The notes beneath the pieces were generated by a model, which made no database searches, had not been told where the DNA came from, and saw only the letters and a list, made by a program, of their open reading frames with translations. The translations under genes were made by a program, and so were the position numbers. From NCBI GenBank assembly GCA_947473805.1, contig CANJGB010000029.1:1-42330 (forward strand): a stretch of DNA of 42,330 nucleotides, written 5' to 3'. The stretch is from Alphaproteobacteria bacterium (GTDB lineage Bacteria; Pseudomonadota; Alphaproteobacteria; Ferrovibrionales; Ferrovibrionaceae). Each line of letters starts with the position of its first letter. The first letter of the stretch is position 1. This document shows, piece after piece, positions 1-42,330 of this stretch.

Positions 1-114
1 AGCCTCGGCTACCGACCGCCGGCCCCGGAAACCGCGACACCGCCATTGCCGCCTTCCGGTTCCGCTACGCTCCACCTCCAGGCGGCAATGGCCAGGGAGG
101 AAGCAATGCACTAA
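1..114 (+). CDS. IS3-family transposase OrfB, C-terminal fragment (5' end outside window)
   Basis: Frame 1 is open from the first base to a TAA at 112-114 and encodes 37 residues beginning SLGYRPPAPET. The motif H-S-x-LGYRPPAPE is the usual C-terminal signature of IS3-family integrase-core transposases, just after the last catalytic region. The DDE catalytic residues would lie upstream, outside the window. The stop is followed within about 10 bp by the element's terminal repeat, as expected for the end of orfB. Identification rests on this short signature and on the adjacent terminus. Confidence 0.75.
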   Translation, partial: SLGYRPPAPETATPPLPPSGSATLHLQAAMAREEAMH

Positions 115-117
115 CAT

Positions 118-654
118 TCAACACGGACCACCTAATGGGGGCCGATCAGTCACCGCGAACACGGCATAGAACAGTGCACGCCCATGTCGCAGATCGGTGA
201 ACATCCACAGCGCGAAGACTACGGCATAGAGCGCGGCCACCGGCAGCAGCTCCGCCGGCGACACCCAGAGGATCTGTCCGACTAACAGGTCTTTCAGGTG
301 TTCCGCGCCATGGGCGTCGAAGCGCAGCAGGATGATCTCGGCGCTTGCCGCGACCACGAATAGCACGCCGATAACGGCCTCCTGCACGGCGGCGAGTCGG
401 CGCTCGGTCCAGATCAGGAAGCCGGCGCCGGCCAGTGCTGCGCCAAAAGCCGTGGCCTGGACCGGCCAACCATGTTCCTCGAGGCCCGCCACGTGCGCGG
501 CGACCACCCCCAGCGCTGCAACTTGGGCGATGGCCAGGTCGATGAACACAATCCCGCGTTCCAGCACCATCTGGCCCAGCGGCACATGCGTGGCTAGCAC
601 AAGCAGGCCGGCCACCATGGCGGGCCAGAAGATCAACACATCATCGATCTTCAT
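118..654 (-). pseudogene. Metal ABC transporter permease (ABC-3 family), truncated by an IS
   Basis: Membrane permease of the ZnuB/TroC/MntB family, which forms the channel of zinc or manganese importers. The protein starts MKIDDVLIFWPAMVAGLL, with hydrophobic segments typical of the family (IDLAIAQVAALG, AVIGVLFVVAASAEIILL). Family members are about 260-290 aa. Here only about 168 native residues remain (149-654). The frame then enters the insertion sequence and stops after about 10 foreign residues. The break falls at LFYAVFAVT, in a conserved helix, so the last membrane helices are lost. The start overlaps the stop of the upstream binding-protein gene (ATGA, 651-654), indicating translational coupling. 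It is very probably non-functional. Metal specificity is inferred from the neighbours. Confidence 0.8.
125..148 (-). repeat. IS terminal inverted repeat (right end)
   Basis: Read inward on the minus strand, this 24-bp end begins TGATCGGCCCCCATTAGG. Aligned by eye with the IS end at 42184-42208, it matches at 17 of 25 columns with one gap. This is what is expected for the imperfect left and right ends of one IS3-family element or close relatives. Confidence 0.6.
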
Positions 655-1559
655 TTGGCGGCTCCTGCTGCCACCAGCCGCGTTACCGTATCATCGAACA
701 AGCCGAACAGGTCGGTGGCCTTATCGGTCCCGCCCACCGTGAACGGCAGCATTACCGCCGGCACGCCGGTCTTCGAGGCCACGAACTCCGCCGGCTTGGA
801 CTCCTGGTATGCGGCGTAGAGGATCATGCGCGCCCTCTGCCGCGGCATGCTCTCGACCAGCGCCGCCAGGTAGGCGCCGCCGGGCGGCACGCCGGGCTTC
901 GGTTCGATGGTGCCAGTCTCGTGCATGCCCAGCCAGTCGAGCAGGTAGACCCAATCCTTGTGATGCACCACCACCCCGACACCTCTCAGCAGAGTCGCTT
1001 GTTGTGTCCATCGCGCTGTTGCGAGGTCCCACCGGCGCACAAAATCGTCGCGGCGTGTGGCGTAGTCGGTCGCATGCGGAGGATCGATCTTCGCCAGACG
1101 GTCGGCTAGGGCCAGGGCGACGCTACGGATATTGCGGGGATCATTCTGGATGTGCGGATTTCCTGCCGCATGTACGTCGCCATCTGCCCTGTCCAGCCTG
1201 GTCGGCACGTCCAGCAGCGTCACCTGGTCCGCTGCTGAAAGGTAGCCGGCGGAACCGGGTTGCACCTTGCCGTTTGCAGCCTGGCGCAACAGCACCGGCA
1301 TCCAGCCGACCTCCAGTTCGGCGCCGGTGCAGACCACAAGGTCGGCACCGCGCAGGCGCGCGATCAACGCAGGCCGCGCCTGTACCTGGTGCGGGTCCTG
1401 GCGTGCCGTCGTTGCGCTGAAGACTGAAACATTGCCGCCACCCAGTTCGGTTGCAAGTGCGCCCCATTCTGGCTCGCAGGCAAAGATGTTGAGCGCTGCA
1501 TGCGCGGGCATGGCGATGGCTGCTGCGACGAGCGTCGCGACTATCAGGTGGTATTTCAT
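651..1559 (-). CDS. znuA: Zinc/manganese ABC transporter substrate-binding protein (ZnuA-like)
   Basis: Periplasmic metal-binding component of an ABC-3-type importer, 302 aa, the usual size. I place the start at MKYHLIVATL because this gives a clear signal peptide (cleavage near residue 21, after PAHA); the frame is open further upstream but that part overlaps the preceding gene. Candidate metal ligands are His57 (in DPHQ), His136 (in GNPHIQ) and the His199-His200 pair; family structures use three His and one acidic residue. There is no long His-rich loop as in E. coli ZnuA. It follows the outer-membrane protein gene by 10 bp and overlaps the permease start. The operator at 3334-3355 points to zinc rather than manganese, but this is inference. 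Confidence 0.8.
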   Translation of the reverse strand: MKYHLIVATLVAAAIAMPAHAALNIFACEPEWGALATELGGGNVSVFSATTARQDPHQVQARPALIARLRGADLVVCTGAELEVGWMPVLLRQAANGKVQPGSAGYLSAADQVTLLDVPTRLDRADGDVHAAGNPHIQNDPRNIRSVALALADRLAKIDPPHATDYATRRDDFVRRWDLATARWTQQATLLRGVGVVVHHKDWVYLLDWLGMHETGTIEPKPGVPPGGAYLAALVESMPRQRARMILYAAYQESKPAEFVASKTGVPAVMLPFTVGGTDKATDLFGLFDDTVTRLVAAGAAK

Positions 1560-1569
1560 GACGCGACCT

Positions 1570-2892
1570 CTAGTAGGCATGGGCGCCGTGGGCGCCAAGC
1601 GTGATGGTGTATTGCAGGAGGTATTGGTCGTCCGGCTCGGTGCGCGACTGGTCGCGGTTGTACTGAAGGCGGAAACGGCCGAATTCACTGGTGTTGTATT
1701 CCAGTATGACGCTGTTGCGTTTGGGCGAGGCGTCCATGTTGTCCAGCACGCTGCCGGCCAGTGCGACGTCAACCGCCGAGGCTTCGACCTGGTCATGCCG
1801 CAGGCCCACGCGCCATTGCGGCATGAACTGATAGACCGCCTGCGCGTACCAGCCGGTCTGGGTGCCTGAATAGGCAAGTGTGTTGAACTCGCCGTTCTCG
1901 CGCCGGTAAAAATACTCGCCCTGCAACTTCAGGTTCGTGTTCACCGGATTTCCGCCCGGCGCCCATTTGTAGACGAGATCGACAATGCCGGTGTCGGCGC
2001 GCCCGGAATAGATATCCGGCCCCGTCGCGCGGTCGTGCGCCAGGCTGCGCAGGTAAGACAGGCCGCCGCGCACGCTGTGGCTTTCGCCGATATCCGTGCC
2101 CGCATGGGCGAAGCCGCTGAACTGCCCTGCGCCGCGATTGTCGGCGCCGCCAGCCGGGAAGCTGTCGCCGCGCAAGGCTTCACCGCCGAATTCGAGGAAG
2201 AAGTCGGTCGGCGCCAGCCAGCGCAACTGCACGCCGTCATCGCCCAGTTGTCCTCCCAGGAACGCGCGATAGGGCAGGGCGGTATCGGCGAAGTCCCAGA
2301 CATGGGCATGCTGCTCGTTCATATAGCCGATGCCCGAGAAGAACCGTCCGCCCTTTACCGTGAAACCCCAGGGCAGGCCGGTGCTTTGCAGGTAGGCTTC
2401 TTCGACCGACACTTCCCCATTGCCTTCGACGGCGATGGTGACGTTGCCGTACAGCACCTGGTCGACACTGGCGGAGAAGTTGACCTCTGACTCGCCGATG
2501 GCGAAGCCGCGGTCAGGCAGCCCGGCCTCAGCGCCGAGCGCGAACCCGGGCATACGGTAGTTGCCAGGGTCTTTCTTGTAGGCGGCATACTTGCCGTCCA
2601 AAACCACGCCAATGGCTGGATTGAAGGCACTGGCCGAGCTGCTGGACGAAGCCGGTGGCCGTGGCGACGTTGCCTGCGTCGCTGTCGTCTTCGCTTCAGT
2701 CGCTTTTAGCCGTCCTTCCAGCGATTGCAGCCGTGCTTCGTATTCCCGGCGCATTTTGTCCAGCGAAGCATCGTATTTCTGTTTCATTTCGTGCAATTCG
2801 CGGCGCACCGCGGCGGTGTCGGATTGGGCCAGCGCAGGCGTGCTGAGCAGCAGTGCCGCTGCGAGGGAAACGGGTCGTGACAGGGGATGCAT
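1570..2892 (-). CDS. Outer-membrane beta-barrel protein with N-terminal coiled coil, zinc operon
   Basis: A 440-aa protein with a signal peptide (residues 1-22, ending PALAQ), a charged segment at about 27-70 that looks like a coiled coil (RRELHEMKQKY, then LEGRLKATEA), and a low-complexity Ser/Pro/Ala linker near 75-90. The rest is rich in alternating aromatic and polar strands with Gly-containing turns (GRFFSGIGYMNEQHAH, LQGEYFYRRENG, WYAQAVYQFMPQWRVGLRHD), typical of a trimeric-porin-like barrel. The coiled-coil-plus-barrel layout resembles carbohydrate and phosphate porins. No TonB box or plug domain is visible, so it is not a ZnuD-type receptor. Position between a DUF2946 gene and znuA suggests passage of zinc or a zinc complex through the outer membrane. 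The substrate is inferred only from context. Confidence 0.7.
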   Translation of the reverse strand: MHPLSRPVSLAAALLLSTPALAQSDTAAVRRELHEMKQKYDASLDKMRREYEARLQSLEGRLKATEAKTTATQATSPRPPASSSSSASAFNPAIGVVLDGKYAAYKKDPGNYRMPGFALGAEAGLPDRGFAIGESEVNFSASVDQVLYGNVTIAVEGNGEVSVEEAYLQSTGLPWGFTVKGGRFFSGIGYMNEQHAHVWDFADTALPYRAFLGGQLGDDGVQLRWLAPTDFFLEFGGEALRGDSFPAGGADNRGAGQFSGFAHAGTDIGESHSVRGGLSYLRSLAHDRATGPDIYSGRADTGIVDLVYKWAPGGNPVNTNLKLQGEYFYRRENGEFNTLAYSGTQTGWYAQAVYQFMPQWRVGLRHDQVEASAVDVALAGSVLDNMDASPKRNSVILEYNTSEFGRFRLQYNRDQSRTEPDDQYLLQYTITLGAHGAHAY

Positions 2893-2943
2893 CTCGAAAC
2901 TCCAAAAATACCGGGCAGCGCCCGGTTTGGAGCCGGACGCGAA

Positions 2944-3306
2944 TCAGATCGGAATGGCGGCGTCGGGGGTTGGCGGCCCGCGCGAGCGGACGGCAATGGC
3001 CGGGGCTGGCAGGGCGAACGTTTCGGTCCAAACGGCGTGGACCGGAGTGGCCTGCAACAGGGGAAGAACGACAGAGTCCGGCACCACGCCGTGCGCGGCG
3101 AGCCTCAGGCCGAGGCAAATCGGGCAATTGTCCCCGTCGTCAGAATCGGCAGGCTGGCCAGAACCATCGCATGCCGTGGGGGCAGCGCAGGCTACAGTAA
3201 GCCGGTGATTTTCAACCGGCAGATGGCCATGATGGTGGACCGCGCCCAGGATGATCTGGAACAGGATCGCAACCAGTCCGGTCCAGTGGCCGCCGAAACG
3301 ACGCAC
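2944..3306 (-). CDS. DUF2946-family protein, first gene of the zinc operon
   Basis: A small secreted or membrane-anchored protein (120 aa from GTG 3306). It has an N-terminal hydrophobic segment (LVAILFQIILGAV), a His cluster HHHGH at 24-28, Cys40 and Cys46, a CPIC motif at 61-64, a second hydrophobic stretch, and a C-terminal RGPPTP. These match DUF2946, a family of unknown function often next to metal-uptake genes. GTG 3306 is preferred because AGGA lies 7 nt upstream and the operator then sits 28-49 nt upstream. A GTG at 3330 would add 8 residues but leave only 3 nt between operator and start. Metal binding by the His and Cys groups is plausible but unproven. Confidence 0.65.
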   Translation of the reverse strand: MRRFGGHWTGLVAILFQIILGAVHHHGHLPVENHRLTVACAAPTACDGSGQPADSDDGDNCPICLGLRLAAHGVVPDSVVLPLLQATPVHAVWTETFALPAPAIAVRSRGPPTPDAAIPI

Positions 3307-3333
3307 GAAGTCATCCTGCTGCAGAGACACGAT

Positions 3334-3355
3334 AATGGTACATTATAACATTTCA
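3334..3355. promoter_or_regulatory. Zur-like operator 1
   Basis: An AT-rich imperfect palindrome in GC-rich surroundings. On the minus strand its core reads TGTTATAATGTACCA, 13 of 15 matches to the symmetrical form TGTTATAATATAACA typical of Zur sites. It lies between the divergent DUF2946/OMP/znuA operon and the molybdoenzyme gene at 3391. It matches the site at 21632-21653 at 19 of 22 positions. Assignment to Zur, rather than another Fur-family regulator, comes from the genes it controls. Confidence 0.6.
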
Positions 3356-3390
3356 TTGATCGGTCAAAGACTTCCCGGAGAGCCAGCCCG

Positions 3391-4053
3391 ATGAGTGACG
3401 ACGAAAATCCGGCGAATATCGCCTCGATCAAGGCGAAGCTGATCGCCAGTAAGCAGAAATGGGCGCGCGAGGGGCGCCTGCTCACCGGCAAGGCCGGTGA
3501 GGATCGCCTGCCGCCGGGCCAGCGTCTGGTGCGCGACTGGCCGGTGCTGGACCTTGGGCTGCAGCCCGACGTGCCGCTGGCCACGTGGCGCCTGCGCATC
3601 GATGGCCAGGTCAATAATCCGGTCGAGTGGGACTGGGCCGCCTTCCAGGCGCAGCCGCAGATGGACGATGTCTCCGACATTCACTGCGTGACGTCGTGGT
3701 CGCGCTACGACAATCACTGGACCGGCGTGGCCGCGCGGCATGTGGTCGAGCTGGCGAAGCCGCACTCAGAGGTCAACCACGTCATTTTCCACAGCCACGA
3801 CGGCTACACCACCAACGTCACGCTGGAACAGTTTACCGCGCCCGATGTGGTGCTGGCGCATGCGTGGGAGGGCAAGCCGCTGACCCGCGAGCATGGCGGG
3901 CCGGTGCGGATCATCATGCCGCAATACTATTTCTGGAAAAGCGCGAAGTGGGTGCAGCGCATCGAGTTCGCCGCCATCGACCGCCCGGGCTTTTGGGAAG
4001 TGCGCGGCTATCACAACAACGCCGACCCGTGGACGGAGGAGCGCTACTCCTGA
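3391..4053 (+). CDS. Sulfite-oxidase-like molybdopterin-dependent oxidoreductase
   Basis: A 220-aa cytoplasmic-looking protein (no signal peptide) of the sulfite oxidase catalytic-domain superfamily (COG2041, YuiH-like group). The conserved Mo-ligating cysteine is Cys99, in DIHCVTSWSRYDNHWTGV. Further family marks are the SHDGYTTNVTLE stretch, LTREHGGPVRIIMPQYYFWKSAKWV and the terminal FWEVRGYHNNADPW. It has no heme or dimerisation domain, so it is a minimal single-domain version with unknown electron acceptor and substrate. ATG 3391 follows CGGAGAG by a suitable distance. The Zur-like operator ends 35 bp upstream, so it might share control with the divergent zinc operon. Its 3' end overlaps the convergent glycosylase gene by 10 bp. 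Confidence 0.85.
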   Translation: MSDDENPANIASIKAKLIASKQKWAREGRLLTGKAGEDRLPPGQRLVRDWPVLDLGLQPDVPLATWRLRIDGQVNNPVEWDWAAFQAQPQMDDVSDIHCVTSWSRYDNHWTGVAARHVVELAKPHSEVNHVIFHSHDGYTTNVTLEQFTAPDVVLAHAWEGKPLTREHGGPVRIIMPQYYFWKSAKWVQRIEFAAIDRPGFWEVRGYHNNADPWTEERYS

Positions 4054-4688
4054 CGCGCCAGATCGGCGGCGATCTTGTCGAACACGTCGTGGAACATGCG
4101 CTCGGTCAGGCGCCCTGTGTTCGTGTTGTAGCGCGAGCAGTGATAGCTGTTGAACAGCAGGCGTCCGTCCGGCAGTTCGTGCCGCGCGCCGTGGCCGAAC
4201 TTGTAGGCGCTGCGCTTCGCTCCGACCGCATTCAGCACCGCCTGGTGCGCCACCAGGCCCAGCGCCAGCATTACCTTCGTTGACGACAGGTCGGCGATCT
4301 CGCCGGCCAGGAAGCCGTTGCAGGTCTTGATCTCGACCGGCTCGGGCTTGTTCTGCGGCGGGACGCATTTCACGCCGTTGGTGATGCGCGCGCCCTTCAG
4401 CCTGATCCCGTCATTCGGATCGGCGCGGTAGGTGCCGGCCATGAAGCCGTATTTGCCCAGCGTCGCGTACAGCAGGTCGCCGGCATAGTCGCCGGTGAAC
4501 GGACGGCCCGTGCGATTGGCGCCCTTCAGGCCGGGTGCCAGGCCGACGATCAGCAGGCGCGGCTTCGTGTCGCCGAATGCTGGAACCGGTCCGTTGAAGA
4601 AATCCGGATACTTCGCCCGGTTTTCGTTACGGAACCCGGCGAGGCGCGGGCAAAGGGGACAATCGTGTCCGGGTATCGGTGCCGGCAC
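4044..4688 (-). CDS. Family 5 (UDGb-type) uracil-DNA glycosylase, 4Fe-4S
   Basis: DNA repair enzyme of 214 aa that removes uracil and probably other deaminated bases. Four cysteines fit the 4Fe-4S cluster of families 4 and 5: Cys10, Cys13, Cys108 and Cys123. Motif A, GLAPGLKGANRTGRPFTGD (49-67), is the family 5 form, lacking the polar catalytic residue found in other families. The second active-site motif is HCSRYNTNTGRLT from His183, where the textbook form is HPSP followed by NTGRLT, so the two prolines are replaced. It starts 5 bp after the stop of the NYN gene, so the two are probably co-transcribed. Confidence 0.85.
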   Translation of the reverse strand: MPAPIPGHDCPLCPRLAGFRNENRAKYPDFFNGPVPAFGDTKPRLLIVGLAPGLKGANRTGRPFTGDYAGDLLYATLGKYGFMAGTYRADPNDGIRLKGARITNGVKCVPPQNKPEPVEIKTCNGFLAGEIADLSSTKVMLALGLVAHQAVLNAVGAKRSAYKFGHGARHELPDGRLLFNSYHCSRYNTNTGRLTERMFHDVFDKIAADLARQE

Positions 4689-4693
4689 GCGGT

Positions 4694-5350
4694 TCAGGAC
4701 CGGTGGAAGGCGGCCCGGGCGTCGCTCGCGTCGTCGAAATCGTCGTCCCGCACGGCTGTAGTGGCCGCGGCCGGTGCCGCCGGAGCGGACCGGGCCGGCG
4801 AGGGGGCGTGTTCGCGCGGTCCGCCGGCGCGTGCGATGGTCGCCATCATCGTCTGCAACTCGATGAAGGTGTCGGCCTGGCGGCGCAGTTCGTCGGCCAC
4901 CATTGGCGGCTGGCTCTTGATGGAGGAGACGACCGAGACGCGCACGCCCTTGCGCTGCACGGCTTCAACCAGGCGGCGGAAGTCGCCATCACCCGAAAAC
5001 AGCACGATGTGATCGACGTGAGGGGCCATTTCGAGGACGTCGACGGCCAGTTCGATGTCCATGTTGCCCTTCAGCTTGCGCCGGCCCATCGCGTCGGTGA
5101 ATTCCTTGGTCGGCTTGGTGACCATGGTGTAGCCGTTATAGTCCAGCCAATCGACCAGGGGACGGATCGGCGAGTATTCTTGGTCCTCGATCAGGGCGGT
5201 GTAGTAGAAGGCGCGGATCAGGCGGCCCTTGGCCTGGAATTCCTGCAGCAGCCGCTTGTAGTCGATGTCGAAGCCCAGCGCCCGGGCGGCGGCATACAGG
5301 TTCGAACCGTCGATGAAGAGCGCAATACGCTCCTGCGGATAAAATGCCAC
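4694..5350 (-). CDS. NYN domain (LabA/DUF88-like) putative RNase
   Basis: A 218-aa protein of the NYN fold, a PIN-like metal-dependent nuclease family. Acidic active-site positions are visible: Asp14 in ALFIDGSNLY, an Asp in GNMDIELAVDVLEM, and the acidic pair in LFSGDGDFRRLV. The last 45 residues form an Ala/Pro-rich tail ending in an acidic patch (RDDDFDDASDARAA), probably disordered. This family is common in alphaproteobacteria; its cellular substrate is not established. It is divergent from folK with about 130 bp between them and is followed after 5 bp by the uracil-DNA glycosylase, so it probably leads a two-gene operon. Confidence 0.85.
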   Translation of the reverse strand: MAFYPQERIALFIDGSNLYAAARALGFDIDYKRLLQEFQAKGRLIRAFYYTALIEDQEYSPIRPLVDWLDYNGYTMVTKPTKEFTDAMGRRKLKGNMDIELAVDVLEMAPHVDHIVLFSGDGDFRRLVEAVQRKGVRVSVVSSIKSQPPMVADELRRQADTFIELQTMMATIARAGGPREHAPSPARSAPAAPAAATTAVRDDDFDDASDARAAFHRS

Positions 5351-5480
5351 CTAAATATCCCCCATAGAACCATTCTTGCGACTGGCTTATGTCCGTCTGG
5401 TGAAATGGTCAACTAGACTGGTTCGACTAGGTGCTGCGGCTCGTCGCCGCCATGGAACCTGAGGTATCGGCGGTAATAGA

Positions 5481-5978
5481 TTGATATACATAGGGATTGG
5501 TTCGAATTTGCCGTCTGCCGAATACGGTTCGCCCGACGCCGTGGTGCATGCCGCTATTGCCGCAGTCGCGCGGACGGGCGCCCGACTGTTGCAAACGTCC
5601 AGCCTGTGGCGGACCGCGCCGGTGCCGGCTTCCGGCCAGCCCTCATTCCTGAACGCGGTCATCGGCATCGAGACCTCGCTGTCCGCCGCGGCCCTGTTGG
5701 GCGAGCTCCACGCGATCGAGGCCCGCTTCGGTAGGGTCCGCCGCGAGCGGAACGAGGCGCGGATCGTCGATCTCGACCTGCTGGACTATGCAGGGCAGGT
5801 CTCGCCGCCCGGCGCATTGCCGCTTTTGCCTCATCCGCGCCTTGCCGAGCGCGCCTTTGTGTTGCGCCCGCTGGCCGAAATCGCGCCCGACTGGCGGCAT
5901 CCGGCATCAGGGGCGGGGATCGCCCGACTGATCGCGGCCCTCGACCCCGGGCAACAGGCCGAAAAGACCAGCCTTTGA
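5481..5978 (+). CDS. folK: 2-amino-4-hydroxy-6-hydroxymethyldihydropteridine pyrophosphokinase
   Basis: Transfers pyrophosphate from ATP to 6-hydroxymethyl-7,8-dihydropterin in folate synthesis. The 165-aa protein shows the HPPK marks: IGIGSNL at the N-terminus, SSLWRTAPVP, FLNAVIGIETSLS, the ATP-binding FGRVRRERNEARIVDLDLLDY, and LPHPRLAERAFVLRPLAEIAP. The start is TTG at 5481, because it places IYIGIGSNL at the expected N-terminus and no in-frame ATG is nearby. It stands alone, followed by the rpoZ promoter; folP and folB are not in the window. Confidence 0.93.
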   Translation: MIYIGIGSNLPSAEYGSPDAVVHAAIAAVARTGARLLQTSSLWRTAPVPASGQPSFLNAVIGIETSLSAAALLGELHAIEARFGRVRRERNEARIVDLDLLDYAGQVSPPGALPLLPHPRLAERAFVLRPLAEIAPDWRHPASGAGIARLIAALDPGQQAEKTSL

Positions 5979-5991
5979 TGGCGGATTATCC

Positions 5992-6020
5992 TTGCTCCGC
6001 AAGGGGCTGGGCACTATGTA
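5992..6020 (+). promoter_or_regulatory. Candidate sigma-70-type promoter for rpoZ
   Basis: TTGCTC at 5992-5997 and TATGTA at 6015-6020 with a 17-bp spacer, about 40 bp upstream of the rpoZ start. Both hexamers are recognisable and the spacing is ideal. It lies just after the folK stop. Confidence 0.5.
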
Positions 6021-6059
6021 TCTCTCTTCCAATCCCGCCCGTTTCCCGAGGTTACCGGC

Positions 6060-6455
6060 ATGGCCCGCGTTACCGTTGAAGATTGCGTCCTGAAGGTCCC
6101 CAACCGCTTCGAGCTGGTCATGCTCTCGGCCCATCGTGCGCGCAGCATCGCGCAGGGCGCCTCGCTGACCGTCGACCGCGACAATGACAAGAATCCCGTG
6201 GTTGCCCTGCGTGAAATCGCCGACGCTACCGTCGCCGTCGATACCCTCCGCCAGAACCTGCTTGGCGGCCTGCAGAAGCGCCGCGATGATGACGCGCCCG
6301 AAGAAGACAACATGGCCATGCTGATGCAGGGCCAGGAATGGGCCGGCGTCACCCAGAACGAAGACGTGGCCCCCGATGGCATGTCGGTCCACGAAGGCCA
6401 GGACGGCGAAGGCGATGTCGATGAAGCGACGCCCGCTGGTGCCGGCAACGAGTAG
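6060..6455 (+). CDS. rpoZ: RNA polymerase omega subunit
   Basis: Small subunit that helps fold beta-prime and assemble RNA polymerase, and takes part in the ppGpp response in many proteobacteria. The 131-aa protein starts [20 protein letters not shown] and has RARSIAQGA and [12 protein letters not shown], all typical of alphaproteobacterial omega. The C-terminal half (from about 80) is acidic and low in complexity, also usual for this group. It has its own candidate promoter upstream and a strong terminator downstream, so it is probably monocistronic although it lies next to the ppGpp synthetase gene. Confidence 0.96.
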
Positions 6456-6474
6456 TTCGCAAGAACCTGAACCA

Positions 6475-6504
6475 CGCCCGGCCGTCTCGGCGGCCGGGCG
6501 TTTT
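6475..6504 (+). terminator. Rho-independent terminator after rpoZ
   Basis: A perfect 10-bp stem (CGCCCGGCCG at 6475-6484 paired with 6491-6500), a 6-nt loop and TTTT. It separates rpoZ from relA/spoT, whose start is only about 36 bp further on. Confidence 0.88.
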
Positions 6505-6540
6505 CGTCTGTAGGCCGGCGTCGTGAACGTTCGTCCGGTC

Positions 6541-8697
6541 ATGCGCCAGTTCGAACTGGTCGAGCGCGTCCACAGCTACGACCCGGACGCCGACGAAGAC
6601 CTGCTCAATCGCGCCTATGTCTTTGCCATGCGTGCCCACGGCGCGCAGCAGCGCGCCTCGGGCGATCCCTATTTTTCCCATCCGCTCGAAGTCGCCGGCA
6701 TCCTGACCGGTCTCAAGCTCGATGCCGCCAGCATCGCGACCGCGCTGCTGCACGACACGCTTGAAGACACGCTGGCGACACCCGAGGAACTGGAAAAGAA
6801 CTTCGGCCCCGAGGTGCTGAAGCTGGTCGATGGCGTCACCAAGCTGTCCCGCCTTGAGCTCCAGTCCGACCGCACCAAGCAGGCGGAGAACTTCCGCAAG
6901 CTGCTGCTCGCCATGTCGTCCGACATTCGCGTTCTGCTGGTCAAGCTGGCTGACCGCCTGCACAACATGCGCACCCTGCATTTCCTCCACGACCCGGACA
7001 AGCGCCGCCGGATCGCGCTGGAGACGATGGAGATCTACGCGCCACTGGCCGACCGCATCGGCATGCAGCAGATGAAGGAGGAGCTGGAGGATCTGGCGTT
7101 CGCCGAGCTCCATCCCGACGCCCGCGCCTCGATCACCGCGCGGCTCGATTTCCTGCGCGAACGCGAAGTCGACCTGGTCCAGCGCATCACCGACCAGGTC
7201 AAGCGCACCGTGGCACAGGCCGGCGTCGATGCGTGGGTGTCGGGGCGCGAGAAAAAGCCTTATTCGATCTGGCGCAAGATGCAGCACAAGGACGTCACGT
7301 TCGAACAGCTCTCGGACATCATGGCGTTTCGCGTCGTCGTTGCCGACGTCGTCGACTGTTACCGCGCGCTGGGTGTCGTGCACGGCGCCTGGCCGATGGT
7401 ACCGGGCCGCTTCAAGGACTACATCTCGACGCCGAAGCCCAACAATTATCGCAGCTTGCACACCACGGTCATCGGGCCCGAGCAGCAGCGCATCGAAATC
7501 CAGATCCGCACGCGCGAAATGCACGAAGTCGCCGAACTCGGTGTCGCCGCGCACTGGGCCTACAAGCAGGGCACGGCCGAGCCGACCGATGCGCGCCAGT
7601 ACCGCTGGCTGCGCGAGTTGCTGGAAATCCTCGAACAGGCTGCCGATCCCGAGGAGTTTCTCGAACATACCAAGCTCAACATGTTCGAGGACCAAGTGTT
7701 CTGCTTTACGCCGAAGGGCGATCTTATCGCCTTGCCGCGTGGTTCGACGCCGGTCGATTTCGCTTATGCGGTTCACTCCAACGTTGGCGACACCACCGTC
7801 GGGGCCAAGATCAACGGCCGCCTGATGCCGCTGAAGACCTCGCTGCAGAACGGCGACCAGGTTGAGATCCTGCGCTCGAAGATTCCCGCGCCGTCGCCGA
7901 CCTGGGAGAACTTCGTGGTTTCCGGCAAGGCGCGCGCCGGCATTCGCCGCTTCATCCGCAACCAGCAGCGCGGCCAGTACCTCGAACTCGGCAAGCAGAT
8001 TGTCGCCAAGGCGTTTCGCGACGGTGGCAACCCGATGACGGACAAGGGCCTCGAAGCGGCGCTGAAGATTCTGAAGCACAAGACCATTGACGATTTGTAC
8101 GTCGACGTCGGAGACGGTACCCATACGGGCCGCGAGGTCTATGAAGCCGTGTTCCCCGGCGAAAAGGCGTCGATGCTCAACCGCGTTGTCACCTCGGTGC
8201 GGGCCGCCGCAGGCAAGGCCACCGGCACAAAATCCGCGACGGGCGAGGCCATACCCATCCGCGGCCTTATTCCCGGCATGGCGATAACCTTCGCCAGTTG
8301 CTGCCACCCGCTGCCGGGCGACCGCATCGTCGGCATTGTCACGACTGGCAAGGGGGTCGAGGTCCACACCATCGACTGCGAGACCCTTGAGCAATTCACT
8401 TCAACGCCCGAGCGGTGGCTCGACGTGGCCTGGGAAAGCGGCGCCGAGGGCGCGGGCGCCCATGTGGGCCGCATTAACGTCGTGGTTGTGAATGAGCCGG
8501 GTTCGCTTAGTGCCTTGTCCACTGTCATCGCGAAGAATCAGGGTAATATCTCGAACCTGAAGATCGTCAATCGGATGACCGACTTTTTCGAAATGCTCAT
8601 CGATATCGAGGTTCGCGACGTGAAGCACCTGACCAATATCATCGCCGCCCTGCGGGCCGATCCAGCCATTTCCTCGGTCGAGCGGGCACGGAGTTGA
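6541..8697 (+). CDS. Bifunctional (p)ppGpp synthetase/hydrolase (Rel/SpoT family)
   Basis: Makes and degrades the stringent-response alarmone. From ATG 6541 the protein has 718 aa. The hydrolase (HD) domain is intact: HPLEVAGIL, HDTLEDT, VKLADRLHNMRTL. The synthetase domain has GRFKDYISTPKPNNYRSLHT; the RFKD signature marks bifunctional enzymes rather than RelA-only ones (usual NGYRSLHT appears as NNYRSLHT). A TGS domain (CFTPKGDLIALPRGSTPVDFAY) and a C-terminal ACT domain (VNEPGSLSALSTVIAKNQGNIS) follow. A GTG at 6523 would add 6 residues; ATG is preferred because homologues begin MRQ-ELVERV-SYDP. Being the only copy seen here, it is probably the organism's main Rel enzyme. Confidence 0.95.
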   Translation: MRQFELVERVHSYDPDADEDLLNRAYVFAMRAHGAQQRASGDPYFSHPLEVAGILTGLKLDAASIATALLHDTLEDTLATPEELEKNFGPEVLKLVDGVTKLSRLELQSDRTKQAENFRKLLLAMSSDIRVLLVKLADRLHNMRTLHFLHDPDKRRRIALETMEIYAPLADRIGMQQMKEELEDLAFAELHPDARASITARLDFLREREVDLVQRITDQVKRTVAQAGVDAWVSGREKKPYSIWRKMQHKDVTFEQLSDIMAFRVVVADVVDCYRALGVVHGAWPMVPGRFKDYISTPKPNNYRSLHTTVIGPEQQRIEIQIRTREMHEVAELGVAAHWAYKQGTAEPTDARQYRWLRELLEILEQAADPEEFLEHTKLNMFEDQVFCFTPKGDLIALPRGSTPVDFAYAVHSNVGDTTVGAKINGRLMPLKTSLQNGDQVEILRSKIPAPSPTWENFVVSGKARAGIRRFIRNQQRGQYLELGKQIVAKAFRDGGNPMTDKGLEAALKILKHKTIDDLYVDVGDGTHTGREVYEAVFPGEKASMLNRVVTSVRAAAGKATGTKSATGEAIPIRGLIPGMAITFASCCHPLPGDRIVGIVTTGKGVEVHTIDCETLEQFTSTPERWLDVAWESGAEGAGAHVGRINVVVVNEPGSLSALSTVIAKNQGNISNLKIVNRMTDFFEMLIDIEVRDVKHLTNIIAALRADPAISSVERARS

Positions 8698-8699
8698 CC

Positions 8700-9287
8700 A
8701 TGACGCGTGACGAGGTGCTCCGCCACTACCGGGAAACCGGCGCCCTGCTGGAAGGCCATTTCATCCTGTCGTCCGGCTTGCGCAGTTCGGTCTACATGCA
8801 GTCTGCCAAGGTACTGGCGCACCCGCAGCGGGCCGAAGCCCTGTGCCACGCCCTGGCGCAGACCATTGTCGCCAAGCTTGGCCCCAAGCCGGTTGATCTC
8901 GTCTGCTCGCCTGCCATGGGCGGCGTCGTTGTCGGTTACGAACTGGCGCGCCAGCTCGGTGTGCCATCGATCTTCACCGAGCGCGTCGATGGCACTTTCC
9001 AGCTTCGCCGCGGCTTCGAGATTCCGCGCGGCGCCAAGGTGCTGATGGCTGAAGACGTGATCACCACCGGCAAGTCCAGCCGCGAGTGCATCGAATGTAT
9101 CGAGCGCAACGGCGGCGTCGTCATCGGCGCGTCATGTATTGTCGATAGGTCTGACGGCGAGGTCGATCTCGGCCTGCCGCTGTTTGCCTTGTGCGGTTTC
9201 AAGGTGCCGAGCTATGCGCCCGACGCCCTGCCGCCCGAACTGGCCAAGCTGACCGCCGTGAAGCCAGGCAGCCGCGGCCTCTCCTGA
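8700..9287 (+). CDS. pyrE: Orotate phosphoribosyltransferase
   Basis: Joins orotate to PRPP to give OMP in pyrimidine synthesis. The protein has 195 aa from ATG 8700, 2 nt after the relA/spoT stop; an in-frame TTG at 8694 overlapping that stop is less likely. It shows [15 protein letters not shown], the [16 protein letters not shown] stretch and the PRPP-binding motif [13 protein letters not shown]. The tight spacing on both sides indicates co-transcription with relA/spoT and pdxJ. Confidence 0.95.
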
Positions 9288-9297
9288 GGATCAGTCG

Positions 9298-10050
9298 ATG
9301 ACCCGTCTTCGCCTTGGCATCAATATCGACCACGTCGCGACCATCCGGAACGCGCGCGGCGGTCGCCACCCCGACCCGATCCGCGCCGCCCGGGTTGCGG
9401 CCCAGGCTGGCGCGGACGGTATTACGGCGCACTTGCGCGAGGATCGCCGGCACATCGCCGACGAGGACATCGTCCGACTGGTCCGCGAGATCGACCTGCC
9501 GCTGAATCTCGAAATGGCGGCAACCGAGGAGATGCTGGCCATCGCGCTGCGCCACAAGCCGCACGCCTGCTGCCTGGTGCCGGAGAAGCGCGAGGAGCGT
9601 ACCACCGAGGGCGGCCTCGACGTCGCCGCACAGCATCGTGTTCTGGCGCCGGTCGTTGACCGTCTGAATGACGCCGGCATCCGCGTGTCGCTGTTCATCG
9701 AGCCGTCGACGGTCCAGCTGGCGGTCGCCAAGGCGCTCGGCGCACCGGTTGTCGAACTGCATACCGGTTCTTATTGCGACGCCGAGGGGCCCGCGCGCGC
9801 GGTGCAGTTGCGCCGCCTGCAGGACGCCGCAGCCTATGCGGCCGAGATCGGCCTGGAGTGCCATGCCGGTCATGGCCTCAGCTTCGACACCGTCGGTCCG
9901 GTCGCGGCCATTCCGACGATCATGGAATTGAACATCGGCCACTTCCTGGTCGGCGAGGCGATTTTCGGCGGGCTCGACGGCGCCATCAAGCGCATGCGCG
10001 CTCTCATGGATCAGGTGCGGAGCGAGGCGTCGGGCCAGCGTAGCGCCTGA
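9298..10050 (+). CDS. pdxJ: Pyridoxine 5'-phosphate synthase
   Basis: Condenses 3-amino-2-oxopropyl phosphate with deoxyxylulose 5-phosphate in the DXP-dependent vitamin B6 pathway. The 250-aa TIM-barrel protein begins [19 protein letters not shown], the family's best conserved stretch, and has [36 protein letters not shown] and [10 protein letters not shown]. It starts 10 bp after pyrE and ends one base before acpS, an arrangement (pdxJ-acpS) common in proteobacteria. Confidence 0.97.
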
Positions 10051-10051
10051 C

Positions 10052-10498
10052 ATGATCCTCGGTCTGGGCTCCGATATCGTCGATATCCGCCGCATCGCGC
10101 GCAGCCTCGACCGTTTTGGCGACCGCTTCATCCAGCGCGTGTTTACCCCCATAGAGCAGGCGAAGTGCGACGGCCGCGCGGCCACCCGCGCAGAATCCTA
10201 TGCCCGCCGCTTCGCCGCCAAGGAGGCCTGTTCCAAGGCGCTGGGCACCGGGCTGCGCCAGGGCGTGTTCTGGCGCGACATGGGGGTGGTGAATTTGCGC
10301 GGCGGCAAGCCCAGCGTGGCTTTGACCGGCGGCGCCCTGGCGCGCCTCAAGGCCCTGACGCCCCCCGGATTTCGCGCCCAGATCGACCTGACCATGACCG
10401 ACGAGCCGCCCCATGCCCAGGCCGTCGTTATCATCTCGGTCGTGCCCGAAAGCATGCCGGTGTGGCCGCCCGTACCGCCCCCGGCGGCCCGGACTTGA
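10052..10498 (+). CDS. acpS: Holo-[acyl-carrier-protein] synthase
   Basis: Attaches 4'-phosphopantetheine from CoA to acyl carrier protein. The 148-aa protein begins [19 protein letters not shown] with the Mg-binding Asp, and has [17 protein letters not shown], which carries the second metal ligand (Glu) and the catalytic Lys. It is somewhat longer than usual (about 120-135 aa) because of a Pro-rich tail ending [10 protein letters not shown]. It starts 1 nt after pdxJ, so it is translationally coupled. Confidence 0.95.
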
Positions 10499-10568
10499 CA
10501 GGTCCGACCCTCCGGCGCTTGATGCCGCCCCGTCACCCCAGAACAGGCGTAGAGTGACTACCCCCGAC

Positions 10569-11339
10569 ATGGCCAAGACCAAGGCGAAGAAGGACGGCGG
10601 CGTCGTCGAAACCGTGAAGACGGTCGTCTATGCCGTGTTGATCGCGATCGGCATCCGCACCGTCGCCTACGAGCCCTTCAATATTCCGTCCGAATCAATG
10701 CTGCCGACCCTGCTGGTTGGCGACTACCTCTTCGTGTCGAAATTCTCGCTCGGTTACAGCCGTTTCAGCCTGCCATTCGATCTTGGCCAGTTGCTGCCCG
10801 CTGTCGGGCGCATCCCGGCCTGGGCGCCCGAACGGGGCGACGTCGCCGTTTTCAAATTGCCGCGCGACAATTCGACCGATTACATCAAGCGGATCATCGG
10901 CCTGCCGGGCGACCGCATCCAGATGAAGGGCGGCGCCCTGTTCCTCAACGGTGTCGAGGTGCCGCGCCGCCGCGTGGCCGATTTCCGCTACGAGGGCCGC
11001 TTCGGCAACGAACGCGTGCCGCAATATGTCGAGACCCTGCCGAACGGCAAGAGCTACAACACGCTCGATCTGCGGCCGAACAGCTCGACCGATGATACTG
11101 GCGTCTACGTGGTGCCGCCGGGCCATGTCTTCGCGATGGGCGACAATCGCGACAATTCGCTCGACAGCCGCGTCAGCCCCAACGACAACCCGCCTGGCGT
11201 TGGCTTCGTGCCGATGGAAAACCTGGTTGGCCGTGCGGACGTGCTGTTCTTCTCGACCGATGGCTCGGCCTCGATTTTCGAGCCGTGGAAGTGGCCCTTC
11301 GCCACCCGCTATTCGCGGATATTCAACGCCGTTGACTGA
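10569..11339 (+). CDS. lepB: Signal peptidase I
   Basis: Membrane protease that cleaves signal peptides from exported proteins. The 256-aa protein has one N-terminal membrane segment (about 15-32), the nucleophile Ser43 in PSESMLPTLLVGDYLFVSKF, and the general-base Lys107 in YIKRIIGLPGDRI. The signature FAMGDNRDNSLDSR occurs near the C-terminus. ATG 10569 gives a short basic N-terminus before the helix; a GTG at 10554 would add five residues. The last 8 bp overlap rnc when its TTG start is used, a coupling common in this gene order. Confidence 0.95.
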   Translation: MAKTKAKKDGGVVETVKTVVYAVLIAIGIRTVAYEPFNIPSESMLPTLLVGDYLFVSKFSLGYSRFSLPFDLGQLLPAVGRIPAWAPERGDVAVFKLPRDNSTDYIKRIIGLPGDRIQMKGGALFLNGVEVPRRRVADFRYEGRFGNERVPQYVETLPNGKSYNTLDLRPNSSTDDTGVYVVPPGHVFAMGDNRDNSLDSRVSPNDNPPGVGFVPMENLVGRADVLFFSTDGSASIFEPWKWPFATRYSRIFNAVD

Positions 11340-12003
11340 CCGTATCAATGCCTTGATGGAGCGGCTGGGCCATCGCTTTGCCGCGCCTTCGTTGTTGGAA
11401 GAAGCGCTGACGCATCCGTCGGTGCTCGGCCGCAAGGGCAGGGACTATGACCGGCTCGAGTTTCTCGGTGACCGAGTTGTCGGCATTCTCGTCGCAGACC
11501 TGATCTTTCAGGGCTTCCCTGGTGACGATGCCGGGGCGCTGGCGCGCCGCTTCAACGCGCTGGTGCGGCAGGAAAGCCTGGCACGTGTTGCCGTGGACAT
11601 GGGCCTCGGCGAACATCTGCGCCTGAACAAAAGCGAGCGCGACGCGGGCGGCGCGGCGAAGCCGGCCATACTTGCCGACGCGTTCGAGGCGGTGGTCGCC
11701 GCGCTCTACCTTGACGGCGGGCTCGAGGTCGCGCGCGCCTTTGTGGGCCGCATGATTCAGCCGCTGCTGGCCGAACTGGCCACCGGCGCGAAAGACGCGA
11801 AGACCGCCTTGCAGGAATGGGCGGCGACAAAGACCCTGCCGCCGCCGGTCTATGTCGTTCTCGAAACCGAGGGGCCGGCGCACGCGCCCAGCTTCACCGT
11901 CGAGGTAAGTGTGGGCGAACATCGCGGACGCGGCACGGGCAGGGCAAAGCGCGCCGCTGAACAGGCCGCCGCGCGGGCCCTGCTCGATGAGGTAAAAGCA
12001 TGA
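11332..12003 (+). CDS. rnc: Ribonuclease III
   Basis: Double-strand-specific endoribonuclease that processes rRNA and regulates mRNAs. The 223-aa protein shows the catalytic signature DRLEFLGDRVVGILVADLIF (canonical ERLEFLGDAVL), the second acidic cluster in AILADAFEAVVAALYLDGG, and a C-terminal double-stranded-RNA-binding domain (ALQEWAATKTLPPPVY to RAKRAAEQAAARALL). The TTG at 11332, overlapping lepB, is chosen because TDRINALMERLGHRF aligns with the usual N-terminus; ATG 11356 would remove eight residues. The stop overlaps the era start (ATGA). Confidence 0.94.
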   Translation: MTDRINALMERLGHRFAAPSLLEEALTHPSVLGRKGRDYDRLEFLGDRVVGILVADLIFQGFPGDDAGALARRFNALVRQESLARVAVDMGLGEHLRLNKSERDAGGAAKPAILADAFEAVVAALYLDGGLEVARAFVGRMIQPLLAELATGAKDAKTALQEWAATKTLPPPVYVVLETEGPAHAPSFTVEVSVGEHRGRGTGRAKRAAEQAAARALLDEVKA

Positions 12004-12893
12004 CGCGCTGTGGTTACGTTGCTCTTGTTGGCGCACCCAATGCGGGCAAGTCGACCCTGCTGAACCAGATGGTCGGCAGCAAGATTTCCATTGTTACACC
12101 GAAGGTGCAGACGACACGCGCACGCATCACCGCCATCGCCATGGTGGACCAGACGCAGATGGTGTTCGTCGACACGCCGGGCATTTTCGCGCCGAAGAAG
12201 CGGCTGGAACGCGCGATGGTCGCCGCCGCCTGGGCCGGGGCGGCCGAGGCCGATGTGGTGGTGCTGCTGGTCGATGTCGAGCGCGGCATCAACGCCGATG
12301 TGCGCGCCATCATTGATGGCCTCGTGAAACACCAGGGCCCGGTCGTGCTGGCGCTGAACAAGATCGACACCGTGCGGCGTGAGATGCTGCTGCAATTGAC
12401 GGCCGACCTGAACGCCCTGCGTCCGTTCACGGCAACCTTCATGATCGCGGCGCTGAAGGGCGACGGAGTGCCTGAACTGAAGGCGAACCTTGCCGCCATG
12501 CTGCCAGAAGGGCCGTGGTTCTATCCCGAGGATCAACTGGCTGATATTTCCGAGCGCCTGATCGCGGCCGAGATCACCCGCGAGAAGTTGTTCCTGCGCC
12601 TGCACCAGGAACTGCCCTATAGCCTGACCGTCGAAACGGAAAGCTGGAAGGAGCAGAAGGACGGCTCGGTCCGGATCGAGCAGATCGTCTACGTCACCCG
12701 CGACAACCACAAGCCCATCGTCCTGGGCAAGGGCGGCCAGACCATCAAGGCCATCGGCGCCGGCGCCCGCAAGGACATGGAAGAGTCGTTCGGTCACCGG
12801 GTGCACCTGTTCCTGTTCGTGAAGGTGCGGGAAAACTGGTCCGACGATCCGGAACGGTACCAGGCCATGGGCCTGGAATTCCCCAAGGATTAG
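12000..12893 (+). CDS. era: GTPase Era
   Basis: Ras-like GTPase with a KH domain that binds the 3' end of 16S rRNA and assists small-subunit maturation. The 297-aa protein has G1 GAPNAGKST (11-19), G2 QTTRARITAI, G3 DTPG, G4 NKID, and the C-terminal KH region around VLGKGGQTIKAIGAGARKDME. It ends with FPKD, near the usual length. The start overlaps the rnc stop by 4 bp, so the two are coupled. Confidence 0.97.
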   Translation: MTRCGYVALVGAPNAGKSTLLNQMVGSKISIVTPKVQTTRARITAIAMVDQTQMVFVDTPGIFAPKKRLERAMVAAAWAGAAEADVVVLLVDVERGINADVRAIIDGLVKHQGPVVLALNKIDTVRREMLLQLTADLNALRPFTATFMIAALKGDGVPELKANLAAMLPEGPWFYPEDQLADISERLIAAEITREKLFLRLHQELPYSLTVETESWKEQKDGSVRIEQIVYVTRDNHKPIVLGKGGQTIKAIGAGARKDMEESFGHRVHLFLFVKVRENWSDDPERYQAMGLEFPKD

Positions 12894-12907
12894 GGATTCG
12901 CACCGCG

Positions 12908-12936
12908 TTCCCGGCGCCGGAATCCGTCGGTATAAT
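12908..12936 (+). promoter_or_regulatory. Candidate promoter for the small membrane genes
   Basis: A consensus TATAAT at 12931-12936 with a weak -35 (TTCCCG, 12908-12913) 17 bp upstream, in the 81-bp gap after era. It would serve the two small membrane-protein genes and perhaps recO. Confidence 0.4.
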
Positions 12937-12974
12937 CAACGCAGTCCCCGAGTCCCGGACCCCGAGGAGGGACC

Positions 12975-13190
12975 ATGGCCGACGAAGCGAATTTCCTGCA
13001 CGACACGCCACGGCCCCTGCTGGTCGCGCTGTTTGTGTTTTGCCTGCTGATCTCGCTGGCCGGCCTCTCCCTGGCTGTCCTGGTCGTCGCCCGTGGCGGC
13101 TATCCCATTGGCAGGGTTCTTTTTTTCCTGTTTTTTGGCTGGCTGGCCTGGTCACTGCTGAGCGCTGTGCGCAGCTACCCGAAGGATTGA
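12975..13190 (+). CDS. Small membrane protein, unknown function
   Basis: A 71-aa protein with two hydrophobic helices: about 14-39 (LLVALFVFCLLISLAG then LSLAVLVV) and about 47-63 (VLFFLFFGWLAWSLLSA). A short polar N-terminus (MADEANFLHD) precedes the first helix and RSYPKD ends the protein. ATG 12975 has a strong ribosome binding site (GAGGAGGG). It is followed 7 bp later by the YqaE-like gene and probably co-transcribed with it. I do not recognise the family. Confidence 0.7.
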   Translation: MADEANFLHDTPRPLLVALFVFCLLISLAGLSLAVLVVARGGYPIGRVLFFLFFGWLAWSLLSAVRSYPKD

Positions 13191-13197
13191 TGATCTC

Positions 13198-13392
13198 ATG
13201 TTTCGCCTGCTTCTCGCCCTGCTGCTGCCGTTCGTCGTCTTCTTCACCATCGGGAAACCCTTCCAGGGCATCCTCTGCCTGATCCTGCAACTATCGCTGA
13301 TCGGCTGGATTCCCGCGGCCATCTGGGCCGTCTATTCCCTCAGCCAGTGGAACACCGACAAGAAGATCGCCTCTGCCCGTTTCGGCGGCTAG
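13198..13392 (+). CDS. YqaE/Pmp3-family membrane protein
   Basis: A 64-aa two-helix membrane protein. The pattern LLLPFVVFFTIGKPFQG, then LILQLSLIGWIPAAIWAVY, matches the Pmp3/YqaE family, in which the second helix carries a G-x-I-P-x-x-I-x-A-x-Y motif. Members are linked to membrane potential and salt or stress responses in yeast, plants and bacteria. It is 7 bp downstream of the other small membrane gene and 18 bp upstream of recO. Confidence 0.75.
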   Translation: MFRLLLALLLPFVVFFTIGKPFQGILCLILQLSLIGWIPAAIWAVYSLSQWNTDKKIASARFGG

Positions 13393-13410
13393 GGCGGCTC
13401 TTTAGCCGCC

Positions 13411-14166
13411 GTGCATTGGTCCGATACCGGCATCGTTCTGTCCGCCCGCCGTCACGGTGAAACCTCCCTCGTTGTGACCCTGCTGACCGAGGGCCACGGC
13501 CGCCACACCGGCCTGGCGCGGGGCGGGGCGGGGAAGCTGGGCCGCGCCTTGTACCAGCCCGGCAATGAACTCTCCTGCACCTGGTCCGGCCGGTTGGCTG
13601 AGCACCTCGGCAACTGGAAGGTCGAGGCGCGCCGCCTCTGGACAGCCGACCTGCTGGACGACCCCTTGCGGCTATCCGCGCTCAGCGCGGCCTGTTCCCT
13701 GATCGATGCCGCGCTACCGGAGCGCGAGCCGCATCCCGCTTTGTTCGGCGCCACGCAGATTCTGCTTCAGGCGCTGACCGGCGATGAAGCGCACTGGCCG
13801 GAAATATATGTCCGCTGGGAGGTGGGCCTACTTACCGAACTCGGCTTTGGTCTCGACCTGTCGCAATGCGCCGCGACAGGGGCGACGACTAATTTGACGC
13901 ATGTTTCCCCCAAATCCGGCCGCGCGGTCTCGGCCGATGCTGCCTTGCCCTACGGCAAGAAGATGTTCCGCCTGCCGGCGTTCCTGGCCGGCGGCCGGGG
14001 CGGGGCGCCGGCCAACGATCCCCAGGCCGACATTCGCGACGGACTGGCGCTCACCGGATTCTTTCTCGACAGCCACATTTTCCACCCGCACCAGCGGAAA
14101 CCGCCACCGGCAAGGCAGCGATTTGTGGAGCGTTTTGGCATGACTTCCACAATATCTGGTATATAG
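13411..14166 (+). CDS. recO: DNA repair protein RecO
   Basis: Recombination mediator that works with RecR and RecF to load RecA on SSB-coated single strands. The 251-aa protein begins [17 protein letters not shown] (OB-fold domain) and has [40 protein letters not shown] and [12 protein letters not shown], typical of alphaproteobacterial RecO. No zinc-finger-like CxxC cluster is seen, as is usual for this class. The start is GTG 13411. era and recO are normally adjacent; here two small genes lie between them. Confidence 0.93.
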
Positions 14167-14173
14167 CCGGCCC

Positions 14174-16417
<2,244 letters not shown>

Positions 16418-16428
16418 GGGAGGGCATC

Positions 16429-17226
16429 ATGGACCTCGTCTTGATGGCGCTCCTGATCGGTTTGGTCGAGGGGCTGACCGAGTTCCTGCCCGTATCCTCA
16501 ACCGGCCACATCATCCTGATCGAGGACCTGATCGGCTTCCAGGGACCGCCGGGCAAGGTATTCGAGATCTGCATCCAGTTCGGCGCGATCCTCGCGGTGT
16601 GCTGGGTCTACCGGCAGAAGATCGTCGATACGTTGCTGGGCTTGTTCCGCAACGAGAAGGACACCCGCTTCGCCATCAACGTTATCCTGGCCTTTCTGCC
16701 GGCGGCGGTTGTCGGCGTGCTGGCCAACGACTTCATCAAGTCGCAGCTGTTCAATCCGTGGGTGGTGAGCGTGATGCTCATTCTCGGCGGCTTCGTCATC
16801 CTGGCAATCGAACGCTGGATGGGGCCGGGCCGCATCGGCGATGTTGACGAATTCCGCTTTAGCCTCGCGATCAAGATCGGCTTGTGCCAGGTCGTGTCGA
16901 TGATTCCGGGCGTGTCGCGCTCTGGCGCCACCATCATGGGCGCGCGCCTGCTCGGCGTACAGCGCGCGGCGGCGACGGAGTTTTCCTTTTTCCTCGCCAT
17001 TCCCACCATGCTGGGGGCGACGGTTTATTCAGCCTACAAGAGCGCCAGCGAGTTGCACGGCAGCAACTTGCTCGTCATCGGCATCGGCTTCGTCGCGGCG
17101 TTCATCGTGGCGTTGATCGTCGTGCGCGGTCTGATCCGTTTCATCAGCCGCCACGGCTTCGGCATTTTCGCCTGGTATCGCATCGCCCTCGGCCTGGTGA
17201 TGCTGGCGATCCTCTCGCTGCGGTAG
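16429..17226 (+). CDS. uppP: Undecaprenyl-diphosphatase
   Basis: Integral membrane enzyme (BacA/UppP family) that dephosphorylates undecaprenyl diphosphate to recycle the lipid carrier of cell-wall synthesis and gives bacitracin tolerance. The 265-aa protein has both catalytic motifs: EGLTEFLPVSSTGHIIL near the N-terminus and MIPGVSRSGATIMGARLLG in the middle, plus about eight hydrophobic helices. The start at 16429 has a GGGGAGGG ribosome binding site, 11 bp after parC. Confidence 0.96.
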   Translation: MDLVLMALLIGLVEGLTEFLPVSSTGHIILIEDLIGFQGPPGKVFEICIQFGAILAVCWVYRQKIVDTLLGLFRNEKDTRFAINVILAFLPAAVVGVLANDFIKSQLFNPWVVSVMLILGGFVILAIERWMGPGRIGDVDEFRFSLAIKIGLCQVVSMIPGVSRSGATIMGARLLGVQRAAATEFSFFLAIPTMLGATVYSAYKSASELHGSNLLVIGIGFVAAFIVALIVVRGLIRFISRHGFGIFAWYRIALGLVMLAILSLR

Positions 17227-17235
17227 GTAGAAGAT

Positions 17236-17297
17236 CGTCGTCCCCGCAAACGCGGGTCCCAGTTGTTGTCTGGATTCCCGCGTTCCCGGCATGCCGA
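17236..17297. repeat. Degenerate dispersed palindromic repeat
   Basis: Between the convergent uppP and the small gene at 17301. It resembles the common bacterial repeat whose two arms carry CCCGCGAACGCGGG-type palindromes flanking CCAG...CTGG. Here the left arm contains CCCGCAAACGCGGG (17243-17256) and the right arm TGGATTCCCGCG. It could act as a two-way transcription stop. No second copy is seen in the window. Confidence 0.45.
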
Positions 17298-17300
17298 AAT

Positions 17301-17567
17301 CTAGTTAAGGCGTTCCTGCTCGCTCTCCAGGCGCTCGGCCTCGGCCAGTGCTTCGGCCTCGGTCTTGAACGTGGTGGCGCTGCCACCCGCGCCCCAACCG
17401 CTCTTGCCCTTCCAGAGGTACTTTTCCCGCAGGTAGACTTCACGGGCGCGAAGTTGGTCCGGTGTATTGTTCCGCTGCGAGAACGGGACGAAGTTCGGAT
17501 TGCTTTTGCCATCCGATACACCGGTGATCAGATGAAACGCGCTACGCATGATCGAGCCGAAACCCAT
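17301..17567 (-). CDS. Hypothetical protein, 88 aa
   Basis: A small soluble-looking protein starting MGFGSIMRSAFHLITGVSDG. The middle is charged (REVYLREKYLWKGKSGWG), followed by a Gly/Ser/Thr turn and an Ala/Glu-rich helix (EAEALAEAERLESEQERL) at the C-terminus. ATG 17567 is chosen because GGGAAG lies at a good distance upstream; the frame is open 20 codons further. It follows the WD40 gene by 114 bp on the same strand and could be the last gene of the zinc operon or independent. I do not recognise the family. Confidence 0.5.
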   Translation of the reverse strand: MGFGSIMRSAFHLITGVSDGKSNPNFVPFSQRNNTPDQLRAREVYLREKYLWKGKSGWGAGGSATTFKTEAEALAEAERLESEQERLN

Positions 17568-17681
17568 GATGATCGCTTCCCAGTTTGGTTTTGATTGGGG
17601 GCGACTATGGGGGAAGCGCCACTTCAAGGGCCTCGTGACAATTGACCGCGTGCCGTTTGGCCGCGTGCTGTTTCGCCGCAG

Positions 17682-18695
17682 CTAGCGAAGCTGCAGGTCG
17701 TAGATCGCCGCCTCGCCGGTTTCGGTGCCGGCTGCCAGGAAACGACCGTCTGGTGACCAGGCCAGTGCACTGACCGGTGCGGTCAGGGCAACAGCCAGCG
17801 GCAAAATCTTCTTCTGTTCCGGATCGCCCACCTCGACATGGCCGTCGGCATAGCCGGCGGCGATCATCGACGCCTTCGGATGAGCGGCCACCATGGTGAC
17901 CATGACGTCCTCCTTGCGGCCGCTGAACTCCACCGGCGGCTTGCCCTGCGGCCCCTTGCCCACGAACGGCCAGCAGACGAATCCCGGCGCGCCCGACGAG
18001 ACCAGGAACTTGGCATCCGGCGTCCACGCCATCGCCTTCACCTTGGCCGGATAGCCCGACATCTGCATGTCGCTGCCGTCCGCCAAACGCCAGCAGTGCA
18101 GCGCCATTTCCTGCATCGAACTGGCGAGGAAGCGTCCGCCTGGCGCGTAGCTGAGGTAGAGGTGCGATCCCTTCCAGGGCAGCTTGCGCGGCGGCGTTGC
18201 CGGCTGCTGCAGGTTCCAGATCATCACGCCGCCGTAATGCGCGCCGGCGATGCGGCTGCCATCCGGGCTGAACACCGCGTCGCTGACCGTGGTGGGGCAG
18301 GGGCCGAGACGCAGCGGTTCCGCACCGCCCAGCAGATGGATCTCCTTGCCGACCGGTGCGGCGATCAGGCCGGTTACCGGGTGCGCGGACAGGCGCTCGA
18401 TCCAGCGGCCCTTGAGCACCAGCAGTTCAGTGACGGCGCCATCGGGCGTGACGCGGCACAGGCGGCCATCGTCGCCGCCGGTCAGGAACGCGCCGTTCTT
18501 GATGTCCAACGCGAACGACAGGGCTGCGCCTTTGTGCACGGCGATGGTCTTTTCAACCTCGCCGATCACGCGCAACGTGCCGTCGCCGACCGCGAAGCCA
18601 AACGTGTTGCTCTTCGGTTCGAACCCGATGCCCGAGACATAGGCGTCGAAGCGGAACTCGCGCGGCGGCGCGAGGTTTTTCGGTGCGGCCGTCAT
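17682..18695 (-). CDS. WD40-repeat protein of the zinc operon
   Basis: A 337-aa protein without signal peptide, made of WD40-like blades. Blade signatures include VSDAVFSPDGSRIAGAHYGG, VKAMAWTPDAKFLVSSG and VSALAWSPDGRFLAAGTETG; about six or seven blades fit, giving a cytoplasmic beta-propeller. It starts 2 nt after the stop of the COG0523 GTPase gene, so the two are translationally coupled. Pairing of a COG0523 GTPase with a WD40 protein occurs in other alphaproteobacteria and suggests that the propeller is a partner or client in zinc handling. No catalytic residues are visible and a biochemical role is unknown. Confidence 0.8.
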   Translation of the reverse strand: MTAAPKNLAPPREFRFDAYVSGIGFEPKSNTFGFAVGDGTLRVIGEVEKTIAVHKGAALSFALDIKNGAFLTGGDDGRLCRVTPDGAVTELLVLKGRWIERLSAHPVTGLIAAPVGKEIHLLGGAEPLRLGPCPTTVSDAVFSPDGSRIAGAHYGGVMIWNLQQPATPPRKLPWKGSHLYLSYAPGGRFLASSMQEMALHCWRLADGSDMQMSGYPAKVKAMAWTPDAKFLVSSGAPGFVCWPFVGKGPQGKPPVEFSGRKEDVMVTMVAAHPKASMIAAGYADGHVEVGDPEQKKILPLAVALTAPVSALAWSPDGRFLAAGTETGEAAIYDLQLR

Positions 18696-18697
18696 GG

Positions 18698-19768
18698 TCA
18701 GGCCTTGCAGGCCGCGAAGCCGCTCTGCAGCGCGGGAATGTCGAGGTCGCGGCCTATGAACACCATCTTGCTGCCGCGCTTCGCATCGCCCCAGGGCTGG
18801 CCGGCGCTGGAATCCATGATCATGTGCACGGCCTGGAAGACGTAGCGCTTGTCCATGCCCTTCACCGCCATGACGCCCTTGCTGCGCAAAATCTTCTGGC
18901 CCTGCTCGCGCAGCAGGGCGCCGATCCACGCCTCGAACTTCTTGGGATCGATGTCGCCATCGACCGTCACCGACACGCTCTTGATCGTGGTGTCGTGGTC
19001 GTGCGCCAGCACCTTCAGGCCACCCGTGGTCTCGGTATACAGGGCGCGGCCGTCCTCGTCGTGATGATGGTCGTGGTCGTGATCATGGTGGTGGTCATGA
19101 TCGTGATCGTGGTGATGATGGCCGTGTTCTTCCTCCAGGAAGTCCGGCTCCACGGTCAGGATGCGGGCCAGGTCGAACGCGCCGCGGTTCAGGATCGCAT
19201 CCAGTGCGATCTCGCTGTTCCGCGTGTGGTGGATCTTGGCAAACTTGTTGATCCGGCGGATCGCCGCCTCGACCTGCGCCAGCTCCTTCGCGTCTACCAG
19301 GTCGGTCTTGTTCAGCAGGATCACGTCGGCGAAGGCGACCTGGTCCTCGGCCTCGTTGCTGTCGGCCAGGCGCTGCAGGAAGTGCTTGGCGTCCACCACG
19401 GTGATGATGGCGTCCAGCTTGGTGCGCGCCTTCACGTCATCGTCCATGAAGAAGGTCTGCGCTACTGGCGCCGGATCGGCCAGACCCGTAGTCTCGATAA
19501 TCATGCCGTCCAGCTTGTCGGACCGCTTCATCAGGCTGCCGATGATGCGGATCAGGTCGCCGCGCACGGTGCAGCAGATACAGCCGTTGTTGGTCTCGAA
19601 GATTTCCTCGTCCGCGCCCACCACCAGGTCGGCATCGACCCCGGCCTCGCCGAACTCGTTGATGATGACCGCGTACTTCTTGCCGTGGTTCTCGGTCAGG
19701 ATGCGGTTCAGCAAGGTGGTCTTGCCGGCGCCCAGATAGCCGGTCAGAACGGTCACCGGAATCGACAT
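18698..19768 (-). CDS. COG0523 (CobW/Zng1-like) GTPase, His-rich zinc chaperone
   Basis: G3E-family GTPase, 356 aa. It has Walker [10 protein letters not shown] (10-18), the metal-binding motif GCICC (Cys63, Cys65, Cys66), [10 protein letters not shown], and NKTD (153-156). Residues 214-239 are almost only His, Asp and Glu, with over ten His, and precede the C-terminal CobW domain (about 245-350). COG0523 proteins deliver metals to target enzymes; those next to znu genes and with His-rich inserts are zinc chaperones for low-zinc conditions, whereas true CobW lies with cobalamin genes, absent here. ATG 19768 has AAGGAG at a good distance. It is third of the znuC-znuB-GTPase-WD40 genes, behind Zur-like operator 2. 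Confidence 0.85.
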
Positions 19769-19814
19769 TGAACGGATGCTCCTTGCGGGTGGGGTCGGCG
19801 TGGCGGGGAAACCT

Positions 19815-19835
19815 CCGGGCATAGATAGTGCCCGG
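19815..19835. repeat. Inverted repeat in the znuB-GTPase gap
   Basis: A perfect 7-bp stem (CCGGGCA / TGCCCGG) with a 7-nt loop in the 114-bp gap between znuB and the GTPase gene. No T-run follows on either strand, so it is not a classical terminator. It could be an RNA processing or stability element that uncouples the two halves of the operon. Confidence 0.35.
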
Positions 19836-19882
19836 CCGGCCCCGCGTCGAGGGGGCTGCCGCCCTGGCCCGGGCTTTCCGGA

Positions 19883-20755
19883 TTAGGCTTCCAGATGCCG
19901 GTGGCGGCGACGCCGTCGAATAATGCCTCCGACCGGCCCACACAATACTGAAATCACGTACAGGATGCCGGCCGCTAGCACGATGGCCGGCCCGGTCGGC
20001 AATTCCCAGTGGAACGACAGGACCAGCCCGGTCCAGGCCGCCAGCAGCGCGATGCCCGCCGCGTATATTGCGATCCGCCCAACCGACCCGGCCCAGAACC
20101 GCGCCGCTGCCGCCGGCAGCATCATCAGCCCCACGGCCATCAGCGTGCCCAGCGCCTGGAACGCCGCGACGAGGTTCAGTACCGTCAGCACCAGGAAAAT
20201 GCCGTGGTACAGGCCGCCCCGGCCATCGACTGTGCGCAGGAAGTCAGGGTCAAGCATTTCCGCCACCAGCGGCCGGAAGATCAGCGCCAAGGCGCATAGC
20301 GTTATGCTCGTAACCCCGCCGATCAGCAGCAGGCCGGCATCGTCCACCGCCAGTACCGAACCGAACAGCACGTTCATCAGGTCGATGCTCGGGCCGCGCG
20401 CCGAGATCAGCAGCACGCCGGCCGCCAGCGAGATCAGGTAGAAGGCGGCGAAGCTGGCGTCCTCGCGCAGCGGCGTGAAGCGCGTGACCACGCCGGCCAA
20501 CAGTGCAACTGCGATGCCCGCCGCGAAGCCGCCAATCGTCATTGCCCCCAGCGACAGGCCGAACAGGGTGTAACCGATGGCTGCGCCCGGCAGGATCGCG
20601 TGGCTCAACGCATCACCCATCAGGCTCATCCGCCGCAGCACCAGGAACACGCCAATCGGCGCGCAGCCCAAAGCGAGGCCAAGGCAGGCAATCAACGCCC
20701 GCTTCATGAAAGCGAACTCGATGAAGGGTGAGATGGCGAAATCGTAGAATGTCAC
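19883..20755 (-). CDS. znuB: Zinc ABC transporter permease (ZnuB-like)
   Basis: ABC-3 family permease of 290 aa with seven or eight hydrophobic helices. Family marks include GVFLVLRRMSLMGDALSHAILPGAAIGY, DLMNVLFGSVLAV and FQALGTLMAVGLMMLPAAAARFW. The start is GTG at 20755, two bases after the znuC stop, because homologues begin with the Y-D-x-x-I-x-PF-EF-FM-RAL stretch encoded there; ATG 20671 would lose it. The protein ends with a basic, His-containing tail (GGIIRRRRRHRHLEA). It is intact, unlike the permease at the left edge of the window. Zinc specificity is inferred from the operator and the downstream zinc-chaperone-type gene. Confidence 0.85.
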   Translation of the reverse strand: MTFYDFAISPFIEFAFMKRALIACLGLALGCAPIGVFLVLRRMSLMGDALSHAILPGAAIGYTLFGLSLGAMTIGGFAAGIAVALLAGVVTRFTPLREDASFAAFYLISLAAGVLLISARGPSIDLMNVLFGSVLAVDDAGLLLIGGVTSITLCALALIFRPLVAEMLDPDFLRTVDGRGGLYHGIFLVLTVLNLVAAFQALGTLMAVGLMMLPAAAARFWAGSVGRIAIYAAGIALLAAWTGLVLSFHWELPTGPAIVLAAGILYVISVLCGPVGGIIRRRRRHRHLEA

Positions 20756-20757
20756 GA

Positions 20758-21489
20758 TCAGGCCGCGCACCAGCTGGCATCGTCGCGCCACGCCTCGGCC
20801 AGGTGGCCGGTAGCCACGCCGTTCTCCGCCAATGTCGCAACCGTCGGTCCCCAGGCGACGCAGCGCCGCGCCAGCAGCAGCATCTGGTCAAAGCCGGCGC
20901 GCACCTGCGCCAGGTCGTGCAGCACCGCGATCACCGTGCGGCCCTCGGTCCGCCAGCCGGCGATCAGGCGCAGCAGGTCGCCAATGGTGGCGTCGTCGAC
21001 ACCGTTAAACGGTTCGTCCAGCAGGATCAGCGGGCAGTTCTGCACCAGCAGGCGGGCGAACAGCATGCGCTGGAACTGGCCGACCGACAGTGTGCCGATC
21101 TGCCGCCCGGCGAAACCTTCGAGGCTGACGGCGGCGAGTGCCGCCTCAGCTTGGGCCCGCTCGGCGCGACCTAGGCCGAGGAAGCCGCCGCGCCGGGCCC
21201 AGTGTCCCATCAGCACGACATCCAGCACGGTGATGGGGAAGGTCCGGTCGATGGTCGCGTTCTGCGGCAGGTAGGCGACCCGACGCCGCTCCACACCCAA
21301 ATCGATCCGGCCCTCGTCCGGTGGCCGCAGCCCGGCAATGGCCTGCAGCAGCGTGCTCTTGCCGGCGCCGTTGGGGCCGAGAATCGCGGTCTGCGCCCCG
21401 GCCAGGAACGTGCCGCTGACGTGATGTACGGCCGGGTGGCCATCATAGGCGATGGTGACGTCATGCAGCTGGACGGCAGGCCCGGTCAT
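20758..21489 (-). CDS. znuC: Zinc ABC transporter ATP-binding protein (ZnuC-like)
   Basis: Cytoplasmic ATPase of 243 aa. Walker A is GPNGAGKST (38-46), the Q-loop is YLPQNATIDRTFPITVLDVV, the signature is LSVGQ (134-138; the canonical form is LSGGQ), Walker B is LILLDEP (154-160) and the switch His is His191. The Q-loop segment R-x-FPI-TVLDVV-MG is typical of metal importers of the ZnuC/MntB/TroB type. The start MTGPAVQLHDV (ATG 21489) lies 1 nt after the stop of a 44-codon upstream ORF. No metal-binding-protein gene is in this operon, so it must use one encoded elsewhere. Confidence 0.88.
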   Translation of the reverse strand: MTGPAVQLHDVTIAYDGHPAVHHVSGTFLAGAQTAILGPNGAGKSTLLQAIAGLRPPDEGRIDLGVERRRVAYLPQNATIDRTFPITVLDVVLMGHWARRGGFLGLGRAERAQAEAALAAVSLEGFAGRQIGTLSVGQFQRMLFARLLVQNCPLILLDEPFNGVDDATIGDLLRLIAGWRTEGRTVIAVLHDLAQVRAGFDQMLLLARRCVAWGPTVATLAENGVATGHLAEAWRDDASWCAA

Positions 21490-21490
21490 C

Positions 21491-21625
21491 TCAATACCAG
21501 CCCATGGCCCAGCCGATGGTCGCCCAGAAAGCCAGCGCCATGGCGCCGGCCGCAGCCAGCCGCCAGCGGGCATCCAGGGCAATGATCGAGGCGCGGGAAG
21601 GGGTGTCCATCACTGGTCCAGCCAT
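21491..21625 (-). CDS. Small ORF (44 aa), probable single-pass membrane peptide
   Basis: ATG 21625 to TGA 21491, ending 1 nt before the znuC start. The product begins MAGPVMDTPSRASIIALDAR, followed by a hydrophobic segment (LAAAGAMALAFWATIGWAMG) and a terminal WY. A polar start, one predicted helix and tight spacing to znuC suggest a translated leader gene. There is no clear ribosome binding site for ATG 21625, because Zur-like operator 2 ends only 6 nt upstream; the message may be leaderless, or translation may begin at ATG 21610. I know of no named family. Confidence 0.45.
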   Translation of the reverse strand: MAGPVMDTPSRASIIALDARWRLAAAGAMALAFWATIGWAMGWY

Positions 21626-21631
21626 GATTTC

Positions 21632-21653
21632 TGAAACGTTATACTATACCATT
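21632..21653. promoter_or_regulatory. Zur-like operator 2
   Basis: AT-rich imperfect palindrome; the plus strand reads GAAACGTTATACTATACC. On the opposite strand it agrees with operator 1 (3334-3355) at 19 of 22 positions. It lies immediately upstream of the small ORF and znuC, and about 80 bp upstream of the divergent bioY. A Zur dimer here would block the znuC-znuB-GTPase-WD40 operon when zinc is plentiful. Confidence 0.6.
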
Positions 21654-21732
21654 CTCGGCAGAGTCATCCGGCTTGGGTTCCGGGGCGTCATGCGCTAAGA
21701 CCAGACGACTTTCATCACGTTGGGGAACCTCC

Positions 21733-22326
21733 ATGACTACAGGCGTCGCCTCCCGCAGCATCACCATGGCCGAGGCGCTGTGGCCCGCCGCCGCCGGCGA
21801 AAGCCGGCTGGTCCGCAATGTCCTGCTGGCCTTTGTCGGCACCGGCCTGCTGACGATTTCCGCCAAGATCCAGGTGCCGATCTGGCCGGTGCCGATGACC
21901 ATGCAGACCTTCGTGGTGCTGGTTCTGGGCATGGCCTATGGCTGGCGCCTCGGCGCGGCCACCATTCTTCTCTACATCGCCGAGGGTGCCGCTGGCCTGC
22001 CGGTTTTCGCTGGCGGCGCCGGCCTGCCGTACATGATGGGGCCGACGGGCGGCTATCTCGCCGGCTTCGTGGTTGGCGCGGCGTTCTGCGGCTGGCTGGC
22101 CGAGCGCGGCTGGGACCGCAGCCTGTGGCGCACCGCTGTCGCCATGGCCATCGGCCATGTGCTGATCATCGCCTTCGGTTGGACCTGGTTGTCGCAGCTT
22201 GTCGGCCCGGAAAAGGCCTATCTCGGCGGCGTTGTCCCGTTCTACATGGCTACGGTCTACAAGACGGCCCTTGCCGTCGCGGTAATGCCCGGCGCCTGGA
22301 AACTGATCGGCCGCCGCAGCGTCTGA
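21733..22326 (+). CDS. bioY: Biotin transporter BioY (S component)
   Basis: Substrate-capturing membrane subunit of an energy-coupling-factor biotin transporter, 197 aa. The stretch ISAKIQVPIWPVPMTMQTF and the following AAGLPVF and GPTGGYLAGF are BioY hallmarks; six hydrophobic helices fit. ATG 21733 follows GGGGAAC. No bioM or bioN genes are nearby, so it would act alone or share an ECF module encoded elsewhere; solitary BioY proteins are known to work. A BioR-type operator was looked for upstream and not found. A terminator follows directly. Confidence 0.93.
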   Translation: MTTGVASRSITMAEALWPAAAGESRLVRNVLLAFVGTGLLTISAKIQVPIWPVPMTMQTFVVLVLGMAYGWRLGAATILLYIAEGAAGLPVFAGGAGLPYMMGPTGGYLAGFVVGAAFCGWLAERGWDRSLWRTAVAMAIGHVLIIAFGWTWLSQLVGPEKAYLGGVVPFYMATVYKTALAVAVMPGAWKLIGRRSV

Positions 22327-22347
22327 TCAAAGCCTCCGAATAAGACG

Positions 22348-22381
22348 ATGCCCCGGCCTAGTGCCGGGGCATTTTCTTTTT
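22348..22381 (+). terminator. Rho-independent terminator after bioY
   Basis: Perfect 10-bp stem ATGCCCCGGC / GCCGGGGCAT (22348-22357 with 22363-22372), 5-nt loop, then TTTCTTTTT. It lies 21 bp after the bioY stop. Its right half also encodes the last residues of the convergent small ORF at 22358. Confidence 0.85.
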
Positions 22382-22486
22382 GGGCATCTGTTTCGGTGGC
22401 GCCCATTCCTCCGGCGGCCCACCGGGACCGAGACGCCACTGCTCCAGCAGCACTTCGTCCGTCTTGGCCTGCTCGGCGGGCGTCAC
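22358..22486 (-). CDS. Small ORF (42 aa), coupled to the ORF upstream
   Basis: GTG 22486 to TAG 22358. The product starts MTPAEQAKTDEVLLEQWRLG, continues with a Pro-rich part (PGGPPEEWAPPKQMP) and ends with the basic KKKMPRH. The start overlaps the stop of the upstream 60-codon ORF (GTGA). Amphipathic N-terminus and varied composition look protein-like rather than random. An alternative is that both ORFs are one gene broken by a frameshift. No family recognised. Confidence 0.4.
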   Translation of the reverse strand: MTPAEQAKTDEVLLEQWRLGPGGPPEEWAPPKQMPKKKMPRH

Positions 22487-22665
22487 GCGTCCAGCCGGCG
22501 CTTCGGGAGCCGAACCTCGACATAGGCGCGGTCGTCGCACGCCGACAGCGTCGCACCGGCGCGGCTGTCCAGCCACAGGGCCATTTCCGCCAGGGTGGCG
22601 AACTCGCTCTTCGACGCGATGACCGGGATGATCTTGGTGGCGGTGTGGATGCTGATCGGTTGCAT
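22483..22665 (-). CDS. Small ORF (60 aa), unknown
   Basis: ATG 22665 to TGA 22483. The product begins MQPISIHTATKIIPVIASKS and continues EFATLAEMALWLDSRAGATL, then a basic end (VEVRLPKRRLDA). It has no membrane segment. It overlaps the next small ORF by 4 bp (GTGA), suggesting a two-cistron unit convergent with bioY. I cannot assign a function. Confidence 0.45.
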   Translation of the reverse strand: MQPISIHTATKIIPVIASKSEFATLAEMALWLDSRAGATLSACDDRAYVEVRLPKRRLDA

Positions 22666-23202
22666 GATTAAGTCCCCGTATTGAGTTGTATCGAAGCAAC
22701 GGCGCCAATCGCGCGGCGTTTCAGGCCAAAGGGGGATGTCACGTTCTCGTTCGGCGCGTCACAGTTCTGACCGGAGGCAGGCGCCAAAAGCAAATTGCCC
22801 CGGCCGTGGGGGGACGGCCGGGGCATGTGCACGACGCGGGGGGACTTGCATCGTGAACCGAAAGGGACGCCGGAGACGCTGGGTAGGATCATCCGGTGTC
22901 GCCTTATGGAGGATCAACAATCGAAACCGCCGGAGGTTCCGGGGCGGGTGAAATATTTCGACCAGTCCCATTCCTGCCGTTTTATTAGGCAGGAAAATTG
23001 CCCAATATAAATATGTGAAAATTGCCGAACTAGGCTTTGCTATCTTCCTGTTCGGGGGATTATTTTCAGGGATCGTTCGTCCACAGACGCTCGATCAAGG
23101 TCGAAGCCGGCAGCCCAGAATGACCGGACCAGGCAGGGAGGAAGTAATGGCGAACCCGCCAGACATCTACGCGCGCCGCAGCCCGTCAGTTTGGGTGCTG
23201 TA
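22666..23202. other. 537-bp intergenic region with two strong hairpins
   Basis: No convincing gene in this stretch. It holds a perfect 11-bp stem (GCCCCGGCCGT / ACGGCCGGGGC, 22797-22824, G6 loop) preceded on the plus strand by AAAAGCAAATT, so it could terminate minus-strand transcription. A second perfect 8-bp stem, TTCCTGCC / GGCAGGAA (22971-22995), is followed by an AT-rich stretch (AATATAAATATG) that probably contains the promoter of the TRAP permease genes. Short ORFs here have random-looking composition. Confidence 0.5.
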
Positions 23203-23739
23203 ATGCGATTGCTCCTTTCGTTCAGCCGCGGCGTCGACCTCCTGAACACCTTTGTCGGCAAGGCGGTCGGCTGGCTGGTCCTGATCGCCGTCCTCGTCTC
23301 GTCCGCCAACGCCACCATCCGCTACCTGTTCAGCAACAGTTCGAACGCCTGGCTGGAACTGCAATGGTACCTGTTCTCTGCCGTGTTCCTGCTCTGCGCG
23401 GGGTACACGCTGCTGAAGAACGAGCACATCCGTATCGACATCATCCTGGGACGGCTGTCGCCCCCGGCGCGCCACTGGATCGAGATCTTCGGCCTTGTCG
23501 TGTTCCTCGTTCCGCTCTGCGTCGTGATGCTCTACGAGGGCTGGCCCTATTTCCTCCAGTCCTATCCCGCCGAACAGTCCAGCAACGCCGGCGGACTGCT
23601 GCGTTGGCCGGTCAAGTTGATGATCCTTGTGGGGTTCGTATTGCTGCTTGCGCAGGGTCTGTCGCAACTGGTGAAGCGGATCGCCATCCTTCGGGGCCTG
23701 ATACCCGACCCCTACGCCTCGCAACAGCAGTCGCACTGA
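23203..23739 (+). CDS. dctQ: TRAP transporter small permease (DctQ)
   Basis: Four-helix membrane subunit of a tripartite ATP-independent periplasmic transporter, 178 aa. The pattern NAWLELQWYLFSAVFLLCAGYTLLKNEHIRIDI is the DctQ signature. ATG 23203 is chosen because it gives the usual short N-terminus (MRLLLSFSRGVD). dctM follows after 16 bp. The matching binding protein is encoded just beyond dctM on the opposite strand. Confidence 0.9.
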   Translation: MRLLLSFSRGVDLLNTFVGKAVGWLVLIAVLVSSANATIRYLFSNSSNAWLELQWYLFSAVFLLCAGYTLLKNEHIRIDIILGRLSPPARHWIEIFGLVVFLVPLCVVMLYEGWPYFLQSYPAEQSSNAGGLLRWPVKLMILVGFVLLLAQGLSQLVKRIAILRGLIPDPYASQQQSH

Positions 23740-23755
23740 AGGGGCGGGCGCTCAC

Positions 23756-25564
23756 ATGGCCATCGTACGCAGCATCTTCATCGTCTTTCTCCTGGGCCTG
23801 TTCGGCCTGATCGGCGTTTCGCTGCTGCTGCCGGGTGGCATGGCGGCGGAGTTCCTGAAGGCGGAAATGGCGCCGATCATGTTCGTCTCCATGATCGTGT
23901 TCCTGCTGCTGGGATTTCCGGTCGCGTTCGCGCTGGCGGCCGTCGGGCTGTTCTTCGGCATCGTCGGCATCGAGCTGGGCATGTTCCCGACCAACCTGCT
24001 CCAGGCGCTGCCCAGCCGGCTGTTCGGAGTCATGGAGAACGACACGCTGCTGGCGATCCCGTTCTTTACTTTCATGGGCCTGATCCTCGAGCGCAGCGGC
24101 ATGGCCGAGGATCTGCTCGATACCATCGGCCAGTTGTTCGGCCCCATTCCCGGCGGCCTCGCCTACGCAGTCATCTTCGTCGGTGCCCTGCTGGCGGCCA
24201 CGACCGGCGTCGTCGCCGCGTCGGTCATCTCCATGGGGCTGATCTCGCTGCCGATCATGTTGCGCTACGGCTATGACCGGAAACTGGCATCGGGCGTGAT
24301 CGCGGCGTCGGGCACGCTGGCGCAGATCATTCCGCCCAGCCTGGTGCTGATCGTCCTGGCCGACCAACTCGGCCGCTCGGTGGGCGACATGTACAAGGGC
24401 GCGTTCATTCCCGGTTTCATCCTGACCGCGATGTACGCCGTGTACGTGCTGATGATGACGGTGTTCCGCCGCGGTTGCGCTCCCGCGCTGCCCTACGACG
24501 CCATCACCATCCGCGATGCGGACGGGCGCACGGGCTATACCTCGCTGCTGGTCGTCGTCGTGCTGGCGCTGGCCAGCGGCTGGGGCCTCGCGCATGTGAT
24601 GAATCCGGTCTGGGCCGCCGCCCTGGTGGGCCTCGCCACCTATCTCCTCGCCCATGCCAACCGCATGCTGAAAATAGGCCTGCTGAGCGAGCTCAGCCAG
24701 AAGGTCATCTTCGTGATGATGCCGCCACTGGCGCTCATCTTCCTCGTTCTGGGCACGATCTTCATCGGCATCGCGACGCCGACCGAAGGCGGTGCGATGG
24801 GTGCTGCCGGCGCACTGCTGATGGCGCTGGCTCAGCGCAAGCTCAGCTTCAGCCTTCTGCGCCAGGCGATGGACACCACAGCGAAGCTTTCCACCTTCGT
24901 GGTCTTCATCCTGATCGGCGCCCGCGTCTTCAGCCTTACGTTCTACGGCGTGAATGGCCACGTCTGGGTCGAGCACCTGCTGCTCAGCCTCCCGGGCGGG
25001 CAGCTCGGTTTCCTGATCGTCGTCAACATCCTGATCTTCTTCCTGGCCTTCTTCCTCGACTTCTTCGAACTGGCGTTCATCGTCGTGCCCCTGCTGGCGC
25101 CCGTCGCGCAGACGCTGGGTATCGACCTCGTCTGGTTCGGCGTTCTCCTCGCGGTGAACATGCAGACGTCGTTCATGCATCCGCCGTTCGGGTTTGCGCT
25201 GTTCTATCTGCGTTCGGTGGCGGCCAACGAGGACTATATCGACAAGCCAACGGGGCGCCGCATCGGCCGCGTGACGACCGAGCAGATCTACTGGGGCGCC
25301 GTGCCCTTTGTCGGCCTGCAGGTCATCATGGTCGCGCTGATCATCATCTTCCCGGGGATCGTCACCATCGGCCTCGACAAGAAGATCGACTTCGACGAGG
25401 ACAAGGTTGAGATCATCCTGCAGCCGCAGGATTCGAGCGGCGTGACGCCGCTGGGCGGTTCCGGCGAGGCCGACCAGAACACCGGGCCCGAGGCGCCGGT
25501 ACTCGAGATGGAAGGCGACGAGCCGGCCGACCAGGCGCCCGAGGAGGGCGACTCCAAGCCCTAG
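23756..25564 (+). CDS. dctM: TRAP transporter large permease (DctM)
   Basis: Ion-coupled transport subunit of the TRAP system, 602 aa with about 12-14 membrane segments. Family marks include PFFTFMGLILERSGMAEDLL, GALLAATTGVVAASVISMG, ASGTLAQIIPPSLVLIVLAD and GIATPTEGGAMGAAGALLMA. Close to the C-terminus, MQTSFMHPPFGFALFYLRSV is typical of the subgroup working with TakP/DctP-type proteins for keto acids and similar organic acids. Usual DctM proteins have about 425 aa; this subgroup is longer, and here the last 60 residues form an acidic, probably cytoplasmic and disordered tail (from DFDEDKVEIIL to DSKP). Confidence 0.93.
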   Translation: MAIVRSIFIVFLLGLFGLIGVSLLLPGGMAAEFLKAEMAPIMFVSMIVFLLLGFPVAFALAAVGLFFGIVGIELGMFPTNLLQALPSRLFGVMENDTLLAIPFFTFMGLILERSGMAEDLLDTIGQLFGPIPGGLAYAVIFVGALLAATTGVVAASVISMGLISLPIMLRYGYDRKLASGVIAASGTLAQIIPPSLVLIVLADQLGRSVGDMYKGAFIPGFILTAMYAVYVLMMTVFRRGCAPALPYDAITIRDADGRTGYTSLLVVVVLALASGWGLAHVMNPVWAAALVGLATYLLAHANRMLKIGLLSELSQKVIFVMMPPLALIFLVLGTIFIGIATPTEGGAMGAAGALLMALAQRKLSFSLLRQAMDTTAKLSTFVVFILIGARVFSLTFYGVNGHVWVEHLLLSLPGGQLGFLIVVNILIFFLAFFLDFFELAFIVVPLLAPVAQTLGIDLVWFGVLLAVNMQTSFMHPPFGFALFYLRSVAANEDYIDKPTGRRIGRVTTEQIYWGAVPFVGLQVIMVALIIIFPGIVTIGLDKKIDFDEDKVEIILQPQDSSGVTPLGGSGEADQNTGPEAPVLEMEGDEPADQAPEEGDSKP

Positions 25565-25703
25565 AGGCGCTCTGCCCAATCAATGAGTCCGACGTCCCCC
25601 GGCTTGACCGTGTGACCATTGTCCCGCGGGCGTTGTCGGCATGGGCAACCCGGTTAAGGCAGGGTGCGTCGGCCTTTCGGGCAAAGTTGCCTAAAGGGCC
25701 AAA

Positions 25704-25738
25704 GAAAAAGAAAAGGCCCCGCCGTTGCCGGCGGGGCC
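25704..25738 (-). terminator. Rho-independent terminator after dctP
   Basis: Stem GGCCCCGCCG / CGGCGGGGCC (25715-25724 with 25729-25738) and TTGC loop. Read on the minus strand it is followed by TTTTCTTTTTC. It ends the dctP transcript and sits between the converging dctM and dctP genes. Confidence 0.88.
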
Positions 25739-25763
25739 CAGTCTGTACGCTGGCCTGGCGCGA

Positions 25764-26873
25764 TCAGCTCTTCTTGGTCGGCCGGGCGTTCTGGTTGAAG
25801 TTGTCGTAGGTGTTCTCGGCGACGCGGAACCACTGGTTCTGCGAGTCCAGGAAGGTCTTCCAGCTGGTGTAGACCTTCTTGAACTTCGGATTGGCGGCCG
25901 AGGTTTCCGCATACAGTTCCTGCGCGGCGTCGTAGCACGCCTGCATCACCGCGCGCGGGAAGGGCAGCAGCTTCATGGTCTTCGAGCCGACCAGCCGGCG
26001 CAGCGCCGCCGGGTTCTGCGCGTCGTACTTGGCCAGCATCCACGAATTGGCGTCCGCGCACGCGGCCTCGAGGACGGCCTTGTACTCGCTCGGCAGTTCG
26101 GCCCACTTGGTGGTGTTGACATAGGCCGAGAGCTGCGGCCCGCCTTCCCACCAGCCGGGGTAGTAGTAGAACTTCGCGACCTTGTTGAAGCCCAGCTTCT
26201 CGTCGTCGTACGGGCCGACCCACTCGGCCGCGTCGATGGTGCCCTTTTCCAGCGCCGGGTAAATGTCGCCGCCGGGGATCTGCTGCGGCACGACGCCCAG
26301 CTTGGCCAGCACCTGGCCGGCGAAGCCACCGACGCGGAACTTCAGGCCCTTCAGGTCATCGACCGTCTTGATCTCCTTGTTGAACCAGCCGCCCATCTGC
26401 GCGCCCGTGTTGCCGCACGGAATGCCGTAGATGTTGTATTCCTTGAAGAACTCGTTCATCAGCGCGCGGCCGCCGCCGAAATACATCCACGCGCTCTGCT
26501 GGCGCGCATTCAGGCCGAACGGGATCGCGGTGTCGATGGCGAAGGTCGGGTCCTTGCCGACGAAGTAGTAGCTGGCGGTGTGGCCCATTTCGACCGTGTT
26601 GGCCTGCACTGCGTCGGCCACCTGGAAGGCGGGGACGATTTCGCCGGCGGCGAACACCTGGATCTGGAAGCGGCCGCCGGTGGCGTCCGACACGCGCTTG
26701 GCCATGAATTCGGCCGCGCCGTAGATGGTGTCGAGGCTCTTCGGAAAGCTCGAGGCGAGGCGCCAGCGGATTTGCGGACCGCCGCTCTGCGCAATGGCCG
26801 GCGCGGAAACCGCGGCGGCGGTGGTAACGGCGCCGGCTACCGCCGCGCCCGTGAGAAATTGACGACGTTTCAT
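25764..26873 (-). CDS. dctP: TRAP transporter substrate-binding protein (DctP/TakP type)
   Basis: Periplasmic binding protein of 369 aa. It starts with a twin-arginine-type signal (MKRRQFLTGAAVAGAV, cleavage after PAIAQ near 29). The mature part has IRWRLASSFPKSLDTIYGAAE, FVGKDPTFAIDTAIPFGLNARQ and VGGFAGQVLAKLGVVPQQIPGG, which resemble the TakP/SmoM branch that binds 2-oxo acids or related carboxylates. The conserved Arg in LKFRVGG is the usual carboxylate contact. It is convergent with dctQM rather than in their operon and lies downstream of cueR on the same strand with an 83-bp gap. The ligand cannot be read from sequence. Confidence 0.9.
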   Translation of the reverse strand: MKRRQFLTGAAVAGAVTTAAAVSAPAIAQSGGPQIRWRLASSFPKSLDTIYGAAEFMAKRVSDATGGRFQIQVFAAGEIVPAFQVADAVQANTVEMGHTASYYFVGKDPTFAIDTAIPFGLNARQQSAWMYFGGGRALMNEFFKEYNIYGIPCGNTGAQMGGWFNKEIKTVDDLKGLKFRVGGFAGQVLAKLGVVPQQIPGGDIYPALEKGTIDAAEWVGPYDDEKLGFNKVAKFYYYPGWWEGGPQLSAYVNTTKWAELPSEYKAVLEAACADANSWMLAKYDAQNPAALRRLVGSKTMKLLPFPRAVMQACYDAAQELYAETSAANPKFKKVYTSWKTFLDSQNQWFRVAENTYDNFNQNARPTKKS

Positions 26874-26956
26874 ATTGCAGTCCCTCCCAAAGTGGCCGCG
26901 ACTTGTGCCCGGCCTTTGCGCAACTGTATCGCCGTTCGACGCCCAGTTGTTCGCAA

Positions 26957-27427
26957 TTATATGATTTGCCGCCGCCTTGGCAATGACGGCCGGGACTTTC
27001 TGACGCCATGTTGCGGTGCGGGAGGATTGCTGGCTGCACAGTTACCGGTCAGGTCGTCCAGGATCGGACAGTCCGGCCGCTCATCGCCGTGACAGTTATG
27101 CGCCAGGTGACGTAGCGTCCGTATCATCTCCTGCATCTCGATGACCTTCCGCTCCAGCTCGGTCACGTGGTCGAGTGCGATGGCCTTGACGGTTGCGCTG
27201 CGCCGGCGCCGGTCGCGCCACAGGTCCAGCAGGCGTGCGGTCTCGTCCAGGGTGAAACCGAGGTCGCGCGCACGGCGCACGAATTTCAACGCATGCACGT
27301 CGGGCTCGGCATAGACGCGGTAATTGCTGGCCGTGCGCACCGGCGCGTTGATCAGGCCGATGCTTTCGTAATAGCGGATCATCTTGGCCGACACGCCAGA
27401 CGCCTGCGATGCCTCGCCGATGTTCAT
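26957..27427 (-). CDS. cueR: Copper-responsive MerR-family regulator CueR
   Basis: Activator of copper efflux genes, 156 aa from ATG 27427. It has a winged helix ([26 protein letters not shown]), a coiled-coil dimerisation helix, and a metal loop with Cys112 and Cys120 ([11 protein letters not shown]), the same positions and spacing as in E. coli CueR for Cu(I). A further Cys130 and a basic Pro/Arg tail follow. The start overlaps the copA stop (ATGA), so it is the second gene of a copA-cueR operon and is under its own control through the copA promoter. An upstream ATG would add eight residues inside copA and is unlikely. Confidence 0.93.
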
Positions 27428-29523
27428 GACTTCTCTCCCTTGGGCTTCCATCGCCGCAGCAACAGCGAATTGCCGACGACGCTGACGCTTGACGCTGCCA
27501 TGGCGAGGCCCGCCACCATGGGGTTCAGCAGGCCGAAGGCCGCCAGCGGGATCGCCACCACGTTGTAGCCCATGGCCCAGAACAGGTTCTGTCCGATCCG
27601 CGCCCGCGTCCGCCGCGCAATGTCCAGCGCCGCCGGCACCAGCAACGGGTCGGGCCGCATCAGGGTGATTGCTGCGGTTTCCATCGCGACATCGGTGCCA
27701 GATCCCATGGCGATACCGATATCGGCTTCCGCCAAAGCAGGGGCGTCGTTGACGCCATCGCCGACCATTGCCACAGGGCCGAGCGTCCGCAGGTGCCGGA
27801 TATGCGTCGCCTTGTCCGCGGGCAGCACCTCGGCCTCGACGCTGTCAATCCCGACTGTATTTGCGACCGACGCCGCGATGGTGCGGTTGTCGCCGCTGAG
27901 CAGGATGGTGGCGATGCCGTCCGCCTTCAGGGCGGCGATAGCTGCCGCCGCATGCGGGCGGATTGCATCGGCGAAGGTCAATGTGCCCAGCAGTCGCGGT
28001 GCGGTTCCCAGTTCCGCGAGATAGGCCACGGTTTCAGTTGCACTCGGCACAGTGATGCCATGTGCCGTCAGCGCGCGCGCATTGCCCAGCAGCAATGTCC
28101 GGCCATCCACGACGCCGGTTACCCCTTGTCCCGGGAGGGCCTTGAAGTCGCTGAGCCGTGCATAGGGGCCGGGGGCGGCGCGCAGCACGGCCCTGGCCAG
28201 CGGATGTTCGCTGCCGGCCTGCAACGCAGCCGCCAGCCGCAGGACCTCATCGGATGTCACGCTGCTGACGACAGGCTGCCCCTCGGTCAGCGTGCCGGTC
28301 TTGTCGAAGGCCACGGTGCGGATAGCGCCCGCACGCTCCAGCACCACCGCATCCTTGATCAGGATGCCGTACCGCGCCGCGACCGAGGTGCCCACCATGA
28401 TGGCGGTCGGCGTCGCCAGACCCAGCGCGCAGGGGCAGGCGATGACCAGCACGGCCACGGCATTGATGATCGCGCTTTCGGCATCGCCGTTCCACCAGTA
28501 CCAGGCCAGGGCGGTGACCAGCGCAACTATCAGGACGGCGGGCACGAACACGGCGCTGACACGGTCGACGAGCCGCTGCACCGGGGCCTTTGCCGCCTGC
28601 GCGTCTTCGACCAGGCGCACGAGCCGGGCCAGGACGGTTTCCGCACCAATCGCATCGGTCCGTGCGGCCAGAAGGCCGTCGTCATTGATCGTACCGGCGG
28701 TCAGCTTCGCGCCGGCCGCCTTCGTTACTGGTCGGCTCTCTCCGGTGATCATCGACTCATCCACGTCGCCGGCGCCGTCCACCACGGTGCCGTCCGCCGG
28801 AATACGCTCGCCGGGCCGCACGACGAACACGTCGCCGACACGCAGATCATCAACCGCGATGTCCACTTCCACGCCATCGCGGCGGATATGCGCGCGGTCA
28901 GGACGCAGGATTTGCAATGCGCGGATGGCAGAGGCCGCCTGACCCTTGGCCCGCATTTCCAGCCACTTGCCCAGGCGCACCAGCACAATCACTGCCGCGC
29001 CGGCTTCGAAGTAGAGATGTGGATGACCGCGCCACAATAGCCATGCGCTCAATCCCCACGCCGCACTGGTGCCCAGCGCCACCAGCACGTCCATGTTTGC
29101 CGCGCCGGCCCGCACCGCGCGCCACGCCGCGGTATAGAAGTGCCGGCCGAACCAGAACTGTACCGTCGTCGCCAGGACCAGTTGCATCCAGCCCGGCAGC
29201 ATCACGTGCACGCCCAGCGGCTCTGCCGCCATCGGGACGACCAGCGGCAGGGTGAGCAGCGCGGCGATCAGCACCGGCACCAGCGATGGCCGCTTCGCCG
29301 GGGCCGCTTCCGCGGCCTTGATCGTTCGCGCGCCGTAGCCCGCTGCATCCACCGCGTCGATCAGCGCCGGCATGTCCAGGTGATCGGCCGTGACACGGGC
29401 CCGCTCGGTGGCGAGGTTGACGCTGGCGCCGGTAACGCCGGGCACCTTCAGCAGCGCCTTTTCCACGCGCCCGGCGCAGGACGCACAGGTCATGCCTTCA
29501 ATGGCGAGATCTACATTTGTCAT
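27424..29523 (-). CDS. copA: Copper-exporting P1B-type ATPase
   Basis: Inner-membrane Cu(I) export pump, 699 aa. One N-terminal heavy-metal domain with GMTCASC (10-16); actuator motif TGES (260-263); transmembrane metal site CPC (363-365, in [13 protein letters not shown]); phosphorylated Asp407 in DKTGTLT; nucleotide-binding and hinge motif [13 protein letters not shown] final membrane pair carries the NxxxxP-type and MxxS elements ([29 protein letters not shown]) typical of P1B-1. Its promoter carries a CueR-type 19-bp spacer. Divergent from copZ and followed by cueR. Confidence 0.96.
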
Positions 29524-29529
29524 GAGGCC

Positions 29530-29560
29530 TACATAAGGTTTACCAACGTGGAAAGGTCAA
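29530..29560 (-). promoter_or_regulatory. CueR-type promoter of copA-cueR
   Basis: On the minus strand, -35 TTGACC (29560-29555) and -10 TATGTA (29535-29530) are separated by 19 bp, the long spacer of MerR-family promoters. The spacer contains the imperfect dyad ACCTTTCC...GGTAAACCT bound by CueR. It ends about 6 bp before the copA ATG, so the message has a very short leader. Confidence 0.75.
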
Positions 29561-29585
29561 GGACTGCTGTCGATATCGCCTGGCC

Positions 29586-29616
29586 TTGACCTTCCCATCA
29601 TGGGAATCCCTATATG
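29586..29616 (+). promoter_or_regulatory. CueR-type promoter of copZ
   Basis: TTGACC (29586-29591) and TATATG (29611-29616) with a 19-bp spacer holding the dyad ACCTTCCCATCATGGGAA, close to the consensus CueR operator ACCTTCC...GGAAGGT. It drives copZ, divergent from the copA site about 25 bp away. Confidence 0.8.
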
Positions 29617-29640
29617 AGGGTAATCAAGGTGGAGAGTAAG

Positions 29641-29838
29641 ATGATCCTCACGGTAAAGGGCATGACCTGCGGTGGCTGCGTGGGCTCGGTCACGCGCGCG
29701 ATCCAGCGCAAGGCACCAGACGCAACGGTAAAGATCGATCTGCCGTCGGGACGGGTGGACGTATCGGGCTTGTTGGCGCCGGATGCGGCGCGCGCCGCAA
29801 TCGAGGCCGCAGGCTACGAGGTGGTGTCGGTCGCCTGA
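29641..29838 (+). CDS. copZ: Copper chaperone CopZ
   Basis: Single heavy-metal-associated domain of 65 aa (ferredoxin-like fold) that carries Cu(I) to CopA. The metal motif is GMTCGGC with Cys10 and Cys13, and the C-terminal AAIEAAGYEVVSVA is typical. ATG 29641 gives the normal N-terminus (MILTVKGMTC); upstream ATGs lie in or next to the -10 box. Its last 25 bp overlap the 3' end of the convergent bpt gene. Confidence 0.93.
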   Translation: MILTVKGMTCGGCVGSVTRAIQRKAPDATVKIDLPSGRVDVSGLLAPDAARAAIEAAGYEVVSVA

Positions 29839-30557
29839 TCCGGCAGGCGCTGCCAGCCCTCGTGCGTCAGCGCCTCCAGCGGGCGGAACTTGCGCTTGTA
29901 GGCCATCTTCCGGCTCTCGGCGATCCAGTAGCCCATATAGACAAACGGCAGGTCCAGTTCGCGGGCCGCCTCGATCTGGCGCAGGATCATCGCGGTGCCC
30001 GGGCTGCGGTCGGCCAGAATCGGGTCGAAGAAGCTGTAGACCAGCGACAGGCCGTCGCCCATGCGATCGGTCAGGCAGACACCGACCAGCTGCCCCTCGA
30101 CGTCGCGGAACTCGGCCAGGTGGGTCGAAACCGGGCTGTCCTCGATCATCGCGCGGTAGTCGCCGAAATCCATGTCGGCCATGCCGCCGTCGCCATGCCG
30201 GGCCAGGATGTAACGGCGGAACAGGAAATAGTGTTCGCGCGTCGCCAGCGCCGGGATCGCCCGGTAGATCATGCCCTGGTTCTCTTGCAGGATTCGCCGC
30301 TGGGTGCGGCCCGGCGTGAACTCGGCCACCGGCACCCGAACCGGCACGCAGGCGCTGCAATCGTCGCAGGCGGGGCGATAGGCCAGGTCCTGGCTGCGGC
30401 GAAAGCCTGCCTGGCTCAGCGCGTCGTGCAGCTTGTCCGGATCTTCGGCCGCAAGCAGCGTCACAACCTTCCGCTCCAGCCGGCCCGGCATGTAGGGGCA
30501 GGGCGTGGGCGGGGTCGCGAAGAAGTGTCGCAGCGGAATCTGAACGCGGTGTTTCAA
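29814..30557 (-). CDS. bpt: Aspartate/glutamate leucyltransferase (Bpt)
   Basis: N-end-rule enzyme that transfers leucine from Leu-tRNA to proteins with N-terminal Asp or Glu, marking them for ClpAP; this bacterial branch is related to eukaryotic arginyltransferase. The 247-aa protein has CPYMPGRLERKVVT near the N-terminus, YRPACDDCSACVPVRVPV and the acyltransferase-fold stretch VYSFFDPILADRSPGTAMILRQIE followed by YMGYWIAESRKMAYKRKFRPLE. I chose TTG 30557 because GGGAGG precedes it and the N-terminus (KHRVQIPLRHFFATPPTPCPYM) then fits homologues. It overlaps copZ at the 3' end by 25 bp, tail to tail. Confidence 0.9.
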   Translation of the reverse strand: MKHRVQIPLRHFFATPPTPCPYMPGRLERKVVTLLAAEDPDKLHDALSQAGFRRSQDLAYRPACDDCSACVPVRVPVAEFTPGRTQRRILQENQGMIYRAIPALATREHYFLFRRYILARHGDGGMADMDFGDYRAMIEDSPVSTHLAEFRDVEGQLVGVCLTDRMGDGLSLVYSFFDPILADRSPGTAMILRQIEAARELDLPFVYMGYWIAESRKMAYKRKFRPLEALTHEGWQRLPDQATDTTS

Positions 30558-30661
30558 CCTGACTGCCTCCCGGCGACGCGCCGCCGTGCGAGGGGAAAGG
30601 ATAACGCGAATGAAGCCGCCCGCGAAAGGGCGGTGAATCCGGCAGGAATGGCCGGCTTTGC

Positions 30662-33073
30662 CTAGCGCGGCTGCAGGGTCAGCGTGCCGCGGGCGCCGGC
30701 GTCGATTTCCGTCCGGCGAGTCGAAACCGTCAGGTACTCGCCCGCCGCCCATGGCTTGGCCAGATTGCGGTACAGGTCCGACAGGATATTGCCGCTCTGC
30801 CCGGTCGAGATCATGAACAGGCTGTGGTCGGGGTTCGCCATGTCGTAGACGGCGCGCAGGGCCGCGGCATGGACATTGGCGAACGGCGCCGCCTCGTTGC
30901 CGGAATTGAACCGCCCGACATTGACCGTGTAGGTGTCGCCTGCCGAGGGCACGTGGATTTCGAACAGCGAGCGGAGCACCGGCACGTTGCTGAACGGGCG
31001 GTGCAGGCTGCGCGCCTCGTGCGCGATGCCCCAGCGCCAGCGCGCCGCGTCGTTGCCGTAGCGCTGCTTGAGGTCGACCAGCGCCAGGTCCAGCGCGCGC
31101 CCGATCATCTGCGCGCAGGTCTCGACGACGTCGGCAGTGTTCACGTCATCGCACCAGCGCGCCTGCCCATCCACATTGGCCAGCACGTTGCGCATGAACA
31201 GCGGCCGCTGCCGCCCCTCGGTATTGAAGTTCTCGCCCAGCTCGTCGGCGTAGACGAGGCGCGACAGCTCGCGGTACCACGCGGCGAACAGCAGTGGCTC
31301 GGCGCGGTCAGCCTCGGCGCTGCCGTCCCATCGTGCCAGCAGGTCACGCACGCCTTGCGCATCGCCGGCGGTCACCGGTGCGCCCAGCATCAGCGGCAGC
31401 ATGTCCACCGCCATCAGCGATTTCACGTCGCCCTGCATGGCGCGGAAGCTTTCCACCGTGTGCGCCTCGCGCGCCATCAGCAACTGGCCGATGCGCTGCG
31501 CGCGAAATGGCTCGTTCCATTCGCTGGTCAGGAAATAGGGATAATCGTCCGGCACAATCTTGTTGTTGGCGGTGACGACCATGCCGCTCGCCGGGTTATA
31601 GACGTGCGGCAATTGCTCGAACGGGATGTAGCCGGTCCAGTCGTACTTCGCGTCCCAGCCCGGCGCCGGCGACAATCCGCGCAGTTCGTTGTCCGGCCGG
31701 CGGATCGGAATGCGCGCCGGCGCGATAAAGCCGGTGTTTCCCGCATTGTCTGCGTAGACGATGTTCTGCTGCGGCGAGCCATACAGGCGCAGCGCGGCGG
31801 TGAAGTCGTCCCAGTTGCGCGCCCGCGACAGGTTCTCGATGGCTTCCCAGGTGCGGTCGCTGGCATCCAGCGCCGTCCACTGCAGCGCCAAAGCATGGCC
31901 CGCCTCGATCTTGCTGTAGCGGGTGAGGTCCGACAGCACCGGGCCGTGGCGTGTGGTGCGCACAGTGATTTTCACCGTCTCGCCGCCGCGCACCTTGATG
32001 CTCTCCTCGCGGCTCTCGAACGCCTTCGCCCCATCGGGCGCCAGGTACTGCGCCGGGTTCGCCGGATCGATCTTCTCCAGGAACAGGTCCTGCGTGTCGG
32101 GGCCGGTATTCGTCATGCCCCAGGCGATCTGCGCGTTGCGGCCCAGCACCACGCCCGGCGCGCCGGGGAAGGTGGCGCCGACCACATCCATGCCCGGCGC
32201 CGACAGGTGCGCCAGGTACCAGATCGCCGGCGAGGTCAGGCCCAGGTGCGGATCGTTCGCCAGCAGCGGCTTGCCGCTGGTCGTGCGCTTGCCCGACACG
32301 ACCCAGTTGTTCGAGCCCAGGCCTTCGCCCGCGCCGTTTGGTGCCAGCGACGCCAGTTCCGCCAGGTCAATATCCTGCGCCGCCGCGCGGTACAGCGGGC
32401 CCAGGTCGGTCACCGCGATGGGCGCATCGCCCGGATAGGGCGGGAAGAACTCCGCCATCTGCTTCGGCGTCAGGCGCTGCGCCAGGCGCATGCGCGACAA
32501 TTCACTGAACCAGTTGCCCGACAGGTCCAGCGCCATCAGCTTGTGCCAGCTGATCGAATCCGCCGGCTGCCAGCGCTCCGGCTTCAGCTTGGTCACCACG
32601 CGGAAGGCGACGAACTCCGGCGGCAGCGCGCTGACCTTGCGGCCCAGATAGGCATTCACCCCCGCGGCATAGGCATCGAGAATCTGCTTCGGCTGGCCCG
32701 TCGTTGCTGCGGCCTGTGTCTCTGCCAGCTTGCGCAGGCCCAGCGTGCGCATCAGCCGGTCCAAGTCCAGGGCAACGGCGCCGAACACTTCCGACAACCG
32801 GCCGGCGCTGATCCGCCGGTTGATCTCCATCTGCCACAGCCGGTCCTGTGCATGGACGAAGCCGAGGCCGAAATATGCGTCGGCGATGCTCTGCCCGTAG
32901 ATGTGCGGCACGCCATTGCGGTCGCGCACGATCTGCACCGGCGCAGTGACGCCGGCGACTTCAATGGTGCCGGACTCGGTCGGCAGCGAGGAGCGGAGAT
33001 AGACCAGCGTGCCCGCCGCCGCGACGGCGAGCAGGAGAACCAAGACCAGGACAATCCGGCTGGCCAGACGCAT
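30662..33073 (-). CDS. Penicillin acylase-family amidohydrolase
   Basis: A precursor of 803 aa in the N-terminal-nucleophile hydrolase superfamily. Residues 5-26 are a signal or anchor helix. The alpha-chain part (GVPHIYGQSIADAYFGLGFVHAQDRLWQME) is followed by the autoprocessing site: the predicted nucleophile is Ser254 in GSNNWVVSG, which becomes the N-terminus of the beta chain. NDPHLGL and the beta-chain motifs around YADNAGNTGFIAPARIP and SGNILSD fit the family. Members hydrolyse amides such as beta-lactams or acyl-homoserine lactones; the substrate here is unknown, and quorum quenching is only a possibility. Divergent from the dehydrogenase gene at 33259. Confidence 0.9.
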   Translation of the reverse strand: MRLASRIVLVLVLLLAVAAAGTLVYLRSSLPTESGTIEVAGVTAPVQIVRDRNGVPHIYGQSIADAYFGLGFVHAQDRLWQMEINRRISAGRLSEVFGAVALDLDRLMRTLGLRKLAETQAAATTGQPKQILDAYAAGVNAYLGRKVSALPPEFVAFRVVTKLKPERWQPADSISWHKLMALDLSGNWFSELSRMRLAQRLTPKQMAEFFPPYPGDAPIAVTDLGPLYRAAAQDIDLAELASLAPNGAGEGLGSNNWVVSGKRTTSGKPLLANDPHLGLTSPAIWYLAHLSAPGMDVVGATFPGAPGVVLGRNAQIAWGMTNTGPDTQDLFLEKIDPANPAQYLAPDGAKAFESREESIKVRGGETVKITVRTTRHGPVLSDLTRYSKIEAGHALALQWTALDASDRTWEAIENLSRARNWDDFTAALRLYGSPQQNIVYADNAGNTGFIAPARIPIRRPDNELRGLSPAPGWDAKYDWTGYIPFEQLPHVYNPASGMVVTANNKIVPDDYPYFLTSEWNEPFRAQRIGQLLMAREAHTVESFRAMQGDVKSLMAVDMLPLMLGAPVTAGDAQGVRDLLARWDGSAEADRAEPLLFAAWYRELSRLVYADELGENFNTEGRQRPLFMRNVLANVDGQARWCDDVNTADVVETCAQMIGRALDLALVDLKQRYGNDAARWRWGIAHEARSLHRPFSNVPVLRSLFEIHVPSAGDTYTVNVGRFNSGNEAAPFANVHAAALRAVYDMANPDHSLFMISTGQSGNILSDLYRNLAKPWAAGEYLTVSTRRTEIDAGARGTLTLQPR

Positions 33074-33258
33074 GGCCTCCCTTGTGCCGGCGCGCGTGAC
33101 CGGCGGCTTTCAACAACTCTATCTCTCAACCTGATTAAAGTCGAAATGATGTTTATTTGCAACGATTTACCGGCGGTTTCTCATAAACTGCGCCGCCATG
33201 TCGCAACCTCCCCTGGGCCGCATGTTATGGTCACCCGACATGAGCGGTGGAGGGATCG

Positions 33259-34128
33259 ATGGCCAGGGTTGCGTTCGTCGGGTTGGGCGTCATGGGTTTC
33301 CCCATGGCCGGGCATCTGGCCAAAGCCGGCCACCAGGTCACGGTCTGGAACCGCACCCGCGCCCGGGCTGACGCCTGGGCTGCCAAGCACAGCGGCACTG
33401 TCGCGCCGACACCGGCCGCGGCGGGCGCCGCAGCCGATGTCGCCATGATCTGCGTCGGCAATGACGACGACCTGCGTGCTGTCGTCTATGGCGATGACGG
33501 TCTCCTCGCCGGGCTGAAGCGGGGCGCCATCCTGGTCGATCACACCACCGCCTCGGCCGATGTGGCGCGCGAGATCGCGGGCAAGGCACACGAAAAGGGT
33601 GTCGGTTTCCTCGACGCGCCGGTCTCCGGCGGCCAGGCCGGGGCGGAGAACGGCGTGCTGACGGTCATGGTGGGCGGCCAGGGCGCAGACTTTGCAACTG
33701 CCGAGCCGGTCATCCGCGCCTATGCCCGCATGGTGCAACTGCTGGGCCCCGCCGGCAGCGGCCAGCTGGCCAAGATGGTCAACCAGCTCTGCATCGCCGG
33801 CCTGGTTCAGGGCCTGGCCGAGGGGCTGGCCTTCGCCAGGGCCGCCGGTCTCGATGCCAAGGCGGTCGTCGACGTCATCTCGAAGGGAGCTGCGCAAAGC
33901 TGGCAGATGGAAAACCGCGCCAAGACCATGATCGAGGGCAAGTTCGATTTCGGTTTCGCGGTGGACTGGATGCGCAAGGACCTCGGCATCTGCCTCAACG
34001 AGGCGCGCCGCATCGGCGTCACCCTGCCGGTGGCGGCGCTTGTCGATCAGTTCTACGGCGAGGTGCAGGCCATGGGCGGCAATCGCTGGGACACGTCCAG
34101 CCTGATCGCGCGGCTTGAACGGAAATAG
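33259..34128 (+). CDS. 3-hydroxyisobutyrate dehydrogenase-family NAD(P)-dependent oxidoreductase
   Basis: A beta-hydroxyacid dehydrogenase of 289 aa. N-terminal Rossmann motif VAFVGLGVMGFPMAGHLAKAG, substrate-binding DAPVSGGQAGAENG (about 120), and the catalytic Lys in GSGQLAKMVNQLC. ATG 33259 follows GGAGGG; a GTG 12 bp upstream is less likely. A second member of the family (mmsB, 40303) clusters with valine-degradation genes, so this copy probably acts on another substrate such as tartronate semialdehyde. The downstream Bug-protein gene might share its pathway. Confidence 0.85.
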   Translation: MARVAFVGLGVMGFPMAGHLAKAGHQVTVWNRTRARADAWAAKHSGTVAPTPAAAGAAADVAMICVGNDDDLRAVVYGDDGLLAGLKRGAILVDHTTASADVAREIAGKAHEKGVGFLDAPVSGGQAGAENGVLTVMVGGQGADFATAEPVIRAYARMVQLLGPAGSGQLAKMVNQLCIAGLVQGLAEGLAFARAAGLDAKAVVDVISKGAAQSWQMENRAKTMIEGKFDFGFAVDWMRKDLGICLNEARRIGVTLPVAALVDQFYGEVQAMGGNRWDTSSLIARLERK

Positions 34129-34211
34129 CCGGACCGGCTGGGTGACCGGACTAGCAACCGGTTGATCTCTCCCCTTAGAATGACGGCAATAGTAACAGGG
34201 GAGGGGTCGTC

Positions 34212-35183
34212 GTGAGTTTCCTGCGTAATGGTGCATTGGGTCTTCTTGGCGGACTGGTGCTGCTGGCGACACCGGTCGCGGCCCAGCAATATCCGTCCCG
34301 CCAAATCACCCTGGTCGTGCCGTTCACGGCCGGCGGGCAGCAGGATGTCGAGGCCCGCGCCCTTGCGGAATCGATGTCGAAGCGGATGAACACCTCCGTC
34401 ATCGTCGACAACCGGCCGGGTGGCGGTTCCGCCATCGGCATCGGCCTGGTGGCCAAGGCGCCGCCCGATGGCTACACGCTGCTGGTCACCGGTTCGTCGG
34501 TCGCTCAGCTCCAGTTCATGCGCAAGGATCTCGGCTTCGATCCATCCAAGGACCTGGTGCCGATTTCGTATCTCAGCACCGGCATAACGATGTTCGTCAC
34601 CAACAAGGCCACCGGTGTGAAGACGTGGCAGGATTTCGTCGCCTACGCCAACAAGAATCCGGGCAAGGCGAACTACGCCTCGCTCGGCGTCGGCTCGGTC
34701 CTGCTCGCCTTCGAGGCGCTGAAGCAGGCGGCCAAGGCCAACATTGCCGAGGTGCCGTACAAGGGCATGTCGGAATACATCACCGCCCTGCTGCGCGACG
34801 ACGTGCAGCTCATCATGGGCACGATCGGCGGCTTCAAGCAGCACATCGAAACCGGCGACATGGTGCCGTTGATGATCATCAACGACAAGCGCATCGCCGC
34901 CTTCCCGAACGTGCCGTCAACCGGTGAACTGGGCTATGGCGCGTCCATCCGCCCGTTCGCGGCGACCGGCTTCTACGCGCCCACCGGCACGCCGAAGGCC
35001 GTCCTCGACAAGCTGTATGACGAGGTCGCCTTCTACGTGAAGCAGCCGGAAACACTCAAGCGTGCCGAGAATTTCTATACCGAGATGATCGGCTCGAACC
35101 CGGCCGAGGCGAAGAAGACCTATGACGACGACGTTGCCGTCTGGGGCGCGGTCGCCAAGTCGATCAACATGCAGCCGCAGTAA
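34212..35183 (+). CDS. Bug-family (TctC-type) substrate-binding protein
   Basis: Periplasmic binding protein of 323 aa from the tripartite tricarboxylate transporter family. Signal peptide about 1-24 (ending PVAAQQ). Conserved stretches include YPSRQITLVVPFTAGGQQDVEARALAESM, VIVDNRPGGGSAIGIGLVAKAPPDGYTLL, NYASLGVGS and VPYKGMSEYITALLRDDVQL. The start GTG 34212 follows GGGGAGGGG. No tctA or tctB membrane genes are nearby. Such orphan Bug proteins are very numerous in some proteobacteria and bind carboxylates or amides; the ligand is unknown. Confidence 0.9.
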   Translation: MSFLRNGALGLLGGLVLLATPVAAQQYPSRQITLVVPFTAGGQQDVEARALAESMSKRMNTSVIVDNRPGGGSAIGIGLVAKAPPDGYTLLVTGSSVAQLQFMRKDLGFDPSKDLVPISYLSTGITMFVTNKATGVKTWQDFVAYANKNPGKANYASLGVGSVLLAFEALKQAAKANIAEVPYKGMSEYITALLRDDVQLIMGTIGGFKQHIETGDMVPLMIINDKRIAAFPNVPSTGELGYGASIRPFAATGFYAPTGTPKAVLDKLYDEVAFYVKQPETLKRAENFYTEMIGSNPAEAKKTYDDDVAVWGAVAKSINMQPQ

Positions 35184-35195
35184 AAGCCAGGGGCT

Positions 35196-36608
35196 TCAGC
35201 GTGGCCGCCACACCGGCTGGCTGGAGCCCCACGGCACGAGCGGCGTTTCGAAATGCGGCTGCGTTTCCGAGAAGCGCACCTGGCAGTGCGGCGTACGGAA
35301 GCGGCCCATCGGCGTATCCACCTCGTAATACGCGGCCTCGGGCAGCGGTGCCGTCGGCTTGCGGCTCATGCGCGGCAGGCCCAGCCACCACATGGTTGAG
35401 CGCGCCAGGCTGACGCGCACGCGATAACTTCCGCCCTCGCGCGCGCGGCGGTGCAGCGCCGCCATGGCGCCCAGACAGGCGAACCACGGCGCCATCCAGT
35501 CGTTGACGATCCGCGTCGGCGGGTATGACGGGTCGGCGAGGGTGCCTTCCGATGCCGCGGCGCCGGTTGCGCTCAATGCCTGCGGGTCGAATCCAGCCTG
35601 GTCCGACCACGGGCCGTAATGGCCATAGCAGCGTACCGACACGTGGATGATGCCGGGCCGGATCTTGGCGCAGGACTCGAAGTCGAGGCCGCGCCGCTTC
35701 GCCGTGCCGTCGCGCCGGTTCTCGTACACGATGTCGGCACCCTCGATCAGCCTGCGCATGATCGCCTGGCCCTCCGGCGTGTTGTCGCGCACCATGGCCG
35801 ATCCCACGCCGCGGTGCCCTTTCAGGTACGCCTGGATGATCTCGTAGTCCTCGGGCCGCCACAGGTTCAGGACCTCGGCGCCATGTTCGGCCAGGGTCTG
35901 TGCCGTTGCGGTGCCGGCCAGCATGCGCGCCGTGCCCACCGCGCGGATGCCCGACAGGGGCCGCGTGCCCGGGCCCAGCGGTTCCGGCGGCGTGTCACCG
36001 ATACGCTCGATCTCGACCACCGGCCGTTGCGCCATCGCCGCGCCATGCGGATGGGCCAGCCATTCCTCTTCCGAGCGCACCATGGTCAGGATTGCGCCCT
36101 TCGCGGTCGCGACTTCTTCCAGCTCCAGCGCGTCCCACTGCTTGATCGCCTTCAGCACTTCGTCCGGCCGGTTCGGCGGCGCGCGCAGCACCTCGATCAG
36201 CGCATCGCGCCCGGGCGCATAGACGCTGGCCATGGAGATGCGGCGCCCGTCGCGCGTTGGTGCGAAGTTCTGGTTATAGGCGTTGAAATGCCCGTCGTTC
36301 AGGTTGAAGTCGTTCGCCGCGACGCCGTTCAGCGTCGGCATCGGCATGAACTCGTGCACGACCTGGCCCAGGTGGACGCGCAGGTCCTGGCCGCGCCCGG
36401 TCCGCAGCTTCCACAACGCCGCCGCTGCCGCGCAGGGCGCCATCCGCCCCAGCGCCGCAATGGACCCCATCGGGAATTTGCTGTTCATCAACGGGTCGGC
36501 GCCTTCGAAGACAATCGCGCCGCCGGTGTCGCTGGACGAAAGCCCGACGCCGTTCAGCAGGCTCTCCAGCTCGCGCGCGAGATCGAGCCCCTCGATCATC
36601 TTGTTCAT
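35196..36608 (-). CDS. CaiB/BaiF-family CoA transferase, two-part form
   Basis: Class III CoA transferase of 470 aa. The region from about 240 on resembles the start of the classical family: PLSGIRAVGTARMLAGTATAQTLAEHGAEVLNLWRPED, a nucleotide-loop region, then GIIHVSVRCYGHYGPWSDQAGFDPQALSATGAA. The first 230 residues look like the C-terminal half of a second CaiB-like unit, so the protein is a fused or rearranged two-part version, a form seen in other alphaproteobacteria. ATG 36608 follows GGGAGAA. Convergent with the Bug gene (13-bp gap). The acyl substrate is not predictable. Confidence 0.82.
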   Translation of the reverse strand: MNKMIEGLDLARELESLLNGVGLSSSDTGGAIVFEGADPLMNSKFPMGSIAALGRMAPCAAAAALWKLRTGRGQDLRVHLGQVVHEFMPMPTLNGVAANDFNLNDGHFNAYNQNFAPTRDGRRISMASVYAPGRDALIEVLRAPPNRPDEVLKAIKQWDALELEEVATAKGAILTMVRSEEEWLAHPHGAAMAQRPVVEIERIGDTPPEPLGPGTRPLSGIRAVGTARMLAGTATAQTLAEHGAEVLNLWRPEDYEIIQAYLKGHRGVGSAMVRDNTPEGQAIMRRLIEGADIVYENRRDGTAKRRGLDFESCAKIRPGIIHVSVRCYGHYGPWSDQAGFDPQALSATGAAASEGTLADPSYPPTRIVNDWMAPWFACLGAMAALHRRAREGGSYRVRVSLARSTMWWLGLPRMSRKPTAPLPEAAYYEVDTPMGRFRTPHCQVRFSETQPHFETPLVPWGSSQPVWRPR

Positions 36609-36713
36609 GTGCCGTTTCTCCCGTTCGTCACTTTTTTGCGTCTTGGGCGTCAGAATATGTCCGTACAAGACACACCACAACACAACCCGGAGGCTTGCTT
36701 AGATGGGAAGCGT

Positions 36714-36785
36714 CATGCGCGGGCTGACCCGGGCATCTTGTCCCGGCGGCCAGAGATGGCCGGAACAGGTCCGGCCATGACGAAG
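36714..36785. repeat. REP-like palindromic element
   Basis: GC-rich segment with nested inverted motifs (GGCCAGAGATGGCC, then CCGGAACAGGTCCGG) ending CATGACGAAG. It resembles the short intergenic repeats common in alphaproteobacterial genomes. No other full copy is in the window. Confidence 0.4.
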
Positions 36786-36919
36786 TGAAATACCGACGAT
36801 AGGAAAAAATTACTTGAAACCCCAAGGCGTCATTCCACGTTGAAGGGGCGCTCTTTGAGATCGTCCATCGGGGAAAAATCGCTGCGTCAGCGAGAGCTGC
36901 GGCGCATCAATATCTGGTG

Positions 36920-37024
36920 CGCGCAAACTCGCACGAAACGCATTCGAGACTCTTCCAAGCGCACCTGAAACTGCTCAACACGCACTCGAAACTGCACCAG
37001 GCACGTTTCAAACTGCATCGTCCG
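36920..37024. repeat. Degenerate 21-bp tandem repeat, five units
   Basis: Five consecutive 21-bp units begin at 36920, 36941, 36962, 36983 and 37004. The common core is a CxxxxGAAACTGC-like sequence; units 3, 4 and 5 share AAACTGC at the same offset. The period is a multiple of three, and one plus-strand frame would read as heptads with xxKLxxx, but that frame has no good start codon. Confidence 0.55.
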
Positions 37025-37044
37025 CGGCCACGGAAAGCCGTTCA

Positions 37045-37314
<270 letters not shown>

Positions 37315-38130
37315 TCAGGCCGGCCGGTCGCCGGCGATCACCACACGCTCCATGCGCCGCCGCTCGGGCATGTAGTCGCCGACCGCGTAGTGCTGCACCG
37401 CGCGGTTGTCCCACATGGTCATGGTTCCGGGCAGCCATCGCACCCGGCACTGGTACTCGGGCACGTCGGTCAGGGTGAACAGGAAGTCGAGCACATGCTG
37501 GCTCTCCGCCATCGGCAGGTCCTTGATCTTCGTCGTGTAGGCGCCGTTGATGAACAGCAGCTTGCGGCCGGTTTCCGGGTGGGTGCGCACAACGGGATGT
37601 TCGCTCGGCGAGAACTTCTGCTGGAACTCGTAGATGGCCTGGGGCGAGACGCCCCGCCGGTGTAGCGGCATGGTGCGATCGTGAATCGCCACAAGGTCTT
37701 GCAGGTAGGTCTTCATCCGGTCGCTGAGGCCGGCATAGGCCGCCTCCATGTCGGCGAACAGCGTGTCGCCGCCGACGCTCGGAAGTTCACGTGACAGCAA
37801 AATTGCGCCGAGCGGCGGCGTCGGATGCCATGTCAGGTCGGCATGCCAGTAATAGTCGGGCGGGTGCCGTTCGTCATGTTCGAGGATCTGCACTTCCGGG
37901 TGACCCGGCACCGTGCGTTCCGGCAGGACCTGCTGCGCCAGCGGCCCCCACGCCTGGCCGAACGCCTTGAGCTGCGCGGTGCTCAGGTCCTGGTCGCGAA
38001 AGACCAGCACTTTGTAGTGGAGGAAAGCGGCGCGCAGATCTGTCGGGATGCCCGACCGGGCGGCGTCTTCCGCGCGGTAGCCGATGATCTCCGCGCCGCA
38101 ATTGCGTCCAATGGGCCGGACCTCAAACAC
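37315..38130 (-). CDS. TauD/TfdA-family Fe(II)/2-oxoglutarate dioxygenase
   Basis: A 271-aa non-heme iron dioxygenase. The iron ligands are His96 and Asp98 (YYWHADLTWH) and His247 (DNRAVQHYAVGDY); an Arg in the RRRMERVVI segment binds 2-oxoglutarate. GDTLFADMEAAYAGL and RTHPETGRKLLFIN are family hallmarks. Substrates in this family range from taurine to herbicides and alkyl sulfates and cannot be told here; no sulfonate-transport genes are adjacent. The GTG start (38130) directly abuts the hemB stop, with GAAGG a suitable distance upstream inside hemB. Confidence 0.9.
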   Translation of the reverse strand: MFEVRPIGRNCGAEIIGYRAEDAARSGIPTDLRAAFLHYKVLVFRDQDLSTAQLKAFGQAWGPLAQQVLPERTVPGHPEVQILEHDERHPPDYYWHADLTWHPTPPLGAILLSRELPSVGGDTLFADMEAAYAGLSDRMKTYLQDLVAIHDRTMPLHRRGVSPQAIYEFQQKFSPSEHPVVRTHPETGRKLLFINGAYTTKIKDLPMAESQHVLDFLFTLTDVPEYQCRVRWLPGTMTMWDNRAVQHYAVGDYMPERRRMERVVIAGDRPA

Positions 38131-39264
<1,134 letters not shown>

Positions 39265-39299
39265 CTATTGCGGCGCTTAACGGGAGACGCGGAGCGAAC

Positions 39300-40292
39300 A
39301 TGGCCGAGATCGAATTTTCTGCCGAACGGGGCACCGGCTTCGTGCTGCTCAACCGGCCGCAGGCGCTGAATGCGCTGACGCTGGATATGTGCCTCGGGTT
39401 CGAGGCGGAGCTCACGGCCTGGGCGGCCGATCCCGCCATCCGCGCGGTCATCATCCGCGGCGCGGGTGAGCGCGCCTATTGCGCGGGCGGCGATATCAAG
39501 CAGTTGCACGCCGTACCGCCCGACCGGCGCGTCGCCGTGGGCCAGGCATTCTTCCGCGCCGAGTACCGGCTGAACTACCGCCTGCGCATGTTCCCCAAGC
39601 CATCGCTGTCCCTCGTGCACGGCATCGTCATGGGCGGCGGGGTAGGAGTATCGGTTCATGCCAGCCATCGCGTGGTGTCCGAGGATGTCACCTGGGCCAT
39701 GCCGGAAATGGGTATCGGCATGTTTGCCGATATCGGCTGCTCGTTCGTGCTGCCGCGGGCGCCCGGCCGGATCGGCCTGTATCTGGCGCTGACCGGCGCC
39801 CGGCTGGGATCTGCGGATTGCCTGTATGCGCGGCTGGCGGATCACATCGTCCCGCGCGCGAGGCACGAGGACCTGGTTGCCGCCATTGTAGGTGGCGAGA
39901 CGCCGGAGCGCGCCATCGCGCGGTTCAGGGTCGAGCCCGGCCCGGCACCGTTGGCCACCCAGCGGGCCGAGATCGACCGCGTCTTTGCCCTGGACGGCAT
40001 CAGGCGCATCGCCGCCGAGCATCCGCTGGCCGGCTCGCCCACAGCCCAGGCGCTGACGGTGCAGCAGATGAACCGCGGCGCCCGGCTGCCGTTTGCCGAG
40101 TGCATGCGGATGGAATGGCGTATGGTCAACCGCGTCATCGCCGGCCACGACTTCTACGAGGGCATCCGCGCCCAGCTGGTTGACAAGGATCGCAACCCGA
40201 AATGGCGGCCGGCGAGCCTGGATTTGGTCCAGGAGGCCGCGATCGCGCGCCACTTCGACCCGCTGCCCGGCGACGAACTCAATTTCGCGTAA
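39300..40292 (+). CDS. 3-hydroxyisobutyryl-CoA hydrolase (enoyl-CoA hydratase/isomerase family)
   Basis: Crotonase-fold enzyme of 330 aa. It shows NRPQALNALTLDM, the oxyanion-hole GAGERAYCAGGDIKQL, HGIVMGGGVGVSVHASHRVVSE, and MPEMGIGMFADIGCSF, the variant of MPE-GIG-FPDVG that marks the hydrolase rather than hydratases. In the valine pathway it releases 3-hydroxyisobutyrate, the substrate of the next gene's product. ATG 39300 has GGGAGACGCGGAG upstream. mmsB follows after 10 bp. Confidence 0.88.
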   Translation: MAEIEFSAERGTGFVLLNRPQALNALTLDMCLGFEAELTAWAADPAIRAVIIRGAGERAYCAGGDIKQLHAVPPDRRVAVGQAFFRAEYRLNYRLRMFPKPSLSLVHGIVMGGGVGVSVHASHRVVSEDVTWAMPEMGIGMFADIGCSFVLPRAPGRIGLYLALTGARLGSADCLYARLADHIVPRARHEDLVAAIVGGETPERAIARFRVEPGPAPLATQRAEIDRVFALDGIRRIAAEHPLAGSPTAQALTVQQMNRGARLPFAECMRMEWRMVNRVIAGHDFYEGIRAQLVDKDRNPKWRPASLDLVQEAAIARHFDPLPGDELNFA

Positions 40293-40302
40293 AGGAACAG
40301 GA

Positions 40303-41199
40303 ATGGCCGTTATCGCCTTTATCGGAAACGGAAATATGGGTGGCCCGATGGCCGCAAACCTGCTGAAGGCCGGACACGATGTGCGCGTCTTCGACCGCGT
40401 GCCCGAGGCAGCGACGAAGACCGGTGGCAAGGTCGCCGCCAGCATCGCCGAGGCGGTTGCCGGCGCCGACCTGGTCTTCACCATGCTGCCAGCCGCGAAG
40501 CATGTGAAAGAGGTCTATGGCGGTTCCAAGGGCGTCTTCCTGCACGCCCCCAAAGGGGCGCTGCTGATCGACTGCTCGACCATCGACGTCGATAGCGCCC
40601 GCAAGCTGAACGTCGATGCCACTGGTCGTGGCTTCGCCATGCTCGACGCACCGGTTTCCGGTGGCGTTGCCGGCGCCACGGCGGCCAGCCTGACCTTCAT
40701 GGTCGGCGGATCGGACGAGGCGTTCGCCCGCGCCAGACCCGTACTGGCGGCCATGGGCAAGGCCATCGTTCATGCCGGCCCGGCTGGCAACGGCCAGGCG
40801 GCGAAGATCTGCAACAACATGATCCTGGGTATTTCCATGATCGCGATATCCGAGGCCTTCTCGCTGGGCGAACGGTTGGGCCTCGAGCCCAAGACCCTGT
40901 TTGAGATCAGCTCGAAGTCATCGGGCCAGTGCTGGGCGCTGACGAGCAATTGCCCGGTGCCGGACATCGTGCCGACCGCGCCGTCCAGCCACGACTATGC
41001 GCCCGGCTTTACCGGCGACATGATGCTGAAGGATCTGAAGCTGGCGCAGATGGCGGCGCGCGGCGTGCGGGCGGAAACGCCGCTCGGGTCCGAGGCGACC
41101 GCGATCTATGCCGAGTTCGCCGAGCGTGGCCATGGCCACGAGGACTTCTCGGCCATCATCCGGATGATGAAGAACTACGCCGGCAAGCAGATCGACTAG
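40303..41199 (+). CDS. mmsB: 3-hydroxyisobutyrate dehydrogenase
   Basis: NAD-dependent oxidation of 3-hydroxyisobutyrate to methylmalonate semialdehyde in valine breakdown. The 298-aa protein has the nucleotide motif FIGNGNMGGPMAANLLKAG, LIDCSTIDVDSARKL, DAPVSGGVAGATAASLTFMVGG, the catalytic Lys in GNGQAAKICNNMILGISMI, and the C-terminal DYAPGFTGDMMLKDLKLA that separates true HIBADH from other relatives. It follows the hydrolase gene by 10 bp with GGAACAGGA as ribosome binding site. Confidence 0.93.
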   Translation: MAVIAFIGNGNMGGPMAANLLKAGHDVRVFDRVPEAATKTGGKVAASIAEAVAGADLVFTMLPAAKHVKEVYGGSKGVFLHAPKGALLIDCSTIDVDSARKLNVDATGRGFAMLDAPVSGGVAGATAASLTFMVGGSDEAFARARPVLAAMGKAIVHAGPAGNGQAAKICNNMILGISMIAISEAFSLGERLGLEPKTLFEISSKSSGQCWALTSNCPVPDIVPTAPSSHDYAPGFTGDMMLKDLKLAQMAARGVRAETPLGSEATAIYAEFAERGHGHEDFSAIIRMMKNYAGKQID

Positions 41200-41228
41200 G
41201 CCCGATTGCGAAGTAACCGGGCGGCTTG

Positions 41229-41870
41229 CTACTCCGCCGCCTGCGCCATTGGCCGCGTGTTGCGGCAGTGCAGGATGGTGAACAGGCCGAACGGCGGCGC
41301 ATTGCGCTTGTCGATCACCGTCATGGTGCCCGAACGCAGGAACGGCTCCATCTCGAAGTCCGGACGCCAGCCCAGCTTCTTGGACAGTGGCGCGATGCCG
41401 CGTTCGAAATTGCCGCGGATGCCGCCGGTGCCGGCGAAGTGGTTGACCACCAGGATGTCGCCATCCGGGCGGCAGACGCGCTGCATCTCGGCGACCAGCT
41501 TGTCCGGGTGCGGCACGACGGAGGCGACGTACATGGCGATGACGGTGTCGAAGCTGCCGTCGCCGAAATCCAGCGCCTCGGCATCCATCTCGTACAGGGC
41601 ATCGACATTGGGGATCTTCTTGTCGGCCACCCGGCGGCGGGCGATGTCCAGCATGTCGGGTGAGATGTCGATGCCGGTGACCCGGATGTCGCTGCGGTAG
41701 CGGGGCAGGGACAGGCCGGTGCCGACGCCGACCTCCAGCACCTTGCGGCCGGTCAGGCGATTCGCCAGTTCCACGGTTGCGGCCCGGCCGGGTCCAAGCA
41801 GGGTGCCGAAGACGGCGTCATAAATGGGTGCCTGGCGACGGTAGGCACTAAGAACGGAAGGAATGTCCAT
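41229..41870 (-). CDS. Class I SAM-dependent methyltransferase (PmtA-like)
   Basis: A 213-aa Rossmann-fold methyltransferase. SAM-binding motif I is VLEVGVGTGLSLPRY, followed by GIDISPDMLDIARRRV and the acidic MDAEALDFGDGSFDTVIAMYV. The N-terminal YDAVFGTLLGPGR and the central VNHFAGTGG resemble alphaproteobacterial phosphatidylethanolamine N-methyltransferase of the Rhodobacter/Sinorhizobium PmtA group, which makes phosphatidylcholine. Similar proteins methylate other lipids, so the assignment is moderate. It converges on mmsB with a 29-bp gap and has no partner genes. Confidence 0.72.
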   Translation of the reverse strand: MDIPSVLSAYRRQAPIYDAVFGTLLGPGRAATVELANRLTGRKVLEVGVGTGLSLPRYRSDIRVTGIDISPDMLDIARRRVADKKIPNVDALYEMDAEALDFGDGSFDTVIAMYVASVVPHPDKLVAEMQRVCRPDGDILVVNHFAGTGGIRGNFERGIAPLSKKLGWRPDFEMEPFLRSGTMTVIDKRNAPPFGLFTILHCRNTRPMAQAAE

Positions 41871-42064
41871 GGCGACCCTTTACTCCCCCTGCCCGGCGAT
41901 GGGAGCGCCATGACAGAACAGGGACAGAGGGTGGCGTCAGATGCGAAGAGAATCAAGCCCCTGAGGACGATCAGACGCCGCAGAACCCTTGACCCCGGCT
42001 CGGCGGCCATGAAATTGTCTCAATACAATCCGGCAGCGCCGGCTCGGCAGGGGGCAGGGACGGT

Positions 42065-42217
<153 letters not shown>

Positions 42218-42250
42218 GGGAGAATTCGGCCTCCACATGGAGGAGGTACG

Positions 42251-42330
42251 ATGCCAAGGAAGCGATATACGGCGGAGCAGATCATCGGGCTGCTGCGGCA
42301 GGCCGAGGTGGAGCTGGCAAAGGGCCGGAC
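42251..42330 (+). CDS. IS3-family transposase OrfA, N-terminal fragment (3' end outside window)
   Basis: ATG 42251 with a perfect ribosome binding site (GGAGGAGGT) opens a frame that runs off the window after 26 codons. The product begins MPRKRYTAEQIIGLLRQAEV, the standard N-terminus of IS3-family OrfA helix-turn-helix proteins. OrfA binds the IS ends and is usually joined to OrfB by programmed frameshifting, which cannot be checked here. Confidence 0.85.
   Translation, partial: MPRKRYTAEQIIGLLRQAEVELAKGR

Follow-up and report, generated by a model that had tools for sequence, protein, structure and literature searches.

The window, a stretch of 42,330 nucleotides from an alphaproteobacterium of the Ferrovibrionaceae, carries on its minus strand a Zur-like box followed by a 44-aa ORF, a zinc-type ABC ATPase, an ABC-3 permease, a COG0523/CobW-type GTPase and a WD40 protein, in that order (Table 1). 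The two transporter genes score just short of the curated importer models, the permease reaching 259.6 against a cut-off of 280 for AztB and the ATPase 211 against 220 for AztA. The permease and GTPase genes are separated by 114 nt, and a simple scan of this interval on the minus strand, which is weak evidence, found no terminator- or promoter-like site. At the next junction the GTPase stop and the WD40 start lie 2 nt apart (TGA-CC-ATG), as the first-pass annotation had stated; AAGG precedes the WD40 ATG and AAGGAG the GTPase ATG. Its description of the locus as a zinc operon also fits, in the sense of a putative operon, given the same-strand AztA/AztB-like genes and the Zur-like box, and the genes are presumably co-transcribed.

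Table 1. Features of the GTPase-WD40 gene cluster and of a second Zur-like box, in window coordinates
Feature	Position	Strand	Remarks
COG0523/CobW-type GTPase, 356 aa	18698..19768	-	GxxGxGKT P-loop, GCICC (residues 62-66), ETTG, NKTD, CobW_C
WD40 protein, 337 aa	17682..18695	-	predicted to be an eight-bladed propeller (strand count)
His/Asp/Glu run of GTPase, residues 214-239	19052..19129	-	15 His, 10 Asp/Glu; variable across family
GCICC metal motif of GTPase, residues 62-66	19571..19585	-	cysteines invariant in GTPase alignment
Zinc-type ABC permease, ABC-3, AztB-like	19883..20755	-	just below curated cut-off
Zinc-type ABC ATPase, AztA-like	20758..21489	-	just below curated cut-off
44-aa ORF, one hydrophobic stretch, directly before ABC ATPase	21491..21625	-	similar ORFs at other loci
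Zur-like palindrome ATGGTATAGTATAACGT, 2 mismatches to ATGTTATANTATAACAT	21636..21652	.	head of gene cluster
Second Zur-like box, 2 mismatches	3335..3351	.	upstream of DUF2946 ORF and porin-like ORF

The GTPase (Pfam cobW, 1.1e-59; CobW_C, 5.8e-26) has the P-loop, the GCxCC motif between Walker A and B and the CobW_C domain of a COG0523/CobW-type G3E GTPase, its versions of the motifs being GCICC and NKTD. It is not an equivalog of ZigA, CobW or YjiA (PRK11537), as it misses all three NCBIfam cut-offs (201.6 against 600, 191.4 against 332.1 and 220.1 against 361). A sequence search of the PDB at E ≤ 0.001 returned YjiA sequences only.

The gene clusters that hold prokaryotic members of COG0523 subfamily 5 contain genes for WD40-repeat proteins, znuABC and creatinases, and several of these members lie behind predicted Zur sites (Haas et al., 2009; PMC2770081). 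It is also the subfamily of most eukaryotic COG0523 homologues (PMC2770081). The window combines the GTPase, the WD40 gene, zinc ABC genes and a Zur-like box, so that its GTPase is placed in subfamily 5, as defined in PMC2770081, by gene neighbourhood rather than by a tree with eukaryotic members. The link between the two genes was therefore already noticed in outline in 2009; in the parts of that paper used here, the WD40 genes receive one sentence, with no role proposed. A literature search, mostly of sources other than subscription journals, found no study of the WD40 partner, and only PMC2770081, among texts seen in part, ties cytosolic-type WD40 genes to COG0523.

Short ORFs of the type that opens the cluster precede ABC ATPases at other loci (L146, 2285-2485; L147, 9883-10056, minus strand; L077, 3677-3916; L051, 13429-13647, minus strand; L058, 4331-4456; L161, 2230-2367). 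They are about 32-87 aa long, with uncertain starts, and share one hydrophobic stretch of the RL...LW.AV.WAL type; in four versions the N-terminus is His-rich (6-13 His). When 56 ABC ATPases were scanned with a sequence pattern, 21 candidates emerged, 19 of them convincing by eye, and the seven that were searched had no significant Pfam or NCBIfam match. Such an ORF possibly encodes an unannotated importer subunit.

Zur-like sites in the genome and at related loci

The genome of the window was scanned with up to three mismatches against ATGTTATANTATAACAT, which is taken here to be the alphaproteobacterial Zur motif. Four sites were found, compared with one for a reversed control. One is flanked by a hisI-like gene recognized by eye and by a Fur-family gene, a family with three members in this genome; the second heads the GTPase-WD40 cluster, the third is the other box in the window, and the fourth stands upstream of a gene for a binding protein of the ZnuA family (Pfam 2.6e-74). 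Because a Zur-like box heads the cluster and is one of only four such sites against one in the control, the cluster is very probably a member of the Zur regulon. Behind the other box of the window (1570-3351 overall) are a DUF2946 ORF (2944-3330, minus strand) and a porin-like ORF (1570-2892, minus strand), the latter named by eye and having no convincing Pfam family; these two likely form a further zinc-uptake unit.

Among related loci in which the pair is linked, a site with at most three mismatches occurs in 18 of the 49 with at least 3 kb of upstream sequence, against 1.4% in resampled sequences, and such a site is carried by 29 of 65 GTDB loci. A recognizable box is thus common, not universal, among linked loci. 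Where the two genes are apart, five of 12 GTPase genes have a box within 300 bp at up to five mismatches (resampled, 1.3%), four of these five in one family (f71). None of the 11 unlinked WD40 genes has one under the same settings, nor within 4.5 kb, and the WD40 protein can therefore be supplied without zinc control. The first-pass annotation had regarded expression of the WD40 gene independently of zinc status as telling against the coupling. The result for the WD40 genes that stand alone points partly in that direction and speaks against strict zinc co-regulation of the two genes.

Co-occurrence and paired divergence

That annotation had also proposed counting the gene pair across genomes, and the count shows that it is far from rarely conserved. 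In profile searches covering 378 genomes from the phylum, the GTPase clade is present in every one of the 60 genomes that have the WD40 family, and 60 of the 61 with the GTPase clade have the WD40 protein. A Fisher p for this association takes no account of relatedness and is disregarded. The WD40 count derives from 68 genomes with matches at E ≤ 1e-20, eight of which (best match 76-117 bits) were dropped as other WD40 proteins, and it takes no account of the second matches that G330, G348 and G440 have at 132-145 bits. For the GTPase, 130 genomes had matches at E ≤ 1e-60, and the clade comprises 58 genomes with at least 472 bits together with G455, G380 and G531, in which a split match scored 400-418 bits and the full ORF, re-scored, 516-534 bits; the line was drawn after the scores were known, unpaired full-length matches reaching 406.6 bits (G609). 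In a class-level set of 289 genomes, which overlaps in part with the phylum set and whose lists were read by eye, 43 genomes have both genes, one has the WD40 gene only, as a fragment on a 3.2-kb contig, and one has the GTPase only, at a contig edge. Here WD40 matches weaker than 1e-25 were dropped (G025, G125, G157, G184) and GTPases were counted at 56% identity or more; some match to the wider GTPase family occurs in 152 of the 289 (E ≤ 1e-10).

By match coordinates, the pair lies within 500 nt in 41 of the 60 genomes, within 3 kb in eight, and is unlinked in 11. The gap ranges from -35 to +25 nt in 32 of 41 same-locus pairs of the class-level set. Both genes are retained in all 11 unlinked genomes, one of which (G411) is a fragmented assembly; as eight of the 11 belong to family f71, the cases are not independent. 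Scanning GTDB with WD40 peptide patterns identified at least 578 candidate stretches that encode a relative at E ≤ 1e-3, and hundreds of species probably retain the partner. Among the best 80 of these, the GTPase is just upstream in 72, the contig ends in three and no GTPase is nearby in five. A search of genome contigs with the window WD40 protein as sole query gave no match.

Sixteen plasmid records carry the WD40 gene, and in nine of the 11 inspected the GTPase directly precedes it, among them records from Sinorhizobium meliloti (pSymB), Skermanella, Gemmobacter, Devosia, Paraburkholderia and Pantoea. Plasmids of Caballeronia zhejiangensis (L167) and Methylobacterium bullatum (L170) have a WD40 gene with no GTPase within 6 kb. 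On pSymB (L165), a creatininase-family gene lies directly before the pair; since creatininases are zinc enzymes, its product is a candidate client. On two Caballeronia plasmids (L166, L167) the WD40 gene precedes aromatic/alkene monooxygenase genes, recognized from the annotation in L167 and as BLAST relatives in L166. It is accompanied by the GTPase in L166 and stands without it in L167, where the upstream annotation includes an alcohol dehydrogenase; neither locus showed a Zur box at up to four mismatches.

Genes that lie between GTPase and WD40 at loci with a large gap were considered as a third partner and rejected, as none recurs across lineages: a DUF924-like gene (L061/L063, the only recurrence, among relatives), a HAD-like gene (L072) and a DUF1330-like gene (L075), all named by eye, and a Zn-ribbon gene (L056) named by Pfam. 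The neighbours of unlinked WD40 genes (DUF1275, a membrane protein) look like plain synteny inside one family.

The GTPases that accompany the WD40 protein also stand apart by sequence. Among the loci listed and scored as full ORFs against a clade profile, paired GTPases reach at least 462 bits, whereas the best GTPase of 20 non-partner loci reaches at most 404; the exceptions are L134 (502 bits, without WD40) and L168 (308 bits, with WD40, a truncated match). On a GTPase tree of 124 rows, a quick maximum-likelihood tree with SH-aLRT support only and several long branches, the WD40 label needs three changes compared with 30.7 in shuffles. Three loci without WD40 (L087, L091, L093) were labelled WD40-linked by default, and L180, also without WD40, groups with L087. 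The tree is compatible with one gain of the WD40 link and two losses.

Two genomes, G288 and G075, have two pairs each, one G075 pair (L083 and L089) having been joined by hand across two contig ends. Both the GTPases and the WD40 proteins group by pair type, not by genome: across genomes, the same pair type shares 78% and 86% identity in the GTPases and 65% and 81% in the WD40 proteins, against 56-57% and 32-34%, respectively, between pair types inside one genome. The distance matrices of the two proteins correlate with a Mantel coefficient of 0.87 over 82 pairs (85 less the truncated L041, L090 and L168), a value that shared descent alone can give, and the paralogue pairs are therefore the better argument.

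Judging by near-perfect co-occurrence, retention when unlinked and duplicates that diverge as pairs, it is very probable that the two proteins have a common function and work as a pair. The coupling proposed from the gene spacing thus stands as a functional link, while a protein complex is what we infer from it. Gene clusters can, as a general matter, persist through co-regulation and joint transfer, and two zinc-starvation genes might be kept together with no direct functional tie. This explanation is very improbable, as it accounts neither for the retention of both genes in all unlinked genomes nor for the paired divergence of the duplicates.

The His/Asp/Glu run noticed in the window GTPase is present as described, and a role as a zinc store is possible. 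The linker has at least eight His in 47 of 84 paired GTPases and at most three in 19 of them; the run is common, yet the partnership does not require it. Six GTPases (L053, L082, L084, L085, L152, L169), all adjacent to a WD40 gene of their own and about 445-450 aa long, have a far longer interdomain linker instead. Measured between Pfam domain ends in L053 and L085, it spans about 170 residues, against 82 for the window GTPase, and the extra stretch had no Pfam match in the two searched.

The clade is marked by 14 GTPase positions, among them D53, E55 and F57 just before GCICC and N153 within NKxD. These four would suit a propeller that regulates the GTPase as a GAP, a GEF or a zinc-sensing brake, tuning the GTP cycle rather than recruiting clients, and the same co-occurrence data would follow. 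The other ten positions lie elsewhere in the GTPase, and the parts of PMC6689063 used here describe WD40 proteins as serving interaction and scaffolding; such a regulator is accordingly unlikely.

The WD40 propeller and its conserved face

The window protein matches Pfam WD40 (1.5e-19) as a WD40 repeat propeller, has no NCBIfam match at E ≤ 0.1 and shows no hydrophobic or signal-like start at its N-terminus. An AlphaFold2 model built from 44 natural sequences (pLDDT 95.4, pTM 0.92) predicts eight blades, read from the DSSP string, with the N-terminal strand completing the last of them. The best fold match is 5naf_C (Z 37.9, rmsd 2.4, 319 aligned residues), and the top matches include TBL1XR1, Rsa4, ODA16, Tako8 and Fbw7 (Z 32-38, rmsd 2.2-3.0, 304-323 aligned). 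Other WD40 proteins rank lower, near Z 25. Tako8 is a designed, eight-bladed protein.

With blades, top and bottom assigned by hand from the DSSP string and WD40 topology, loops of the top face are more conserved than those of the bottom (0.48 over 76 positions versus 0.36 over 80; p 0.0003), and blades 4-6 are the most conserved part of the propeller. W98, Y154, Q195, Y215 and K218 are conserved beyond what are taken to be the usual structural positions of WD40 repeats, as is a GxGPxGKxP loop in blade 6. H54, D76, H178, E196, W160, W202 and W242 presumably lie where WD40 structural tetrads do, and owing to this overlap the conservation of the top face is not proof of an interface. In L065, L067 and L068, from one genus, H178, Q195 and H200 of the WD40 protein and C354 of the GTPase are all lost, possibly reflecting a decayed or changed interface. 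A general coupling of C354 to these WD40 residues was rejected, as L064, L146 and L209 lose C354 without those changes.

The conserved residues on or near the top loops include His 54, 153, 178 and 200 and acidic residues 75, 76 and 196. They raise the question, posed by the first-pass annotation, of whether the propeller is a docking platform or is itself a client, metal- or folding-dependent, that the GTPase activates as ZNG1 does METAP1. Strict co-occurrence would be expected of such a client, as would WD40 genes that stand without a Zur box where an unlinked GTPase can have one. A metal site on the propeller was nevertheless rejected, since several of the conserved His and acidic residues fall at likely structural tetrads and no conserved metal-ligand cluster remains beyond them; position 153 frequently carries R, T, Q, Y or C instead of His, and several insert-type pairs have L in place of H178. 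The distribution also runs opposite to what a sole client would produce. One genome, G326 (L134, contig C4), keeps a clade GTPase and yielded no WD40 protein of the window family in a whole-genome search or in the 17 kb around the gene, and the WD40 protein was not seen without the GTPase in the 60 genomes. As the GTPase is sometimes alone and the WD40 protein is not in these genomes, the asymmetry leans towards an accessory of the GTPase, and the client reading is rather doubtful. L134 constitutes a natural test of the GTPase working alone.

A putative adaptor for zinc transfer

The reading favoured here, at a probability of about one half, makes the WD40 protein a docking adaptor that works in the cytosol as the dedicated partner of a COG0523 GTPase responsive to zinc. 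It builds on gene order, the Zur-type box, co-occurrence, paired divergence, the predicted fold and top-face conservation, all computed here. The unlinked WD40 genes that have no Zur box, and the plasmid and GTDB loci with no GTPase near the WD40 gene, count against it. Under zinc starvation, Zur would release the gene cluster and the importer would take zinc into the cell. The GTPase would bind zinc at GCICC, here perhaps also at the His run, and transfer it onwards in a step that depends on GTP. The propeller would dock on the GTPase and serve as an adaptor that recruits or orients one or more zinc-requiring clients, the conserved top face (blades 2-6) being the likely binding surface.

For the GTPase, the best reading is by analogy a putative ZNG1-like zinc-transfer enzyme. 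ZNG1 is the zinc-transfer GTPase for METAP1 and belongs to a subfamily described as eukaryote-specific (PMC10642216). The two share COG0523 membership, CxCC, CobW_C and a link to poor zinc supply; they differ in this eukaryotic restriction and in the WD40 protein, which goes unmentioned in the main text of PMC10642216. A propeller is also found in AztD, the zinc chaperone of AztABCD, whose genes are often near CobW genes (Neupane et al., 2019; PMC6689063). Like the window protein, AztD is eight-bladed and tied to an AztAB-type importer, but it has two zinc sites and resides in the periplasm or bound to the surface (PMC6689063), whereas the window protein lacks a signal-like start. AztD identity, suggested by the Azt-like ABC genes and the propeller, was rejected: there is no NF038015 match, and the AztD model has no match in the window's own genome and matches in two of 14 control genomes. 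AztD chains are also absent among the 50 matches listed by each of two fold searches, which proves nothing.

CIAO1 has a targeting role in cofactor delivery. It is presumably set apart from the window protein by being eukaryotic, by serving iron-sulphur proteins and by having no COG0523 GTPase. The likeness, a WD40 propeller that would serve metal-cofactor delivery, is one of working only, CIAO1-type WD40 proteins being named in that context in PMC8469502.

A more specific version of the adaptor reading, offered tentatively and as the less probable of the two, is a two-subunit bacterial zinc insertase in which a COG0523 GTPase is joined by a near-obligate propeller that selects its clients. 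To our knowledge, no COG0523 GTPase has a defined adaptor. If true, the propeller would be the first, working on a logic like that of WD40 proteins that act as adaptors in iron-sulphur delivery. Because genomes almost always retain both genes, even unlinked, what was a single sentence on gene neighbourhood in 2009 becomes a strong functional prediction. Few COG0523 GTPases have known clients, and a dedicated, clade-linked partner whose structure is predicted with high confidence makes the client question directly testable; if the reading is correct, the propeller would offer a way to capture the bacterial clients.
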